From contig NZ_CP052909.1 of assembly GCF_014295415.1 (NCBI RefSeq), positions 930,001 to 994,000 of the forward strand: a stretch of DNA of 64,000 nt. Reading direction: 5' to 3'. The DNA is from Constantimarinum furrinae. Lineage in GTDB: Bacteria; Bacteroidota; Bacteroidia; Flavobacteriales; Flavobacteriaceae. Of this stretch, positions 1 through 64,000 are shown piece after piece; within the stretch, counting starts at the first letter, position 1, and each line of letters starts with the position of its first letter. Below the pieces are notes generated by a model, which saw only the letters and a program-made list of their open reading frames with translations, ran no database searches and had not been told where the DNA came from. The translations under genes were made by a program, and so were the position numbers.

Positions 1-1
1 A

Positions 2-586
2 TCCTATTATGACGATGATCTTGCAGAAACCATACTCGGGCTGGAAGTTGTTGAAAAGCCAGGAACCTATTTTAAGTACTTAAGCGGTAACACCCAGTTA
101 TTGGCTATGGTGATTGAAAAAGCGGTTGGCAAACCATTACCTGACTATCTGAACGAAAGTCTATGGCAGCCCCTGGGAATGGAAAAACCTGCACTATGGC
201 AATTGGACGATGCAGAAAACCGATTGGTTAAAGCCTACTGTTGTATTGCTTCCAATGCCCGTGACTTTGGACGGTTCGGGAAACTTTTTAAGGATAAAGG
301 ACTGTGGAATGGACAACAGTTGATCGATTCTTCCTTTGTTCAGCTCGCGTCCAAACCAAGATTTCCAGAAAGTCCCGAATACGGCTATGGATTCTGGTTG
401 AGCGATCATTTAAACAAGGACATTTTCGTAATGAGAGGAATTCTGGGGCAATATGTGATTACTATTCCTGAAGATGATATTATCATTATTAGGCTCGGAC
501 ACCAGCGGGGTGAAAAAAATGATCAACCCTTTAGCTCAGATTTCTACATATATGTGGAAGAGGTGTATAAAATGCTCAACGAATAG
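2..586 (+). CDS. Serine hydrolase, class C beta-lactamase family (C-terminal part)
   Basis: The reading frame is already open at the left edge and has no start in the window, so this is the 3' part of a longer gene of about 195 visible codons. The visible part carries the YLSGN segment, which corresponds to the second active-site motif (YxN) of class C beta-lactamase/DD-peptidase-like enzymes, then the usual PLGM and YGYGFW segments. A MRG at about the KTG position is a weak third motif. The nucleophile SxxK motif lies outside the window. Family members hydrolyse amide or ester bonds, often in the periplasm; the substrate cannot be told. The fold assignment is good, the specific function unknown. 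Confidence 0.8.
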   Translation, partial: SYYDDDLAETILGLEVVEKPGTYFKYLSGNTQLLAMVIEKAVGKPLPDYLNESLWQPLGMEKPALWQLDDAENRLVKAYCCIASNARDFGRFGKLFKDKGLWNGQQLIDSSFVQLASKPRFPESPEYGYGFWLSDHLNKDIFVMRGILGQYVITIPEDDIIIIRLGHQRGEKNDQPFSSDFYIYVEEVYKMLNE

Positions 587-639
587 TGGACTATTTTTTG
601 TAATTTTAACCTCCCTGCTCCCCACAATACTATCAAATA

Positions 640-1353
640 ATGCTAAAAAGAATGAATCTGGAACATATCCTGTTTTTGGATATTGAAACCGTTCCGCAAA
701 TTGAGAATTTTAACGATCTGGATCCGGTGTCCCAAACCCTTTGGGAACAGAAAACGCAATACCAGCGCAAGGAAGAATTTACCCCGGAGGAATTTTATGA
801 ACGTGCCGGAATCTGGGCCGAATTTGGCCGGATCATTTGTATTTCAGTGGGCTATTTTAAAATGACTGGGGATGTGAGAAGCTTTAGAATTACGAGTTTT
901 CATGGAGAAGAACCTCTCATTTTAAAGGAATTCAAAATATTATTGGAAACCCATTTTAACCGACCGCATCATTTGCTGTGTGCCCATAACGGTAAGGAAT
1001 TCGATTTTCCGTATATCGCCCGAAGAATGATCATTAACAGCATAGATATTCCATTTAAACTGAATCTCTTCGGAAAAAAACCCTGGGAAGTACCTCATCT
1101 AGACACACTCGAACTATGGAAATTTGGTGACTACAAGACGTTCACTTCATTAAAGCTAATGGCTCATGTTTTGGGGATTCCATCCCCTAAGGACGATATT
1201 GACGGGAGCGATGTTCGCGACGTCTATTACAATGAAAAGGATCTGGATCGAATTATAGAATACTGTGAAAAAGATACCTTAACAGTAGCTCAGATCTTTT
1301 TGCGTCTTCGCAATGAAGAAATTCTCGACGATAATGAAGTGGTTTCCATTTAA
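640..1353 (+). CDS. Predicted 3'-5' exonuclease, PolB-exonuclease-like (DEDDy)
   Basis: This 237-residue protein looks like the stand-alone relatives of the proofreading domain of family B DNA polymerases. Visible motifs are FLDIETVP (Asp14, Glu16), HNGKEFDFPY (Asp122) and YCEKD (Tyr208, Asp212), which together form a complete DEDDy two-metal active site. No polymerase domain is present, and the length suits a single-domain nuclease. Start at 640 is chosen by length; an ATG at 652, giving MNLEHILFLD, is an equally possible start and no ribosome site decides between them. The cellular role (DNA repair or nucleic-acid trimming) is inferred from the fold only. Confidence 0.85.
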   Translation: MLKRMNLEHILFLDIETVPQIENFNDLDPVSQTLWEQKTQYQRKEEFTPEEFYERAGIWAEFGRIICISVGYFKMTGDVRSFRITSFHGEEPLILKEFKILLETHFNRPHHLLCAHNGKEFDFPYIARRMIINSIDIPFKLNLFGKKPWEVPHLDTLELWKFGDYKTFTSLKLMAHVLGIPSPKDDIDGSDVRDVYYNEKDLDRIIEYCEKDTLTVAQIFLRLRNEEILDDNEVVSI

Positions 1354-1413
1354 ATAAAAAACGCTCTTTCTTTATTTTTTTGTAGTTTTAGCCCTCATTT
1401 TAAACTAAATGCT

Positions 1414-1800
1414 ATGAAAATACTGAAAATATCAGCAAAAAAAATAGGTATGGGAATGGTTCTCATTGCCTTGCCTTTGCTTCAATCCTGTAAGGAGAAT
1501 ACAGATGAAAACAAAACCAATGGGGATACAACCCAGAAATCTACCATGGTGAAGGCAAATGAAGTAGTAAAATCTACAGATACAACAGCAACAGGAGCTT
1601 TAAATCCCGCCCACGGACAACCGGGGCACCGTTGTGATCTGCCTGTTGGGGCTCCTTTAACGGGAACTCCGGTGATCAACTCACAACAAACACCTGTATT
1701 GAATTCGGGTAGTACTCCTGCTACGGGTGATTTAAAAGTGAATCCCCCACACGGACAACCGGGACACCGCTGCGATATAAAAGTAGGTGATCCACTATAA
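1414..1800 (+). CDS. Small lipoprotein with two HGQPGHRCD repeats
   Basis: This 128-residue protein begins with a basic, hydrophobic signal peptide ending in LLQSC, so Cys26 is the likely lipidated residue and the protein should be anchored in the envelope. The mature part is Thr/Lys/Asp-rich and holds two near-identical modules, at residues 62-82 and 108-128, each reading NPxHGQPGHRCD followed by VGxPL. Each module offers two His and one Cys within nine residues, which could bind metal or heme. I have seen this motif in hypothetical Bacteroidota proteins but know no assigned function. It is followed by a strong bidirectional terminator shared with the convergent protease gene. Confidence 0.75.
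   Translation: MKILKISAKKIGMGMVLIALPLLQSCKENTDENKTNGDTTQKSTMVKANEVVKSTDTTATGALNPAHGQPGHRCDLPVGAPLTGTPVINSQQTPVLNSGSTPATGDLKVNPPHGQPGHRCDIKVGDPL
1597..1659 (+). repeat. HGQPGHRCD module, copy 1
   Basis: Encodes residues 62-82 of the small lipoprotein. It differs from copy 2 mostly at silent or conservative positions in the HGQPGHRCD core. Confidence 0.8.
1735..1797 (+). repeat. HGQPGHRCD module, copy 2
   Basis: Encodes residues 108-128, the extreme C terminus of the small lipoprotein. The nine-residue core is identical to copy 1 at the protein level, while several codons differ, so the duplication is not recent. Confidence 0.8.
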
Positions 1801-1821
1801 GTACCAGATATTAGACAATAA

Positions 1822-1853
1822 AAAAGCCTCCCGCTTGTAATCGGGAGGCTTTT
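1822..1853. terminator. Bidirectional intrinsic terminator
   Basis: A perfect 12-bp stem, AAAAGCCTCCCG (1822-1833) and CGGGAGGCTTTT (1842-1853), closes an 8-base loop. The A-tract and T-tract flanks make it work on both strands. It lies between the convergent lipoprotein and protease genes. Confidence 0.9.
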
Positions 1854-1871
1854 CTTTTATACCTTATTAAA

Positions 1872-4800
1872 TTATTCCTTAATAAAGCGTTTAACGTATT
1901 TAGCGTTTTCAGTGTTTATCTGAATAATGTACGCGCCACTTTGAAGTGATGATACATCGACCATATTAGTAAAGTCGCCTTCACTAATCACCTGACCTAG
2001 CATATTAAAGATAGTATAGTCGGTTGCCGAAACACCTAAGAGCTCTACATTCAGAGTATTACCACGCACCGGATTCGGGTACACCTTAAATATTTCAGAA
2101 TGGTTACTCACGATTTCAGTTTGAGTGTTGGTCACATTAAATGGAGCGCTGCCAATAACTACAATATAATCTTCAACTTCACCATACGTAAATGATTCAC
2201 ACGATGTAGGGATGGCATTGTATTTCATGGAAACACGCATACGAGTAGGTCCTGCCGAAGCTCCTGAAGGAACTGTAAAACTCCCCGAAACCGGACTGGC
2301 TGTAGTTGCTGCTCTTGAGTAAACCAATTCTCCCGAATCTCCAAAATCTCCATCGCGGTTGTAATCGATCCATACAGCATATCCTTCTGCATACACAGTT
2401 CCTGTCCATGCCGGAGTGATCGTAATGGTATTGCTGCTATTGAGATTGGTCGATAAGGAAGTATAATCCCCATAGCCTCCGGTGGACGCTCCCGTAGTAT
2501 TGTCAATGCTACCCAGCTGTACTCTCTGAATATATTCATCGGAAGTATTGTTTCCATTTGAAGCACAGTACCCGGTTGGAGGTGTTCCTCCGCCTCCGGC
2601 AGATAGATTTACATTATCGATAGCGATATCGGCTTGCCATGTAGAACCGGTCAATCGGTTAAAACGCAATTGTACGCTTCCGCCTGCATAAGCGGTCAAG
2701 TCAATATTCGCACTCAACCAGTTGTTGCCCTTATTCCCTGATTCACTCCAAAGACTCGTCCAGGATGCTCCATTGTCGTCACTGGCTTCCAATGCTATAC
2801 TACCCATATCTGCCGCACCATACATATGGTAGTTAAATGTAAAGGTCGCAGCTGTTTCTGAACTCAGATCGATACACGGAGAATTCAAGATGGCGCGCTT
2901 ACTCGGATAATTTGGTGAAGATGCTTCCACATACATATACCAGGAACCCGCAGCTCCACTGGATGGTCCGGTGTTGCTCGAAGGAGTCCCCCCGGAATCA
3001 CGAGTCCAGTCGATATCATCATTAGATGATTGCGTCCATTGCCCAAGACCGCTTTCAAAACTTTCTGAATAGGGCAGGGACGATATTCCACCTGTACATC
3101 CGCCACTTCCACCACCTGTGGTAGTAACATTAACAGTATTACTCATCGCCGAATTGTTTCCGGCCGCGTCAAAAGCTCTTACGCTAAAAGTATACGATGT
3201 ACCTGCGGTGAGCCCGGTGATATTAGCCGAATTTCCGGCTACAGTACCTATGCTCGATCCGCCCGAAAATACTTCGTAACCGGTTACCCCTACATTGTCT
3301 GTAGAAGCAGTCCAATTTAGACTGGCCGTAGTATCGGTGATATTTGAAGCTGTTAAATTCGTTGGAACCGTTGGCGCTTGTGTGTCGGGTGCTGTCCCTG
3401 TGATGGTGACCGTATAATCCTCAACCTCTCCATAACTAAAACTTTCACACGATGTTGGAATACCATTGTATTTCATGGATACTCTCATTCTGGTAGCACC
3501 ATCTAATGCTGAAGATGATACCGTAAAGGAACCACTTACCGGTGTGGATGTTGTTGCTGCCTGAGTCCATACTTGTTCTCCCGCATCTGTAAAATCTCCA
3601 TCCTGATTATAATCTATCCAAACCGAGTAGCCTTCGGCATAAACGGTTCCGGTCCAAACCGGGGTTACCGTAATACTTGCTGAAGCATTTTTTACCAGAT
3701 TTGTGTTGATGTTTGTAAAGTCGGAATACCCATTTCCGGATCCACTGGTATTGTCGATACCTTCTAATTGTACACGGCCAATGTATTCATCATTAATATT
3801 ATTTCCTTGTGAATCACAATAGTTGATCTGAACGGCTGTAGTGGTAAAATTAACCGATGCAGAATAATTGGACATGGTTCCGTCTGAACATTTACTTCGT
3901 ACCTGTGCTTCATATGAAGTAGTTGGGGTAAGCCCGTTAAGTGTTGTGGATGTTGCTGCTGAAGCTACTGTAGTCCAGCTTCCTGATCCTGTTCTATATC
4001 TTACATCGTATGTTGCACCAGACACGGCATCGTAGCTAATGATAGCAGAATCTGAGCCTATTCCGTTAACTCCAACATTGGCAGGTGTTACTGCTGTACA
4101 GTTTGCTCCGCCGGCAATAATACCTGTTATTACCAGACTGTAGTTCTGTCCGCCACCGCTTAAAGAACCTTTATGAGTCACCGTAATCGTGTAGGTTCCG
4201 GAAGCATTAGCTACCGAAATTCGCTCAAAAGGATCCACATAATTATCTCCCAAACCGTTGGTTGTAACTCCCGTTAATCGGTATGGTAAAAAAGTAGAAC
4301 CTCCCTGAGTTACTCTCAGGTCGAGATCGTTTACTAAAACCGGAGTACTGGAATTAGTTTGAGTAGTTGCTGTACCCGCAGGATCTGTCCATGAGATCGA
4401 AGCCATAAGGTTGTTAATTCCGTCGGCATCGACAGTAATCTGATAAGTCTGTCCCGGAGTTAATGTTAGCTCTTCTATTCTCGAACTTTGTCCTTCGCCC
4501 GAAATGGTTTCTGCTGCACGCTTGGCGTTCATCAATCCCCAGCCGTAAACAGCATCCGGACCGGTTGGACCCGCATCATCTGCAGTGTGCAGAACTAGAC
4601 CCTTTAATGTGGAAGCTCTCATATAGCTCCCAAAAATATTGTTGGCATGTTGCTGTAACAACAACAGCGTACCAGTAACATTTGGTGATGCCATGGAAGT
4701 ACCACTTATAGTACCATAAGCGGTATTACTGGAATCATAAGTTGAAGTTAGTGATGTTCCATTTCCGGTTATATCGGGCTTAATTCGGTAATCATCAGTT

Positions 4801-5765
4801 GGGCCTTCACTACTTGAACTATTAATAGTTACACTTATTAGATTTCCATTACCGTCTATATTTGCATCCTGCCCGTTGGCAACAACCAGATTGTTCTTAG
4901 ATGTAGAATGTCCGGTTAGTTTATCATAAGATGAATTTCCAGCCAATGGTGAGCCGTTGTACGAATTGTTATTTCCATCATTACCTGCGGCTACTACCAT
5001 TAAGTAATAGGGTGCATTATACATCACATTATCCCAATCTCTGGAATCTGTAATATAGGCTCCGAAATAATAGTCGGGTACAAGATCGGAACGAAAGCCA
5101 TAACTGTGGTTGGATAGCAGCATCCCGTTCGCAGCTGCGGACGTTGCCTCGGCAAGATCATTATTCCACATATACCCGCGAACCTTCGAATGGGGCGCCA
5201 TTCCTTTGGCATTAGCCTGTACTCCGGAAGCCCCTATGGTTCCGGTTACGTGAGCCGCATGATAATGAAGTTGAGTTCCTCCTTCCGAAGCAGCATCCTC
5301 TACGGAAACTCTGTTTGTACCACCCGGGCCGTCATATTCCTGATGACTAACTCTGGCGTGACCACCGTCCCAGACATAACAGATCATGTTTTGTCCGTCG
5401 ACAGAAAGTCCTAATCCACCACCACTGTTCAAGTAATTTGCTCGCGTCGAAATAGCCGCGTTAACATTAAAAGTGCGGTAGTAAATTGGGCTTCCGTCCT
5501 CTGCAATGTATTGGAGTTCTGCGACCCCTCCATCGGGTAAAATTTCCCGTTCCTGAAGGTTTCTTTGATTGGCAGCTACTTTGGCCTGTTGTTTCCTTGC
5601 CTTCGCTTTCGAATTTAACTGGTTTTCAAGATTTTCGAGAGCCGTAAGGTCGTATCTACTCGTGATCTTGGTTTTTTCAGAAGGTGTTTGTGCATGAAGT
5701 ACTGCACAAGTGAAGAAGACCGAAGCTAGTAGAAACCACTTCGGTAAAAAAGAATTGTTTTTCAT
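1872..5765 (-). CDS. Secreted modular subtilase (S8) with type IX sorting domain
   Basis: A 1297-residue secreted serine protease. A signal peptide (1-25) ending AVLHAQ is followed by a prosegment and an S8 catalytic domain with Asp133 (VWDGG), His172 (HVTGTIG), Asn262 (AAGNDG) and Ser357 (GTSMAS), a complete triad with oxyanion Asn. Residues 425-550 form a beta-rich post-catalytic domain. Then come fibronectin III (about 556-643), a GEVED domain (649-790), a second fibronectin III (796-883), a MAM-like jelly roll (about 890-1056), a second GEVED domain (1066-1206) and a type A sorting domain (about 1225-1297, with VYPNPV). It is probably exported by Sec, then by type IX secretion, to the cell surface or medium, where the accessory domains may bind protein or glycan. 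Confidence 0.93.
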   Translation of the reverse strand: MKNNSFLPKWFLLASVFFTCAVLHAQTPSEKTKITSRYDLTALENLENQLNSKAKARKQQAKVAANQRNLQEREILPDGGVAELQYIAEDGSPIYYRTFNVNAAISTRANYLNSGGGLGLSVDGQNMICYVWDGGHARVSHQEYDGPGGTNRVSVEDAASEGGTQLHYHAAHVTGTIGASGVQANAKGMAPHSKVRGYMWNNDLAEATSAAANGMLLSNHSYGFRSDLVPDYYFGAYITDSRDWDNVMYNAPYYLMVVAAGNDGNNNSYNGSPLAGNSSYDKLTGHSTSKNNLVVANGQDANIDGNGNLISVTINSSSSEGPTDDYRIKPDITGNGTSLTSTYDSSNTAYGTISGTSMASPNVTGTLLLLQQHANNIFGSYMRASTLKGLVLHTADDAGPTGPDAVYGWGLMNAKRAAETISGEGQSSRIEELTLTPGQTYQITVDADGINNLMASISWTDPAGTATTQTNSSTPVLVNDLDLRVTQGGSTFLPYRLTGVTTNGLGDNYVDPFERISVANASGTYTITVTHKGSLSGGGQNYSLVITGIIAGGANCTAVTPANVGVNGIGSDSAIISYDAVSGATYDVRYRTGSGSWTTVASAATSTTLNGLTPTTSYEAQVRSKCSDGTMSNYSASVNFTTTAVQINYCDSQGNNINDEYIGRVQLEGIDNTSGSGNGYSDFTNINTNLVKNASASITVTPVWTGTVYAEGYSVWIDYNQDGDFTDAGEQVWTQAATTSTPVSGSFTVSSSALDGATRMRVSMKYNGIPTSCESFSYGEVEDYTVTITGTAPDTQAPTVPTNLTASNITDTTASLNWTASTDNVGVTGYEVFSGGSSIGTVAGNSANITGLTAGTSYTFSVRAFDAAGNNSAMSNTVNVTTTGGGSGGCTGGISSLPYSESFESGLGQWTQSSNDDIDWTRDSGGTPSSNTGPSSGAAGSWYMYVEASSPNYPSKRAILNSPCIDLSSETAATFTFNYHMYGAADMGSIALEASDDNGASWTSLWSESGNKGNNWLSANIDLTAYAGGSVQLRFNRLTGSTWQADIAIDNVNLSAGGGGTPPTGYCASNGNNTSDEYIQRVQLGSIDNTTGASTGGYGDYTSLSTNLNSSNTITITPAWTGTVYAEGYAVWIDYNRDGDFGDSGELVYSRAATTASPVSGSFTVPSGASAGPTRMRVSMKYNAIPTSCESFTYGEVEDYIVVIGSAPFNVTNTQTEIVSNHSEIFKVYPNPVRGNTLNVELLGVSATDYTIFNMLGQVISEGDFTNMVDVSSLQSGAYIIQINTENAKYVKRFIKE
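2148..2570 (-). repeat. GEVED domain, copy 2 (within the protease)
   Basis: Encodes residues 1066-1206. It shares with copy 1 the order YC, DEYI.RVQL..IDN, WTGTVYAEGY, VWIDYN.DGDF, TRMRVSMKYN.IPTSCESF and YGEVEDY. The copy is separated from the first by a fibronectin III and a MAM-like domain. Confidence 0.85.
3396..3821 (-). repeat. GEVED domain, copy 1 (within the protease)
   Basis: Encodes residues 649-790 and is highly similar to copy 2, including the diagnostic YGEVEDYTV end. An internal duplication of a binding-type module. Confidence 0.85.
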
Positions 5766-6008
5766 AATTTAAGTTAAGTTTAGATTAGTGATGAGAAAAT
5801 AGCGCTAAAAACACAATATATATTAGTTTAGGGGAGTAATAAAAAAATATATTAATTGCATTTTTTTGAGAAATTTTCAATTAAGTTCGTACGAATCAAG
5901 TAAAAAAAATGAGAAATCAAAAATCTTTTCGATGAACTACATTAAGAATTTATTAACAATTCTTTTCCTACAGACTATAATCCTACTGACTTACTAGGTT
6001 AAGACGAA

Positions 6009-6042
6009 TTTGAGATTTAAAAGACGGAAACACCTATCTTTG
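6009..6042 (+). promoter_or_regulatory. Bacteroidota-type promoter of the OppDF-like gene
   Basis: TTTG at 6009-6012 and TATCTTTG at 6035-6042 match the -33 and -7 consensus, with a 22-base spacer. The ATG at 6048 follows the -7 box by only five bases, so the transcript is expected to start at or next to the start codon. Confidence 0.65.
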
Positions 6043-6047
6043 AAATT

Positions 6048-7736
6048 ATGGCAGGAAAAAGTATTTTAGACATCGATAATCTTAAAATTTCTTTTGGCAA
6101 AAAGAAGGAACTTATTGAGGTAATACATTCTATTTCATTTACAATTTCTGAAAATGAGGTGCTGGGAATCGTAGGGGAATCGGGATCGGGTAAATCGGTC
6201 ACTTCCATGGCTATAATGGGATTACTCCCTAAAAAATCGGCTAAGATCACTGGCGATATTATTTTTGAAGAAAAAAATCTGGTTCATGTAAAGCCGAAGG
6301 AACTTCGGGGCATTCGAGGAAATGAGATTGCAATGATCTTTCAGGAACCCATGAGTGCCTTAAACCCGTCTCTTCGTTGTGGGTTTCAGGTTTCTGAAAT
6401 ACTTCAGCATCATTTAAAACTAAACCCTTCCGAAGCAAAGAAAGAGACCCTGCAGCTCTTTGAAAAAGTAAAACTTCCTCGACCCAAAGAAATGTACAAC
6501 AGTTACCCGCATCAAATTAGTGGCGGACAAATGCAACGGGTCATGATCGCTATGGCCATTGGGTGCAAACCAAAACTGTTAATAGCCGATGAGCCTACTA
6601 CTGCACTCGATGTGACCGTACAAAAAGAAATACTTGAACTGCTGAGGTCCCTTCAGAAAGAGACCAAAATGAGTATGCTTTTTATATCACACGATCTTAG
6701 CCTGGTTTCTGAAATTGCCGATAGGGTAATAGTGATGTATCAGGGAAATATAGTGGAAGAAGGAACTGTATTTCAAATTTTTAAAACGCCCAGACACAAA
6801 TACACAAAGGCGTTATTGGCGTCAAGACCCAATCTGGATAGCCGTCTGGAAAAATTACCTACCATTGCATCTTTGGCCGACAATTCTTTTAGCCCTAAGG
6901 AAGTTACAGCGCAGCAACGCGCTCTAAGACACAAAAATATCTATACGCGTATACCATTGCTCGAGGTTAAAAACCTGAATAAAGAATATTATAGCAATGC
7001 CGGATTGTTCAAGCGCAAGCATGTGGTAAGGGCGGTTAATGATGTGAGCTTTTCTGTTTTTGAAGGCGAGACCTTGGGTCTGGTTGGTGAATCGGGTTGT
7101 GGGAAATCAACGCTTGGAAAAACAATACTTCAACTCGAACCAGCAACAAAAGGGAGTATTAAATACAAAGGTCGGGAGCTTACCAAATTGTCTATAAAGC
7201 AGATTAGAAGTCTGCGAAAAGATATTCAGCTCATCTTTCAAGATCCTTATTCTTCACTAAACCCCCGACTCACTATTGGAAATGCGCTTATTGAACCCAT
7301 GCAAGTACACGGTATTGAAAAAAATAATAAGGCACGGAAACGCAAAGTGATCGAATTGCTCGAACGTGTAGGACTTGATGAATCATATTTTTATCGATAC
7401 CCTCATGAGCTTTCGGGAGGACAACGCCAACGTATAGGAGTTGCTCGTACAGTAATTATGTCTCCGAAACTTGTAATATGCGACGAGTCTGTTTCGGCTT
7501 TGGATATTTCGGTGCAGGCACAGGTGCTCAATTTATTAAATGAACTAAAGGATGATTTTGGTTTCACCTATATTTTTATCTCCCACGACCTGGCGGTGGT
7601 TAAATACATGAGTGATCAATTATTGGTGATGAATAATGGAAGTATTGAAGAAATAGGAGATGCCGATGAAATTTATGCAAATCCAAGCAGTGTATATACA
7701 AAAAAATTAATTGACGCCATTCCCAAGGGGATATAA
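6048..7736 (+). CDS. Peptide-type ABC transporter, fused double ATP-binding protein (OppDF/DppDF-like)
   Basis: Two complete nucleotide-binding domains lie in one 562-residue chain. Domain 1 has Walker A GESGSGKS (43-50), signature ISGGQ (157-161) and Walker B LLIADE (177-182); domain 2 has GESGCGKS (347-354), LSGGQ (455-459) and LVICDE (475-480). This fusion is typical of oligopeptide/nickel-type importers such as YejF or GsiA. The second Walker B continues DES rather than the usual DEP, a mild change. No permease or binding-protein gene is adjacent, so the partners must be elsewhere. The gene stands alone between its own promoter and a terminator hairpin. The substrate cannot be read from an ATPase. 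Confidence 0.92.
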
Positions 7737-7772
7737 AAAAAGACCCGTTCTAACCTCACAAAGAACGGGTCT
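7735..7772. terminator. Terminator hairpin between OppDF-like gene and small ORF
   Basis: An 11-bp perfect stem, AGACCCGTTCT (7741-7751) and AGAACGGGTCT (7762-7772), with a 10-base loop. On the minus strand it is followed by six T residues, so it is a convincing terminator for leftward transcripts; for the rightward ABC gene the T-tract is poor. Confidence 0.75.
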
Positions 7773-7822
7773 ACCTTTATCTGAATCGTTGCAGATTCGG
7801 GGGTAAAGTACTCTGAAAAAAA

Positions 7823-7912
7823 TTACATTAATAAAAACACTTTCTTCGCCACATACAATACATTATTCAGAAGCTGTATTGTACTTTTAAAAGCTTTGGT
7901 TATACCTTGCAT
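7823..7912 (-). CDS. Candidate 29-residue small protein (or small RNA)
   Basis: ATG at 7912 opens a 29-codon ORF ending in TAA at 7823. The product would begin MQGITKAFKSTI and end VAKKVFLLM: short, cationic, with regularly spaced hydrophobic residues suggesting an amphipathic helix. It sits between two terminators, one ending the scoAB operon upstream (8060-8087) and one about 50 bases downstream (7735-7772), so it appears to be its own leftward transcription unit. A strong promoter match was not found in 7913-8059; the best is a TTTTTG about 15 bases ahead of TATTAG. The alternative is a non-coding RNA ending at the same terminator. I do not recognise the sequence. Confidence 0.35.
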   Translation of the reverse strand: MQGITKAFKSTIQLLNNVLYVAKKVFLLM

Positions 7913-8059
7913 AGTAGGTTAAGTTGGTTAAGTTTGGGACTGCTAATATGGAAACAATTTTGACAAAAACACGATATACGGCATATATTTTCGACGAAAT
8001 GCACTTTTATTTAACAATTAATGAATAACTATCAGTTATTTCCTACAATAAATCACAAA

Positions 8060-8087
8060 AAAAAGCGATGTAAAAACATCGCTTTTT
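8060..8087 (-). terminator. Terminator of the scoAB operon
   Basis: Perfect 11-bp stem AAAAAGCGATG (8060-8070) and CATCGCTTTTT (8077-8087) around a 6-base loop, just past the scoB stop codon. Leftward transcripts run from the stem into a T-tract. Confidence 0.88.
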
Positions 8088-8103
8088 AATCATATTTTGA
8101 ATT

Positions 8104-8757
8104 TTAGAGGGTCATTTCCGGGATATTTCCTTCAACTATGAGTGCTCCCTCAGTTGCATTTTTGATGTCCTCCACACTTACTCCCGGGGCTCTTTCCAGC
8201 AATACAAAAGCATTATCCCTAATCTCAAGTACCGCTAAATTGGTTACTACCTTCTTCACACAATTCACACCCGTTAGCGGCAAGCTGCACTGTTGAAGCA
8301 ATTTAGATTCTCCCGCTCTGTTGGTATGCATCATGGCAACGATAATATTTTCTGCAGAGGCGACGAGGTCCATAGCGCCACCCATTCCCTTTACCATTTT
8401 TCCGGGGATTTTCCAGTTCGCAATATCGCCATTCTGAGCTACCTCCATGGCTCCTAAAATAGTGAGATCTACATGCTGTCCGCGTATCATTCCGAAGCTT
8501 GTGGCCGAATCGAAGAACGATGCTCCGGGCAAGGCAGTGATCGTTTGCTTACCTGCATTGATAAGATCCGGATCCTGTTCTCCTTCAAAGGGAAAGGGTC
8601 CCATTCCAAGAATTCCATTTTCACTTTGAAACTCAACTTCAATATCATCACGCACAAAATTAGCCACTAAAGTAGGAATCCCAATACCCAGATTAACATA
8701 ATACCCATCCTTAACTTCCTTGGCAATTCGTTGTGCTATTTGTTCTTTACTTAACAT
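8104..8757 (-). CDS. scoB: 3-oxoacid CoA-transferase, subunit B
   Basis: The beta subunit (217 residues) of succinyl-CoA:3-ketoacid CoA-transferase, which moves CoA between succinyl-CoA and acetoacetate in ketone-body and short-chain acid metabolism in the cytoplasm. It carries the GIGIPT segment near residue 25 and SENGILGMGP, where Glu46 is the catalytic residue that forms the glutamyl-CoA thioester. Length and motifs fit the Sco type better than AtoA. It follows scoA by 13 bases and ends at a strong terminator, so the two form a two-gene operon. Confidence 0.93.
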   Translation of the reverse strand: MLSKEQIAQRIAKEVKDGYYVNLGIGIPTLVANFVRDDIEVEFQSENGILGMGPFPFEGEQDPDLINAGKQTITALPGASFFDSATSFGMIRGQHVDLTILGAMEVAQNGDIANWKIPGKMVKGMGGAMDLVASAENIIVAMMHTNRAGESKLLQQCSLPLTGVNCVKKVVTNLAVLEIRDNAFVLLERAPGVSVEDIKNATEGALIVEGNIPEMTL

Positions 8758-8770
8758 AATTTGAATCTTA

Positions 8771-9469
8771 TTACTTTTTCCGAACAGTTAGTTGTTCAAT
8801 CCTTTTCTCATATTGTGCTCCCTTGAATATGCGTTGCACAAAGATTCCCGGTATATGTATCTGATTTGGATCCAGACTTCCGGCAGGTAATAATTCCTCC
8901 ACCTCGGCTACAGTAATTGTTGCCGCACCACACATATTCGGATTAAAATTTCTGGCCGTACCCTTAAATATTAAATTTCCGGCTTCGTCACCTTTCCATG
9001 CCTTTACGAAAGCAAAATCGGCTTTAAACGCCTTTTCCATGATATGCATTTTCCCGTTAAATTCGCGAGATTCCTTTCCTTCGGCTACTTCAGTTCCATA
9101 GCCTGCAGGCGTATAAAACGCAGGAATTCCCTGTTGTGCCGCCAGACAACGTTGTGCCAAAGTTCCCTGCGGAATTAATTCCACTTGCAACTCGCCACTT
9201 AGCATTTGTCTTTCAAACTCGGCATTCTCGCCCACATAGGAGGAGATCATCTTTTTTATCTGATGCTTCTGAAGTAATTGTCCCAACCCAAAATCATCCA
9301 CTCCCGCATTATTTGAAATACAGGTAACATCCTTAACATTTAATCGCACAAGTTCTGCTATAGAATTCTCCGGGATCCCACTTAAGCCGAATCCTCCAAG
9401 CATCAGAGTCATCCCGTCCTTTACCCCTTTACAGGCAGCTTCTACGCCGGCAACTGTCTTATTTATCAT
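8771..9469 (-). CDS. scoA: 3-oxoacid CoA-transferase, subunit A
   Basis: The alpha subunit (232 residues) of the same CoA-transferase. The CoA-binding segment [10 protein letters not shown] sits near residues 25-35, and the sequence continues with the family pattern through the [12 protein letters not shown] region and [10 protein letters not shown] near the C terminus. The start MINKTV at 9469 gives the normal family length. It is first in the operon; upstream lies only the 78-base gap that also holds the terminator of the PBP1A gene. Confidence 0.93.
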
Positions 9470-9494
9470 TCCTTTCTATTTTTGTTAAAATTAC

Positions 9495-9523
9495 AAAAAA
9501 TGCTTCAGAAAAATCTGAAGCAT
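9495..9523 (-). terminator. Terminator of the ricT-gldH-PBP1A operon
   Basis: Perfect 10-bp stem ATGCTTCAGA (9500-9509) and TCTGAAGCAT (9514-9523) with an AAAA loop. Leftward transcripts run into a six-base T-tract (9495-9500 on the other strand). It lies 24 bases past the PBP1A stop. Confidence 0.88.
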
Positions 9524-9547
9524 CTCATTATACTTTTATCGTATTAG

Positions 9548-11860
9548 TTAAAAATCGAATTCATCGGGTATACCATCATCATTGGTATTTTCAGCCTTCC
9601 AGTTAGAACAATTAGTCTCGATAGAAAGATTAGCCGGTCGTTTAAATTGATCCTTGCTCACGTTCAGCTCATCGGCTTCATAGCATTTTCGCATATAGAT
9701 CGCCCAAATTGGCAGCGCCATGGTGGCTCCTTGTCCGTAGGCTGTACTACTAAAGTGTGTGGCCCTGTCCTCTCCACCAACCCATACTCCGGTTACGAGA
9801 TTCGGAACCATTCCCATAAACCATCCGTCACTATTATTTTGTGTCGTTCCGGTTTTACCGGCAATCGGATTTTCAAAAGCATAAGGATACCCGGTTACTG
9901 CATTCTTGTACACTGAATTACCAACAGCCCATTTGTGCCGTAAACGTGTACCGGAACCTCCCTGCGTTACTCCTTCCATAAGACTTACCGTTACATAGGC
10001 GGTCTCATTACTTATCACATCCTTGGTTTCCGGGACATTTTGAAACAAAACCGTTCCGTTCTTATCTTCAATACGCTGAATAAGCGTTGGTTTAATGTAT
10101 ACTCCTTCATTTGCGAAAGTGCTGTATGCACCTACCATTTCATACAATGAAACATCTGGAGTCCCCAACGCTATAGAAGGTGCTTCAGGCATGTTTTCTG
10201 TATCTACACCCATCTTTTTTACGAGATCGATAACCGGCACAGGCCCTACTCTGTCTATAAGTCTTGCGGTTATTGTATTTACCGAGTTTGCTAAGGCATT
10301 CTTTAGGGTTAACATCCCGCCGTAACCTCCACCTGCATTTTTTGGTGTCCAAGGCTTTAACAAACCGTACTTTCCTTCGGGTATGGTATACTGGGTGTTG
10401 GGTAAAGTATCGCAAGGCGACATATGCATCTGGTCTATTGCCGTGGCATAGACAAAAGGCTTAAAGGTAGAACCTATTTGCCGCTTCCCCTTCTTAACCA
10501 TATCATACTTAAAATGCTTGTAGTTTATCCCGCCAACCCAAGCCTTTACTTCGCCGGTCTGTGGGGTCATGGACATAAGGGATGCCTGCAAGAAACTCTT
10601 ATAATATCGTATTGAATCCAGCGGAGTCATGGTAGTATCTATATCACCTCCCCAAGAAAAGATACGCATCTGCGTTTTTTTCTTAAAACTGTTGATGATC
10701 TCTTCTTCACTTTTCCCCTGTTCGCTTAAAATACGCCAACGATCACTGCGGCGCATTGACGCATCCATGATCTGTTTGGTTTCTTCTTCTGTAATATCTC
10801 GGAATGGTGCCGTTTTATTTTTTTCGTTTTGTTTATCAAACTCCTTTTGAAGGTGGGCAATATGCATGTCTACGGCTTCTTCAGCAAACTTTTGCATTTT
10901 TGAATCTATAGTCACATATACTTTTAATCCGTCCCTGTAAATATTGTAATTGGTACCGTCGGTTTTTGGGTTCTTTTTTATCCAGTCCTCCATAAACGCA
11001 CGGGCATATTCCCTGAAATACGTCGCGATTCCTTCATCATGTCCCTGCGGGGTATAATTAATTTCCAAAGGAAGTGCCTGCAATGAGTCTTTAACCGACT
11101 CTGAAATAAAATCGTATTTCGCCATCTGTGACAGCACCACATTTCTGCGGTTTTTTACTCCTTCAGGATTTCGCAAAGGATTATATAAGGAGGAATTTTT
11201 AAACATCCCTACCAAAGTAGCCGATTCTATCGTTGTGAGTTCTTCTGGGGGTTTGTCGAAATAAATATTCGCTGCCGATTCAATACCCACAGCCTGATTG
11301 AGAAAATCGTATTCGTTAAAATACATGGTAATGATCTCTTCCTTGGTGTAGCGCCGTTCCAAGCGAGTGGCAATGATCCACTCCTTTACTTTTTGAATCC
11401 CTCGTTGCAGTTTATTTCGTGAAACCTGCTCAGTAAAAAAAAGCTTAGCCAACTGTTGAGAAATAGTACTTGCTCCACCTTTGGATCCTAGAAAGACAAA
11501 TGCTCTAACGGTTCCTTTTGCATCGATCCCCGAATGATCATAAAATCGTACATCTTCGGTGGCAATCAGGGCATTGACCAAATGATCGGGCAACGCTTCA
11601 TACTTAACAGGGGTACGGTTTTCTTTGTAGAATTTTCCCAAAACCTTTCCGTCGCTGGCAATAATTTCAGTGGCTAGGTTTTTCTCAGGGTTTTCAAGAC
11701 TGGTTTCGTCGGGTAAACTACCAAACACTCCCCAGGAAGCCAGAAGAAAAACTAAAAATACCAGAGCGATCAATCCGCCAAAGATCTTCCAGAAGGTTTT
11801 TATATTTCTTGTCTCGTCGTTTTGTGCTCCCGATTTTTTCTTCGTTTGTTTTTTTGCCAT
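9548..11860 (-). CDS. Penicillin-binding protein 1A, bifunctional transglycosylase/transpeptidase
   Basis: A 770-residue class A PBP that polymerises glycan strands and cross-links peptides at the periplasmic face of the inner membrane. A basic cytoplasmic tail is followed by one membrane segment (about 22-46). The GT51 domain shows ATEDVRFYDHSG with catalytic Glu102, and GGASTISQQLAK (about 128-139). The transpeptidase domain has SxxK at Ser464-Lys467 (GSTFKPF), SVN at 526-528 and KTG at 669-671. All key residues are intact. The acidic C terminus ends DDGIPDEFDF. It lies five bases downstream of gldH in an operon led by ricT. Confidence 0.95.
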   Translation of the reverse strand: MAKKQTKKKSGAQNDETRNIKTFWKIFGGLIALVFLVFLLASWGVFGSLPDETSLENPEKNLATEIIASDGKVLGKFYKENRTPVKYEALPDHLVNALIATEDVRFYDHSGIDAKGTVRAFVFLGSKGGASTISQQLAKLFFTEQVSRNKLQRGIQKVKEWIIATRLERRYTKEEIITMYFNEYDFLNQAVGIESAANIYFDKPPEELTTIESATLVGMFKNSSLYNPLRNPEGVKNRRNVVLSQMAKYDFISESVKDSLQALPLEINYTPQGHDEGIATYFREYARAFMEDWIKKNPKTDGTNYNIYRDGLKVYVTIDSKMQKFAEEAVDMHIAHLQKEFDKQNEKNKTAPFRDITEEETKQIMDASMRRSDRWRILSEQGKSEEEIINSFKKKTQMRIFSWGGDIDTTMTPLDSIRYYKSFLQASLMSMTPQTGEVKAWVGGINYKHFKYDMVKKGKRQIGSTFKPFVYATAIDQMHMSPCDTLPNTQYTIPEGKYGLLKPWTPKNAGGGYGGMLTLKNALANSVNTITARLIDRVGPVPVIDLVKKMGVDTENMPEAPSIALGTPDVSLYEMVGAYSTFANEGVYIKPTLIQRIEDKNGTVLFQNVPETKDVISNETAYVTVSLMEGVTQGGSGTRLRHKWAVGNSVYKNAVTGYPYAFENPIAGKTGTTQNNSDGWFMGMVPNLVTGVWVGGEDRATHFSSTAYGQGATMALPIWAIYMRKCYEADELNVSKDQFKRPANLSIETNCSNWKAENTNDDGIPDEFDF

Positions 11861-11865
11861 GATGC

Positions 11866-12351
11866 TTATTGTTGAACTGCTTCCTCTACACTCACACCAA
11901 TATCTGTGATCCCCTCTAGGTTTGTAACGCCGTCTACTTCACCGTTATTGCGGACTGCCTGTGTTATAATTATGTTATAATTTCCGGCTTCCCGAAATGA
12001 AACGTTCTCCTTATACCATAATTTATTCTCTTTAATACTTCCTATTCCGGTGCCCATCCATTCCCCGTTCGGGTAGGCCATTTTATACTCTAAAGTATCA
12101 GTAATCGTTTTTCCATGAGGAAACTCCAAATCTACCACCAAGAAAATATTATTGTATTTATAGTCGTTGGTATTCCTTACATGGATAAAAACGTTATAAA
12201 TTTTCAACGAATCCGGGGCCGGAAACTCGAACTCCACAGCACGATCCTTTTCCCAATAACCCGGTAAAGATTCCCACTTGCTCAACGCCACGTTAGAATC
12301 ACAGGCGCTTACTGTAATTAAGATGCTCAAAATTAATACGGCTCTAAGCAT
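11866..12351 (-). CDS. gldH: Gliding motility lipoprotein GldH
   Basis: This 161-residue protein has a short signal peptide with a lipobox ending VSAC (Cys17), so it is a lipoprotein. The mature part, from DSNVALSKWESLPG on, matches the GldH family: a beta-rich domain with FPAPDS, VRNTNDYKYNNIFL and TDTLEYKMAYPNGEWMG stretches. GldH is needed for gliding and type IX secretion in Flavobacterium johnsoniae, although its exact role is unclear. Its start overlaps the ricT stop by 8 bases, and the PBP1A gene follows after 5 bases, so the three are co-transcribed and probably translationally coupled at the first junction. Confidence 0.93.
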   Translation of the reverse strand: MLRAVLILSILITVSACDSNVALSKWESLPGYWEKDRAVEFEFPAPDSLKIYNVFIHVRNTNDYKYNNIFLVVDLEFPHGKTITDTLEYKMAYPNGEWMGTGIGSIKENKLWYKENVSFREAGNYNIIITQAVRNNGEVDGVTNLEGITDIGVSVEEAVQQ

Positions 12352-13513
12352 TGTTTCGGGTATTGCGTTTTTTATTCTTATTTCGGTTTTTATTTCTGCG
12401 TTTTTTGTTTTTGCTGCGTTTGGGCTGGTCGAATCGTGTTAAACTATCCTGTCCTACTACATTATTGAAGACCTTGTCTTGAGAAACTACAGTTTCTTCG
12501 ATATACTCTTCCAGGCTTGCTACAGACTTACCTTTATTGTTCAGTGCAATGATTTCGTTTACTCTGTCGGATTTTAATTCGTGCCAGTTCATGCCGTCTT
12601 TATCGTAGGCATACCAAAGCGATCCCTTAAAAATATCTATCTTTTGACAACTGGCAGATCCCTTTTCGGTTTTTAATTTGATATCTGTCTTCGGAAAAGT
12701 CTCTAAGGCTTCAAGATAAGTATCCAGTTCGTAATTGAGACAACATTTTAATTTCCCGCATTGCCCAGCGAGTTTCTGCGGGTTAAGTGACAATTGTTGA
12801 TAACGCGCTGCCGAAGTGTTTACCGACCTGAAATCTGTTAACCAGGTTGAACAGCACAATTCCCTTCCACAGGATCCAATGCCTCCCAATCTGGCGGCCT
12901 CCTGACGGAATCCCACCTGTTTCATTTCGATTCTGGTGTTGAAGGTGCGTGCAAAATCCTTGATCAGCTGTCTGAAATCTACCCGATCCTCGGCGGTATA
13001 ATAAAAGATCACTTTGGATCCGTCACCCTGAAACTCAACATCACTAATTTTCATCTGAAGGCCAAGTCCCATCGCGATCTCCCTGGATCGCTTTTGCATA
13101 TCGGTTTCTCTATCGCGAACTTTTTGCCAAACGTCGATGTCTTTCTGGGTGGCTTTGCGGTAAATTTTAGGAAGCTCTTCTAAATTCGTAGGCTGTTTTT
13201 TCTTCTTCATTTGTACCCTAACCAATTCCCCTGTAAGAGTTACAATACCAATATCATGACCCGGAGATGCTTCGGTAGCCACGATATCTCCTATACTTAA
13301 AGATAAATTCTCGGGATTTTGAAAGAATAATTTTCTTCCGTTCTTAAATCGCACCTCTACCGCAGAAAAGGGTTCCATATTTTCGGGTAACGACATATTG
13401 GAAAGCCAGTCAAACACCGTTAATTTATTGCAGCCATCGGTACCGCAAGTTCCATTATTCTTACAGCCCTTTGGCTGACCGTTGGCGCCTGTGGCACAGC
13501 TGGTACAGCCCAT
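12344..13513 (-). CDS. ricT: PSP1-domain regulatory protein, RicT-like
   Basis: A 389-residue cytoplasmic protein with a central PSP1 domain (about residues 100-270). It has a Cys-rich N terminus (C3, C6, C17, C23, C28) and two further clusters, CGRELCC and CGKLKCC, in the PSP1 domain. In Bacillus subtilis, RicT (YaaT) works with RicA and RicF in an iron-sulfur complex that affects RNA processing; the Cys clusters fit metal binding here too, but RicA/RicF partners are not visible. The C terminus is an unusual tail of about 20 residues, almost only Lys, Arg and Asn, which could bind RNA. It heads the operon with gldH and PBP1A. Confidence 0.88.
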   Translation of the reverse strand: MGCTSCATGANGQPKGCKNNGTCGTDGCNKLTVFDWLSNMSLPENMEPFSAVEVRFKNGRKLFFQNPENLSLSIGDIVATEASPGHDIGIVTLTGELVRVQMKKKKQPTNLEELPKIYRKATQKDIDVWQKVRDRETDMQKRSREIAMGLGLQMKISDVEFQGDGSKVIFYYTAEDRVDFRQLIKDFARTFNTRIEMKQVGFRQEAARLGGIGSCGRELCCSTWLTDFRSVNTSAARYQQLSLNPQKLAGQCGKLKCCLNYELDTYLEALETFPKTDIKLKTEKGSASCQKIDIFKGSLWYAYDKDGMNWHELKSDRVNEIIALNNKGKSVASLEEYIEETVVSQDKVFNNVVGQDSLTRFDQPKRSKNKKRRNKNRNKNKKRNTRNNA

Positions 13514-13640
13514 ATTTTTTATATAAAGCTCCTTTTTTTGAAGACTTCTGCATAAAAACAGAAATCGTTTAAAACAAAAAAAAGAGGCGAAGATTAAACA
13601 TTCTCTTTAACAGGTAAAGATACCAATTTATTATGGATCC

Positions 13641-14672
13641 TTACTTTTTGAATTTCAGTTTTTCGGAACGTCCTTTTTTAAATATTTTATTGCTGTTTGG
13701 AATACCTTGCCTTAGTTTTTTCTGTTCTTCATAAGGCAATTGAATTACCTCAACACATTCTGGAGAACAGCAATTTTCCATCTTATCCGCACAGGATTCA
13801 CATTGTATAAACAATAAATGACAAGCCTCGTTCGCGCAATTAACATGAGTATCGCAGGGTTCACCACACTGATGACAATTGGCGATCACATCGGGGGTGA
13901 TTCTTTCACCTCGACGGTGATCGAATACAAAGTTCTTTCCTACGAATTTATTTTCCAACCCTTTTTGCTCCACCTGCCGGGCATATTCTATGATTCCGCC
14001 TTCCAATTGATATACCTGTTTAAACCCCTTGTGCTTGTAATAGGCGCTCGCTTTTTCGCAGCGAATGCCTCCGGTGCAATACATGACTAATTTCTTGTCC
14101 TCCTTATGATCTTTTAAGTCTTCTTCGATAAGATCCAGAGAATCGCGAAAGGTGTCGACATCGGGTGTAACAGCACCCTTAAAATGTCCTATCTCACTCT
14201 CATAATGATTCCGCATATCGACCAAAACCGTGTCCGGATCTTCAATAAGCCGGTTAAATGCTTCAGCATTTACGTGAACTCCCTTATTTGTGACGTCGAA
14301 GGTATCATCGTTCAAACCATCGGCTACGATCTTGTTTCTCACCTTCACTTTCAGTTTTAAAAACGATTTGAGATCGTGCTCTATGGCAATATTGAGACGT
14401 ACGTCATTCAGAAAATAGATTCCGTCGAGAAAGGTTTTAAACTCGTTGAATCGCTTTGCAGGAACCGACAGCTGCGCATTAATGCCTTCGTGGGCAACAT
14501 AGATGCGGCCAAGGACTTCCATTTGATCCCAGGCGACGAATAAATGATTTCTGAACAGATGTGGATTGCCAATTTTGGCATACTGATAGAAAGAGAGCGT
14601 TAACCGTTCTTCTCCGGCTTCCTCTAATAGCGCTTCTCTCTCTTTTGCACTTAAGGTATTGTACAGTTGCAT
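13641..14672 (-). CDS. trhO: tRNA uridine(34) hydroxylase, rhodanese family
   Basis: A 343-residue member of the YceA/TrhO family, which makes 5-hydroxyuridine at tRNA position 34 using oxygen. An N-terminal acylphosphatase-like domain is followed by a rhodanese domain with the active loop CTGGIRCEK (Cys199 to Lys207). The C terminus is Cys-rich with several CxxC pairs (CHQCGEPC, CESC, CCSPEC), probably a zinc site. I place the start at 14672 (MQLYNTLSAK): the longer frame that opens with TTG at 14738 would begin inside a perfect promoter, and its extra residues do not resemble the family. The gene is divergent from recA. Confidence 0.92.
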   Translation of the reverse strand: MQLYNTLSAKEREALLEEAGEERLTLSFYQYAKIGNPHLFRNHLFVAWDQMEVLGRIYVAHEGINAQLSVPAKRFNEFKTFLDGIYFLNDVRLNIAIEHDLKSFLKLKVKVRNKIVADGLNDDTFDVTNKGVHVNAEAFNRLIEDPDTVLVDMRNHYESEIGHFKGAVTPDVDTFRDSLDLIEEDLKDHKEDKKLVMYCTGGIRCEKASAYYKHKGFKQVYQLEGGIIEYARQVEQKGLENKFVGKNFVFDHRRGERITPDVIANCHQCGEPCDTHVNCANEACHLLFIQCESCADKMENCCSPECVEVIQLPYEEQKKLRQGIPNSNKIFKKGRSEKLKFKK

Positions 14673-14708
14673 GCTATACTTTTTATTAGTGAAAAGATTA
14701 TTACCGCG

Positions 14709-14739
14709 CAAAATTACCCATTTTATTGTTGTTGACAAA
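14709..14739 (-). promoter_or_regulatory. Promoter of trhO
   Basis: On the minus strand TTTG (14736-14739) and TAATTTTG (14709-14716) are exact matches to the Bacteroidota consensus with the ideal 19-base spacer. Transcription should start near 14703, leaving a leader of about 30 bases before the ATG at 14672. Confidence 0.85.
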
Positions 14740-14763
14740 AATCTTTAGAGCGCTCTTTTTCCC

Positions 14764-14795
14764 TTTGCGCCTGAGACAAAGAAATAGTACCTTAG
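14764..14795 (+). promoter_or_regulatory. Promoter of recA
   Basis: TTTG at 14764-14767, a 20-base spacer and TACCTTAG at 14788-14795 (one mismatch to TANNTTTG). Expected leader of about 25 bases. It lies back to back with the trhO promoter. No LexA-like palindrome was noticed next to it. Confidence 0.6.
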
Positions 14796-14826
14796 CCTAC
14801 TGACTCCCGAATAAATAATTATACAC

Positions 14827-15834
14827 ATGAGTAACGAAAAAGACGCAAAATTAAAAGCCTTAAAACTAACATTAGATAAACTGGATAAGACCTATGGCAA
14901 AGGCACTGTGATGAAGATGGGCGACTCTGCCGTTCAGGAGGTAGAAGTAATCCCAACGGGATCTCTTGGTCTGGATGTAGCCCTTGGAGTGGGCGGATAT
15001 CCACGAGGAAGAGTTATAGAAATATACGGTCCCGAATCATCGGGTAAAACCACGCTAACTCTTCATGCCATAGCCGAGGCTCAAAAAAAAGGAGGAATCG
15101 CCGCATTTATTGATGCCGAGCATGCTTTCGACAGGTATTATGCCGAAAAATTGGGGGTGGATATTGAGAATCTTATCATTTCACAGCCCGATAACGGAGA
15201 GCAGGCACTGGAGATTACCGACAATCTTATTAGAAGTGGAGCCATTGACATCATAGTAATTGACTCGGTTGCCGCCTTAACGCCTAAAAGTGAGATAGAA
15301 GGCGAAATGGGAGACAGTAAAATGGGACTCCACGCAAGATTAATGTCTCAGGCATTGCGAAAATTAACCGGCTCAATAAGCAAAACGCATTGTACGGTAA
15401 TTTTTATTAATCAGCTTAGAGAGAAGATAGGAGTAATGTTTGGGAATCCTGAAACCACTACCGGAGGAAATGCTTTAAAATTCTACGCTTCGGTACGATT
15501 GGATATTAGAAGATCTACGCAAATAAAAGATACCGACAGCAATGTAAAAGGGAACAAGACCCGGGTAAAAGTAGTGAAGAATAAAGTGGCTCCACCCTTC
15601 AAAACTGCCGAATTCGACATTATGTACGGTGAAGGAATTTCTAAGGTAGGTGAAATCATCGATATAGGTGTTGATTTTGAAATCGTTAAAAAGAGCGGTT
15701 CATGGTTTAGTTATGACGACACCAAATTAGGACAAGGAAGAGACGCGGTGAAAACACTGCTAATGGACAATCCCGAGCTAATGGAAGAACTGGAGCTAAA
15801 GATCAAAGAAGCTATTGCGGCCAACAACGCATAA
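14827..15834 (+). CDS. recA: Recombinase RecA
   Basis: The 335-residue RecA ATPase, which forms filaments on single-stranded DNA, exchanges strands in homologous recombination and repair, and is needed for natural transformation. Walker A is GPESSGKT (68-75). The segment [20 protein letters not shown], the L1 region and [22 protein letters not shown] (L2) all match the family closely. The C terminus is acidic, as usual. It stands alone between its promoter and a 130-base gap before the ECF sigma gene. No intein or interruption. Confidence 0.98.
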
Positions 15835-15964
15835 CTTTGTATTGCAAACGCAACCCTTTTAGATCGTTGGTATCTACTTAACGTAGAAACCCGGTTTATT
15901 ATGGTTGCCTACTTGCAAAGTTTAGTAAGTTTTTCAACATTAAATAATATTCACGGCACTACGT

Positions 15965-16498
15965 TTGACATTAGACGAGCTCATCATACAATGTAAGAGG
16001 CAAGATGCTACAGCACAAGGAGAATTGTACAAGCGATATTCGGGTACATTATTTTCCATTTGTCTGAAGTATTCACCGAATTATGTAGAAGCAGAAGACA
16101 ATCTACAGGATTCATTTCTTACTATATTTAAGCGAATTGAGCAATATGAAGGCAAAGGCTCTTTTGAAGGCTGGATAAAACGTATCACCGTAAATACAGC
16201 CCTTCAGAAGTATCGTAAAAAACGCGACTTTGAAATAAACAACGAAGAACAAATTGAAGATGCCAATGAAGAAGTGGAGGCAGAAAACGTTCCGTTGGAT
16301 TTTTTACTGAAGATCGTCCAGGAATTGCCAGCCAGGTATCGATTGATCTTTAATATGTATGTTCTGGATGGATATACACACAAAGAAATAGGAGAATTGT
16401 TAGGTATTAGTGACGGAACGTCTAAATCTAATCTGGCAAGGGGCCGGGCGATACTAAAAGCAAAGATCGAAGCATATAACGAACAGAATAATTTATAA
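15965..16498 (+). CDS. ECF-type RNA polymerase sigma factor
   Basis: A 177-residue sigma-70 family protein of the extracytoplasmic-function group. Region 2 spans about residues 20-90 (the VEAEDNLQDSFLTIFKRI segment is typical of region 2.2) and region 4 about 110-165, with the helix-turn-helix LDGYTHKEIGELLGISDGT. The likely start is TTG at 15965; there is no ATG near the expected N terminus, and the frame is open back to a stop at 15941. Confusingly, that TTG lies inside a perfect -7 sequence, TACGTTTG (15960-15967). The next gene, 34 bases on, encodes its probable membrane anti-sigma partner. Confidence 0.92.
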   Translation: MTLDELIIQCKRQDATAQGELYKRYSGTLFSICLKYSPNYVEAEDNLQDSFLTIFKRIEQYEGKGSFEGWIKRITVNTALQKYRKKRDFEINNEEQIEDANEEVEAENVPLDFLLKIVQELPARYRLIFNMYVLDGYTHKEIGELLGISDGTSKSNLARGRAILKAKIEAYNEQNNL

Positions 16499-16532
16499 GA
16501 CTCAAAAGAATAACCGATATTTCGGCTAAACA

Positions 16533-18074
16533 ATGAAAGAAAAAAAGCACATAGACGAGCTTTTTAAAGAACGCTTCCAAAACTTTGAAGCTTCCCCCTC
16601 TCCTGAGGTCTGGACTAGTATTCAGGCTAAACTCAACAAGGAGAAGAAGGAGCGCAAGGTTATTCCGCTGTGGTGGAAAGTGGGAGGTGTTGCGGCATTG
16701 CTGGCGCTTTTACTCACCATTGGCAATAGTGTTTTTGATTCTTCTGAAAAAACGAATACCCTTACCAACGAGCAGACAAACAAGTCTGTTGAAGACGGAA
16801 CGTTGAAAGAAAGCACCTTCAACGAGGATGAGATAAATGATACCGATTATGCCGTTGACACGGAAACTATAGAAGATTCCAAAGTGGATGTGCCTGAAAC
16901 TAAAGACACAAAAAAGGTTTCCAATAAAACCCCGGGTGATGCGATCTACAAAAAAGCAAATTCGGTTAAAACTGCCGTAGCTTCTGAAGAAATTAAAACC
17001 AAGAAACAATCTTCAGCTAATAACAAAGACCATTTTAAAAATGATGCTGTACTTAACACAGGTGTCGATTCTGAAACTCTGAATAAGAAAGCTAATGCCA
17101 TAGCTTCAGAAAAAAATAAGAAAGCAGAAAAAGGCCTTCCGACAGACAAAACGGAAACCCTCATTAATACGGATAAAACAATTGCGGAGACCATAGAATC
17201 TAAAGTAGCCGGCAATAAAACGGCTGAAGAAAAGACAGCTGCGGAAGAAAAAACAGAGGAAAAAAATAAAACCACTAACCAAAAATCAATTTTCGACGCC
17301 ATTGAGGAATCTAAGAAAACCGAAGAAGCCGTAGCAAAAAAATCTAAGCCGGATAATCGCTGGGATGTATCGCCTAATGTGGGGCCGGTCTACTATAACA
17401 CTTTAAGCAACGGCTCTTCCTTAGATCCTTCCTTTGCAGATAACAACAAATCCGGTGATGTGAACTTCAGTTATGGTGTGAACGTCGCCTATAATATTTC
17501 GGAGAAGTTTAGTGTGCGTACAGGAATTAACAATGTGGATCTCAGTTATAGCACTTCCGGAATTGAATTGGGTACCGGGCCGGTCTCTTCGGCATTGAAA
17601 TCGATCGATTACGGTGGAAAAAGTGTAGTGCTAACTGCAGTGGATAAAGGCGGTTTTGACACCAACATCCCCGAAAACCCCCTGGATAATATTACGCCTA
17701 AATCTACTTCGGGAGAGGCGATGATCCATCAAAATATCACGTATTATGAAGTACCGCTTGAATTAAAATATGCGCTGCTCAACAAACGATTTGGCATTAA
17801 TATGATAGGCGGCTTTAGTACATTATTTCTCGGCAACAATGACGTATCGGTGAGTGCCGGAGATTTTAGCAGTACCCTTGGAGAAGCCAACAATTTAAAT
17901 TCGGTGAGTTTTACAACAAACTTCGGATTGGGCTTTGATTACAGAATTTCCAGAATGTTTAAGTTTAATATTGAGCCTATGTTTAAATACCAGCTTAATC
18001 CATATACAGATTCGTCTGTAGGCTTTAAGCCCTATTATTTTGGGATTTACAGCGGGTTGAGTTTTAGGTTTTAG
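16533..18074 (+). CDS. Anti-sigma/outer-membrane beta-barrel fusion (dual-membrane anti-sigma type)
   Basis: A 513-residue protein with three parts. Residues 1-45 are a small charged cytoplasmic segment with the pattern FxxFExxPxPxVWxxIxxxL, the likely sigma-binding part. One membrane helix follows at about 46-65 (KVGGVAALLALLLTIG). Residues 70-270 are a long Lys/Glu/Thr-rich, low-complexity linker. Residues 275-513 form an outer-membrane beta-barrel domain with alternating strands, ending in YSGLSFRF with a terminal Phe. There is no N-terminal signal peptide. The layout matches the dual-membrane-spanning anti-sigma factors (Dma) described in Bacteroides, where sensing at the outer membrane controls an ECF sigma. 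It follows its sigma gene directly. Confidence 0.82.
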   Translation: MKEKKHIDELFKERFQNFEASPSPEVWTSIQAKLNKEKKERKVIPLWWKVGGVAALLALLLTIGNSVFDSSEKTNTLTNEQTNKSVEDGTLKESTFNEDEINDTDYAVDTETIEDSKVDVPETKDTKKVSNKTPGDAIYKKANSVKTAVASEEIKTKKQSSANNKDHFKNDAVLNTGVDSETLNKKANAIASEKNKKAEKGLPTDKTETLINTDKTIAETIESKVAGNKTAEEKTAAEEKTEEKNKTTNQKSIFDAIEESKKTEEAVAKKSKPDNRWDVSPNVGPVYYNTLSNGSSLDPSFADNNKSGDVNFSYGVNVAYNISEKFSVRTGINNVDLSYSTSGIELGTGPVSSALKSIDYGGKSVVLTAVDKGGFDTNIPENPLDNITPKSTSGEAMIHQNITYYEVPLELKYALLNKRFGINMIGGFSTLFLGNNDVSVSAGDFSSTLGEANNLNSVSFTTNFGLGFDYRISRMFKFNIEPMFKYQLNPYTDSSVGFKPYYFGIYSGLSFRF

Positions 18075-18126
18075 GTTAGTTTTTTAGTTGGTTAGGTTTG
18101 GAGTAACCCAAACAAACAATGATGAG

Positions 18127-18160
18127 AAAAACCGTTCTTCGCCATAGGACGGTTTTTTTA
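18127..18160. terminator. Bidirectional terminator between the barrel protein and plsC
   Basis: Stem AAAAACCGT (18127-18135) and ACGGTTTTT (18149-18157), extended by a T-G and a C-G pair, followed by more T residues. It runs into the stop codon of plsC on the other strand. Confidence 0.8.
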
Positions 18161-18904
18161 TACGGTTGGATTATTAAGCTCATTTAAGATTATCTCACGT
18201 GTCTGATTCTTAAGCATTCGCTTATCTTCCATTTCGAGTATCCCGGTAGGAATAACAGAATGTACCTTTACCCTTAATTTTCCCGGACCACCTCCAGTCT
18301 CAAGAATATCATCCGAAAATCTCCTTTTATTATCGTGGAAAGTTAAAGGGGCTATTGGAATCCTGTGCTCAATGGCCAGACGAAAGGCGCCATCCTTAAA
18401 TTCATCCAAAACGATGTTCGTGTCATGGGGAATACCTCCTTCCGGAAAAATACAAACACTTAGTCCCATATTAAGTTTTTGCTGTGCCCGTTTAAATACC
18501 TCAAACCTGCTTTTTACATTTCCCCGGTCCACCAGAATACAGGTACGCTTATAGAAAAATCCGAATACCGGTATTTTCGCTAATTCCTTTTTCCCTACAA
18601 AAACGAAAGGATTTTTTGTGACATACAGCATAAGCATAATATCGGTCATGGATGTATGGTTTGCCACAAACATATAACTCTGACCCTTCTTGTGTTGCGT
18701 ATCCCTTTTAATTTTAGGAATTAAACCCATCCCAAATAATATGACCTTTGCCCAGATCCTGGCGACTCCGAAAAAGAACGGATACCAGTTTTCTTTTAAA
18801 ATGCTCACTAATAAAAAAGGAAATAAAAGTAGAATTGAAATAATGATTACCACGTAGAACCAGATCTTGTACAGAATTAAAAATATAGTTCTCATTAATT
18901 TCAT
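18158..18904 (-). CDS. plsC: 1-acyl-sn-glycerol-3-phosphate acyltransferase
   Basis: A 248-residue membrane-bound acyltransferase that makes phosphatidic acid from lysophosphatidic acid. A strongly hydrophobic N terminus (about 6-60) is followed by the HX4D motif in NHTSMTD (His83, Asp88) and the acceptor-binding FPEGG motif near residue 155. The C-terminal part matches PlsC-like enzymes of Bacteroidota. The ATG at 18904 lies only seven bases past a perfect -7 box (18912-18919), so the message is nearly leaderless. It is divergent from trpS. Confidence 0.9.
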   Translation of the reverse strand: MKLMRTIFLILYKIWFYVVIIISILLLFPFLLVSILKENWYPFFFGVARIWAKVILFGMGLIPKIKRDTQHKKGQSYMFVANHTSMTDIMLMLYVTKNPFVFVGKKELAKIPVFGFFYKRTCILVDRGNVKSRFEVFKRAQQKLNMGLSVCIFPEGGIPHDTNIVLDEFKDGAFRLAIEHRIPIAPLTFHDNKRRFSDDILETGGGPGKLRVKVHSVIPTGILEMEDKRMLKNQTREIILNELNNPTV

Positions 18905-18911
18905 TGCAACC

Positions 18912-18919
18912 CAAAATTA
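18912..18919 (-). promoter_or_regulatory. -7 box of the plsC promoter
   Basis: TAATTTTG on the minus strand, an exact TANNTTTG match, with no clear TTTG 19 bases upstream. Its position implies a leader of only a few bases. Confidence 0.5.
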
Positions 18920-18952
18920 ACAATTTGAGCAACGCGAATAGCGTAAATAAAG

Positions 18953-18960
18953 TAACTTTG
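18953..18960 (+). promoter_or_regulatory. -7 box of the trpS promoter
   Basis: TAACTTTG is an exact -7 match. The nearest TTTG (18924-18927) is 25 bases upstream, longer than ideal. Expected leader about 45 bases. Confidence 0.5.
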
Positions 18961-19009
18961 CCAAAATTTACTTTCAAAATTTGTTGAAACCGGCTAAAGG
19001 AAAATTAAT

Positions 19010-19978
19010 ATGCCAAGAATACTCACAGGAATACAAAGTACCGGAACCCCGCATTTGGGAAATATTTTAGGTGCCATTTTACCCGCCATCGAAATGGCAA
19101 ATGACCCAAAAAATGAGTCCTATTTATTTATAGCAAATCTGCATTCACTTACGCAGATAAAAAATGCAGAAACGCTTCGATCAAATACATATAGTACTGC
19201 CGCAGCCTGGTTGGCTTGCGGATTGGATATTGATAAATCGGTTTTTTACAGACAAAGTGATATCCCTCAGGTTGCCGAACTTTCATGGTATCTAAGTTGT
19301 TTTTTTCCATTTCAGCGGCTAACACTGGCGCATTCTTTTAAGGACAAGGCAGACCGGCTCGAAGATGTAAATGCAGGATTGTTTACATATCCAATGTTAA
19401 TGGCTGCCGACATCCTTCTGTACGATGCCAACATTGTTCCTGTTGGGAAAGATCAATTACAACATCTGGAAATTACCCGTGATGTTGCTTCACGTTTTCA
19501 TGCTGCCATGGGCGAGACCTTTGTATTGCCCGAGGCAAGTGTTAGTGAGAATGTGATGTTGATTCCCGGAACTGATGGTTCTAAAATGAGCAAATCCAAA
19601 GGAAATATCATCAATCTATTCTTACCGGAAAAAAAGTTGCGCAAGCAGATCATGAGTATAGAAACAGACAGTACTCCTCTGGAAGCGCCAAAAAATCCCG
19701 AGACTTGTAATGTTTTTGCGCTCTATAAATTAATGGCTCCCTCCGAAGCAGTTGCGATCATGCGAAAGAATTATGAGAGTGGAAATTATGGTTACGGACA
19801 TGCTAAGCAGGATTTATATGAATTGATATTAGAACGGTTTAAAGAAGAACGTGCCCGATATACGTATTTTATGGAGCATACTTCTGAAATAGAAAAAGCG
19901 CTGGAAAAAGGTGCAGCCAAGGCCTCTATAGTAGCCAATTCCGTTTTAGAAAGAGTAAGAAAAAAGTTAGGATATTAA
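19010..19978 (+). CDS. trpS: Tryptophan-tRNA ligase
   Basis: A 322-residue class I aminoacyl-tRNA synthetase charging tRNA-Trp. The HIGH-type motif is TGTPHLGN (11-18) and the second motif KMSKS is at 192-196 (GSKMSKSKGN). Length and the VPVGKDQLQHLEITRD segment agree with bacterial TrpRS. Its stop codon overlaps the convergent dprA stop by four bases (TTAA at 19975-19978), and no terminator hairpin separates the two genes. Confidence 0.97.
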   Translation: MPRILTGIQSTGTPHLGNILGAILPAIEMANDPKNESYLFIANLHSLTQIKNAETLRSNTYSTAAAWLACGLDIDKSVFYRQSDIPQVAELSWYLSCFFPFQRLTLAHSFKDKADRLEDVNAGLFTYPMLMAADILLYDANIVPVGKDQLQHLEITRDVASRFHAAMGETFVLPEASVSENVMLIPGTDGSKMSKSKGNIINLFLPEKKLRKQIMSIETDSTPLEAPKNPETCNVFALYKLMAPSEAVAIMRKNYESGNYGYGHAKQDLYELILERFKEERARYTYFMEHTSEIEKALEKGAAKASIVANSVLERVRKKLGY

Positions 19979-21081
19979 TTGAGCTGAAAAAATTTTCCGG
20001 GTAGGGGTCTCAGCACTCCTTTTAACTCCATATTCAATAAGACCGTGGCAACCTTAAAACTCGGCATCCCACAATGAAGGGCTATGGTATCGAGTAACTC
20101 TTTATCCGATTGTTTCAAAAAATCGAAGATCTTTTGTTCATCGGGAGTGAGTGCTGCAAAAAGTTGAGTTTGACGTGTCTCTCGTGTTTTCTGTACCAAT
20201 GACCATCCCATTAGATAAACCAGATCTGCAGCAGAGGTTAGCATATGAGCCTGTTGTGATTTTATAAGATTGTTACACCCTGTACTCTGAATATCTGTCG
20301 TTCTTCCGGGGACAGCAAACACCTCCCTGTGATACGAATTTGCGATATCCGCAGTAACAAGACTGCCTCCTTTTTCTGCCGATTCAATAACAATGGTTGC
20401 CTCACTAAGTCCCGCTATAATGCGATTACGCTTTAAAAAATTAGTCCGATCGAAAGCATCATCACTCCAGAATTCGGTAATGAGTCCGCCGTTGGATTCT
20501 AATGTGGCAACATACCGCTGATGTGATTTGGGGTAGATCTGGGTAAGTCCGTGAGCCAGACAAGCAATGGTTTGCAATCGGCAGTCAATTGCCGATGTAT
20601 GAGCCGTAATATCCACCCCATAGGCGAAACCGGAAACGATAACCGGATTTAAAGGCGTGAGATCTTCTATTAGTCTTTCACAGAATTCACGCCCCATAGG
20701 GGTTATTCGCCGGGTACCTACGATGCTGATAATTTTTTTATGCTTAAGGTCTATATTGCCTTTCCTGAATAATAGAATGGGCCCGTCCAGACAGTGTTTC
20801 AGCTTTTCCGGATAGGATTTATCTTGGAAATAACTGACGGTAATATTATTATTCTCTATAAACCGAAGCTCGGATTCGGCAGCGTCCAGATTCGTTTTCT
20901 TATGGAGTTCCTTTAATTTATAGGAACCTATTCCGTCGATCTTAAGAAGATTTCTTTTAGATTCATTAAAAATTCCTTCGGCAGACCCTACATGGTTTAA
21001 GAGTTTTTTTGCCGAAGCATCCCCTAGATTTGGCACACGCTGAAGTGCCAGCATGTAGCGTAATTCATTTTTTGAAAGCAT
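19975..21081 (-). CDS. dprA: DNA-processing protein DprA
   Basis: A 368-residue protein that protects incoming single-stranded DNA and loads RecA during natural transformation. Residues 1-70 look like a helix-hairpin-helix region (GIGSYKLKEL). The Rossmann-like domain (about 85-300) shows SIVGTRR, GFAYGVD and KRNRIIAGLS, together with the EKGGSLVTA and GCNNLIK segments. A C-terminal winged-helix domain (about 305-368) completes the full-length family architecture. It is divergent from the HU-SPOR gene, a frequent pairing in flavobacteria as far as I recall, and tail to tail with trpS. Confidence 0.95.
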   Translation of the reverse strand: MLSKNELRYMLALQRVPNLGDASAKKLLNHVGSAEGIFNESKRNLLKIDGIGSYKLKELHKKTNLDAAESELRFIENNNITVSYFQDKSYPEKLKHCLDGPILLFRKGNIDLKHKKIISIVGTRRITPMGREFCERLIEDLTPLNPVIVSGFAYGVDITAHTSAIDCRLQTIACLAHGLTQIYPKSHQRYVATLESNGGLITEFWSDDAFDRTNFLKRNRIIAGLSEATIVIESAEKGGSLVTADIANSYHREVFAVPGRTTDIQSTGCNNLIKSQQAHMLTSAADLVYLMGWSLVQKTRETRQTQLFAALTPDEQKIFDFLKQSDKELLDTIALHCGMPSFKVATVLLNMELKGVLRPLPGKFFQLN

Positions 21082-21150
21082 AGATTCTTGGAACCGGGGA
21101 GACCTTAAAAATACAATAAATTATCTTGTTAATAAATTACCTCAATTAAA

Positions 21151-21182
21151 ATTGAATGCGACTAAAAAAAAAATTAAGTTTG
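21151..21182 (+). promoter_or_regulatory. Promoter of the HU-SPOR gene
   Basis: ATTG (21151-21154, one mismatch to TTTG), a 20-base spacer and TAAGTTTG (21175-21182, exact). The GTG start at 21187 is five bases past the last G, exactly where transcription should begin. Confidence 0.65.
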
Positions 21183-21186
21183 TTTA

Positions 21187-22128
21187 GTGCAACTCTCCAC
21201 CTACATAAAAGACCTGCTTTATCGCTATGAATGTGTTATCATTCCCGGCTTTGGTGCCTTTTTGACTCAATATCAGTCTGCCCGAATTGACGAAAATTCA
21301 CAAACCTTTTATCCTCCAGGAAAAATAGTTTCATTTAACCGGCAATTGCAAACCAATGACGGGATTCTTGCCAATTATGTTGCATCGGTAGAAGGAAGCA
21401 CTTATGAGGCTGCGCTTCAGAACATCAGAAATTTCACAGGGAAAATATCGCTTCGTCTTTCTGAAGGAGAGACAGTTCGCCTTGCGTCTATAGGCGATTT
21501 TTACCTAAATTCAGAAAAATCCTTACAATTCGATCCGGCAATCACTGAAAATTTCAGTGCTTCGTCCTTCGGACTTACTTCGTTTGCCTCACCGAAAATA
21601 CAGAGAGAAATTTATAAGGAAGCTATTGAAACCCTTGAAGAGAAAGTACCTGTACTATTTACTCCTGAAAAGAGAAATGCAACGCCATATTTGAAATATG
21701 CCGCTATTGGTCTTATCGCTTTAGCTGTTACCGGTTTTGGGGGATTAAAATTATATGAAGGACAGGTTCAAAAACACAACTTTGCTGAAAAACAAAAAGC
21801 CAATTCTTTGGTAGAACATCAAATTGAAGAAGCCACTTTCGTCATTGAAAATCCGCTGCCTGCTGTCAACCTAACGATCGCTAAACAAAAAGGCAAATAC
21901 CATATCGTTGCCGGAGCTTTCAGAATTGAAGAAAACGCCGCAAAAAAAATGCGACAATTACGTGAAAAAGGGTACCGACCAATGCTACTAGGGCAAAATC
22001 GTTACGGGCTGCATCAGGTGATCTACAACAGTTATGAAAACCGTTTGGAGGCTCTGCAAAACCTTCGGAATATTAAGCAAACTGAAAATCCCGATGCCTG
22101 GTTATTAGTTAAGGAGCTTTCAGAATAA
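21187..22128 (+). CDS. Membrane-anchored HU-domain protein with SPOR domain
   Basis: A 313-residue protein with a GTG start. Residues 1-75 and 76-150 look like the two prokaryotic HU-CCDC81-type domains (IIPGFGAFL and SIGDFYL are the characteristic turns); one membrane helix follows at about 168-188; residues 236-311 form a SPOR domain (YHIVAGAFRIEENAAKKM). HU-like domains bind DNA and SPOR domains bind denuded septal peptidoglycan, so the topology would put a DNA-binding part in the cytoplasm and a wall-binding part in the periplasm. A role joining nucleoid and division site is inference. It is divergent from dprA. Confidence 0.88.
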   Translation: MQLSTYIKDLLYRYECVIIPGFGAFLTQYQSARIDENSQTFYPPGKIVSFNRQLQTNDGILANYVASVEGSTYEAALQNIRNFTGKISLRLSEGETVRLASIGDFYLNSEKSLQFDPAITENFSASSFGLTSFASPKIQREIYKEAIETLEEKVPVLFTPEKRNATPYLKYAAIGLIALAVTGFGGLKLYEGQVQKHNFAEKQKANSLVEHQIEEATFVIENPLPAVNLTIAKQKGKYHIVAGAFRIEENAAKKMRQLREKGYRPMLLGQNRYGLHQVIYNSYENRLEALQNLRNIKQTENPDAWLLVKELSE

Positions 22129-22169
22129 TTTATAATATTTCTCATTCCAATTTACTGAAAAAACAACCG

Positions 22170-22177
22170 TACCTTTG
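22170..22177 (+). promoter_or_regulatory. -7 box of the thioesterase promoter
   Basis: TACCTTTG is an exact -7 match, 15 bases before the ATG at 22193. It overlaps the alternative TTG start at 22175 and so argues against that start. Confidence 0.6.
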
Positions 22178-22192
22178 CATAAAATTTGCAAA

Positions 22193-22702
22193 ATGGACAG
22201 TAAAACTCCTTCCGCATCAAGAACCGTTATTACCGATTTGGTACTTCCAAGTGAAACAAACCCTATAGGGAATATGTTTGGTGGAGAACTCCTGGCCAGA
22301 ATGGACCGGGCAGCAAGTATAGCAGCCAGAAGGCATAGCAGGAGGATCGTGGTAACGGCTTCGGTTAATCATGTAGCATTCAATAAAATGATCCCTTTGG
22401 GGAGCGTAGTAACCGTTGAAGCTCATGTTTCCAGATCCTTTAAAAGTTCGATGGAAGTTTATATGGATGTCTGGATAGAGGACAGAGAGAGCGGTTTAAA
22501 AAGTAAAGCGAATGAAGCCATCTACACCTTTGTGGCCGTTGATGAAATGGGAACACCGGTTCCTGTTCCACCGCTTACTCCTGAAACCACATTAGAAAAA
22601 GAACGTTTTGTTGCCGCACTTCGAAGAAAGCAACTTAGTCTGGTTTTGGCAGGAAAAATGAAGCCTGAAGAAGCAACAGAGCTCAAAGCCCTTTTTGAAT
22701 AG
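22193..22702 (+). CDS. Acyl-CoA thioesterase, hotdog fold
   Basis: A 169-residue hotdog-fold thioesterase of the YciA/BFIT type, hydrolysing acyl-CoA to free acid and CoA in the cytoplasm. The family segment NPIGNMFGGELLARMD carries the conserved residues, and NHVAFNKMIPLGS follows near residue 60. Start at 22193 (MDSKTPS) is preferred over the TTG at 22175, because the longer form starts within a -7 promoter box. The C-terminal RRKQLSLVL segment and helical tail fit the family. Chain-length preference cannot be read. Confidence 0.9.
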   Translation: MDSKTPSASRTVITDLVLPSETNPIGNMFGGELLARMDRAASIAARRHSRRIVVTASVNHVAFNKMIPLGSVVTVEAHVSRSFKSSMEVYMDVWIEDRESGLKSKANEAIYTFVAVDEMGTPVPVPPLTPETTLEKERFVAALRRKQLSLVLAGKMKPEEATELKALFE

Positions 22703-22802
22703 GCATTAAACCTAAACTCTTTTAAGCTATCACACAGCTATAACCTACTTAGTTTGTAGGATATTCAATGATAAAAATGAAGGCATTTTAACGTCTAACG
22801 TT

Positions 22803-22833
22803 ATTGTTTTTTTAACATAATTGAATATATTTG
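22803..22833 (+). promoter_or_regulatory. Promoter of the second subtilase gene
   Basis: ATTG (22803-22806), a 19-base spacer, and TATATTTG (22826-22833, exact). Expected leader about 62 bases, longer than most in this window. Confidence 0.65.
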
Positions 22834-22900
22834 AGGTTCTTACTAAATTCTTAACCGTTTTTAGAGGTTTTAAACTTAATTCTAATTTAAAAAGTTAACT

Positions 22901-25630
22901 ATGAAAAATTTTACTTTTTCAACATTTTTAAAATGTAAAAGTGTAAGTTTTTTAGCAATGGTTCTTATTTGTTCTATTTCCTTTGCTCAAAACCCGTACA
23001 CGATTCAGTTTCAGGATGAATCCATTGACATGCCTGAAAACATCGACACCTTTCAATGGGATCAAATGCCTGAAAATTCTGAACTTGCAAATGGCTATGT
23101 AGGTTGGGTACAGTTTTATCAAACTCCAACACAGGATATTCAGGATCTATTTGCAAGTAATAATCTTCAGTTACTTGACTATATTCCACATCAAACCTAT
23201 TTGTTTTATTTCCCGGCCAACACATCGGTGCAGTTTTTAAGACAAAGCGGAGTTCGTTCTATCGTTCCTGTTGAAGGAAGATTCAAATTATCTCAGGATC
23301 TTAAAAACGGAAATATTGGTGAATGGGCTGCTGTAGGCAACCACATATTAGTTACTTTACAACACCATGACCTGGTGGATACACAATTTGTAATTGATGA
23401 TCTCGCTACGAAACAAATCTCCGTTCACGAACAGTACAGAGATTCTAATAACATTGATCTCTTAATTCCTAACAACTGTTTAGATGCATTATCGGAACTG
23501 CCCTATGTGAAGTGGGTTGAAGTGATCGTGGCTCCTTCAGTACCGGATGATACACGCGGAAGAAGTATCCACAGAGCGAATAACATTGACACCGAGACTA
23601 CCGGAGGTAGAAAATACGATGGTACCGGAGTAGCTGTAATGTGTCGTGACGATGGTGCCGTTGGAATCCACGTAGACTTTGAAGGAAGAGCTTATGGTCT
23701 TGTTGGAAACGGTGGTGGAACTCACGGGGATGGAGTTTCTGGAATTATGGCAGGAGCCGGCAACTTCTATCCTACACGAAAAGGGATGGCTTCCGGTTCG
23801 GACCTACATATTGTAAATTATGTAGCATCTTTCTTAGATTCTGCAACGCTTAATTTAATTAATGCTAACACAGTACAGGTAACCAATTCATCTTATAGTA
23901 ATGGTTGTAATGCCGGATATACTACGATCGCTCGTACTGTTGATACTCAAATGACTACACTTCCTAACTTATTACATGTTTTCTCTGCAGGAAATTCAAA
24001 TGGATTAAATTGTGGGTATGGAGCAGGAAATCAGTGGGGGAATGTAACCGGTGGTCATAAACAAGGTAAAAACGTAATTGCAACGGCCAATACTAACTAT
24101 CTAGGTGTATTAGAAGGTTCAAGTAGCCGTGGTCCAGCACATGACGGTCGAATCAAGCCGGATATCGCTGCACACGGACAAGGTCAATTATCTACGAGTA
24201 ATAATCACACCTACCAGACATTTGGTGGAACTTCTGCTGCTGCACCCGGAATTGCCGGTGTTTCTGCTCAGTTATACCAAGCCTATATGGATGAAAACGG
24301 TGGTACCATGCCATCAGGTTCTTTGATCAAAGCAATTCTTATGAATACCGCTAACGATTATGGAAATGTTGGTCCCGACTTTAAGTTTGGATGGGGTATG
24401 GTAAACGGTTTAAGAGCCGCTATGGCCATTGAAGATGGTCGTCATCTTACCGATGATATTACTCAAGGTAACACAAACACCCATTCAATTTCTGTACCTG
24501 CCGGAACTATTCAGGCTCGTTTTATGGTATACTGGGCCGATGCTCCTGCTACAGCGGGTGCAAGTCCGGCATTAGTAAATGACCTTGATTTGGTTGTTAC
24601 CGATCCAGGAGCCGGAACTCATTTACCATGGGTTTTAGATACTACTCCAAACCCTGCGAATCTGGACACTCCTGCTACCAATGGTGTGGATCACCTGAAT
24701 AACGTAGAGCAGGTACTATTAAATAATCCTGCTGCTGGTACCTACGACATCGATGTGACCGGTTTTAACGTTCCTATGGGACCACAGGAGTACTTTGTAG
24801 TATGGGAGTTTATCACCGAAAATCTAGTCCTTACATATCCAACAGAAGTTGAGACATTTATTCCAAATGAAACTCAAACAATTCACTGGGATGCAACAAA
24901 TATCGTTAGTAACATCCTGGTTGAGTATTCTACAGATAATGGTGCTTCATGGTCTACTATTGCAACAGTTGCGCCAACCCAAAAGAATGTAAACTGGTCT
25001 GTAGAAGATGTTCAGACGGGCGAAGGACTGATTAGAATTACAAGTGGTGCTTTCCAGGATCAGAGTAATGAGAATTTCTCTATCTCAAGATTCCCTGCGG
25101 GTCTAACTGTAGATTCAGTATGTCCTACGGAAGCTACATTTAGCTGGAATGCCGTTGCCGGAGCCGAAACTTACGACTTCTATATTTTGGGAGCAGAGTA
25201 TATGGAAATTGTAGGAAATACAGCCAATACCACGATTACGGTTCCAATCCCTGATCCAACTACGAATGATATCTGGTACGGTGTTGCCGCCAGAAATGAT
25301 ACTGAAGGATGGGTGAGCAGACGTACAAACTCAGGTAGACATACTTCAGGTTTAGACTGTGTAGTATTAGGTGTTGAAGATTCAGTTTTAGCGAGCAATG
25401 TTTCTCTATATCCTAATCCAGCAGCCGATCAGGTGTTTGTTTCATTAATTGATAGTTCATTTAACAACTTCGAGATCACGGTAATTAATAGTCTTGGACA
25501 AACCATGCAAACTCTTTCCGCCAATGGAAACGAAGCTGCAATTAACATTTCAAATTATACAACAGGATTGTATTTTGTAACTATTGAAGTGGACGGTCAA
25601 ACTACGACGAAGAAATTAGTAGTTAAGTAA
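22901..25630 (+). CDS. Secreted subtilase (S8) with type IX sorting domain
   Basis: A 909-residue secreted protease. The signal peptide (1-30) ends SISFAQ. Residues 31-215 form a long N-terminal prosegment. The S8 domain carries Asp250 or Asp251 (CRDDGAVG), His275 (THGDGVSG), Asn365 (SAGNSNG) and Ser445 (GGTSAAAPG), so the triad is complete. A post-catalytic beta domain (about 515-645) resembles the one in the 1297-residue protease (LVNDLDL occurs in both). A fibronectin III-like part follows, and a type A sorting domain (about 830-909, LYPNPAADQV to TTKKLVVK) targets it to type IX secretion. It has its own promoter and a strong terminator. Confidence 0.93.
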   Translation: MKNFTFSTFLKCKSVSFLAMVLICSISFAQNPYTIQFQDESIDMPENIDTFQWDQMPENSELANGYVGWVQFYQTPTQDIQDLFASNNLQLLDYIPHQTYLFYFPANTSVQFLRQSGVRSIVPVEGRFKLSQDLKNGNIGEWAAVGNHILVTLQHHDLVDTQFVIDDLATKQISVHEQYRDSNNIDLLIPNNCLDALSELPYVKWVEVIVAPSVPDDTRGRSIHRANNIDTETTGGRKYDGTGVAVMCRDDGAVGIHVDFEGRAYGLVGNGGGTHGDGVSGIMAGAGNFYPTRKGMASGSDLHIVNYVASFLDSATLNLINANTVQVTNSSYSNGCNAGYTTIARTVDTQMTTLPNLLHVFSAGNSNGLNCGYGAGNQWGNVTGGHKQGKNVIATANTNYLGVLEGSSSRGPAHDGRIKPDIAAHGQGQLSTSNNHTYQTFGGTSAAAPGIAGVSAQLYQAYMDENGGTMPSGSLIKAILMNTANDYGNVGPDFKFGWGMVNGLRAAMAIEDGRHLTDDITQGNTNTHSISVPAGTIQARFMVYWADAPATAGASPALVNDLDLVVTDPGAGTHLPWVLDTTPNPANLDTPATNGVDHLNNVEQVLLNNPAAGTYDIDVTGFNVPMGPQEYFVVWEFITENLVLTYPTEVETFIPNETQTIHWDATNIVSNILVEYSTDNGASWSTIATVAPTQKNVNWSVEDVQTGEGLIRITSGAFQDQSNENFSISRFPAGLTVDSVCPTEATFSWNAVAGAETYDFYILGAEYMEIVGNTANTTITVPIPDPTTNDIWYGVAARNDTEGWVSRRTNSGRHTSGLDCVVLGVEDSVLASNVSLYPNPAADQVFVSLIDSSFNNFEITVINSLGQTMQTLSANGNEAAINISNYTTGLYFVTIEVDGQTTTKKLVVK

Positions 25631-25652
25631 ATTAGAATTAAATTATTGAATC

Positions 25653-25680
25653 AAAAAGGGAGCCTATCGGCTCCCTTTTT
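25653..25680. terminator. Bidirectional terminator
   Basis: Perfect 12-bp stem AAAAAGGGAGCC (25653-25664) and GGCTCCCTTTTT (25669-25680) with a TATC loop, between the convergent subtilase and EnvC-like genes. Confidence 0.93.
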
Positions 25681-26916
25681 TTACATCTTATAAACCCAAT
25701 CGGCAGGATTCATTTTATTGGTATTCTGAAATACATAAAATTTTAAAATTGCCTTTCCGGCCACAGGATTAAAGAAAACGGTGCCCAGAACTTGCTTGGT
25801 GCTTACTTTGTCGCCATTCTTAACTTTTAGATCCACCAGATTGCGATAAATAGTAATGTAGTTTCCGTGCCTGATCCAAACAGCCTTATTGGCTCCTTTA
25901 ATTTCCTGTATCTTAAAGACTTCACCCTCAAAAACAGCTCTCGCCTGAGAATTCCTTTCTGTCGCTATTTCAACACCATTATTAGAGAGTGTAACATTAG
26001 GAAATTGTGGGTGTGGATGTTTTCCGTAGCGTCCTACTAGAACACCCCTTTCTACGGGCCAGGGTAACTTCCCCTTATTACTTGTAAAATTTGCCGCCAG
26101 TGTGGTGGCTTCCGCAGTCATTGCGAAACCCGAAGATGATTTGGTTACGGCAGGAGAATTCCCGGCCTTACTATTAGATTCGGCAATCGCAGCCCTAATG
26201 AGCGCCTCTATTTCTCGATCTACCTTCTCGGCCTCCCGTTGCTTTGAACGAACCTGGGTCACAAATTTACTTTCATCCTTCTTCAAGGATGCGATTAGAG
26301 ATTCCTGATCTTTCTTCTCCTTTGTTAGATTGATCTTTGCCAGTTTATTTTCTTCAATGAGTAGCTGCTTTTTATTTTTTTGATCGATCAAACTAGTGTT
26401 TAATATCTGTAGCTGGATTGTCTTTTCTTTTATGCTCTCGCCTTGCTCTTTTCGGTGTTTGGCATATTGCTTCATATATTGCAATCGTTTATATGCCTGC
26501 AAAAAGTTTTCGGATGATAGCAAAAACATAATGCGACTTTGATCAGATTTACTTTTATACGACTTATTGATCATTGCTGCGTAATCTTCCTTCAATTCCT
26601 TTAATTCGTTACGCAATTGTTCCATTTTGTTGAGATTTTCGTTGATCTCACGAGTAAGCAAATTCGCTTGTTGATTGGTAACCCTTATTAAATTCTCCCT
26701 TGCTGAAATGCGCTGATTTAAGTCTTCCACCTCTGTTAGAACAGATTTTTTTTCACCGCGGGTTTTAAATAATAAGGAATTGATCTGCTTGATCTCCTGG
26801 AGTATGGCCTGACGTTTCTCTTCAAGCTCCTTTTGTTTTTCCGATTGAGCCAAGGCCCCGGTCGTGCTAAGGAGTAAGCAACCAATAAAAAGAATTAAAC
26901 TCTTTCTGAATTTCAT
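25681..26916 (-). CDS. EnvC-like murein hydrolase activator (degenerate LytM/M23)
   Basis: A 411-residue periplasmic protein: signal peptide (1-24, ending GALAQ), a long coiled coil (about 25-245, rich in Glu/Lys with heptad spacing), a linker and a C-terminal LytM-like domain (about 288-411). The fold segments are clear (GVLVGRYGKHPHPQF, VWIRHGNYITIY), but the zinc ligands are gone: GVEI lacks the usual preceding His and the Asp (Asn313, Glu316), YRNL replaces YxHL (Asn359), and HLHFE reads ILKFY (390-394). This resembles Escherichia coli EnvC, an inactive LytM protein that activates cell-wall amidases at the septum. It is last in an envelope operon. Confidence 0.88.
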   Translation of the reverse strand: MKFRKSLILFIGCLLLSTTGALAQSEKQKELEEKRQAILQEIKQINSLLFKTRGEKKSVLTEVEDLNQRISARENLIRVTNQQANLLTREINENLNKMEQLRNELKELKEDYAAMINKSYKSKSDQSRIMFLLSSENFLQAYKRLQYMKQYAKHRKEQGESIKEKTIQLQILNTSLIDQKNKKQLLIEENKLAKINLTKEKKDQESLIASLKKDESKFVTQVRSKQREAEKVDREIEALIRAAIAESNSKAGNSPAVTKSSSGFAMTAEATTLAANFTSNKGKLPWPVERGVLVGRYGKHPHPQFPNVTLSNNGVEIATERNSQARAVFEGEVFKIQEIKGANKAVWIRHGNYITIYRNLVDLKVKNGDKVSTKQVLGTVFFNPVAGKAILKFYVFQNTNKMNPADWVYKM

Positions 26917-26919
26917 AGG

Positions 26920-27696
26920 CTATAACTGAATTTCTTCATATCCATTTGGTATCGTAAACGGAAAACTTATAGAAACATTGAGATCGATCTTCTTATAATT
27001 TACTTCAATCTTAGTTTTACTGTCATTTTCTGAAGCGTCAATCTGTATTTCTGAAGGATAATACCCCCCGTCGATATTCTGATATTCTCCATATCGTACC
27101 GAAAGAATTCTGCCGTCTGAAGGCTGAGAAAGGGTTTCAGAAGCAACTTTAAAATTACTTGGTAGTAATAGAAGGGAATGTATAAAGTTTTGGGGTTGGG
27201 TTTTCGGTTGAAGCTTGTACCTGTTCTGTTCTACACTACTTTTATAAACAACAGGACTGAGCTCGAAAATTGACTGCCCTAACAAGATGGCCTGCGCTTT
27301 ATGGAAATCAATTTCAGTACCTAACCACGCACTTAAGAGCGCAAAATCGCCATCGAAATAAGTGTTTGAGATCGTTTCATAGTAACTCACTTTGGTAGGT
27401 GTAATAAGGACTTTAGCCAAAGTAATTCCCAGTAGTGATGCCTTCACCCAAATGGTCTTATCCTTTTCCATACGAAGGCTCACCGTTATACTCTGAAGCT
27501 TTTCCTCATCCTCGTAAACCACCTGAACACGCGCTGCCATGGTATTGAAATCGGGTTCCGCATTTTCGTGAGAAGCAATAATAGTTTTAACCGCTAATTC
27601 GCTCTTTGCTGAAGAAGACCCGTTAATTCCTTTACCACCTCCACAAGCAGATAGCATTGCCACTGCAACCAAGACAAACAATCTCTTTAATTTCAT
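26920..27696 (-). CDS. DUF4292 lipoprotein
   Basis: A 258-residue lipoprotein with a lipobox ending LSAC (Cys19) followed by Gly residues. The mature part is beta-rich and matches the DUF4292 family of Bacteroidota, which resembles LolA/LolB-like folds that carry lipids or lipoproteins. No enzyme motif is visible. It starts five bases after the upstream TPR gene and ends four bases before the EnvC-like gene, so the three are co-transcribed. A role in outer-membrane biogenesis is suggested only by the fold and context. Confidence 0.82.
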   Translation of the reverse strand: MKLKRLFVLVAVAMLSACGGGKGINGSSSAKSELAVKTIIASHENAEPDFNTMAARVQVVYEDEEKLQSITVSLRMEKDKTIWVKASLLGITLAKVLITPTKVSYYETISNTYFDGDFALLSAWLGTEIDFHKAQAILLGQSIFELSPVVYKSSVEQNRYKLQPKTQPQNFIHSLLLLPSNFKVASETLSQPSDGRILSVRYGEYQNIDGGYYPSEIQIDASENDSKTKIEVNYKKIDLNVSISFPFTIPNGYEEIQL

Positions 27697-27700
27697 AAAA

Positions 27701-29068
27701 TCAATTTGTGAGTTTTATATCCGATGCCCTTTTTGCAAATGCATCGGCCTTTTTTGAGTCGCCTTTCATCGTATATGCAATAGACAGTTGTTCGTAGAAA
27801 TCCTTTTCCATTTTCGGGTCATCCAGTAAATAATCTACTCCGGATTCCAGACTTTCTATCGCTGTATCCGTATTTTTAAGGTTGACATTCGCCACCCCAT
27901 TAATAAGATACAACAAAGCCTGAGCCGGAAAAATCTCGAGCCCGGACTCACTAAGTTTGGCGGCTTCCATAAATTTTCCCGCTTCAATTTGAAGTAACAA
28001 CGTACTCTTAAGCAAATTGAAATTATCCAAATCCTTTGCAACGCCTTGTTCAAAAAAGCTAAGTGCGTTGCCTTTATCTCCCTTTTGAAGGTAATAGGTT
28101 CCCAGTTGCTCGTAAACCTTTCCTCCTCGCTTTTCTGAAAATGATGCCACCACACCTTCCAACTCACTCTCATATGTCGGATTTGCATTCACAAACTGAA
28201 TAAAATCTGCAAGAACTTTATATTTATTCTCTTCTTCTACTGCCGAAGAGGAAAAAACGATCTTCATAGACTTTAGTGCCTCGTCTGTATTTCCATCTTC
28301 AAGGTAAAATTTATACAAAGCGAGGTGAACCAATGTAGAAGTAGGCTGATTTTTAAGAAGTTCTTTGGCAGCAGTAAAGGCTCTTTCCTGATCTCCCTGC
28401 TCACTGTATAAAAAGATTAACTTGAGCTGGTCCTTTTCATTTTTTGGGTTAAGGTCAATTTTATCCTGAAGGTTTTCAATAGCTCCTTCTGTATTTCCTG
28501 TTTTACGGTAGATCTGAGACCTCAATGCATCCCGGTAATCACTTTCACCCCAAAGCTCGTCGAGTTCATCAAGAACTGCCAGCGCCTTATCATATTGTTT
28601 TGTTCGGGAATATAGATTGGCGAGATCTTCTTTATAATCGGGATCATATTCTATTAAGGTTTGCACCAAAGGTATTGCACTCTCGTAATCATGCTCTACG
28701 TAATAAAGATCATAAAGCGCTTCCAGTACATCGATTCTGTTGCCTTGAGAAGCGATCACCTTCTTAAAATTCGATTCTGCTTCATCGTAGCGTTTTAATT
28801 GGGTAAGATTTTTTCCCATTTCGAAGTATACAACAGCTTCATTTTCTAGATTTTTATCTGCCGCACGTTCTGCTCTGCCAAGTGCCTCCAAAGCGAGTTC
28901 ATAATTTTCAATGCCTTTTTGCTTTAAGGCTTCAAAAAAATTCTCCTGAAAAGCATCAGACACATTCCCGAGATCATCCATAGGTTCCTCTCCTTCCTGA
29001 GCCCAAACCGGATGGGTCAGAAAAAAAATTCCGAAGAATAAAAGCAGGTATATTTGTTTCTTTTTCAC
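27701..29068 (-). CDS. Periplasmic TPR-repeat protein
   Basis: A 455-residue protein with a signal peptide (1-23, ending PVWAQ) and about ten tetratricopeptide repeats (examples: AVVYFEMGKNLTQLKRYDEA, TYYLQKGDKGNALSFFEQG). The start codon is GTG at 29068. TPR arrays serve as protein-binding scaffolds, here in the periplasm. The gene lies between the nucleotidyltransferase and the DUF4292 lipoprotein in a cell-envelope operon. The 86-base gap upstream shows no clear promoter or terminator. Confidence 0.85.
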   Translation of the reverse strand: MKKKQIYLLLFFGIFFLTHPVWAQEGEEPMDDLGNVSDAFQENFFEALKQKGIENYELALEALGRAERAADKNLENEAVVYFEMGKNLTQLKRYDEAESNFKKVIASQGNRIDVLEALYDLYYVEHDYESAIPLVQTLIEYDPDYKEDLANLYSRTKQYDKALAVLDELDELWGESDYRDALRSQIYRKTGNTEGAIENLQDKIDLNPKNEKDQLKLIFLYSEQGDQERAFTAAKELLKNQPTSTLVHLALYKFYLEDGNTDEALKSMKIVFSSSAVEEENKYKVLADFIQFVNANPTYESELEGVVASFSEKRGGKVYEQLGTYYLQKGDKGNALSFFEQGVAKDLDNFNLLKSTLLLQIEAGKFMEAAKLSESGLEIFPAQALLYLINGVANVNLKNTDTAIESLESGVDYLLDDPKMEKDFYEQLSIAYTMKGDSKKADAFAKRASDIKLTN

Positions 29069-29154
29069 GTGAAAATAGGGTAGGACGCGGTCGACCCCGA
29101 TTTTATAAAGTTTTCCGGTTCAGTTCCCCCGGCCGCGCTTGGAGAACGAATGGC

Positions 29155-30171
29155 TTATTTCAATTCGCAATAATCCCCAATACTTACATTTGTAAAATTA
29201 CCGTCAAATGTTGCGTAGTTGCCTATCATTGCATTGTCTAAAGTAGCATTTTTAACTACTGAGTGTGACTGTATTATACTATTTTTAACGCTGCTATCCT
29301 CAATTATTGTGCCCGATCCAATGGATGCATAGGGTCCAACGGTGGCATTTACAAGTTTTACCCCGGCTGCTATAAAGGATGGGGCTATAACAGTTGAGTG
29401 TTCTTTGGTAATATCTTCAGAAACCAACTGTTCGCCGCTGTCGGCCAAAAATCCCAACATTCGCCTATTAGTTTCCACCGTAACTTCCTTATTCCCACAA
29501 TCCATCCACTCATCAACCGTACCGGTTTTAAAAACCCTTCCCGATGCCATCATACGTTTTATTCCGTCATTGATCTGGTATTCCCCACCATTTATAATGT
29601 TGTGGTCTAGAACATACTGAAGTTCCCTTTTCAGTACTTCAACCTGCTTAAAATAATAAATTCCAATTACCGCCTGATCACTAACAAAGGTTTCAGGCTT
29701 TTCGACTAATTCAACGATCTCATTTCGTTCGTTTAGTTTTACCACCCCATAGGCTTGTGGATTCTCCACCTTTTTAGTCCAGATCACACTGTCGGCTTCC
29801 TTATCAAGATTGAAATCGGCTCTAATTAAAGTATCGGCATAGGCGATCACCGCCGGTCCTGACAGGCTGTCTTCGGCACACATAATGGCGTGACCGGTAC
29901 CTTTAGGGTCTAATTGACGATAGATACTTGGCGTGGCCCCCAGATTGGTTGCAAGTTCTTTTAAACTCGCCACCACATCGTCTCCAAAAAAAGCAGGGTC
30001 ACCTAGAATAAATGCGATCTCTTCGATATCCTCTTCTAGAATTCCGGCGATATCTTCCACCAATCTGTGAACAATTGGTTTACCGGCAACCGGAATTAAC
30101 GGCTTGGGGATCGTTAACGTGTGTGGGCGTAATCGTGAACCACGACCGGCCATTGGGACAATTATTTTCAT
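29155..30171 (-). CDS. Sugar-1-phosphate nucleotidyltransferase
   Basis: A 338-residue cytoplasmic enzyme that activates a sugar phosphate with a nucleotide. The N-terminal domain begins MKIIVPMAGRGSRLRPHT, the signature nucleotide-binding loop, followed by KPLIPVAGKP. The C-terminal part (about 240-338) is a left-handed beta-helix with hexapeptide-like steps (IAAGVKLVNATVGPYASIGS). It is related to glucose-1-phosphate thymidylyl- and uridylyltransferases; the substrate is not clear. The start codon directly abuts the stop codon of the upstream TPR gene (30172), so translation is probably coupled. Confidence 0.88.
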   Translation of the reverse strand: MKIIVPMAGRGSRLRPHTLTIPKPLIPVAGKPIVHRLVEDIAGILEEDIEEIAFILGDPAFFGDDVVASLKELATNLGATPSIYRQLDPKGTGHAIMCAEDSLSGPAVIAYADTLIRADFNLDKEADSVIWTKKVENPQAYGVVKLNERNEIVELVEKPETFVSDQAVIGIYYFKQVEVLKRELQYVLDHNIINGGEYQINDGIKRMMASGRVFKTGTVDEWMDCGNKEVTVETNRRMLGFLADSGEQLVSEDITKEHSTVIAPSFIAAGVKLVNATVGPYASIGSGTIIEDSSVKNSIIQSHSVVKNATLDNAMIGNYATFDGNFTNVSIGDYCELK

Positions 30172-31128
30172 TTACTCTCCTATTTTTATATCGTATTTTT
30201 CGGCTATTCGTTTAAAATCATCAAGCTTTCCAGTTTTTTCAAAATCCACATAATACAATCGGATGTTTGTTTCTGCATCTCTTGCGTATGGTGAGTTTTC
30301 CTTGTTGTACAACACGAAAGATTTCATCATATTGTCCAAGGCATCATTAAGCTTTTCCTGTGCATAGTATATTCTTGCGACGCCATAGTAGCCCTCGGGG
30401 TCTTCAGGATAGATCTCAATAAATTTATCATATCCTTCTATGGCCTTATCCAGTTCTCCCATAAAGGCGTAGGCTAGCGGCTTGTTCATTAATGGCATTC
30501 TGCCGTAAGGATCTATTTGGAGGGATTTATCGTAATATTTTATTGCTTGCTTATAATCATCCATTCTACGGTAACTAATCCCGATCATATCCCAAGCAAA
30601 TGCAAATTCCTTGTCCTTTCTAACTGCCTTTTTAAACCTATCAATGGCTTCATTATAGTTTTCCGCTTTATAATAAGTTAGCCCCTCATTATAAAAGGCA
30701 ACAGCCTCTTCCTTATCTGAAACCGATACGATACTTTTGGAGTTTTCGGTGGTCAACAGTTTGTTCAACCGCGGGCAATTTTGTAGTAGATAAGCTTCAA
30801 TTTCCTCCTTGTTCTCCCCGGCATCTATAGTGATGTTTATGTTTTTGGACGTAGTATCTTTAAGAACAAACTCGGTATTCTCTTCAACATTGGTACTATC
30901 TTCCAGTGTTTCAACCAGTGCGAAAAGTTTTGTCTTTAATTGGTCGCCCATGATGGCCGATTCGATACAACCGTTGATCTCCTCGTACATTTCATCCTTT
31001 AAAAGACCCTGGTCAACCTCATCGAGGCAGGTGCAGGCCTCCTGTGAAATAGTAACCACCGAATCTTCCTGTGCCACGATTGAAGTGGCAAAAAATGTTA
31101 TAAATGCAATGTAAAGTATCTTCTTCAT
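30172..31128 (-). CDS. Exported TPR-repeat protein
   Basis: A 318-residue protein. I place the start at 31128 (MKKILYIAFITFF), which gives a proper signal peptide ending SIVAQ; the longer frame to 31206 would add 26 basic residues and overlap dut. The N-terminal half (about 20-140) has no recognised fold and contains Cys residues; the C-terminal half has about four TPRs (AVAFYNEGLTYYKAENYNEA, AFAWDMIGISYRRMDDYKQA). It lies five bases after dut and abuts the nucleotidyltransferase. A periplasmic scaffold role is likely, but the partner is unknown. Confidence 0.83.
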   Translation of the reverse strand: MKKILYIAFITFFATSIVAQEDSVVTISQEACTCLDEVDQGLLKDEMYEEINGCIESAIMGDQLKTKLFALVETLEDSTNVEENTEFVLKDTTSKNINITIDAGENKEEIEAYLLQNCPRLNKLLTTENSKSIVSVSDKEEAVAFYNEGLTYYKAENYNEAIDRFKKAVRKDKEFAFAWDMIGISYRRMDDYKQAIKYYDKSLQIDPYGRMPLMNKPLAYAFMGELDKAIEGYDKFIEIYPEDPEGYYGVARIYYAQEKLNDALDNMMKSFVLYNKENSPYARDAETNIRLYYVDFEKTGKLDDFKRIAEKYDIKIGE

Positions 31129-31133
31129 CGATG

Positions 31134-31568
31134 TTACTTTAGCCCCGTGCTGCCAAATCCTCCAGCGCCACGCGTTGTTTCTTCCAATATATCTACTTCT
31201 TCCCATTGGGCCCGTTCGTGCTTAGCAATGACTAATTGCGCGATCCGTTCTCCATTTTCGATGGTAAAATCGTCATTAGAAAGGTTGACGAGTATCACCC
31301 CGATCTCACCTCTATAATCGGCATCAATGGTTCCGGGGGCATTGAGAACCGTGATTCCTTTCTTGGCTGCGAGTCCGCTGCGTGGACGAACCTGTGCTTC
31401 ATATCCTACCGGTAGTTCAATAAAAAGTCCGGTTTTAACTATGGCACGTTGTAACGGTTTTAACGTGGAAGGTTCCGGCACATTTGCTCTGAGATCCATT
31501 CCCGCAGATGCCAAGGTTTCGTAAGAAGGTAGCGGGTGATCGGAATTATTAATGATTTTTATTTTCAC
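31134..31568 (-). CDS. dut: dUTP diphosphatase
   Basis: A 144-residue trimeric dUTPase, which hydrolyses dUTP to dUMP and keeps uracil out of DNA. The five family motifs are visible: [38 protein letters not shown] and the C-terminal [10 protein letters not shown]. The length is typical. It sits inside an envelope operon between a flippase and a TPR protein, a placement that I believe is shared by many flavobacteria. Confidence 0.97.
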
Positions 31569-31627
31569 AATGTTATTGTTAGAAACCGTGCTTCAGAGGT
31601 CGTTAAGACACTTTAAATAACACCGTT

Positions 31628-33088
31628 TTATTTTCTTATTATTCTATTGAGTTCTTTTCTTTCAGAAACAAAAATCAGAAACAAAAATACCAATAATAAT
31701 GCGGTTCCAATAGCTAAATTTCCGTCAAATACGTAAAAAGCAATTCCCGAAAAAAGCACCGAGATCATAAGATATCCGCCAATCTTTTTCAGGTCATACG
31801 GAATAGCATAATGTCTCTGTCCATAGAAATACGATAACAGCATCATGGTCCCATAAGCCGCCAGTGTGGCGATAGCAGACCCAATATAGCTTATAAGTGG
31901 TATTAATGCAAAGTTAAGGGTAAGTGTGATGACAGCACCTACTACCGAAATATAAGCCCCGTATTTGGTGCGATCGGTTACCTTATACCATACCGACAGA
32001 TTGTGATATACACCCAGACAGAGATTTGCAAGAAGAATCACCGGCACGATTACCAGGGCCTCCCAGAACTCACTTTCCGGAATAAGGATGCGCTTAAACA
32101 CATCAAGATACACCACAACGAACAAGAGGATCAAGCTTCCAAATACAGTAAAATATTTAGTGATGGTGGCATAGGTTTGTTTTGCATTCTCATGTTTGGA
32201 ATGATTGAAAAAGAAGGGTTCAATTCCCAAACGGAACGCTGTAGCAAACAAGGTCATAAAAACACCCAGTTTATAACAGGCAGCATATACCCCCACCTCG
32301 CCTTCAGCGATCTCGGGATCCAGGAGGTATTTGAGTAAAATCTTATCGAAGGCTTCATTTACGGAGAATGCTATTCCGGCAACTAAAACAGGAAGTGCGT
32401 ATGCCAACATCTGTTTCCAAATGGCTTTGGAAAATTTAAATCCAATCTTTACATATAATGGTAATAAAACGACTAACGTTATAGCACTTGCTATAAGATT
32501 AGAAATAAAAACGTAGGCCACATTAAATTCTTCCGAATACATACGGTCCCAGAATGATCCGGGGCTATGTTCTGCCCAATGGGGTAATACCAAGAAGAAA
32601 AAGAGATTCAGACCAAGATTAATAAGTACGTTGAAGATCTTGATCACGGCATATCGCATGGGTTTCTCATTGGCCCGGAACCACACAAAGGGCAACACTG
32701 CCAGGGCGTCCAATGCCAGAATAAGAAGGGCATAGGTAATATATTCTGGCTTAAATTCTAAAAAGGCCGCGATGCTGTCATTCATTAACAGGGTGAGAAG
32801 CAGAAAAATTACAGTAGAAATAGTGAGGGAGGATAATGCGGTTGATTGTACCAGATCCTTTTTAGATTTGTCTTTGTTGATAAACCGGAAGAAAGCTGTC
32901 TCCATTCCGTAAGACAGTAATACATTACCCAAAATAAGAAACGCCATGAGTGAGGCATAGATCCCATATTGTTCCTTTCCAAGCACCACCACATAAAGTG
33001 GAACTAAAAAAATGGCCAAAGCACGAGGTAAAACCGTTGCCAGACCATAGATAAATGTTTGTCGGAAAAGCTTTTTAAAAACGCTCAA
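31628..33088 (-). CDS. Polysaccharide/lipid-linked oligosaccharide flippase (Wzx/MOP family)
   Basis: A 486-residue inner-membrane protein with about 14 hydrophobic segments across its whole length and the typical N terminus of the polysaccharide biosynthesis branch of the MOP superfamily (GLATVLPRALAIFLVPLY). Such proteins turn lipid-linked glycans from the cytoplasmic to the periplasmic face. It lies 59 bases upstream of dut. A different flippase belongs to the capsule-type locus at 57 kb, so this one probably serves another envelope glycan. Confidence 0.87.
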   Translation of the reverse strand: MSVFKKLFRQTFIYGLATVLPRALAIFLVPLYVVVLGKEQYGIYASLMAFLILGNVLLSYGMETAFFRFINKDKSKKDLVQSTALSSLTISTVIFLLLTLLMNDSIAAFLEFKPEYITYALLILALDALAVLPFVWFRANEKPMRYAVIKIFNVLINLGLNLFFFLVLPHWAEHSPGSFWDRMYSEEFNVAYVFISNLIASAITLVVLLPLYVKIGFKFSKAIWKQMLAYALPVLVAGIAFSVNEAFDKILLKYLLDPEIAEGEVGVYAACYKLGVFMTLFATAFRLGIEPFFFNHSKHENAKQTYATITKYFTVFGSLILLFVVVYLDVFKRILIPESEFWEALVIVPVILLANLCLGVYHNLSVWYKVTDRTKYGAYISVVGAVITLTLNFALIPLISYIGSAIATLAAYGTMMLLSYFYGQRHYAIPYDLKKIGGYLMISVLFSGIAFYVFDGNLAIGTALLLVFLFLIFVSERKELNRIIRK

Positions 33089-33143
33089 TGAAATCTTTTT
33101 TACACTTCTACAAGGTTACGAAAACCTATCAGGTTTAACAACA

Positions 33144-33656
33144 TTAGTTATCAGACTTCATATTAGAAGCAGGGTACGCCAGCATGGATTTGATTTCAAT
33201 CTTTTTGATCTTATAATAGCGCATTTCGCCATAATGAAAATAGCTTATAACGGCCTCCTCATCTTCCAGATCGAATGGAAACGGCACGGGAGGGGTGTTC
33301 TGTGCTTCCTTCAACGGATCTGAATCCATGATCACATCCGGTTTCCTTATATGTTTAAAATACCCCACATATTGGTTCCGGATTTCTGGAGACAATTGAG
33401 CTTTTACGATGTGGTTTCTGAAATAAATGCTGTCTATGACCACCGCATCGGTAAAGGATTGAAACGATATATGGAGATTGGTGCCAGATCCTCCCGATGG
33501 AATTCCTGCTACCCATGGCTGCGCATACACTTCTCCTAAACTGAAGGGAGGGGTTTTAGTGAGCTTGTAATCTGTTTTCGAACCTCCACAGCCAAAACCG
33601 ACACATAGCATCACGATTCCAAATAACATAGCGACGAGATGTAATTGATATTTCAT
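33144..33656 (-). CDS. Hypothetical lipoprotein
   Basis: A 170-residue protein with a signal peptide and a lipobox ending GFGC (Cys23). The mature part has a Gly-rich segment near residue 55, then alternating polar and hydrophobic residues that suggest beta structure, with many Tyr and Pro. I do not recognise a domain. It is the first gene of the leftward operon that runs through flippase, dut, TPR proteins and the EnvC-like protein; upstream lies only the terminator of the ATP synthase operon. Likely an envelope function. Confidence 0.7.
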   Translation of the reverse strand: MKYQLHLVAMLFGIVMLCVGFGCGGSKTDYKLTKTPPFSLGEVYAQPWVAGIPSGGSGTNLHISFQSFTDAVVIDSIYFRNHIVKAQLSPEIRNQYVGYFKHIRKPDVIMDSDPLKEAQNTPPVPFPFDLEDEEAVISYFHYGEMRYYKIKKIEIKSMLAYPASNMKSDN

Positions 33657-33696
33657 AGAAATAAAATTACAATATAAAATTTGGTTCGGGAAACGA

Positions 33697-33732
33697 AAAA
33701 AGCCTTTCCCGTAGTATTAGGAAAGGCTTTTT
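33697..33732. terminator. Terminator of the ATP synthase operon
   Basis: Perfect 13-bp stem AAAAAGCCTTTCC (33697-33709) and GGAAAGGCTTTTT (33720-33732) with a 10-base loop; leftward transcripts then run into a T-tract. It follows the atpG stop by 21 bases. Confidence 0.92.
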
Positions 33733-33753
33733 ATTATAAGTAGGTTAGATAAA

Positions 33754-34626
33754 CTATCCCGCAAGTGCTTCGGCTCCACCAACGATCTCAAGAATCTCAT
33801 TGGTAATCGCAGCTTGTCTTGCTTTGTTGTATTGTAATTTAAGTTGATCGCGAAGCTCGGTTGCGTTATCGGTTGCCTTGTGCATGGCCGTCATACGAGC
33901 ACCGTGTTCACTGGCAACAGAATCCCGTATCGCCTTAAACAACTGTGTTTTTAAGCTCTTCGGAATTAATTCCTTTACGATCTTTACTTTTGAAGGTTCA
34001 AAAATATAGTCGGCTGCCCCTTTTGGTTCAGAATCTGCTTTCACCTTAGGAGGAAGAATTGGTAGAAACTGTTCGTTCATAACGATTTGCGTGGCCGCAT
34101 TCTTAAATTTGTTATAAACCAACACGATCTTATCGTATTTTCCTTCAGAGAACATGTCCATCAATTGCTGAGCGATCTCTGCGGAATTCTCAAAAGTAAG
34201 ATCGTCGAAAATAGCATTGTTGTTCGCCGTAATTTTAGACGACTTCTTTAAAATGTCGTTCCCCTTTTTACCCACTGTAAAGAAATCCACTTCCTTTCCG
34301 GCATAAGTCTCCTTAGCAAGTTTTACAGCATCCTTAATAATATTACTGTTAAACGCACCTGCCAGACCTCTGTTGGAAGTGATGGCAACAACCAAAACTT
34401 TATTTACTTCACGCTGATCTGCAAACTTACTCCCGCTGTCATCATCCAAGGTAGCACTCAGATTCTGCAATAGTTCAGTAAGTTTATCGGCATAAGGGCG
34501 CATTGCAGTAATAGCATCCTGTGCCTTTTTCAACTTGGCAGCCGATACCATTTTCATGGCACTGGTGATCTGCATGGTTGAACCCACAGAAGCAATCCTA
34601 TTACGTATTTCCTTTAAATTTGCCAT
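33754..34626 (-). CDS. atpG: ATP synthase F1, gamma subunit
   Basis: The 290-residue central-stalk subunit. The N-terminal coiled coil begins MANLKEIRNRIASVGSTMQI and the C-terminal coil shows EHGARMTAMHKATDNATEL; both are family hallmarks. The middle has TSNRGLAGAFN. It is the last gene of the atpBEFHAG operon, 74 bases after atpA with a stable hairpin in that gap, and is followed by the operon terminator. Confidence 0.97.
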   Translation of the reverse strand: MANLKEIRNRIASVGSTMQITSAMKMVSAAKLKKAQDAITAMRPYADKLTELLQNLSATLDDDSGSKFADQREVNKVLVVAITSNRGLAGAFNSNIIKDAVKLAKETYAGKEVDFFTVGKKGNDILKKSSKITANNNAIFDDLTFENSAEIAQQLMDMFSEGKYDKIVLVYNKFKNAATQIVMNEQFLPILPPKVKADSEPKGAADYIFEPSKVKIVKELIPKSLKTQLFKAIRDSVASEHGARMTAMHKATDNATELRDQLKLQYNKARQAAITNEILEIVGGAEALAG

Positions 34627-34648
34627 TCTTTTATTGAATTGAGAGCAA

Positions 34649-34691
34649 AGTACAGGGCACTGAGGATAAATACCCCTCAGTCCCTCGTACT
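34649..34691 (-). other. Intercistronic hairpin between atpA and atpG
   Basis: AGTAC (34649-34653) pairs with GTACT (34687-34691), and within it ACTGAGG (34659-34665) pairs with CCTCAGT (34675-34681). No T-tract follows, so it is more likely an RNA processing or stability element than a terminator. Confidence 0.65.
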
Positions 34692-34700
34692 AATATCTAA

Positions 34701-36281
34701 CTACTTTTTATATTTTGCTGAAAGATCTGCAGCTACCGAAGTTAACGTATCAATCACTTCATCGGTTAGCTTACCAGCCTTTAAAGTATCCAGAGTTTCT
34801 CTATGCTTTGCATTCAGAAATTCTAAATAGTCTCTTTCAAATTCCTTCACTTTCTCCACAGGCACATTTCTTAGTAAATTCTTTGAACCTGCATAGATAA
34901 TCGCTATCTGATCCTCTACTGTGAAGGGGTCGTTTTGAGCCTGTTTCAGGATCTCAACATTTCGTTTTCCTTTTTCAATTACATTTAATGTCGCGGCGTC
35001 AAGGTCACTACCAAACTTAGCGAAGGCTTCCAATTCACGGAATTGTGCCTGATCCAGTTTAAGTGTTCCGGCAACTTTCTTCATCGATTTGATCTGGGCA
35101 TTTCCACCCACTCGTGATACTGAAATTCCCACGTTGATCGCAGGACGAACACCCGCGTTAAAAAGATCAGATTCCAGGAAGATCTGTCCGTCGGTAATCG
35201 AAATTACGTTTGTTGGAATATAGGCCGAAACGTCTCCTGCCTGAGTCTCGATAATTGGCAAAGCTGTAAGAGATCCTCCCCCTTTTACGATTCCTTTTAA
35301 GGACTCTGGAAGGTCGTTCATGGTCTTAGCAATATCATCATCGGCGATCACCTTTGCAGAACGCTCTAACAATCTGGAGTGAAGGTAGAATACATCCCCG
35401 GGATATGCTTCACGTCCAGGTGGACGACGAAGTAACAGGGATACCTCACGATATGCAACTGCCTGCTTCGAAAGATCATCGTAAATGATAAGTGCGGGAC
35501 GACCTGTATCTCTGAAGTACTCTCCGATCGCTGCTCCGGCAAATGGTGCATATACCTGCATAGGAGCAGGGTCTGATGCATTTGCAGCAACAATAGTTGT
35601 ATAGGCAAGAGCACCTTTATCTTCAAGTACCTTAGCGATGTTTGCCACGGTAGATGCTTTTTGTCCGATAGCTACATAAATACAGTACACCGGCTCACCA
35701 GCATCATAAAATTCTTTTTGATTCAAAATGGTATCGATACAAACGGTGGTTTTACCTGTTTGACGGTCACCAATTACCAATTCACGCTGACCTCTACCTA
35801 CAGGGATCATGGCGTCAATCGATTTAATACCTGTCTGTAAGGGTTCCGTTACCGGTTGACGGTAAATTACTCCCGGAGCCTTACGCTCCAATGGCATTTC
35901 GAAAGTTTCGCCTGTGATAGGACCTTTTCCGTCTATAGGTTGACCAAGCGTATTTACCACACGGCCTGTAATCCCTTCACCAACTTTAAGAGAGGCGATA
36001 CGTTGAGTTCTTTTTACAGTTGCCCCTTCTTTTATCTCTTTTGAAGGACCTAACAATACAACCCCAACGTTGTCTTCTTCCAGGTTAAGTACGATACCTT
36101 CCAATCCGTCTTCGAATTCTACTAATTCACCATACTGAGCGTTTGCAAGTCCGTAAACACGGGCAATACCATCTCCTACGGTTAATACAGTTCCTACTTC
36201 ATCTAATGAAGCTGTTGCTTCAAAACCTGAAAGTTGTTGCTTTAAGATTGCTGATACTTCAGCGGGTTTAACTTCTGCCAT
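34701..36281 (-). CDS. atpA: ATP synthase F1, alpha subunit
   Basis: The 526-residue non-catalytic nucleotide-binding subunit of the F1 head. It has the P-loop GDRQTGKT (about 170-177), the segment [15 protein letters not shown], and the [20 protein letters not shown] stretch. The arginine finger lies in the [10 protein letters not shown] region (about residue 380). Full family length. The upstream atpH stop lies within a hairpin 41 bases away, and a second hairpin separates it from atpG. The matching beta subunit gene is not in the window. Confidence 0.98.
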
Positions 36282-36297
36282 TTTCTTACATTATAGG

Positions 36298-36327
36298 TAT
36301 AGTCTGTTGCCTTGGCAAAGGACTATA
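36298..36327 (-). other. Intercistronic hairpin between atpH and atpA
   Basis: TATAGTC (36298-36304) pairs with GACTATA (36321-36327), and TTGCC with GGCAA inside, separated by a small internal loop. It covers the atpH stop codon (36323-36325) and ends 16 bases before the atpA start. Confidence 0.65.
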
Positions 36328-36865
36328 ATGATTTACTAAATTCTCTTTTTATATTTCCTAATTGGTTTGCGATACTCGCATTGTACTGAAGATCTCCTAC
36401 TCTAAGAATAAAGCCTCCTATTATAGATTCATCAATACTATTTTCTATGGTTACCGAAGTACTTCCGGTAAGCTCCTTAACTTTTTTCAATACCTGAGCT
36501 TCCAACGCTTCCGAAAGAGGCACGGCGGTAGTTACTTTTGCAACTTTTACACCCTGTTCTTCATTATAAAGGCTAATATAGCTTCCCGCAACATCGCCCA
36601 ATAAATTTATTCGCTGGTTTTCAATTAAAGTCTTAATGAGTGCCTTTGTATTGTCTGACTGACTGCTGAAGATCTTTAATAGCGCTTCTCTTTTGTCTTC
36701 GGCTTTAACCACAGGACTTTTTAATACCACTCTTAATTCTTTACTATTCTCGAGTGTTGCTTGTACGGATTGCATATCTCCAAACACAACGTTGGCTAAA
36801 TTAGCATCGTTGGCTTGTTGTAATACTGCTTTAGCGTATCGGATGGCTGCTTTACTTCCGTTCAT
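36323..36865 (-). CDS. atpH: ATP synthase F1, delta subunit
   Basis: The 180-residue peripheral-stalk subunit that ties the F1 head to subunit b (OSCP homologue). The N terminus SKAAIRYAKAVLQQA and the C-terminal IGGFILRVGDLQYNASIANQL are typical. It starts seven bases after atpF. Its stop codon is buried in the stem of a hairpin preceding atpA. Confidence 0.95.
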   Translation of the reverse strand: MNGSKAAIRYAKAVLQQANDANLANVVFGDMQSVQATLENSKELRVVLKSPVVKAEDKREALLKIFSSQSDNTKALIKTLIENQRINLLGDVAGSYISLYNEEQGVKVAKVTTAVPLSEALEAQVLKKVKELTGSTSVTIENSIDESIIGGFILRVGDLQYNASIANQLGNIKREFSKSL

Positions 36866-36872
36866 GAGTGTC

Positions 36873-37367
36873 TTAATTTAATTTGGCGTCGTCCAACATA
36901 TTCTCAACCAACTGCAATTGCTTGTCTTTGTTTGAAAGTTCAGCTTTAACGACCTTCTCTGCGATTTCCAGAGACAATTCGGCAACTTGATTTTTTAGTT
37001 CGGCCATTGCAGATTTCTTTTCACTTTCGATGGCAGCCTGTGCCTGAGCGATCATTTTATCTGTAGTTTCCTTAGCCTCATCTTTTGCATCAGTGATCAT
37101 CTTGGTCTTAAGTTCTCTTGCTTCTTTCATCATTGCCTCACGCTCTTGACGAGCTTCCTGCAGGATACGCTCATTGTCGGCTTTGAGATTCTGCATTTCC
37201 AATTTGGCAGCTTCAGCAGCAGCAAGAGCATCCTTTATAGATTGCTCTCTGGTGTTCACAGCCCCTAAAATTGGCTTCCAGGCAAACTTTCTTAAGATGA
37301 AAAGCAGGATCAAAAAGGAAATTCCTGTCCAAAAAATAAGTCCTAATTCCGGAGTTATTAAATCCAT
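36873..37367 (-). CDS. atpF: ATP synthase F0, subunit b
   Basis: A 164-residue stalk subunit with one N-terminal membrane helix (about 7-26, ELGLIFWTGISFLILLFIL) followed by a long, highly charged coiled coil rich in Glu, Lys and Ala. It anchors the peripheral stalk in the membrane. Length and layout are ordinary for a single-b enzyme; no b' gene is present. It is separated from atpE by a 75-base gap holding a very stable hairpin. Confidence 0.95.
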   Translation of the reverse strand: MDLITPELGLIFWTGISFLILLFILRKFAWKPILGAVNTREQSIKDALAAAEAAKLEMQNLKADNERILQEARQEREAMMKEARELKTKMITDAKDEAKETTDKMIAQAQAAIESEKKSAMAELKNQVAELSLEIAEKVVKAELSNKDKQLQLVENMLDDAKLN

Positions 37368-37402
37368 ATTATTATGATTATCTAATTAATTTAAAATATT
37401 TA

Positions 37403-37435
37403 AACAAAGGTGTAACCAACCGTTACACCTTTGTT
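37403..37435 (-). other. Strong intercistronic hairpin between atpE and atpF
   Basis: A perfect 14-bp stem, AACAAAGGTGTAAC (37403-37416) and GTTACACCTTTGTT (37422-37435), with a 5-base loop, eight bases past the atpE stop. The downstream sequence is A+T-rich but not a clean T-tract, so partial termination or protection of the 3' end of atpE mRNA are both possible. Confidence 0.8.
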
Positions 37436-37442
37436 CTTTGTT

Positions 37443-37685
37443 TTAACCGGCAACAAGGAAGGATACAACCACCCCGAAAAGTGCTACCGCCTCAATAAAG
37501 GCGATAAGTACAATTGCAGAACCTTGTAATTTACCTTGCATTTCTGGTTGACGAGCCATGGCTTCCATAGCTGCCCCACCAATTTTACCTACACCGATAC
37601 CACCACCAATGGCTGCTAAACCAGCTCCAATAGCTGCGATAGGTCCAAAGTTTGTAGCAACTTCCTGTAATAATGCTAAACTCAT
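37443..37685 (-). CDS. atpE: ATP synthase F0, subunit c
   Basis: An 80-residue double-helix protein that forms the rotor ring. Helix 1 has the Gly-rich GAGLAAIGGGIGVG; the polar loop reads ARQPE; helix 2 has the ion-binding Glu in AFIEAVALFG. The sodium-type Gln and Ser/Thr neighbours are absent, so a proton-driven ring is likely. It lies 22 bases after atpB. Ring subunits are needed in about ten copies, which fits the protective hairpin just downstream. Confidence 0.97.
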   Translation of the reverse strand: MSLALLQEVATNFGPIAAIGAGLAAIGGGIGVGKIGGAAMEAMARQPEMQGKLQGSAIVLIAFIEAVALFGVVVSFLVAG

Positions 37686-37707
37686 AGTTTAAATATTTAA
37701 AAATTAA

Positions 37708-38799
37708 TTAATGTTCCTCTTCTAAAGCTTGTCCAAAATACAATGCCGATAGCATGGTAAAGATATAAGCTTGTATTGCTACAACCAGCACTTCAATAAC
37801 ACTAATAAACACTACGAACAACACAGATCCTGCTCCTACAATGTAGTTTTTAAATATAAATGTTAGTGATATTAAACTCAGTACAATAATATGTCCTGCG
37901 GTTATATTTGCAAACAATCGAATTGTTAATGCGATAGGCTTTATAAACATACCCATGAATTCGATCGGTGCCAAAAACAGCTTCATTGGAACCGGTAATC
38001 CCGGCATCCAAAGCATGTGTTTCCAATAGTATTTTTTACTGCTAAATAATGTTATAATAAACGTGAATAAAGCCAATGTTACGGTAAACGCGATATTTCC
38101 GCTTAAGTTACTGCTAAATGGAAATACAGGGATCAAACCTATAACGTTGTTGATCCAAATAAAGAAAAACAATGTCAATAAAAATGGCATGTATTTCATG
38201 TATTTCTTTTCTCCAATGTTTGGAATGGCTACTTCGTCTCTAATGAACAGAATGATCGGCTCCATAAATTTGCCAATACCAGAAGGCAAATTATTATTCG
38301 ACTTCTTATACGATCTTGCACTTAAAAGAAATATGGTCAAGATGATAAAAAGTGACAAAAACATGGAAAACACGTTCTTGGTAATGGAAAAATTTAAAGG
38401 TCGCTCAGCGTTGGTTGCATGATGCTCCGCATCAAACTTAACTTCTGTTTCACCTTCGTTTAACTGGTATATCTTTTCATGAAGATTCACAAATTTTAAG
38501 CCCTTTCGCTCTACAATCACTTCCCCGTCTACATCGTGATGAAATTCTCCAGACATAAATGTTACCAGCCCCTTATCAGTAAATAATATAACAGGTAGCG
38601 AGACAGACAAGTCTCCGGCTATATGAAAGCTGTGACTGTCTTTAATATGATGAAAAATAAGCTCTTTGGTGTCGAAGGGTTTATCTTCTTCAGATCCTTC
38701 AGGAGATGCGTTCGATGCGCCAAACGCGGTGGAAGCTACTAGAATAAAAAACACCCCTAAAATGAGGTTCTTAATGGCGGTAAAATAAGTCGTTTTCAA
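37708..38799 (-). CDS. atpB: ATP synthase F0, subunit a
   Basis: A 363-residue membrane subunit forming the proton half-channels. The conserved Arg is in ALTIRLFANITAGH. The first ~130 residues are a signal-like hydrophobic segment plus a soluble, acidic, His-containing periplasmic domain, the long form typical of Bacteroidota. The start is TTG at 38799: no ATG lies between it and the expected transcription start near 38825, and the signal-like segment needs this start. A perfect promoter lies just upstream, so the ATP synthase genes can be transcribed apart from sprE and the bactofilin gene. Confidence 0.94.
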   Translation of the reverse strand: MKTTYFTAIKNLILGVFFILVASTAFGASNASPEGSEEDKPFDTKELIFHHIKDSHSFHIAGDLSVSLPVILFTDKGLVTFMSGEFHHDVDGEVIVERKGLKFVNLHEKIYQLNEGETEVKFDAEHHATNAERPLNFSITKNVFSMFLSLFIILTIFLLSARSYKKSNNNLPSGIGKFMEPIILFIRDEVAIPNIGEKKYMKYMPFLLTLFFFIWINNVIGLIPVFPFSSNLSGNIAFTVTLALFTFIITLFSSKKYYWKHMLWMPGLPVPMKLFLAPIEFMGMFIKPIALTIRLFANITAGHIIVLSLISLTFIFKNYIVGAGSVLFVVFISVIEVLVVAIQAYIFTMLSALYFGQALEEEH

Positions 38800-38830
38800 T
38801 AGAGTAAATTTGCGTTCCTGAAATTTGGTG

Positions 38831-38861
38831 CAAATGTACTAATAGTAAATGAATTGACAAA
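38831..38861 (-). promoter_or_regulatory. Promoter of the atpBEFHAG operon
   Basis: On the minus strand TTTG (38858-38861), a 19-base spacer and TACATTTG (38831-38838): an exact consensus with ideal spacing. Expected leader of about 25 bases. Confidence 0.87.
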
Positions 38862-38877
38862 CCAAATAAAGCTTTGT

Positions 38878-39264
38878 TTATTGCTTTTTTAAAAAATTAT
38901 GTAACTGTGTAATTTCGAAGGCTAAAAAGAGAAAATAAGGAATGAAAAATTGAATGCCCTCCACTTTTGGATGTGCGATATCACCAATAAACACAGGCAA
39001 TAAAAAAATTATAACGAGAAACATCTTCCCCAGGGTCAATCCCAAAAAAATATTCATCACGTTCTTGTTTCCCTGTGAAATTTTATAATAAATTATTCCG
39101 AAAACAATTAAAACCAATACAGCATTAAACACATAAATGCTCCAGATGGGCAAATAGAGTTCGTATGCTGCGAAGAAATTCAGAAAGATATAATAGTGTA
39201 TCGCACATAGAAGCGCCGTAAAAACAGAAAGTTTCAGGCTAAATTTTAGCAGATCTTTAGTCAT
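38878..39264 (-). CDS. Small membrane protein, DUF6168-like, upstream of atpB
   Basis: A 128-residue protein with four hydrophobic segments and Tyr/Phe-rich helices. It occupies the place where other bacteria have atpI, and I believe it is the flavobacterial DUF6168 family. The start at 39264 (MTKDLLKFSLK) overlaps the atpZ stop region by eight bases; the frame could also open at 39285, but the shorter start gives the usual overlap. It may assist assembly of the c ring or ion supply, but nothing in the sequence shows this. Confidence 0.75.
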   Translation of the reverse strand: MTKDLLKFSLKLSVFTALLCAIHYYIFLNFFAAYELYLPIWSIYVFNAVLVLIVFGIIYYKISQGNKNVMNIFLGLTLGKMFLVIIFLLPVFIGDIAHPKVEGIQFFIPYFLFLAFEITQLHNFLKKQ

Positions 39265-39505
39265 TGTCTTTTTTTGAAGAATCACTCACTTGTTTAATGA
39301 CAAAGTACATCGCAATGGCCACCGATCCCAAACTACAAAGTATCGTCCAAACTGAATATTTGTTAGGGAAGGCCTCGTCCAGTTTTACACCTCCAAAACT
39401 TCCTAAACCAATAATTGCTAGCATTTGAAAGGCGACACCCGAATAACGGGCGTAGCTATTAATTTTGCTCTGCCTTCGTTTTTTGGATTCGTTGGGTTCT
39501 GTCAA
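39257..39505 (-). CDS. atpZ: AtpZ/AtpI family protein
   Basis: An 82-residue protein with a basic N terminus and two membrane helices (about 24-43 and 52-70), the second Gly/Ser-rich. The segments FQMLAIIGLGSFGGVKLD match the AtpZ family, whose members with AtpI help assemble the c ring or move magnesium/calcium. It overlaps the preceding bactofilin gene by 47 bases and the next gene by eight, so all three are translated from one message. No other start codon would remove the larger overlap without deleting the first helix. Confidence 0.85.
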   Translation of the reverse strand: MTEPNESKKRRQSKINSYARYSGVAFQMLAIIGLGSFGGVKLDEAFPNKYSVWTILCSLGSVAIAMYFVIKQVSDSSKKDND

Positions 39506-39935
39506 AAGGGTGGTTTTGAGATTTTTTGTCTTCTGATGACGTTGATGTAGCCGTTTCAGGCGTAGCTTTTGGCTTAGATGAGCCTTTCATCTCACAAGAA
39601 GCATTAAAAGTTGCCCCCGGCTCTACAGCCAGTTTCCCAACGACAACATCGCCATTGATCACCGCAGTAGATTTTAAAGTTAGGGTTCCGGAAACATCCA
39701 GATTACCATCGAAGGTTCCTTCAATATCGGCATTTTCACAGGTAAGGGTTCCGTTGATCTTCCCCGATTTTCCCACTACTACTTTTGAAGGAGTAGTTAC
39801 ATTCCCTTCAATAATTCCGTCAATTCTGAAAAACCCTTCCGAATGTATATCACCCTTAAGCTTTGTTCCTTCATTAATTCTGTTTTGGCTTGCTGTTGGT
39901 TCCATAATGCTCCTTTCTTTTTTATCTGAAAACAT
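39459..39935 (-). CDS. Bactofilin (polymer-forming cytoskeletal protein)
   Basis: A 158-residue bactofilin. The core (about 20-115) is a right-handed beta-helix with regular steps such as GDIHSEGFFRIDGIIEGNV and GVLTCEN-like turns (ADIEGTFDGNLDVSG). The C-terminal tail (about 116-158) is Thr/Ser/Lys-rich and disordered. Bactofilins polymerise without nucleotide on the inner membrane and guide cell-wall or motility proteins. Its position between sprE and the ATP synthase cluster may point to a link with gliding, which is inference. Its last 15 codons overlap atpZ. Confidence 0.9.
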   Translation of the reverse strand: MFSDKKERSIMEPTASQNRINEGTKLKGDIHSEGFFRIDGIIEGNVTTPSKVVVGKSGKINGTLTCENADIEGTFDGNLDVSGTLTLKSTAVINGDVVVGKLAVEPGATFNASCEMKGSSKPKATPETATSTSSEDKKSQNHPFDRTQRIQKTKAEQN

Positions 39936-39940
39936 ATCGA

Positions 39941-42508
39941 TTATTTTTGGGGATTATCTTCCTTTTGTTCTACAGGGGCTGCCGTTAGATACTCATCGAG
40001 ATTCTTATGTATCTGAATTATCTTATAATTTTGAGTAGCGATCTCAAAGAACGGATCTTTGATCTTGTACTTTTTGTTCTCCTTTAAAATTTCTCCGAAT
40101 CCTCTTCCTCCTAAACGTGTGTTGAGTCCGTGAATGATCACGAAGATCGTTTGCGGATCATAATAATCTATAGAGGTAGACATATTGTAATAGTTGTATT
40201 CGGTGATAGCTTTGTCCAGTTTTTCCTGAAGCGCAATTGCAGCTTCCCTGTTATCACTGTCGAAACGATACATTACTTTCCAGTTGTCACTTTCCTCATC
40301 GGCAATAAAATTCTTATTGGCGATCTTAGGCAGAACCTGCGAATAGATCTGCTGTGCTTGTTTACCTTCATCGGAGTTCGGATAGGTGAGGGAAACAAAA
40401 TTCAAGGCCTTTTTATAGGCTTCAAAACCCTGTTGTCTGGCAATAGCCGTTGCTTTAAGTAATTCCAATTTGGGTACGATGTCATCTCCGTTATACAGTA
40501 TGATGTATTCGTCGCTGGTATCGATTACGTATTGATACTTCGCCGCTTCAAATTCTTTATACAGCGCTTTGTATTTAAACTCGGGGCTGGATTCGTCTGT
40601 GGCCAGTACCGTATTCGGGTTCAGTAAAATTTCTGCATAACGCGAATCGGGATGATTATTAATGATATCATTCTTGTATTTATCAGACATCGCCATATCC
40701 CCCAATTGAGCATAGATCTTATGCAGGTTATATTTCGACGGAAGGATCAATCGTTCCTCGGGATTAAAACTAAGCAGTTTCTCTAATCTGTTTGCCGCCA
40801 GACCGTATTCTTTAAATTTTTCCTTGTAAATTAGTCCTAACTGGTAGTAGGCAAAATTTCGCTCCTTGGTAATACTATCGATGGCTTCCTGTGTTTTTGG
40901 AAGCATATTGAGATAGGTCTCCGGCTTAAACATTTCATTTTGAGAAATAGGAACTACTTCTTCCGCCACCACAACTTCGTTGGTAATTCCTGTAGATCGT
41001 TTGCTGGATCGTCTCCAGTCATCTTCAAGATTTCGATCTCCCCATCGCTTTTTAAATTCTTGTTTTCCGAAGGCAACTGTAGCTGAATTATAGAAATAGA
41101 ATTTACCTCCCTGAGTTTCCTTTCCTGCAGTCTTGTTTTCCTTTTTGTAAAATTCATTGTTGGCAATCTGCTTTTCTGCCTTTACGCTGGAAATAGAGTC
41201 TTCGATCGCCAGCGCCTTTAACCTAGCTGTGTAATCTTCAAAATAAGCCCTTTGTTGTGCTTCGCTCATATTCGCCAGCCGCAGCACACTGTCGTTTAAT
41301 GTCGCAATGTCCTCGTATTTTATAACATCATCCAGATTTTCGCGTTTCTTTTTGAAACGTCTCCAGGTTCTGGAGTTTTCTTCCAAGAAATTTAAGGTGC
41401 TGTCATAATAGGCACCTGCTCTTTTATATTCCGCAGCATCAAAATTGATCTCTGCCAGCGTCGAGTAGTTCATGGATTGTAATGTCCTGTCATTCTTAAA
41501 ATCCTTGATCGATTTGTTGTAATAGATCACTGCCGTGTCTATATTTTTTGTGCTTCGGTAGTATTCTCCTATCTGGTTGTAGATCTTGTCCAAGAAAGGT
41601 CGGTTTTCACGATTCGCTTCCAGCTCCTGAAGTAATTCCAAAAAGGCCGAGCGATCTTCCTTGTCGTAATCGAAATTACGCGCTTTAGCGATATAAGCAT
41701 TGATCATATACACTCTGGGCGATTTTCGATTAAGTTCGATCACTTCGTCGAAAGCCATATTGGCACTGTCTCTTTCGCCCAGACGATTGTACAGCTGTCC
41801 CTTTATGTAGGCATAGCGTCCTTTTAGCTCATTGTCTTGAATGTATTCTGAAGCGAGTTTTATGTAAGGTACAGCTTCGGAAATGGAGTCGAGGTTAATA
41901 TAGGCCTGTGCCATAATCGCTGAAGCTTCAGCCAGCTCTTCGTCATCCAGATCGGCTTCCTTCATCATTTCCTGAAGGTTTTCCAGAGCGATATCTTCAT
42001 TATTAAGCCTAATATTGGTCTTCGCTTTCCATACATTGGCCCGATTGATATTGTTGCTGGTGGGGTATTTATTCAGAATAAAATTAAAAGCATCCAGGGC
42101 AGGTATGAACCGCTGATCGAAATATCTGGCTTTACCCAGCATCATATAGGCTTCATCGATCTGTGGGTTGTATTCTTTACCGTCAATGTAAATGGAATGC
42201 TTTTGTATAGCCTTTGCCGCCTTTTCTTCGGCACGGTTAAAGTTGGGATCCTTGGATTGCCCTGGAAGCGTCATCGATTCTTCCTGCTCGAATCGTTCCA
42301 CAGGCAGAATTTCCCAATAATTATCCCGGTAGGTAAGTGTGAGTTCTTCTTTTCCTGCTTCAAAAGCCAAACCACCATTATACAGCGCATTATATTCGGC
42401 TGTAACCGCATGATAGTTTCTGCTCATAAAGGTATTTTTCTTTCGTGAACATGCTGCCAGAAAAAGGACAGCCAATAAAAAAAGGGTAATTTTATATGTG
42501 GCCTTCAA
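39941..42508 (-). CDS. sprE: Gliding/type IX secretion lipoprotein SprE (PorW)
   Basis: An 855-residue TPR lipoprotein. The lipobox ends LAAC (Cys20), followed by SRKKNTFMSRNYHAVTAEYN, the hallmark start of the SprE/PorW family. TPR-like helices fill much of the protein (for example AYMMLGKARYFDQRFIPALD). In Flavobacterium johnsoniae SprE is required for gliding and type IX secretion; the Porphyromonas homologue PorW links the motor to the outer-membrane complex. It is the first gene of a leftward run into the bactofilin and ATP synthase genes, with a 216-base gap upstream. It goes functionally with gldH and the two subtilases here. Confidence 0.92.
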   Translation of the reverse strand: MKATYKITLFLLAVLFLAACSRKKNTFMSRNYHAVTAEYNALYNGGLAFEAGKEELTLTYRDNYWEILPVERFEQEESMTLPGQSKDPNFNRAEEKAAKAIQKHSIYIDGKEYNPQIDEAYMMLGKARYFDQRFIPALDAFNFILNKYPTSNNINRANVWKAKTNIRLNNEDIALENLQEMMKEADLDDEELAEASAIMAQAYINLDSISEAVPYIKLASEYIQDNELKGRYAYIKGQLYNRLGERDSANMAFDEVIELNRKSPRVYMINAYIAKARNFDYDKEDRSAFLELLQELEANRENRPFLDKIYNQIGEYYRSTKNIDTAVIYYNKSIKDFKNDRTLQSMNYSTLAEINFDAAEYKRAGAYYDSTLNFLEENSRTWRRFKKKRENLDDVIKYEDIATLNDSVLRLANMSEAQQRAYFEDYTARLKALAIEDSISSVKAEKQIANNEFYKKENKTAGKETQGGKFYFYNSATVAFGKQEFKKRWGDRNLEDDWRRSSKRSTGITNEVVVAEEVVPISQNEMFKPETYLNMLPKTQEAIDSITKERNFAYYQLGLIYKEKFKEYGLAANRLEKLLSFNPEERLILPSKYNLHKIYAQLGDMAMSDKYKNDIINNHPDSRYAEILLNPNTVLATDESSPEFKYKALYKEFEAAKYQYVIDTSDEYIILYNGDDIVPKLELLKATAIARQQGFEAYKKALNFVSLTYPNSDEGKQAQQIYSQVLPKIANKNFIADEESDNWKVMYRFDSDNREAAIALQEKLDKAITEYNYYNMSTSIDYYDPQTIFVIIHGLNTRLGGRGFGEILKENKKYKIKDPFFEIATQNYKIIQIHKNLDEYLTAAPVEQKEDNPQK

Positions 42509-42697
42509 AATTTGTTGCGTTTATATGATATTCTAACTTAAATCCTTCGCTTTTAGTATGTAGAAAATCGAAGGAGCGGTAAAAATACGTTTCTTTTTAA
42601 TATCTAAAGCTGAATTTATCTAAAAATTGCCCTGTTTACAGGCAAACAGTCGTTTTAAAAAGAGGCTTTTTAAGAGGCCAAGGCGGGAAGTATTTGT

Positions 42698-42705
42698 TAT
42701 TTTTG
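42698..42705 (+). promoter_or_regulatory. -7 box before the PaaE-like gene
   Basis: TATTTTTG is an exact -7 match 20 bases before the ATG; no TTTG is found at the expected -33 position. Confidence 0.45.
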
Positions 42706-42724
42706 CTGAAAAATTTAAAACCCT

Positions 42725-43774
42725 ATGAGTGATTTTCATTCACTAACCATTTCTGAAGTTAAAAAAGAGACTCCAAATGCTGTTTCTATCACATTCAGCA
42801 TACCACATCACCTAAAGGAAACATTTCGTTTTAAAGCAGGGCAGTATATCACTATAAAGCACATAGACGCCGGCAAAGAGTTGCGAAGGGCGTATTCGAT
42901 ATGCAGCAGTCCAGAGAGTGGTGTGTTAAAGATAGGGGTTAAAGCGGTTGAGAAGGGTGCTTTTTCAAGCTTTGCCAATACAGCCTTAAAAGTGGGTGAT
43001 AGTCTTGAAGTGATGCCGCCACAGGGAAAGTTTACTTTAGACGCTGCCCGTGAAAATTCTAAAAACTATCTTGCATTTGCCGCCGGAAGCGGGATCACCC
43101 CTGTGCTTTCTCTTATCACTACCGTACTCGAAAAAAAGGAAGATACGAGCTTTGTGTTGGTCTTTGGAAACCGCACCATGGAAGAAACCATGTTTCACAG
43201 TGATCTACTCCAATTGATGCAACGGTATCCCACCCGATTATATGTTGAGTTTATCTATAGTCGAACACAGGAGGAAGATGCTATGTTTGGTAGGATAGAG
43301 CGATCTACCGTAAACTACATCATAAAGAATAAATTTGTCGATCGTCAATTTGATGCCTACTATCTGTGTGGACCCGAACCCATGATCGATGAGGTAACCT
43401 CGGTATTGAAGGAAAACGGGGTAAATGAAAAAGCAATCTTTTTCGAACTTTTTACCACTTCTGAAGAAGGTCTTCTTGTTGAAAAACACGACGGAAATAC
43501 TGCTGTGACCATTACACTGGACGACGAAGTATATACTTTTACCATGCCTCAGGAAAAGTCTGTACTGGATGCTGCATTAGAAGAAGGACTGGATGCACCG
43601 TACTCATGTCAAGGCGGAATTTGCAGTACTTGTATTGCACGGCTCACGGAAGGTAAGGTAGAAATGCGCAAAAACCAGATCCTTACCGATGGGGAGTTGG
43701 CAGAAGGGTTAATACTAACCTGTCAATCGCATCCCACCACTCCCACAATTGTGCTCGACTATGATGATGCCTAA
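42725..43774 (+). CDS. Ferredoxin-NADP reductase-like oxidoreductase with 2Fe-2S domain (PaaE family)
   Basis: A 349-residue electron-transfer flavoprotein. The FAD domain (about 1-105) has RAYSICSS; the NAD(P) domain (about 110-235) has GSGITPVLSLI and YLCGPEPMID; a C-terminal plant-type ferredoxin domain (about 255-349) carries the four Cys in SCQGGICSTC and LTCQS. This is the PaaE/HmpX type, which feeds electrons from NADPH to an oxygenase or desaturase. No oxygenase is adjacent, so a lipid desaturase or other partner elsewhere is likely. Its stop overlaps the convergent GT9 gene by four bases. Confidence 0.9.
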   Translation: MSDFHSLTISEVKKETPNAVSITFSIPHHLKETFRFKAGQYITIKHIDAGKELRRAYSICSSPESGVLKIGVKAVEKGAFSSFANTALKVGDSLEVMPPQGKFTLDAARENSKNYLAFAAGSGITPVLSLITTVLEKKEDTSFVLVFGNRTMEETMFHSDLLQLMQRYPTRLYVEFIYSRTQEEDAMFGRIERSTVNYIIKNKFVDRQFDAYYLCGPEPMIDEVTSVLKENGVNEKAIFFELFTTSEEGLLVEKHDGNTAVTITLDDEVYTFTMPQEKSVLDAALEEGLDAPYSCQGGICSTCIARLTEGKVEMRKNQILTDGELAEGLILTCQSHPTTPTIVLDYDDA

Positions 43775-44808
43775 AGTATAGCGGCTATCTTCTGCAGTAC
43801 CTTTTCGACCGAAATGCTTTTCATAGCGTTTTCATAGCCTTCGGGAAATGTATTCCCATACACTGAAGTTGGAATTCGTGGGTATTGCGATCTGTCTGAT
43901 AACAACTGATTTTCTTTTGACTGCCCAAACGGCGTAAACCCGGCGTAGGGATGTGTAACCCCCCATAAGGTTAGTACAGGTATTCCCAGCATAGCAGCTA
44001 AATGACCGTTGCCACTATCCATGGAGATCATGAGATCCAGATTCGAGATAAGTGCAAGCTCATCTTCAAAATTGAGTTGTCCTGCAATATTGGTTACCGA
44101 TTCAAATTGTTTCTCTAATTCGTTTAACTGATCGATCTCCCTTTTCCCTCCACCGAATAAAAAGATGCGATATTCGCCAGAGCTGTCAAGCGACGCTATC
44201 ACTTTTTGCATATGTTCCATCGGATACATCTTACTGGGGAAAGCCGCGAAAGGAGCGATCCCAATAGCTTTTTTAGTATGCTTTCCAATTAAAGTAACCA
44301 AGCGAGTGGTGAGTTGCTTTCTTCCGGGTTTCTGAAATTTTTTTAGATCGACCGGGTATCCCAGACGTGCAAATACATCGGCATACCGTTGGTGTGTAGA
44401 TTTTAATTGCTTAAAATTTTTTTTTGAACCGCCTATTAATGCTTTTTTTTCCTTTCGCCCTTTATCTATAGTAGCCACCTTTAATCCCTTTAATTTGAGG
44501 TAACCCGATAAAATCTTAGACCTTATCACATTGTGAAGGTCGGCTACCGCATCAACTCTTAAAGTCTGAGCTTCATCTGCGAGTTTTAGAAGCTTAAATC
44601 CCTTGTGTTTTTTGTACACATCAGCTTCCAAAAACGCAACATTAGACAACTCCTGAAAGAGTGGCTTAAAAAATTTACGGGAGACCACCGTAATTTTTAA
44701 ATTGGGGTAGGTTTGTGTAAGTACACTTAATACCGGAACCGTCATTGCAACATCTCCAAGTGCAGAAAGACGAATTACAAGTATGTGCTCTGGTCTAGGC
44801 AAAGTCAA
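43771..44808 (-). CDS. Glycosyltransferase family 9 (heptosyltransferase-like)
   Basis: A 345-residue GT-B enzyme. The N terminus ILVIRLSALGDVAMTVPVL and the C-terminal SNLDLMISMDSGNGHLAAMLG with GVTHPYAG are typical of ADP-heptose:LPS transferases (GT9). It probably adds a sugar to the lipopolysaccharide core in the cytoplasm. It lies two bases after the DUF4254 gene, a pairing common in Bacteroidota, and is tail to tail with the PaaE-like gene (overlap CTAA). Confidence 0.9.
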   Translation of the reverse strand: MTLPRPEHILVIRLSALGDVAMTVPVLSVLTQTYPNLKITVVSRKFFKPLFQELSNVAFLEADVYKKHKGFKLLKLADEAQTLRVDAVADLHNVIRSKILSGYLKLKGLKVATIDKGRKEKKALIGGSKKNFKQLKSTHQRYADVFARLGYPVDLKKFQKPGRKQLTTRLVTLIGKHTKKAIGIAPFAAFPSKMYPMEHMQKVIASLDSSGEYRIFLFGGGKREIDQLNELEKQFESVTNIAGQLNFEDELALISNLDLMISMDSGNGHLAAMLGIPVLTLWGVTHPYAGFTPFGQSKENQLLSDRSQYPRIPTSVYGNTFPEGYENAMKSISVEKVLQKIAAIL

Positions 44809-44810
44809 TG

Positions 44811-45419
44811 CTATTTCTCCCCCCGCAGAACCGGGTTTAACTCGTCATCATTATACATTTTCATCTGCTTATAGACCTTCATATACTTACGGCCTTCTTT
44901 AATATCTTCCAGCAACTGATCTATGGCAGTACTTAGATCTTCTCGTTGTTCCAATAGGATGCCCAGTTTCTTACCACATGCCTCACGATGAGCCTCGGAA
45001 GCATCGGCCCGTGTCGCTTCTTCGTTCATATGGTAGATCTTAAGCGCCAAGATGGAGAGTCGGTCCACACCCCACGCAGGGCTTTCAGTATTGATGGTGG
45101 CGTTGTCATCGGGAACAACGTCTTTGTATTTTTCTAGGAAATAGCTATCTATATATTCTACCATATCGGTTCGATCCTGATTGGAAGCATCGATCTTTCG
45201 CTTTAGGGTAAGCGCTGCCACCGGATCTATGTTGGGATCTCGAATGATGTCCTCGTAGTGCCACTGTACGGTATCTATCCAACATTTTCGGTATAAGAGA
45301 TGCTTCAACAGTTCATCATCTTTATCGTAGGGGTTGTTGAAAGGTTGGTCTACTGTGTTGATCCTATGGTATTTCACAATTACTTTTAGAAAAATCTCGT
45401 TGGCAAGTTTACTGAACAT
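44811..45419 (-). CDS. DUF4254 protein
   Basis: A 202-residue, mostly helical, soluble protein without signal peptide. It matches the DUF4254 family as I know it, including the WIDTVQWHYEDIIRDPNIDP segment and MYNDDELNPVLRGEK-like end. No catalytic motif stands out. Family members sit next to GT9 heptosyltransferases, as here with two bases between the genes, so a role in lipopolysaccharide core synthesis is plausible. A -7 promoter box (45471-45478) precedes it. Confidence 0.85.
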   Translation of the reverse strand: MFSKLANEIFLKVIVKYHRINTVDQPFNNPYDKDDELLKHLLYRKCWIDTVQWHYEDIIRDPNIDPVAALTLKRKIDASNQDRTDMVEYIDSYFLEKYKDVVPDDNATINTESPAWGVDRLSILALKIYHMNEEATRADASEAHREACGKKLGILLEQREDLSTAIDQLLEDIKEGRKYMKVYKQMKMYNDDELNPVLRGEK

Positions 45420-45470
45420 GATACGTTTTTGTTTTAGATCTCTTTTGAAACCGCATATTTAATACTATAA

Positions 45471-45478
45471 CAAAGATA
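45471..45478 (-). promoter_or_regulatory. -7 box upstream of DUF4254
   Basis: TATCTTTG on the minus strand, an exact match, giving a leader of about 45 bases. No clear -33 TTTG. Confidence 0.45.
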
Positions 45479-45513
45479 TTATAATTTTAAGAGTTTATTG
45501 GTCATTGAGAGTA

Positions 45514-46443
45514 TTAGCGCACAAATAAAAACAGTACCAGAGGAAGAACGACAATGCCCCACAACAGGAGTTCTTTAAACAGAAACTCGTCCAATCGTTC
45601 CAGGTAACTTGCTGTGACTATGGCCAACGGGCCAAGCATAAAAATAACCTCCGCACCACTCTTTTCAGGAGTGGACATTCCAAGGAACAGGCAGATTAAC
45701 AAGACCACCAACATTAAAAAGTAATTTGGTCGGTCCTTACGTGAAACCGTTTTTAATTTCAATAAGCGGTGCGTAGAGGTCCAGATCAAAAATGTGCCAA
45801 AGATCGCTGTAGGAATTAGCAGTGAAATTTCATTATAGACTGAAAAGTCCATGCCAATGGGCTTTTGCCATTGAAGTAACCAAATGAGTGAATCTTCAGT
45901 AAGCAGATAATAGGTGTTCGCTAACATAAACACTCCGAAAAAACCCAACACAGGAATCACAAAATAGCGATAACTGGCTTGAGATCGCTGAAGAATAGCA
46001 TAATAGAGCACAATAAAGAACAGTAGCGCATAGAAATAAAAAAGGGCGGCCAGACTAATCCAAAGAGCGGCATCCAGGATCTTTTTTTCGACATTTTTAT
46101 CGGTATGCAGACTTAGGATCCTTCTAAGCGCAAGCAATAAAAACATATTCGTGGCGAGCAATTCTCGGTTGAGAAAGGCAGCCGGAAAGAAAATTAAAAA
46201 GCCCGAAAAGATTACGATTCCGTAGGTATTTTGACGATTAAGATCATTCTTCCGAATAACAAAATCCAGAAGTAACATCATAAAAACCGCCAGCCCAAGA
46301 TAAAAAATATGCTCTAAGACCAAAACGGTGGTGATCATTTCAGTTTCTGAAGTAATTACCGCAAGAAAATACCCTAAACAAAGCAATATCCCACTAATTA
46401 GATAATTTATAGGATTAGATTTACTGAAAAAGCTTGTAAGCAT
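45514..46443 (-). CDS. Polytopic membrane protein, DUF6427-like
   Basis: A 309-residue inner-membrane protein with about nine hydrophobic segments and very few charged loops. I start it at 46443 (MLTSFFSKSNPINY), because the longer frame to 46515 adds a non-hydrophobic leader that overlaps the divergent gene. The N terminus resembles the flavobacterial DUF6427 family (xxxSFFKKSxPxN). It has the look of polymerase or mannosyltransferase-type membrane proteins, but no catalytic motif is seen. Divergent from the 78-residue DUF6341-like gene. Confidence 0.75.
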   Translation of the reverse strand: MLTSFFSKSNPINYLISGILLCLGYFLAVITSETEMITTVLVLEHIFYLGLAVFMMLLLDFVIRKNDLNRQNTYGIVIFSGFLIFFPAAFLNRELLATNMFLLLALRRILSLHTDKNVEKKILDAALWISLAALFYFYALLFFIVLYYAILQRSQASYRYFVIPVLGFFGVFMLANTYYLLTEDSLIWLLQWQKPIGMDFSVYNEISLLIPTAIFGTFLIWTSTHRLLKLKTVSRKDRPNYFLMLVVLLICLFLGMSTPEKSGAEVIFMLGPLAIVTASYLERLDEFLFKELLLWGIVVLPLVLFLFVR

Positions 46444-46464
46444 GAAGGGTAATTTATATTTTTG
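46433..46464 (+). promoter_or_regulatory. Promoter of the DUF6341-like gene
   Basis: CTTG (46433-46436, one mismatch), a 20-base spacer and TATTTTTG (46457-46464, exact). Expected leader about 14 bases to the ATG at 46483. The -7 box covers the alternative TTG start at 46462 and so rules it out. Confidence 0.6.
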
Positions 46465-46482
46465 TGCTATAAATATACAGAT

Positions 46483-46719
46483 ATGTCTTGGAAAGATTTT
46501 TTTGAAGGAATACAATATATCACCGAAGAATTTCTTTTTTGGCCTTTTGACGCTTTAAGAACCCTTCAGCTGGATAGCTGGTGGTTGGCAAACATTATGA
46601 CCTGGATCTTTATCGCAATTGGGTTTGTTGCCTTCTTTTACTGGATGAAGCAGCTAAAAATATTCAACGACAATGGTGAAGAAGATCGTACTTCAACTTC
46701 ACATTCCTTTTTACAATAG
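46483..46719 (+). CDS. Small membrane protein, DUF6341-like
   Basis: A 78-residue protein with one clear membrane helix (about 36-54, ANIMTWIFIAIGFVAFFYW) after an amphipathic Phe/Trp-rich N terminus, and an acidic, Ser/Thr-rich tail. The pattern FFEGIQxxxEExLFxPFDxLRxLxLxSWWLANI matches what I know of DUF6341 of flavobacteria. Start at 46483 is preferred to the TTG at 46462, which lies in the promoter. Its end overlaps the purD end by nine bases, tail to tail. Function unknown. Confidence 0.78.
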   Translation: MSWKDFFEGIQYITEEFLFWPFDALRTLQLDSWWLANIMTWIFIAIGFVAFFYWMKQLKIFNDNGEEDRTSTSHSFLQ

Positions 46720-47985
46720 ATCGAACCCTATATCGGTTCTAAAATACATCCTGTTAAAAGATAGTTTATCTATATTTTGATAGGATTTTTTTAGTGCCTT
46801 TTTGTAATCGTCATCCAATGAGGTGATGGCCATAACGCGTCCTCCATTAGTGACAATAGTTTCTCCATTTGAGGCTGTTCCGGCATGAAAGACTATGGAA
46901 TCGGTTACTTCATCTATTCCATTAATAGTTTCTCCTTTTTGATATGCTTCGGGATAACCTCCGGAGACCAACATCACGGTTGTAGCTGCCCGTGAATCAA
47001 TTTCAAGAGCTACCTCATTCAATCTTTGCTCAAATGTCGCTTCAAAAAGATCGACCAGATCGGTCTTTAATCTGGGAAGCACAACTTCGGTTTCCGGGTC
47101 ACCCATTCGCACGTTGTATTCAATTACATAGGGTTCGTTATTCACCTTAATAAGCCCTATAAAAACAAATCCCTTATAATCGATCCTTTCTTGTTTAAGT
47201 CCGTTGATGGTTGGTTTTACGATACGCTCTTCTATCTTTTGCATGAATTCGCTATCGGCAAAAGGCACGGGTGAAATGGCGCCCATACCTCCGGTGTTGA
47301 GTCCGGTATCCCCTTCGCCTATTCGCTTGTAGTCCTTGGCTGTGGGAAGTAATTTGTAATTTTTCCCGTCGGTTAACACAAAAACACTAAGTTCAATACC
47401 GTCCAAAAATTCTTCGATCACCACCGTTGCACTAGCAGCACCGAATTTGCTGTGGGTAAGCATGTTCTCCAGTTCGGCTTTTGCTTCATTAAGATCTTCA
47501 AGAATTAAGACTCCCTTTCCTGCGGCAAGTCCATCGGCCTTCAGAACGTATGGGGCAGATAATGACTCCAGAAATTTTTTCCCTGCCTCTAGGCTTTCGG
47601 CAGTAAAACTGGCATAGGCCGCTGTGGGTATTTTATGCTGCATCATAAACTCCTTAGCACGTTCCTTACTCCCTTCCAGCAAGGCTCCTCTTTTTGACGG
47701 ACCAATGAGCATTACGTTTTCTAAGTCAGGTGTTTCCTTAAAATAATCGGCGATGCCCTGTACTAAAGGATCTTCTGGGCCAACTACTACCATTTCAATG
47801 TCTTTTTCGATCACAAAATCTTTGATCGCATTAAAATCGGTTACCGAAATTGCGACGTTCGTTGCTATGGTTTCGGTGCCGGCATTTCCGGGAGCAACAA
47901 AAAGTTGATCACATCGGTTGCTTTGTGCGATCTTATAGGCAAATGTGTGTTCACGGCCGCCGGAGCCCAATACAAGAATGTTCAT
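46711..47985 (-). CDS. purD: Phosphoribosylamine-glycine ligase
   Basis: A 424-residue ATP-grasp enzyme for the second step of purine synthesis, joining phosphoribosylamine and glycine. It begins MNILVLGSGGREH, the exact family N terminus, so I place the start at 47985 rather than at the upstream in-frame ATG 48036. GPEDPLVQGIAD, LKADGLAAGKGV and NVRMGDPETEVVLPRL are also present. A -7 box lies about 27 bases upstream. The gene stands alone and shares nine bases at its 3' end with a small convergent gene. Confidence 0.97.
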   Translation of the reverse strand: MNILVLGSGGREHTFAYKIAQSNRCDQLFVAPGNAGTETIATNVAISVTDFNAIKDFVIEKDIEMVVVGPEDPLVQGIADYFKETPDLENVMLIGPSKRGALLEGSKERAKEFMMQHKIPTAAYASFTAESLEAGKKFLESLSAPYVLKADGLAAGKGVLILEDLNEAKAELENMLTHSKFGAASATVVIEEFLDGIELSVFVLTDGKNYKLLPTAKDYKRIGEGDTGLNTGGMGAISPVPFADSEFMQKIEERIVKPTINGLKQERIDYKGFVFIGLIKVNNEPYVIEYNVRMGDPETEVVLPRLKTDLVDLFEATFEQRLNEVALEIDSRAATTVMLVSGGYPEAYQKGETINGIDEVTDSIVFHAGTASNGETIVTNGGRVMAITSLDDDYKKALKKSYQNIDKLSFNRMYFRTDIGFDLL

Positions 47986-48011
47986 TTGAAAGGAGGTTTT
48001 TATTTCGGTTT

Positions 48012-48019
48012 CAAAAATA
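48012..48019 (-). promoter_or_regulatory. -7 box of the purD promoter
   Basis: TATTTTTG on the minus strand, an exact match, about 27 bases before the purD start. The -33 TTTG is not evident. Confidence 0.5.
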
Positions 48020-48075
48020 ATTGTTTGTAAATTCACCTACTAATTTTTAGTCCGAAAAAGGTCAAATTCCATACG

Positions 48076-49401
48076 TTGTATTCTTGGTTTCTAAAACATA
48101 TAGTTCTTCCTGCAGGTTCGCTTTTTTTCAGCGGAAACTTCAGTAAGTATGTGAAGCAATGGAAGCAATATGATGGGATGACCGAAACCGAACTGGAAGA
48201 CCTTCAGCAGGAAAAACTGAAGGAAATGATCCAATACGCCTGCGAACATGTTCCGTACTATAAAAATCTGAAGCTACCCGAAAATCGGACCCTTCAGGAT
48301 TTTCCGATCCTTACCAAAGCGATCTTACGTGAACATACAGATGCTTTGATTTCCGATACATTCAGTAAAGATGAACTTCAAAAACATCACAGCAGCGGAA
48401 GCAGTGGTGTTCAATCCTTTACATATATGACCCCGGATCACACCTTTTACCTAAGGGCTCTGCAAACCCATTGGTGGATGTGGCGCGGTTACAAACCCGG
48501 AGAAACCCTGCTTCAAACAGGTATCTCTCCAAACCGAACCCTTCCTAAAAAGCTAAAAGATCTGTTTTTTAAAGTGTACTATCTGGAGGCTTTTTCGTTG
48601 AATGAGAAGGCAATCAGAAAAGTCCTGGCCGCCGTTAAAAATAAAAGACCAAAGCATATTGCCGGGTATCCGTCTGCCATCAACGAAATAGCGAAATATG
48701 CTTTAAAAAATGGTGAGCCTGTAAAGTTCGATACCGTTATATCTTACGGTGATAAACTGTTTGATCATTTTGTGGAAAATTTCAATACTGCCTTCGGTAA
48801 TCCCAAAATATTAAACACTTATGGTTGCGCCGAAGGCTATTTAATGGCATGTAAAAATGATCTCCCGTATTTTTATATCATGTCACCTCATGTCTATCTC
48901 GAGATCGTAGATGACAATGGAAGCAAAGTAAAAGACGGAGAGCGCGGTCATATATTGGTAAGCGGACTTACAAACTTTGCTATGCCCTTGTTGCGTTACA
49001 AATTGGGGGATCTTGGAGTTTTATTGGCCAAGGAAGATTATCCTGAAGGCCGAAATTTTAACTACCCCTTGTTAAAAGAGATTACCGGAAGAGAAACCGA
49101 TGTGATCGAGACACCAAAAGGAGAAGTCTTGGTAGTACACAGCTTTACAGGGATACTCGAATATTTTAATGATATAAAACAATATAAGGTGCTCCAAAAA
49201 GAGCGCGATCTGCTCACCATATACTATATCACCGACAACGATACCGAATTATCTCCGGACACCCTTATACAAGTGAAAAGTAAGCTGGAGGCTTTGGTTA
49301 AAAAAAGTATGGAGATCGATTTTGAACATGTGCAGCACATCGCAGCTTCTCCCTCGGGAAAACCTCAGATCATTGAGATTGCAGACCACTTAAAAAACTA
49401 G
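48076..49401 (+). CDS. CapK-like adenylate-forming enzyme (phenylacetate-CoA ligase family)
   Basis: A 441-residue protein of the ANL superfamily branch that includes phenylacetate-CoA ligase and the capsule protein CapK. The phosphate-binding loop is SSGSSGVQSF (about 112-121); other segments are TYGCAEGYLMAC and RYKLGDLGVL. CapK homologues occur in polysaccharide loci and may activate acyl groups that decorate glycans; that role is inference. The start is TTG at 48076; there is no ATG nearby in frame. It is the only rightward gene beside the leftward polysaccharide locus and shares CTAG at its stop with the GT2 gene. Confidence 0.86.
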   Translation: MYSWFLKHIVLPAGSLFFSGNFSKYVKQWKQYDGMTETELEDLQQEKLKEMIQYACEHVPYYKNLKLPENRTLQDFPILTKAILREHTDALISDTFSKDELQKHHSSGSSGVQSFTYMTPDHTFYLRALQTHWWMWRGYKPGETLLQTGISPNRTLPKKLKDLFFKVYYLEAFSLNEKAIRKVLAAVKNKRPKHIAGYPSAINEIAKYALKNGEPVKFDTVISYGDKLFDHFVENFNTAFGNPKILNTYGCAEGYLMACKNDLPYFYIMSPHVYLEIVDDNGSKVKDGERGHILVSGLTNFAMPLLRYKLGDLGVLLAKEDYPEGRNFNYPLLKEITGRETDVIETPKGEVLVVHSFTGILEYFNDIKQYKVLQKERDLLTIYYITDNDTELSPDTLIQVKSKLEALVKKSMEIDFEHVQHIAASPSGKPQIIEIADHLKN

Positions 49402-50177
49402 TTCTTTTTTTGGATATATTTTGGTCGGACAAAAAAATACTCCACGAAAAAAAGACACAAATTATAGAAGGCTTTCAACGGATTGTAACCTAAATAGGTG
49501 CGATAAAAGCGATAGTTGTATTTAATCAGTTTCGATTTGTTGGCGCTTATGGAGCCTTTTCTTACTCTGTAATACGCAAGATCCTGATCAATGCCTAAGG
49601 CGGGTTTTCCACTTCTGTCGATGGCCTCCAACCAAACAGCCCAATCCTGTCGTTTCCGAATTTTTGGGGCTTCTATTTTTCCTAATTTTTCTACGGAATA
49701 CATCCCGGTAAGGTTCCCAATATAGTTGTTACGGTGTTGTTTGGCGTAGCTAAGCTTCGGAAGGGCAACAATCCGCTTATGAAGGGAATTTCCCAATTCG
49801 TCGATATGAAGATAACTTGTAAATGACACGGCACAATCGTTTTGCTGCATAAACTGAAGCTGTATTTCCAGCTTTTGAGAATGCCAAAGGTCATCGGCAT
49901 CAAGAAAAGCAATGTATTCCCCTGTTGCAAGCCTAGTCGCATAATTCCGGCAGTAAGCTGCTCCTTCATTCCTCTCAATTGAAAAAACCTTTATTCTGGG
50001 ATCTTCTTTAGCATGCGACTTGGCAATTTTCAGGGAAGTATCGGTAGAAGCGTCATCCACCAAGATCAATTCCCATTGTGTATAGGTTTGCTTCTGAATA
50101 CTGGCGATGGTGTGAGCAATAAAGCCTTCGGCATTGTAAAGGGGTGTAATGACCGAAACCAATGGCTTATTCTTCAT
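49398..50177 (-). CDS. Glycosyltransferase family 2
   Basis: A 259-residue GT-A fold glycosyltransferase, inverting type. It has SVITPLYNAEGFI, the nucleotide-binding DDASTD and the DxD segment FLDADDLWH; the C-terminal end is hydrophobic and basic. I start it at 50177 (MKNKPLVSV): one base after the stop of the preceding gene, so the two are translationally coupled; the frame to 50210 would run into that gene. It is the last gene of the polysaccharide locus. Confidence 0.9.
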   Translation of the reverse strand: MKNKPLVSVITPLYNAEGFIAHTIASIQKQTYTQWELILVDDASTDTSLKIAKSHAKEDPRIKVFSIERNEGAAYCRNYATRLATGEYIAFLDADDLWHSQKLEIQLQFMQQNDCAVSFTSYLHIDELGNSLHKRIVALPKLSYAKQHRNNYIGNLTGMYSVEKLGKIEAPKIRKRQDWAVWLEAIDRSGKPALGIDQDLAYYRVRKGSISANKSKLIKYNYRFYRTYLGYNPLKAFYNLCLFFVEYFFVRPKYIQKKN

Positions 50178-50178
50178 G

Positions 50179-51534
50179 TTAATAGGCTTTTTCCTCTCCC
50201 CGGATCGCATTGTAGATGGTTTGAAAAACGATCTTTATATCCAGAAACAATGACCAGTTCTCCAGATAAAAGATATCGTATTTCACGCGATTAATGATGT
50301 CACTGTCATTTTCTACTTCACCTCGGTATCCACTAACCTGTGCCAATCCCGTAATTCCTGGTTTTATAAAATGTCGCACCATGAATTTGTCGATGCGTTC
50401 GGCGTACATGTGAGTATGACTTACCATATGAGGCCGTGGACCAACCACAGACATGTCGCCTTTTAACACATTAATGAACTGAGGCAATTCGTCGATACTC
50501 GTCTTCCTGATGATCTTTCCTACCCTTGTAATTCGTTCATCTCCTTTACGTACCTGAAACAAGTGAGCTTCGGGATTTGGTGTCATGGATCGGAATTTAT
50601 AACAAAAGAATTCCTTGTAATCAAGACCGTTTCTTTTTTGCTTAAAGAAAACAGGGCCTTTGGATTCGAGCTTAATGGCCAGACCAAGAATTGGTGTTAA
50701 CCACGAGAGAATCCCCAAAATAATAAATAAGGATAAAACGATATCGAAACTTCGCTTAATGAATTTGTTAAAAGGTTCCTCCATAGGAATTCTACGCATG
50801 GAAAGTATAGGAAGATATCCGTAATAGGTAAAGTCGAGTTTCTTACTATAAATCTCTTTGTTGTCCGGCAAGAATTTCAAGATCTTTAAATTGTTGTCGG
50901 CAAAATCGATAAGTTTAACCAGATCCCTGTTGTTTATTTCGGCTACCGAAGAATAGATCTCGTCAATCTTGTGTGTGCTTATATAATCGAAACATTCCTG
51001 AATATCATCTTTGTTCTCTCCCCTTAAATTAAAGGTTTTTAAAAGATCGTAACCATATTCGGGGTTGTCGATAAAGAACTTTCGCAACTGATCGGTTTTT
51101 TGATTTAGACCAATGATGACGACTCTTCTTAAGTTCCCTTTTAAATGCAGGCGGTATTTTTTCAGTAGATAATACACGGTAAATTTAATGATGGTGATGT
51201 ACAACATCACCAGCAAAACATAGCGTACAATGGCCCATGGATCACTTTCTACGTTATTGTAAAAACCAAAAAATGCAAAAACGATGAGGAAGAATATCAA
51301 TCCTTGTTTTCCGATCAGGGACATGATCTTCGCCGCATGGGTAAACCGATAGATTTCGTAAAAATTGGATTTAAGAGATAATATGATCCAGGCAAGGGAA
51401 ATAAAAATAATATAGTTGAGGTATTCAAAATTTATATCAAAGAACTGATGCGCCAGCACATGAATGATCACCAGATCCACCAGATATGAAATTGGTCTTA
51501 AAAACCCCGAATATCTCCCTCTCTTAAAAATCAT
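50179..51534 (-). CDS. Polyprenyl-phosphate sugar-1-phosphate transferase (WcaJ type)
   Basis: A 451-residue initiating transferase that loads the first sugar phosphate on undecaprenyl phosphate. The N-terminal half has four membrane helices and a central CoA-binding-like domain (VVIIGLNQKTDQLR); the C-terminal bacterial sugar transferase domain (about 255-451) begins KRSFDIVLSLFII and has KFRSM, KTSIDELPQFINVLKGDMS and GPRP. All conserved segments are intact. It is four bases downstream of the uxs gene. Glucose or galactose are the likely first sugars. Confidence 0.93.
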   Translation of the reverse strand: MIFKRGRYSGFLRPISYLVDLVIIHVLAHQFFDINFEYLNYIIFISLAWIILSLKSNFYEIYRFTHAAKIMSLIGKQGLIFFLIVFAFFGFYNNVESDPWAIVRYVLLVMLYITIIKFTVYYLLKKYRLHLKGNLRRVVIIGLNQKTDQLRKFFIDNPEYGYDLLKTFNLRGENKDDIQECFDYISTHKIDEIYSSVAEINNRDLVKLIDFADNNLKILKFLPDNKEIYSKKLDFTYYGYLPILSMRRIPMEEPFNKFIKRSFDIVLSLFIILGILSWLTPILGLAIKLESKGPVFFKQKRNGLDYKEFFCYKFRSMTPNPEAHLFQVRKGDERITRVGKIIRKTSIDELPQFINVLKGDMSVVGPRPHMVSHTHMYAERIDKFMVRHFIKPGITGLAQVSGYRGEVENDSDIINRVKYDIFYLENWSLFLDIKIVFQTIYNAIRGEEKAY

Positions 51535-51537
51535 TTG

Positions 51538-52527
51538 CTAGTGCCTAATATGCTTTGAGAAGTCTTTGTGTTCACTTTTAAAAAGTTCTTCCTCGGTTAA
51601 CCCCTTAAAATATTCATAGGTTTTTTTCATCCCTTCTTCACGGCCAACTTTGGGTTCCCACCCTAAGATCTCACGTGCTTTAGTAATATCCGGTTCTCGT
51701 TGCAGGGGATCGTCCTGCGGAAGAGGTTTGAAAACAATTTTTTGATTGGTTCCCGTGAGTTTGATGATCTCCTTGGCAAAATCGAGGATAGTGATCTCAT
51801 CGGGATTTCCAATGTTCACCGGAAGTGAATAATCGCTAAGCAATAAGCTGTAAAGCCCTTCCACTTGATCATCTACATAGCAAAACGATCGGGTTTGCAT
51901 TCCGTCTCCAAATACGGTAAGGTCTTCACCGCGCAATGCCTGTCCAATAAATGCCGGTATTACTCTTCCGTCATTGAGTCGCATTCGAGGACCATAGGTA
52001 TTAAAAATTCGTGCAATACGGGTTTCAAGACCGTGAAATCTGTGGTATGCCATGGTAATGGATTCCTGAAACCTTTTTGCTTCATCGTATACTCCACGCG
52101 GACCAATGGTACTTACGTTTCCGTAGTATTCTTCGCTTTGGGGATGTACTAAGGGATCTCCATAGACTTCCGAAGTAGAAGCAATTAAAATACGAGCCTT
52201 TTTTTCCTTTGCAAGTCCCAACAGGTTGTGGGTTCCCAAGGAGCTCACCTTTAAAGTCTGAATAGGGATCTTTAGATAATCGATCGGGCTTGCCGGAGAT
52301 GCGAAGTGCAGAATATAGTCGATCTTTCCTGCCACATGTACAAAGGTAGTTACGTCGTGGTTATAGAATTCGAAGTCTTCTAACTTAAACAGATGGTCTA
52401 TGTTCTTCAGGTCTCCGGTAATAAGGTTGTCCATCCCCACGACCTTATATCCTTCGGAAATAAATTTATCGCAAAGATGAGACCCTAAAAATCCGGCTGC
52501 TCCTGTAATTAGTACCCTTTTTTTCAT
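51538..52527 (-). CDS. uxs: UDP-glucuronate decarboxylase (UDP-xylose synthase)
   Basis: A 329-residue extended short-chain dehydrogenase with GAAGFLGS (9-16) for NAD and the catalytic YxxxK at Tyr147-Lys151 in [12 protein letters not shown], the signature that marks UDP-glucuronate decarboxylases. It turns UDP-glucuronate into UDP-xylose. It overlaps ugd by four bases, so the two steps UDP-Glc to UDP-GlcA to UDP-Xyl are encoded in tandem. A 4-keto-pentose product, as in ArnA, is less likely as no ArnA-like partner is present. Confidence 0.92.
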
Positions 52528-53834
52528 GCTCTTATTTCGTTCCTTCCAATTGAAATATACGTAAACCCTTCAGATTGAAGATCGTTAACATTGTAAAGAT
52601 TTCTTCCGTCGAAAATGACAGGTGATTTCAGCAAATCCTTTATTTTATTCAGATCAGGTGTTCTGAAAATGCTCCACTCTGTACAAATAAGTAGCGCATC
52701 GGCGTCTTTTAATGCGGCGTACATCGAATCGGCATAGGATAATTTTTCACCAAACTTTCGTTTAATGTTTGGCATGGCTTCAGGATCGAAAACCGAAAGG
52801 GAGGCTCCTTTTTCCAGCAACCCATTCATCATATCTATTGAAGGTGCTTCTCTTATGTCGTCTGTTTCTGGTTTAAAGGCAAGTCCCCAAACAGCAATTT
52901 TCTTTCCGGAAAGATCTCCAAAATAGTCATCCATTTTAGGGAGTAATATGGTTTTTTGCTTTTGATTGACATCGATCACGGCATTCAGGATTTTAAAGTC
53001 GTAGTCTTCTTCCTTTCCGGCCTTTTGAAGTGCTTTTACATCTTTTGGAAAGCAAGATCCGCCATAACCTATACCCGGAAATAAAAAGCGCTTTCCTATT
53101 CGGGAGTCGGTACCCATTCCCACTCGCACTTTATCGACATCGGCTCCAACCTTTTCGCAGTAATTGGCGATCTCATTCATAAAAGTGATCTTGGTTGCCA
53201 GAAATGAGTTGGCGGCGTATTTTGTAAGTTCTGCCGACTTTTCATCCATGACGATTATTGGATTTCCGGAGCGAACGAAAGGGCGGTAGAGTTTTTGCAT
53301 TAATTCGGTAGCGCGGTCGCTGCTAGAGCCAACAACTATTCGTTCGGGCTTCAGGAAGTCGTCCACAGCGAAACCTTCTCTTAAGAACTCGGGATTGGAA
53401 ACCACATCGAATTCACATATTGCATTTTCAGCGATAACGGCATGTACCTTTTCTGAAGTACCCACCGGCACCGTGCTCTTATCGACGATAACCTTATACT
53501 GTTTAATTTTCTTTCCTATCTCTTCCGAAACACCCAGTACATAAGAGAGATCTGCAGATCCGTCCTCATCTTCGGGGGTAGGTAAGGCCAGAAAAATAAT
53601 ATCTCCATGTTCCAGACCTTCTTCCAGGGAAGTGGTGAATGACAATCGGTTCGCTTTAATATTCCGTTCAAAGAGCAGATCGAGGTGAGGCTCGTAAATA
53701 GGGACGATCCCTTGTCTCATTTTTTCGACCTTTGAAGCGTCAATATCGACACAAACCACCTCGTTACCTGTTTCGGCCAGGCATGTTCCTGTTACCAACC
53801 CCACATATCCGGTTCCTATTACTGCTATTTTCAT
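52524..53834 (-). CDS. ugd: UDP-glucose 6-dehydrogenase
   Basis: A 436-residue NAD-dependent enzyme oxidising UDP-glucose to UDP-glucuronate. The Rossmann loop [10 protein letters not shown] (7-16), NPEFLREG and the catalytic Cys261 in GGSCFPKD are present, as is the C-terminal GRNLYN-like UDP-binding end. Its stop codon overlaps the uxs start (ATGA type, four bases). A TrkA-like partner is absent. It supplies the precursor for the next enzyme and possibly glucuronate residues of the polymer. Confidence 0.96.
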
Positions 53835-53843
53835 GTATATTTC

Positions 53844-54935
53844 TTAATCGTTATTCTTTATTTTATCCTCAACAAATGAATCGATCTCGGATTCAAATTT
53901 ATGTTGACTAAACCGTTCGGCATTCTCACGAATTGCATTATAGTCAAAATTAATTGCTTCAAAATTATGAAGTGCTGCCATTAGGCTTTCTTTGTTTTCT
54001 TCTTTAAAAAACACTCCTGTGCTGTTTTCCACTATAGTTTCTAAAACCCCTCCGAAACCATAGGCAATTACAGGTGTGCCACACGCCTGAGCTTCAATTG
54101 GGGCAATGCCGAAATCTTCTATTCCGGCATGAATAAAGCCTTTTGCTTTACTTATATATTTAAATACTTCTTCTGAACTTACAAATCCAACGAAACTAAT
54201 ATTAGAATTTGCTTTATCCTTCAGTTCCTTCAACTGACTACCGTCCCCCACAACTATTAATTTCTTATTGGTAGTATTAAAAGCATCGATTACAATATCA
54301 AATCGTTTATAAGGTTCGATCCTTCCTACAGCAACATAATAATCTTCTTTTTCTGTTACAAGACTAAAATTTGTAAGGTCTACCGGAGGATAGATCACTT
54401 CAGAATCCCTATTATACGTCCTTTTTACCCATTCCTTTACAAAATGGCTATTCGAGATGATAAAATCAGGTGTTTGCGCATCTCTTACATCCATTCTTCT
54501 CATAATGACCACCAAAGGGAACATGATATACCTCAACCATCCAAAATACAATTTGTAGTCATCCCAGATATATTTGAGGTTTCGTGCCTGAAAATAGGAA
54601 ATGTGAACTTGATGAGCTCCCGATTTTTTAACCCCTTTTGCTATGGCGTGTGATGAAGAGATAATGACATCTACATCTTTTTCAATTTTTATCCTTCTCA
54701 CCACACCGGAAAACGTAAAGAACATATATCTGAACTTTGATCCAAAGTGTCGTATTACAGTTTCCTCAACAGGAATCAACTTATTCGCAAAGACTTTATT
54801 CAAATTGTTCTTGTTCATAATATTAATGAGCAAGTAACATTTCGAAAAATCAAAAACAGTACATAATGAACTTATAACACGCTCGGCACCACCATATTTA
54901 TCCAACCAATCAACAACCAGCACTTTTTTTGTCAT
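53844..54935 (-). CDS. Glycosyltransferase family 4
   Basis: A 363-residue GT-B, retaining glycosyltransferase. The donor site shows VGRIEPYKRFD and the E-x7-E motif in IEDFGIAPIEAQACG (near residue 290). Start at 54935 (MTKKVLVVDW) gives the standard N terminus; the frame to 54983 is excluded because an exact -7 box at 54964-54971 would then lie in the coding region. Similar proteins transfer mannose, rhamnose or other sugars in EPS synthesis; the specificity is unknown. This is the first gene after a possible internal promoter. Confidence 0.9.
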   Translation of the reverse strand: MTKKVLVVDWLDKYGGAERVISSLCTVFDFSKCYLLINIMNKNNLNKVFANKLIPVEETVIRHFGSKFRYMFFTFSGVVRRIKIEKDVDVIISSSHAIAKGVKKSGAHQVHISYFQARNLKYIWDDYKLYFGWLRYIMFPLVVIMRRMDVRDAQTPDFIISNSHFVKEWVKRTYNRDSEVIYPPVDLTNFSLVTEKEDYYVAVGRIEPYKRFDIVIDAFNTTNKKLIVVGDGSQLKELKDKANSNISFVGFVSSEEVFKYISKAKGFIHAGIEDFGIAPIEAQACGTPVIAYGFGGVLETIVENSTGVFFKEENKESLMAALHNFEAINFDYNAIRENAERFSQHKFESEIDSFVEDKIKNND

Positions 54936-54963
54936 AGAAAACCGTCGCTCTTTTATCAATTTG

Positions 54964-54971
54964 CAAAAGTA
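54964..54971 (-). promoter_or_regulatory. Possible internal promoter (-7 box) before the GT4 gene
   Basis: TACTTTTG on the minus strand, exact -7 match, with an expected leader of about 22 bases. No -33 TTTG at the right distance. Confidence 0.4.
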
Positions 54972-55021
54972 GTGATTTTTCAATTCTACCTTGCCTTATT
55001 ACTTCTCGTTTATCTGTTAGA

Positions 55022-56251
55022 CTATTTATCTTTAATGGCTTTATCATTTTGATGTATTGAGTCCTTGCTTTCCATTAAAAGAAAAATTAAAACAATCCCA
55101 AAATAATAAGCTCCCAATTGCCTGTGAAAAAAGCTTTCTATACTCGCAAACGACACTAAGGCAAGGATTAAAGCCGTGGCAAAAAAGTAATTCCATTTTT
55201 TAAGAAAAAATGAAATGAATATCAAACTAAACAGTAATGTCGCTAGAATTCCTGAACTTAAAACTAGGTCCATAAACTGATTGTGGGAATTAAAACGACT
55301 TTCCATAAAATAATTCTTCCGTCGGTTAGGCGTCACAGTTTCGCTATAACACTCAACCAGTCGATCTTTTGTTTCATAAAATCCCATTCCGGTTAGTGCA
55401 AAATTTTCTTCCTTAGCAATATTATAATTACACTGCCAGATAATAACCCTGGGTTCCATTTTTTTAAATAATTCTATATACCCTTTCTCTTGTTGGGCGC
55501 TATGCGTGTAGAAAAAACGTTCGCTTAAATTTTTGTTCAACATAAAGGCTACCACCATCAAACCTATGATTCCCAAAAAGAAAAATACATATTCCTTCTT
55601 CTTTTTAGAATAGAATATTTTGAGAAAAAATAACAGAATTAATAGTAGGATAGCTACCCGGGACGAAATAAGCAGAACAAACCCAGAACACAGAACGATG
55701 TTAGCAAAATACCACTTATTGTATTCGTTATACTTATTTCCTATTAAACCAATTGAGCTTATGACACTTATAACACAGAGAAAACCTAAGTATAATCTGT
55801 CTATAATAAGTACTTCATTTATTTCCCCGCCATATGCAAAATTAAATTCACCTTCCCGCATGTAAAAGAAATAAAGATGATACAATGAAATTGCAATACA
55901 GATAAGTACTGATATAATTACTGTCTTTTTTAAGTTTTCGGTTCGTTCTAGAGGAATTGCCAAGACGATCAACAAGAGGGAGGCCATTATTTTTTTCAAA
56001 ATGGTTAGATCTCTTTCGAAATCGTGAAAAAGCAAGCTGTTAAAGAATACCACGAGTATAAAGGCTGAAAAAATAATAACCTCTCTTTTTAATAAGATCT
56101 TAAAATTTTCTTTCCTTACCACAAATGGGAAAATGACCACTAATGCAATAAGTACAATATTAGGAACAGAGGTTGCGTATTTGTCTAAAGGAAGTACAAA
56201 GCAAAAGAATAAGAATAAGTACGGATAAATACTTTTTAAAATCGCAATCAT
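55022..56251 (-). CDS. O-antigen polymerase/ligase-like membrane protein (smaller)
   Basis: A 409-residue inner-membrane protein with about eleven hydrophobic segments. The loop RFNSHNQFMDLVLSSGI is the kind of periplasmic segment found in the O-antigen ligase/polymerase (Wzy_C/WaaL) family. It could polymerise repeat units (Wzy) or ligate the polymer. The reading frame is A+T-rich, as in its GT2 and GT4 neighbours. The ATG is five bases past a TAATTTTG box (56257-56264). Confidence 0.82.
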   Translation of the reverse strand: MIAILKSIYPYLFLFFCFVLPLDKYATSVPNIVLIALVVIFPFVVRKENFKILLKREVIIFSAFILVVFFNSLLFHDFERDLTILKKIMASLLLIVLAIPLERTENLKKTVIISVLICIAISLYHLYFFYMREGEFNFAYGGEINEVLIIDRLYLGFLCVISVISSIGLIGNKYNEYNKWYFANIVLCSGFVLLISSRVAILLLILLFFLKIFYSKKKKEYVFFFLGIIGLMVVAFMLNKNLSERFFYTHSAQQEKGYIELFKKMEPRVIIWQCNYNIAKEENFALTGMGFYETKDRLVECYSETVTPNRRKNYFMESRFNSHNQFMDLVLSSGILATLLFSLIFISFFLKKWNYFFATALILALVSFASIESFFHRQLGAYYFGIVLIFLLMESKDSIHQNDKAIKDK

Positions 56252-56324
56252 ACGCTCAAAATTAAGTTTTTTATTAAGTGTGCGTTATCATTCAATTAAT
56301 AATTAAATAAATTTTACCTCAGTG

Positions 56325-57125
56325 TTAGTTCCTTTTGGTGTACTTTTTAATAAACGTTGTTGCTTTACGTGGAAATAAATACAACAGCATGCCCCGAAAC
56401 AATCCTAAAACCGGATACCATCCAAAATAAAAGTTGTCTAAAACAATGGATATTCGATTTTTAACCTGAAGTCTTCTTTTAGTTGTTGATATTGAATGAG
56501 GCTCAATAATATAGTCTATCAACACTTCCGGTAGATTCTCGGCCTTATATTGTCGTATCACCTTAAAAAAGAATGCGTAATCCTGTGCGGCTCTCCTGTA
56601 TTTGTAGGGATAATTCCCTACGGTTTTTAAGATTTCAGTATAAAAAACAACAGACGGATTTAAGAACATGCTGTTAAAATACATCTTCTTTTTTATCTGT
56701 TCGTATGCACACGGATGTTTAAGCATATGCTTAAAATTACCTTTATCATCTAACACTCTGGCCCAAGTACCCAGTAGTTTTACATCCGGATTATTATCTA
56801 AATATTCTAACTGTCTTTGATATTTCCCCTTGTGATTAAAATCACCACAATCAAGACGCGCGATCAATTCATAGTCCATTTCCTGAGCCAACTGCAGCGC
56901 TCGGTTTGCCGCTACTCCAACCCCCAAATTGGTTTCAAGATAATCGAATATCAGTCTGCCATTAGTATAAATTTTCTGCAATTGTTCTTCGTTTGGCCTT
57001 TGTTCACTCCCATCGTCTACGACCAATACGTCAACTTTAAAAGGCTCATCTATGGTACGCAACGACTTCTCCAACCCTTCAGGGTTATTAAAATGTGCCA
57101 TTAAAACGATTAGCCTGCTTTTCAT
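56325..57125 (-). CDS. Glycosyltransferase family 2
   Basis: A 266-residue GT-A enzyme with MAHFNNPEGLEKSL at its N terminus, VVDDGSEQRP for nucleotide binding and ARLDCGD as the metal site. The end is basic and hydrophobic, which suggests membrane association. It starts three bases after the flippase stop and is followed by a 73-base gap. It probably adds one sugar of the repeat unit; donor and acceptor are unknown. Confidence 0.88.
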   Translation of the reverse strand: MKSRLIVLMAHFNNPEGLEKSLRTIDEPFKVDVLVVDDGSEQRPNEEQLQKIYTNGRLIFDYLETNLGVGVAANRALQLAQEMDYELIARLDCGDFNHKGKYQRQLEYLDNNPDVKLLGTWARVLDDKGNFKHMLKHPCAYEQIKKKMYFNSMFLNPSVVFYTEILKTVGNYPYKYRRAAQDYAFFFKVIRQYKAENLPEVLIDYIIEPHSISTTKRRLQVKNRISIVLDNFYFGWYPVLGLFRGMLLYLFPRKATTFIKKYTKRN

Positions 57126-57128
57126 GAA

Positions 57129-58430
57129 TTAAGACAAATAGGTTTTTATACGGTCTTTTCTATACGTATACACAACGGCTGCTAAATTCCATAGAATCAT
57201 GCTAATAGCAGTTGCTGAAGCTGCACCCAGCATGCCGTAATCGGGAATTAAAAACCAATTAAGTAATAAATTTGTGACAAAACCAAAAATAAGGATCTGA
57301 TGAAGTTTGTTTTGCTTTCCGGTCATATTCATATAAATCGCTACCGGACCACAAAGCGTATTAAACAGTTGTCCCAGTAATAAGATCCAAAGGGCCTCCT
57401 TAGCAATTTCATACTGTGATCCGAAAATGCCCAGAAAAAAAGTGGCAAATAAGCTGAGGATCAGTAGGGCTGGAACGCTTAGGATAAATATTAATCGAGC
57501 ACTGCTTTTGATCATCTCTTTCAATTGGGTTAGCTCTTGTTTTTTATAAATTTCCGCAATTTTAGGAGCAATAATAATGGTGACTGAATGAAGCGCCAGA
57601 GAAGTTGCTGTTGCCAATTTTACGGCTACCGAATAATAAGCCACTGTTTCAAAAGTAGAAAATTTACCGAGTAAAATAATATCGACGCTCTGCATCATAA
57701 AATAAGACACAGCGCTCAATGCCATAGGGTATGATTTTCTGAAGATACTGTTGTAAGTATATCGAATCCCTTTATCTTCAAACTGTTTTCGATTAAACGC
57801 AACAGCCACCTGAATTGAAGAGGCAATGGCTAAAATTATAAATCCTAACAGATATACTTCGACCAGCCACGTCATAGATTGGGCAAAATACAGGGCAACG
57901 GCTCCAAGAAAGAAGGGTAGGTATCTAAAAATATTGCGGTATAATTCTGAAAAAAGCGTGCGTTTTAATCCGCGTAACGTATCAATATTTAACATGGTAA
58001 GGGCAAAGGCTGCAAGCACCAATACAATTTGAAAGATGAGTTTGGCGGCATCTTCCTTATTGAAAAATTCATTAAAGAAACTGTCGTTGGTTACAGCTAC
58101 TATGCCTACGAACACCGCCGAAGTGCCTAAGATAATGGCGACCATCTTGGTATAGACACTTTTTAGTCCTCCCAATGATTCCTGAGCAAGAAGCACTCCT
58201 GAATAATAAATAATAGCCTGATTTGTACCGAGCAGACAAATACCTCCCAGAATAAGAAGACCAGATCGTACAAAATCATATTTGCCCACAAGTTCTGGGT
58301 CATAAAAATTTGTAAGAAACAAGGAAAGTAAAAAGAAAAATAATACTCCTGCAATACGCAATAGCAATACCTTTAGGCTCTTGTTTACAAGATTGCCCTT
58401 TAAATACTCAATGATATTTATTCTACCCAT
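57129..58430 (-). CDS. Oligosaccharide flippase (Wzx, MOP family)
   Basis: A 433-residue membrane protein with 12 or more hydrophobic segments and the family N terminus (KSLKVLLLRIAGVLFFFLLS). It should flip the finished undecaprenyl-linked repeat unit to the periplasm. The start overlaps the stop of the polymerase-like gene by eight bases. It differs clearly from the flippase at 31.6-33.1 kb, so the two serve separate pathways. Confidence 0.88.
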   Translation of the reverse strand: MGRINIIEYLKGNLVNKSLKVLLLRIAGVLFFFLLSLFLTNFYDPELVGKYDFVRSGLLILGGICLLGTNQAIIYYSGVLLAQESLGGLKSVYTKMVAIILGTSAVFVGIVAVTNDSFFNEFFNKEDAAKLIFQIVLVLAAFALTMLNIDTLRGLKRTLFSELYRNIFRYLPFFLGAVALYFAQSMTWLVEVYLLGFIILAIASSIQVAVAFNRKQFEDKGIRYTYNSIFRKSYPMALSAVSYFMMQSVDIILLGKFSTFETVAYYSVAVKLATATSLALHSVTIIIAPKIAEIYKKQELTQLKEMIKSSARLIFILSVPALLILSLFATFFLGIFGSQYEIAKEALWILLLGQLFNTLCGPVAIYMNMTGKQNKLHQILIFGFVTNLLLNWFLIPDYGMLGAASATAISMILWNLAAVVYTYRKDRIKTYLS

Positions 58431-59859
58431 CCCCCTTAGCTTTATTCTGTTTAAACACTGTAGTGCCGGTCATTTTAAGAAGGAGGGCAAAGCTCACCCA
58501 AAATCCAAAAACACGTATAGTGTCCATTTTTAGCCAGTTAAAGCAAAAACCTACCATCGATATTAATACTACTAAAGCGAGTAAATAGCGATCATCGTTT
58601 TTTCGTATAAGAGATAAACAAGCGGCAATAATTAGAGTGAGAAAAAGCAAAAACAATATCATCCCTATGATTCCGGTTTCCGCCAGTATTCGAGTGTAAA
58701 CATTATATCCCGGGGGAAAACTAGGGAATGTCTGATTTAAATATTTTAACTTGAATTCCCAGTTGCCGACGGTCGCCCAGTTCGGGTATTTATCTTTGGC
58801 TTCATAGGCCTGCATCCCGTAGCCTACACCCACTATGGGGTTCTCCTTAAATACCTCATAGCTGGCATATTGAATTCCGAATCTGGATCGGTTTGAAATA
58901 CTGTGATTGTCATCCTGAACCCCAAAGGAGGTAATTTTTTCAGTAATATATTCTGCAATGACTTTTCCCTTAAAAATTCCTACAGCAAAAATGAGAACGG
59001 CACTAAGTCCAATAAGCTTCAGAAATAAACTGTGATGCTCCTTTTTCTTAATAAGAAGGAATCCAAACAATAACACCTGAACGCCAATGATGACCAGTCC
59101 GGCTCGCGAATCTGAGAATAGCGCCAATACAATCACTGCGATGGCGGGTAAAAACCGTTTCAGCCCTTTTTCGGTAATGATATAACTGAACATCCATCCC
59201 GAAACTGTAAGCAAGTACGTCGCTAAGGCAGGGGCTTCGTAGGTAACTGAAGAAATTCTATCGTGTCCAAAATGCAGGTAAACATCGGTAAATGGAAACC
59301 ACTTATAGATCCACAAAATATTATAGAAAAAGACCATATTAAACTTTATAATAAGGATCTCTAATATTCCGTAGGATGTAACCATCAACATGCTGTAAAA
59401 GAACACCTTCCTTACCTTGTAAAAGAGGGTGATATTATCATAGCGTCTGAACACATTGTAGAAGGTTACTAAGAACAATATCCCGGAAATGATAAGTACC
59501 GCAAATTGCCTTATAAATCGTTCAATTCCAGATGTTTCTTTAAAATAGTATTGTGAGATATCGACAATATTGATAAAAAACGTGAGGACAAACCATCCCA
59601 TTAAAACCAGAAGTGCTTGAAAGAGAAGATTCTTAAATGGCAGGTTGATCTTCCTGGTAATGACTGCCTGAATTCCCAGAAATAATACTGCTAAGACCAT
59701 AAAGATCGCGGCGGGTTCTCTCTGGTATTCGCCCATAAAAGCCGGGCCCTTAAAAGAGCTGAAAGGAATATAGAAAATACCTACCATGACCATAGCAGCA
59801 ATGATCTGCCACAGGGTGATCTTCTCTTTTTCTAGTGCTATGTCTGGCTCTTTTTTCAA
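58423..59859 (-). CDS. O-antigen ligase/polymerase family membrane protein (larger)
   Basis: A 478-residue membrane protein with about twelve hydrophobic segments. A periplasmic loop (about 320-385) includes YASYEVFKENPIVGVGYGMQ and PSFPPGYNVYTRILAETGII, matching the Wzy_C/O-antigen ligase domain with the usual late GxG and H/N-rich loop. It is the second of two such proteins in the locus; one is probably the polymerase and the other may ligate or polymerise a second product. It starts nine bases after the sulfotransferase. Confidence 0.85.
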   Translation of the reverse strand: MKKEPDIALEKEKITLWQIIAAMVMVGIFYIPFSSFKGPAFMGEYQREPAAIFMVLAVLFLGIQAVITRKINLPFKNLLFQALLVLMGWFVLTFFINIVDISQYYFKETSGIERFIRQFAVLIISGILFLVTFYNVFRRYDNITLFYKVRKVFFYSMLMVTSYGILEILIIKFNMVFFYNILWIYKWFPFTDVYLHFGHDRISSVTYEAPALATYLLTVSGWMFSYIITEKGLKRFLPAIAVIVLALFSDSRAGLVIIGVQVLLFGFLLIKKKEHHSLFLKLIGLSAVLIFAVGIFKGKVIAEYITEKITSFGVQDDNHSISNRSRFGIQYASYEVFKENPIVGVGYGMQAYEAKDKYPNWATVGNWEFKLKYLNQTFPSFPPGYNVYTRILAETGIIGMILFLLFLTLIIAACLSLIRKNDDRYLLALVVLISMVGFCFNWLKMDTIRVFGFWVSFALLLKMTGTTVFKQNKAKGDG

Positions 59860-59868
59860 TAAAATTTA

Positions 59869-60780
59869 TTACTCTGTTAATTTCTCGTTCCAATATTGCG
59901 TTTTAACTCCAAATTCTTTCAGTCTTTTTACATCCTCCTTAAATATTTCAACCAAAAAGGCTTCAGAGCGTTGATCAATTCCAGGGGTTGGTTTTTTATA
60001 CTTATTTATAGTTTTGATCTTGATCTGTTTAAGCGTTGAGGTTAACGGAACTGTTTTCTTTATAAGGGTCTTGAGCTTATTCTGACCAAATATAAATTTA
60101 GTGATCGTGTTCGCTTCATATACCCCTCCGGGATTGAACTGCGTATCTAGGTTTTCCGGGATAAACGATTCTGAAACCTCTAAAAAATTATAAATCTCCC
60201 GAATTCCCTTTTCCTGATCCCGAACAAATTCTTCAAATGTGATGATCAATACATTATCAAAATTTGCTTTGATCTGTTTTATTTTTTCAGCATATAACGA
60301 ATTAAAGGTATAGTACCAAAAATCTGAATACTGTTGTTCACGGCGAGTTTCCTCGGCCAAAAGTGCTTCATAAAACGGCAAACTTTCACGCCCTTCTCTT
60401 ACCAGGTGCAAATAATTAGAATAGGCTCGTTTAATTGGGTCTCTTAATGTAATGATCACTTTGGTATCATTTCCCAAAGTATCCTTGATCTTTGGGATCA
60501 CAGATGGATAATTGGCATACGAAGGTGAGACATCACCAACTGCCTTTTCGTTTTTTGCTTCTTTATACAGTTTTTTGTACTCCTTTAAAGATCCGTAGTG
60601 AAAGCGCTTAACAGCCTTATCATTCTTTCCTGCATCCTGCTTTTTTATGATATCGTATGTAAAATAATGCAGCTCCTTTTGCTTGGGCAAGAAGATCTCC
60701 GGATGTTCATACAGATAATAATATAAAGAGGTTGAGCCACATTTAGGAAAACCGGCTACAATAAAATTTGGCAGTTTCAT
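59869..60780 (-). CDS. Sulfotransferase domain protein
   Basis: A 303-residue protein of the PAPS-dependent sulfotransferase family. The 5'-phosphosulfate loop is GFPKCGSTSL (about 9-18), and the 3'-phosphate site is VIITLRDPIKRAYSNY (about 109-124). No signal peptide, so it acts in the cytoplasm or on lipid-linked sugars at the inner face. It lies between the chain-length regulator and a polymerase gene, which suggests that the polysaccharide is sulfated. PAPS supply genes are not in the window. Confidence 0.9.
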   Translation of the reverse strand: MKLPNFIVAGFPKCGSTSLYYYLYEHPEIFLPKQKELHYFTYDIIKKQDAGKNDKAVKRFHYGSLKEYKKLYKEAKNEKAVGDVSPSYANYPSVIPKIKDTLGNDTKVIITLRDPIKRAYSNYLHLVREGRESLPFYEALLAEETRREQQYSDFWYYTFNSLYAEKIKQIKANFDNVLIITFEEFVRDQEKGIREIYNFLEVSESFIPENLDTQFNPGGVYEANTITKFIFGQNKLKTLIKKTVPLTSTLKQIKIKTINKYKKPTPGIDQRSEAFLVEIFKEDVKRLKEFGVKTQYWNEKLTE

Positions 60781-60804
60781 AACTATTCCGAATTTTTCGA
60801 GACC

Positions 60805-61785
60805 CTATCGATCTCTTTGGTCAGACCAACCCTTTGCTTTTCTATACGTACTGCGAATTACCGAGAACGCCACGAAGAAGAAAATCAAAAAGAAGGGTAC
60901 TAATATTGTTTTTCTATCCAGAATTCCAACAGATGAAACAAACTTTGGCTGATTGATCAATGAAACTACATCGTCGTACTTGATCAACTCAATTTTAAGC
61001 TTTTCGATCTCATCCATAATAATGCGCTTTTCTTCCAGCAAGAAATGAAGGTTGTTATTTTCATTGTTCTTAAAATACACCTGACTCGCCGCTGCAGCAA
61101 CCGCATTGGAGTCAACATAGCTTTCAAAAACCCCTTCGATGTCCTTTATACTTTTCTCATTGCGTGCGATCTTCGCTTTGGTTTCTTCAATAGAAACAGC
61201 CTTTATTTCCTGATAAAGATCGCTGCTGTTTAAATAGTTGATAAGGCTCTTTATCGTTTCATCACCCGCCACATGGGTCCCGGTAATTAGAAGTCGGTGG
61301 TAGGTGTACTCGGTATAAAAAACTTCAGACAACAGTATATCATCCTCAAAATCGGTTTGTGCCATATACTCCTCAAAAGTCCGGTCTTCGTCTTTGGTCT
61401 TTTTGGCAAGGTCCAGAATATTTACAATGGGAGTGATCTCCAGATCCTTTATCTCGATCTCATCGGTTTTGAAACCATATTTCGAAAGAAATTTTAAGTC
61501 CCCCTGTTTACTTTTGGATTTAAGAATTAAAATTGCGTTATAAACATAATTTGTACTGTTGAAATTATTCTGAATAATAACTTCCGTGATCTTTTCACCC
61601 TTACTGTTTTCCTTCCAGAAGTATCCGGCTGCAATACCAACAACAAGTAAAACGAGCAATATTATGATGTTTCTAATTACAAACTGAACACAGTGATATA
61701 ACCAGATCAAAAAATTGCGATACTGTTCCTTCAATTTCCTGAACACTACGCCTAAATCGATTTCATCATTATTATTTTGAGCCAT
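60805..61785 (-). CDS. Polysaccharide chain-length regulator (Wzz-like)
   Basis: A 326-residue membrane protein with a first helix at about 36-56 (RNIIILLVLLVVGIAAGYFW), a mainly helical periplasmic region with a coiled coil (about 195-275) and a second helix at about 290-310. There is no C-terminal tyrosine kinase domain and no Walker motif, so it is a Wzz-like rather than a Wzc-like protein. It probably sets polymer length together with one of the two polymerase-like proteins. It follows rfbD by 16 bases. Confidence 0.84.
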   Translation of the reverse strand: MAQNNNDEIDLGVVFRKLKEQYRNFLIWLYHCVQFVIRNIIILLVLLVVGIAAGYFWKENSKGEKITEVIIQNNFNSTNYVYNAILILKSKSKQGDLKFLSKYGFKTDEIEIKDLEITPIVNILDLAKKTKDEDRTFEEYMAQTDFEDDILLSEVFYTEYTYHRLLITGTHVAGDETIKSLINYLNSSDLYQEIKAVSIEETKAKIARNEKSIKDIEGVFESYVDSNAVAAAASQVYFKNNENNNLHFLLEEKRIIMDEIEKLKIELIKYDDVVSLINQPKFVSSVGILDRKTILVPFFLIFFFVAFSVIRSTYRKAKGWSDQRDR

Positions 61786-61801
61786 AGCCTAAAATTTACT
61801 G

Positions 61802-62659
61802 TTAATTATGTTTTTTATTAAGTAGCTGCTGTAAACTTTCATTCCAGTCGGCTGTGTTAATCCTAAGATCCTTATTTAACTTGCTGGTATCCAAAACGCT
61901 GTACACCGGTCTTGCTGCAAAAGTACGGTAATGGTCGGTTTTGGCAAGCATAGTATCTTTAATTTGCCCTGTATGTGTTAAAATAGCCTTCGCAAAGTCA
62001 TACCACGTTGCCTCTCCGTTGTTGGCGTAGTGGTACAACCCGTATTCCTTTTTGTTTTCTGAAATTACCTTTAGGAGTGCTATTGCCAGATCGTTAGCAT
62101 TTGTGGGTGTTCCGGTTTGTTCGGTGGTAATGGTCAGCGGCTTTTTTTCTTCGGAATACTTTAAGATCGTCTTTAAAAAATTATGCCCAAACTGCGAGTA
62201 CAACCAAGAGGTTCTGAAAATAAAGTGCGAAGGACAAAATTCAGTTACGTATTCCTCACCTTTTAGCTTTGACGCCCCATACACATTGATAGGATGCGTT
62301 GGATCGCTTTCCAGATAGGGAGTTCGCTTTGCTCCATTAAAAACATAGTCGGTGGAGATCTGAAGCATGATCACCTGGTTTTTAGCGCAAGCCTTTGCCA
62401 AATGCTTTGCTCCTTCTGCATTTATACCAAACGCGCGCTCCGATTCACTTTCTGCTTTTTCTACATTGGTATAAGCCGCAGTATTGATGCAGTGGGTGTA
62501 ATTACCATTCTGAAAAATTTCCGAAACAGCAGTTTCATTTTCGATATCAAGTTCTCCTTTAGAGACATATACCAACTCAATATCTTTAAAACGCGGGGCA
62601 GAATGCCTGATACATTTCGCTAATTGTCCGTTTGCCCCTGTAACCAGTACTTTGTTCAT
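61802..62659 (-). CDS. rfbD: dTDP-4-dehydrorhamnose reductase
   Basis: A 285-residue NAD(P)-dependent enzyme for the last step of dTDP-L-rhamnose synthesis. GANGQLAKC (8-16) is the cofactor loop, STDYVFNG and the catalytic YGASKLKGE follow. It overlaps rfbC by four bases. Full length. Confidence 0.95.
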   Translation of the reverse strand: MNKVLVTGANGQLAKCIRHSAPRFKDIELVYVSKGELDIENETAVSEIFQNGNYTHCINTAAYTNVEKAESESERAFGINAEGAKHLAKACAKNQVIMLQISTDYVFNGAKRTPYLESDPTHPINVYGASKLKGEEYVTEFCPSHFIFRTSWLYSQFGHNFLKTILKYSEEKKPLTITTEQTGTPTNANDLAIALLKVISENKKEYGLYHYANNGEATWYDFAKAILTHTGQIKDTMLAKTDHYRTFAARPVYSVLDTSKLNKDLRINTADWNESLQQLLNKKHN

Positions 62660-63201
62660 GAAATTGCTTCCTCGAAGGTGGGAAGTTCCAGGTCCTTTTC
62701 TGAAACTATAAAATTCTCTTTGGTAAGATGCCAGTCCAAAGATAAGGTTGCGTCGTTGTAAATGATTCCGCTTTCTGAAGCTTTATCGTAATAATTATCG
62801 CATTTATATGCAAAAACAGAGGTTTTAGAAAGTGTAATAAAGCCATGCGCAAATCCTCTTGGAACAAACAGTTGCAGGTGATCCACATCATCCAGGATCA
62901 CAGAGTAGGACTTTCCGAAGGTTTCAGAATCCTTTCTAATATCCACTACTATGTCCAGCACCTTTCCTTTTATTACTCTTACCAGTTTCGACTGAGCCAT
63001 GGGTCCGTGCTGAAAATGGAGGCCTCTCAACACCCCGTAGCTCGAAACCGACTGGTTATCCTGAACAAAATCGACATCTAATCCGGTGATTTTCTTAAAG
63101 TTCTCCCGGTTATACGATTCGTAAAATATTCCCCTCTCGTCCTTAAACACCCGGGGCTTTAATATAAAGCAATCCTTTAAATTCGTTTTTATCTGTTCCA
63201 A
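62656..63201 (-). CDS. rfbC: dTDP-4-dehydrorhamnose 3,5-epimerase
   Basis: A 181-residue cupin-like epimerase. Hallmarks are DERGIFYESY, QDNQSVSSYGVLRGLHFQ with the catalytic His in LHFQ, and VPRGFAHGFITLS. It converts dTDP-4-keto-6-deoxyglucose to the L-lyxo form. It lies between rfbA (five bases) and rfbD (four-base overlap). Confidence 0.96.
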   Translation of the reverse strand: MEQIKTNLKDCFILKPRVFKDERGIFYESYNRENFKKITGLDVDFVQDNQSVSSYGVLRGLHFQHGPMAQSKLVRVIKGKVLDIVVDIRKDSETFGKSYSVILDDVDHLQLFVPRGFAHGFITLSKTSVFAYKCDNYYDKASESGIIYNDATLSLDWHLTKENFIVSEKDLELPTFEEAIS

Positions 63202-63205
63202 ATCC

Positions 63206-64000
63206 TTAGTCTAATTGTATTAAATGTTTTCCATATCCGCTTTTCAGTAAGGGTTCCGCCAGGGCGGTCAATTCCTTCTTACTTATAAAACCCATCTCAT
63301 AAGCAGCTTCTTCAATGGAGCCGATCTTCAATCCTTGTCGTTCCTCGATCACCTCGACAAATTGAGCAGCCTGCATAAGGGATGCAAAAGTTCCTGTATC
63401 CAGCCATGCTGTACCCTTATCGAGTATACTAACACTTAGTTTTCCTCTTTGGAGATAGACGTTGTTCACTTCAGTGATCTCCAGTTCACCGCGTGCACTG
63501 GGTTTAATATTAGCTGCGATCTCGACCACATCATTATCGTAAAAATAGATCCCCGGAACGGCATAATTTGACTTTGGTTTAACCGGTTTTTCTTCAATTG
63601 ACAAGGCCTTTCCCTCCTTATCAAACTCCACCACCCCATATCGCTCGGGGTCGTGAACATGATACGCGTAGATGATTCCGCCATCGGGATCGTTATTGGA
63701 TTGCAATAGTTCCTTTAAACCCGATCCGTAAAAAATATTATCTCCAAGAACAAGCGCCACTTTATCGTCTCCAATAAAATCCCTTCCAATAATAAATGCC
63801 TCCGCCAGTCCGTTGGGATTGGGTTGCTCGGCATAGGTAAATTCACAGCCGTATTTTTTACCATCCCCCAGAAGTTTTTGAAACAACGGCAGGTCCTGAG
63901 GTGTCGAAATGATAAGTATTTCCTTAATCCCCGCATACATTAGCGTAGACAATGGATAATAGATCATCGGTTTGTCATAAACCGGCATCAATTGCTTGCT
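63206..64000 (-). CDS. rfbA: Glucose-1-phosphate thymidylyltransferase (5' end beyond the window)
   Basis: The first enzyme of dTDP-rhamnose synthesis. The frame is open to the right edge and starts within the family segment [18 protein letters not shown], so only about 25 N-terminal residues, including the nucleotide-binding GGSGTRL loop, are outside. Inside are [28 protein letters not shown] and GTAWLDTGT, all typical. The apparent ATG at 63991 is an internal Met. The dehydratase gene rfbB is not visible and is expected just beyond the edge or elsewhere. Confidence 0.95.

Follow-up and report, generated by a model that had tools for sequence, protein, structure and literature searches.

A sigma/anti-sigma gene pair downstream of recA

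The window, the 64,000 nt stretch of Constantimarinum furrinae DNA analysed here, carries on its forward strand recA (14827–15834; TIGR02012, E = 2.3e-170), the gene for an ECF sigma factor (15965–16498) and the gene for an anti-sigma protein with a predicted outer-membrane barrel (16533–18074), in that order. The sigma factor has 177 aa and a TTG start, and is identified by Pfam Sigma70_r2 (1.5e-15) and r4_2 (6.4e-16) and by a sigma tree, in which it groups with other anti-sigma-linked sigmas. Its ORF is separated by 34 nt from that of the anti-sigma, a protein of 513 aa with an ATG start, assigned from Pfam and AlphaFold2.

Matches to the anti-sigma were found in 37 of 60 genomes, the C. furrinae genome included, and the near relatives carrying the pair, among the matches listed, include Altibacter, Ulvibacter and Aequorivita. 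In all 30 of the loci that were fetched, again including our own, a sigma orthologue lies directly upstream; recA was detected in 23 of these, where the flanks extended just 1500 nt. An overlap between the sigma and anti-sigma genes was seen in 13 of 29 fetched loci with a computed gap. A larger set, comprising the best 80 of at least 537 confirmed matches, gave the same picture: the sigma gene is present in 79 of the 80 and recA in 79 of the 80, the exception (L086) being interrupted by a contig end. In this best-80 set the recA match ends 116–876 nt ahead of the sigma gene in 79 loci, and sigma and anti-sigma overlap in 20 of 79. The pairing with an ECF sigma that had originally been proposed, and the two-gene order that was to be looked for across Bacteroidota, were thus recovered with the sigma upstream in 30/30, 79/80 and, at class level, 28/29 loci. 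On these sequences, the position of the pair next to recA, its conserved upstream neighbour, is conserved synteny, and we claim no part for the pair in the DNA-damage response.

The start codons of the two genes differ. The sigma gene starts with TTG or GTG in 29 of the 30 fetched loci and in 79 of 79 from the best-80 set. The anti-sigma gene starts with ATG in 28/30 and 77/79 loci, a count favoured by our script, which moved anti-sigma starts by up to a few codons to reach the closest ATG.

Predicted architecture of the anti-sigma protein

An AlphaFold2 model of the window anti-sigma was built from 79 sequences. Its N-terminal part contains two helices, at residues 7–14 and 24–38, within the predicted cytosolic segment of residues 1–45 (16533–16667). 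The predicted inner-membrane helix follows at residues 46–67 (16668–16733) and includes the sole segment of the protein that reaches membrane-helix hydrophobicity (19-residue mean of 2.0 from residue 50, the next best being 0.86). Forty-five residues therefore stand before the membrane helix, and the orthologues have the same layout. Residues 68–276 (16734–17360) form a charged, mostly disordered tether, predicted to be periplasmic, with one short helix at 253–262; between residues 72 and 248 the pLDDT is mostly below 50 and 38% of the residues are charged.

The C-terminal part, residues 277–513 (17361–18071), is predicted to be an eight-stranded outer-membrane barrel. Pfam places OMP_b-brl_2 at residues 273–485 (E = 1.5e-8, above the family cut-off), and the model has eight long strands within residues 277–512, with a block pLDDT of 83–98. 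The top Foldseek match of the barrel was the OmpA barrel 9fzd_A (TM 0.72, by target length), and the top two ranks were both OmpA barrels; a sequence search of the PDB with the anti-sigma found no relative. A long loop, at about residues 351–395, connects the third and fourth long strands.

The order of parts put forward in the original prediction, namely a cytosolic segment, an inner-membrane helix, a charged linker and a C-terminal barrel, is thus borne out by Pfam and by the AlphaFold2 prediction. The boundaries given there (residues 1–45, a linker of about 200 residues and a barrel at 275–513) agree with the model, and a barrel was indeed modelled over residues 277–512 at the pLDDT given above. 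The fused form of anti-sigma and barrel is retained in the aligned orthologues. Among the 79 anti-sigma sequences 36 positions are invariant, including F11, P22 and W27 in the N-terminal segment; with this number of invariant positions, and with matches in 37 of 60 genomes, the observation cannot be put down to chance.

Predicted docking on the sigma factor

At locus L062 the orthologous sigma and anti-sigma genes are in frame, and we modelled them as one chain in which the stop codon was represented by one residue. The read-through model has a mean pLDDT of 88 and a pTM of 0.77, and in it the N-terminal anti-sigma segment docks on the sigma factor, as had been anticipated for residues 1–45 of the window protein. 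The N-terminal helices reach a pLDDT of 90–97 in the joined model, compared with 67–77 when the window protein was modelled on its own, a comparison between different orthologues in which the covalent linkage can itself help docking. The model contains just two strand elements, sigma residues 103–105 and anti-sigma residues 4–6, and these must therefore pair with each other.

The fold comparison bears mainly on the sigma part of the L062 model (residues 1–174) and covers only high-ranked Foldseek chains. The arrangement of the sigma domains resembles that of SigW bound to RsiW (Z 13.4, rmsd 4.8 over 151 residues) and of CnrH bound to CnrY (Z 11.6, rmsd 5.3 over 146), whereas ECF sigmas taken from RNA-polymerase complexes differ from the model, over both domains, by an rmsd of 20.6 to 27.3. 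Sigma-E/RseA and AlgU/MucA match the model in region 2 alone, and a free sigma, SigG1, is equally compact (Z 11.7, rmsd 4.5). CnrY is a short helical cytosolic inhibitor that is not known to carry a barrel. The N-terminus of the window protein is likewise a minimal helical inhibitor by prediction, to which the window system adds the barrel. From the modelling, residues 1–45 are predicted to be the sigma-binding segment.

A candidate promoter of the sigma operon

In close relatives the gap between recA and the sigma gene contains two conserved blocks. When spacings of 14 to 20 nt were permitted, GCAAC and TCTA were found at one identical spacing upstream of the sigma gene in 65 of 79 loci (from the best 80 of at least 537). 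Thirty-seven of these 65 sites lie within 250 nt of the sigma gene and 28 lie about 470–690 nt upstream; in 27 family genomes the space between the distant site and the sigma gene is occupied by a lipoprotein ORF of roughly 134–166 residues. In the window the site (15850–15877, forward strand) consists of a −35-like GCAACC (15850–15855), 16 nt, and a −10-like ATCTAC (15872–15877). The fixed spacing among orthologous loci, together with the enrichment over a reversed pattern described below, makes GCAACC-N16-ATCTAC a candidate promoter of the sigma operon, reported here as new.

Facing this site is an inverted partial copy, GTAGA...GGTTGC (15883–15908, reverse strand), read directly from the sequence, whose spacing is 2 nt shorter than that of the forward promoter. 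A loose regular expression found such a copy in 14 of 79 loci, a number that includes some chance matches far from the promoter; copies facing the promoter occur mainly in the close clade of Altibacter, Ulvibacter and Aequorivita type. The inverted copy could be a hairpin, a site for a regulator or a product of shared ancestry. That it serves as another promoter for this sigma is not favoured, given the 2 nt shorter spacing and the constant forward spacing in 65 loci.

Motif sites across the family and candidate targets

Across 159 family genomes, the strict pattern GCAACC-N16-ATCTAC gave 150 matches, compared with 21 for the reversed control. In the C. furrinae genome itself there were two strict matches, one before the sigma operon and one before kdsD, and none for the reversed pattern; a looser pattern was hardly enriched there (7 matches versus 4). 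The motif was carried by 20 of 28 genomes with the anti-sigma, counted as such when they gave a match above 100 bits, and by 3 of 22 without it.

The 150 matches comprise 15 followed directly by the sigma gene, 27 followed by a lipoprotein gene and then sigma, 29 on the divergent recA side and directed towards trhO, and 79 others; 31 of the 150 fall inside ORFs of at least 150 residues. Among the 79 others, 49 lie outside ORFs of at least 120 residues, and 41 of those have an ORF within 120 nt downstream. This ORF is lipoprotein-like at 22 of the 41 sites, compared with 127 of 1021 background ORFs, which were longer and partly from the same loci; a few more plain lipoproteins among the 41 escaped the regular expression. 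Many of the 22 have acidic residues shortly past the cysteine. Judged from their sequences, the lipoproteins behind the motif are probably surface-exposed. A family-2 glycosyltransferase gene follows the motif in three genomes.

The gene preceded by the motif in our own genome, kdsD, belongs to the KpsF/GutQ family. As a conserved target it was rejected beyond this genome: kdsD was matched in 38 genomes, and of the 30 loci scored, against a null sample that contained true sites, only that of our own genome fell in the promoter range. L176, the nearest relative scored, has GCAACC in almost the corresponding position but lacks a matching −10 element.

Paralogues and relatives across the class

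A second full pair of sigma and barrel anti-sigma is present in the C. furrinae genome (L031, 3022–5210; G000:C1 near 342–344 kb). It sits between genes that we named by eye as pnp-like and rpoD-like, its sigma gene starts with TTG, and no promoter of the above type was found in the 141 nt upstream of that sigma gene. The same genome also contains a split version of the system (L032, 3508–5986, reverse strand; G000:C1 near 384–386 kb), made up of a sigma gene and genes for two further proteins, one anti-sigma-like (262 residues) and the other (351 residues) beginning with what looks like a signal peptide; Pfam found no barrel in either of these two proteins. At the first ATG of the L032 sigma ORF, and overlapping it, is a promoter-like sequence, GCAACC-N17-GTCTA, so paralogous sigmas may share targets. 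By eye, comparable elements also stand upstream of related sigmas from other orders, with scores below those of the operon sites. The promoter type is therefore probably a property of the sigma group, which again allows for targets shared between paralogues.

Within the class, the family profile matched 94 of 148 genomes. In 28 of the 29 loci examined at this level, a sigma gene lies at most 76 nt upstream, whether or not the protein has a barrel. Pfam was run on 20 of the 29 proteins: 13 have a barrel (E ≤ 0.01, 12 of them above the cut-off), 2 have a type IX C-terminal domain and 5 have neither. Four further proteins are short, at 241–279 residues, and the remaining 5 of the 29 were outside the Pfam scan. 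The two with type IX domains (L351, 1495–2637, forward strand, in G279; L356, 1501–2607, forward strand, in G202) have the same N-terminal segment and helix and are sigma-linked, and they end in the type IX secretion domain CHU_C (1e-14 and 1e-9); one also has a PKD domain. From their domain content, it is possible that they are sensors of type IX secretion. A narrow search of the literature found no description of an anti-sigma with a type IX tail.

The tree of sigma factors places the recA type in a clade of its own (11 rows, support 99/99), which includes the pnp/rpoD paralogue of our genome, and the NigD-linked sigmas form a separate one (6 rows, 100/100). Twenty of the 53 inner branches, the deep forks included, are unsupported.

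Relation to known systems

According to the available part of PMC13088901, the Dma proteins consist of an N-terminal sigma-binding part, one helix, a disordered tether and a C-terminal barrel. The proposed fit of the window protein to this layout was confirmed, in that all four parts equal those in the description, and Dma1 and Dma2 of Bacteroides thetaiotaomicron, like the window protein, have an adjacent sigma gene, for Das1 and Das2 respectively. Further marks of the Dma/Reo kind are a sigma of group ECF21 and, on loss of the anti-sigma, release of the sigma with a higher output of vesicles; we claim no such vesicle effect for the window protein. The window system differs from Dma/Das in that its sigma is of a separate lineage, its genome has no NigD_C protein and its upstream elements differ by eye. 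Dma3, in the same partial source, is a sigma fused to anti-sigma and barrel (PMC13088901). It is resembled by L385 of G328, which combines a barrel with sigma regions 2 and 4 in one 547-residue chain, and the window pair differs from it in having separate sigma and anti-sigma genes.

The EcfO/Reo system of Bacteroides fragilis and Phocaeicola vulgatus, as far as the accessible portions of PMC9308784 and PMC13114119 describe it, also has an anti-sigma reaching from the cytosol to the surface. Its regulon covers envelope stress, lipoproteins and LPS length, and the flavobacterial motif sites likewise precede lipoprotein and sugar or LPS genes. The lipoproteins concerned are different ones. Those of EcfO/Reo are NigD, and NigD genes are reported, within the same limits, as targets of Das1 (PMC13088901) and of EcfO (PMC9308784, PMC13114119). 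NigD as a flavobacterial target is not supported, since the hhalign alignment between NigD and the lipoprotein of the flavobacterial operon covers only the signal peptide, over 20 columns. Pfam found no NigD family in the three operon-lipoprotein members scanned, and the operon lipoprotein had only signal-peptide-level matches in our own genome (best E 0.04). NigD_C occurs in 9 of 149 class genomes. The family profile (A5) does find sigma-linked barrel anti-sigmas beside, and divergent from, NigD genes in G215, G249 and G304, whose family, shared by G328, we take to be Bacteroidaceae. The likeness to the B. thetaiotaomicron and P. vulgatus proteins themselves is one of described layout, the sequence matches coming from G215, G249, G304 and G328.

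By its layout, then, the window anti-sigma is of the Dma/Reo kind; it is predicted from the models to work alike, and it belongs to a distinct flavobacterial lineage. A kind of protein known from gut Bacteroides thus appears to be common in Flavobacteriaceae, with an on-switch that, from the motif sites, points to genes for surface lipoproteins. In the literature searched, which lay mostly outside subscription journals, we found no account of a circuit of this kind from Flavobacteriaceae; the papers met there dealt with TamL and with PorA/SigP.

A proposed model for sensing at the outer membrane

We consider it likely that the window protein is an ECF anti-sigma anchored in the inner membrane and bearing an outer-membrane barrel, which clamps the sigma until a disturbance of the outer membrane releases it onto genes with GCAACC-N16-ATCTAC. 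In the resting cell, the two cytosolic helices are predicted to clamp the co-encoded sigma closed, so that RNA polymerase could not use it. The TTG or GTG start of the sigma gene, set against the ATG of the anti-sigma gene, may keep the inhibitor in excess. The barrel would itself be a substrate of outer-membrane assembly, and a disturbance of the membrane or of its assembly would unseat the chain, which would be cut or pulled and so let go of the sigma. Once free, the sigma is predicted to transcribe its own operon from GCAACC-N16-ATCTAC, along with further targets that would be mainly genes for small lipoproteins but also some for sugars or LPS, with kdsD among them in our own genome.

The best outside support for this mechanism, by analogy, is the induction of the Reo-type pair of P. 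vulgatus, which the available text of PMC9308784 and PMC13114119 reports both with a toxin and with a BamA inhibitor. According to the same passages, loss of the anti-sigma, or an active sigma, lengthens the O-antigen in P. vulgatus (PMC9308784, PMC13114119). The lipoprotein and sugar or LPS genes that recur at the flavobacterial sites fit these responses.

The barrel could instead be a receptor, in which the tether is shifted, and the sigma freed, by a surface ligand such as a glycan, peptide, phage or toxin, rather than a reporter of assembly. The same architecture is found in Dma2, for which the authors hypothesise an unknown glycan (PMC13088901, in the part available), and the long loop at about residues 351–395 might offer a place for such a ligand. 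However, the barrel is eight-stranded and OmpA-like, orthologues differ in the length and sequence of the loop, and the retention of one locus across the family would suit a housekeeping signal better; we think this reading unlikely. Less probable again is routine cleavage of the protein in normal cells, which would leave the anti-sigma in the inner membrane and the barrel on its own, with no chain spanning both membranes. The split proteins of L032, of 262 and 351 residues, indicate that a divided form may work, but the fused form is kept in the aligned orthologues and no cleavage site is visible by eye. That the genes are chance neighbours, one for a common barrel protein whose signal-like helix stays uncleaved and the other for a sigma inhibited by some other protein, is very improbable: although the Pfam match above cut-off is only to a general family of outer-membrane barrels, the pair is kept in 30/30 and 79/80 loci (the latter from the best 80 of at least 537), 28 of 29 class-level profile matches lie behind a sigma gene, and the L062 segment docks on its sigma in the model.

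If the release of sigma by outer-membrane disturbance is the right reading, much of Flavobacteriaceae carries the pair, and with it an outer-membrane-sensing sigma, at a fixed genomic place, with a readable promoter and a testable list of targets. A single chain that crosses the envelope and reports the state of the outer membrane would then become testable outside gut Bacteroides. More tentatively, and with rather less conviction, we suggest that Bacteroidia have a family of minimal two-helix anti-sigmas with interchangeable antennae towards the envelope. Such an anti-sigma might have no antenna, work with an outer-membrane protein from a separate gene, or carry either a fused barrel or a C-terminal signal of the PKD/type IX secretion kind. 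On this view the barrel form next to recA would belong to the core systems with which Flavobacteriaceae monitor the envelope; its sensor would be an assembly substrate of the outer membrane, and its sigma would act on genes for surface lipoproteins and LPS sugars as well as on a conserved peptide of 30 residues.

This peptide, of about 30 residues and with an end like NSNCKADGG, was seen at 21 of the 29 divergent recA-side sites (for example L173, L233 and L242). It does not fit the 88-nt gap of the present window, and CKADGG did not occur in the literature searched. Variation at wobble positions suggests that the peptide is translated.
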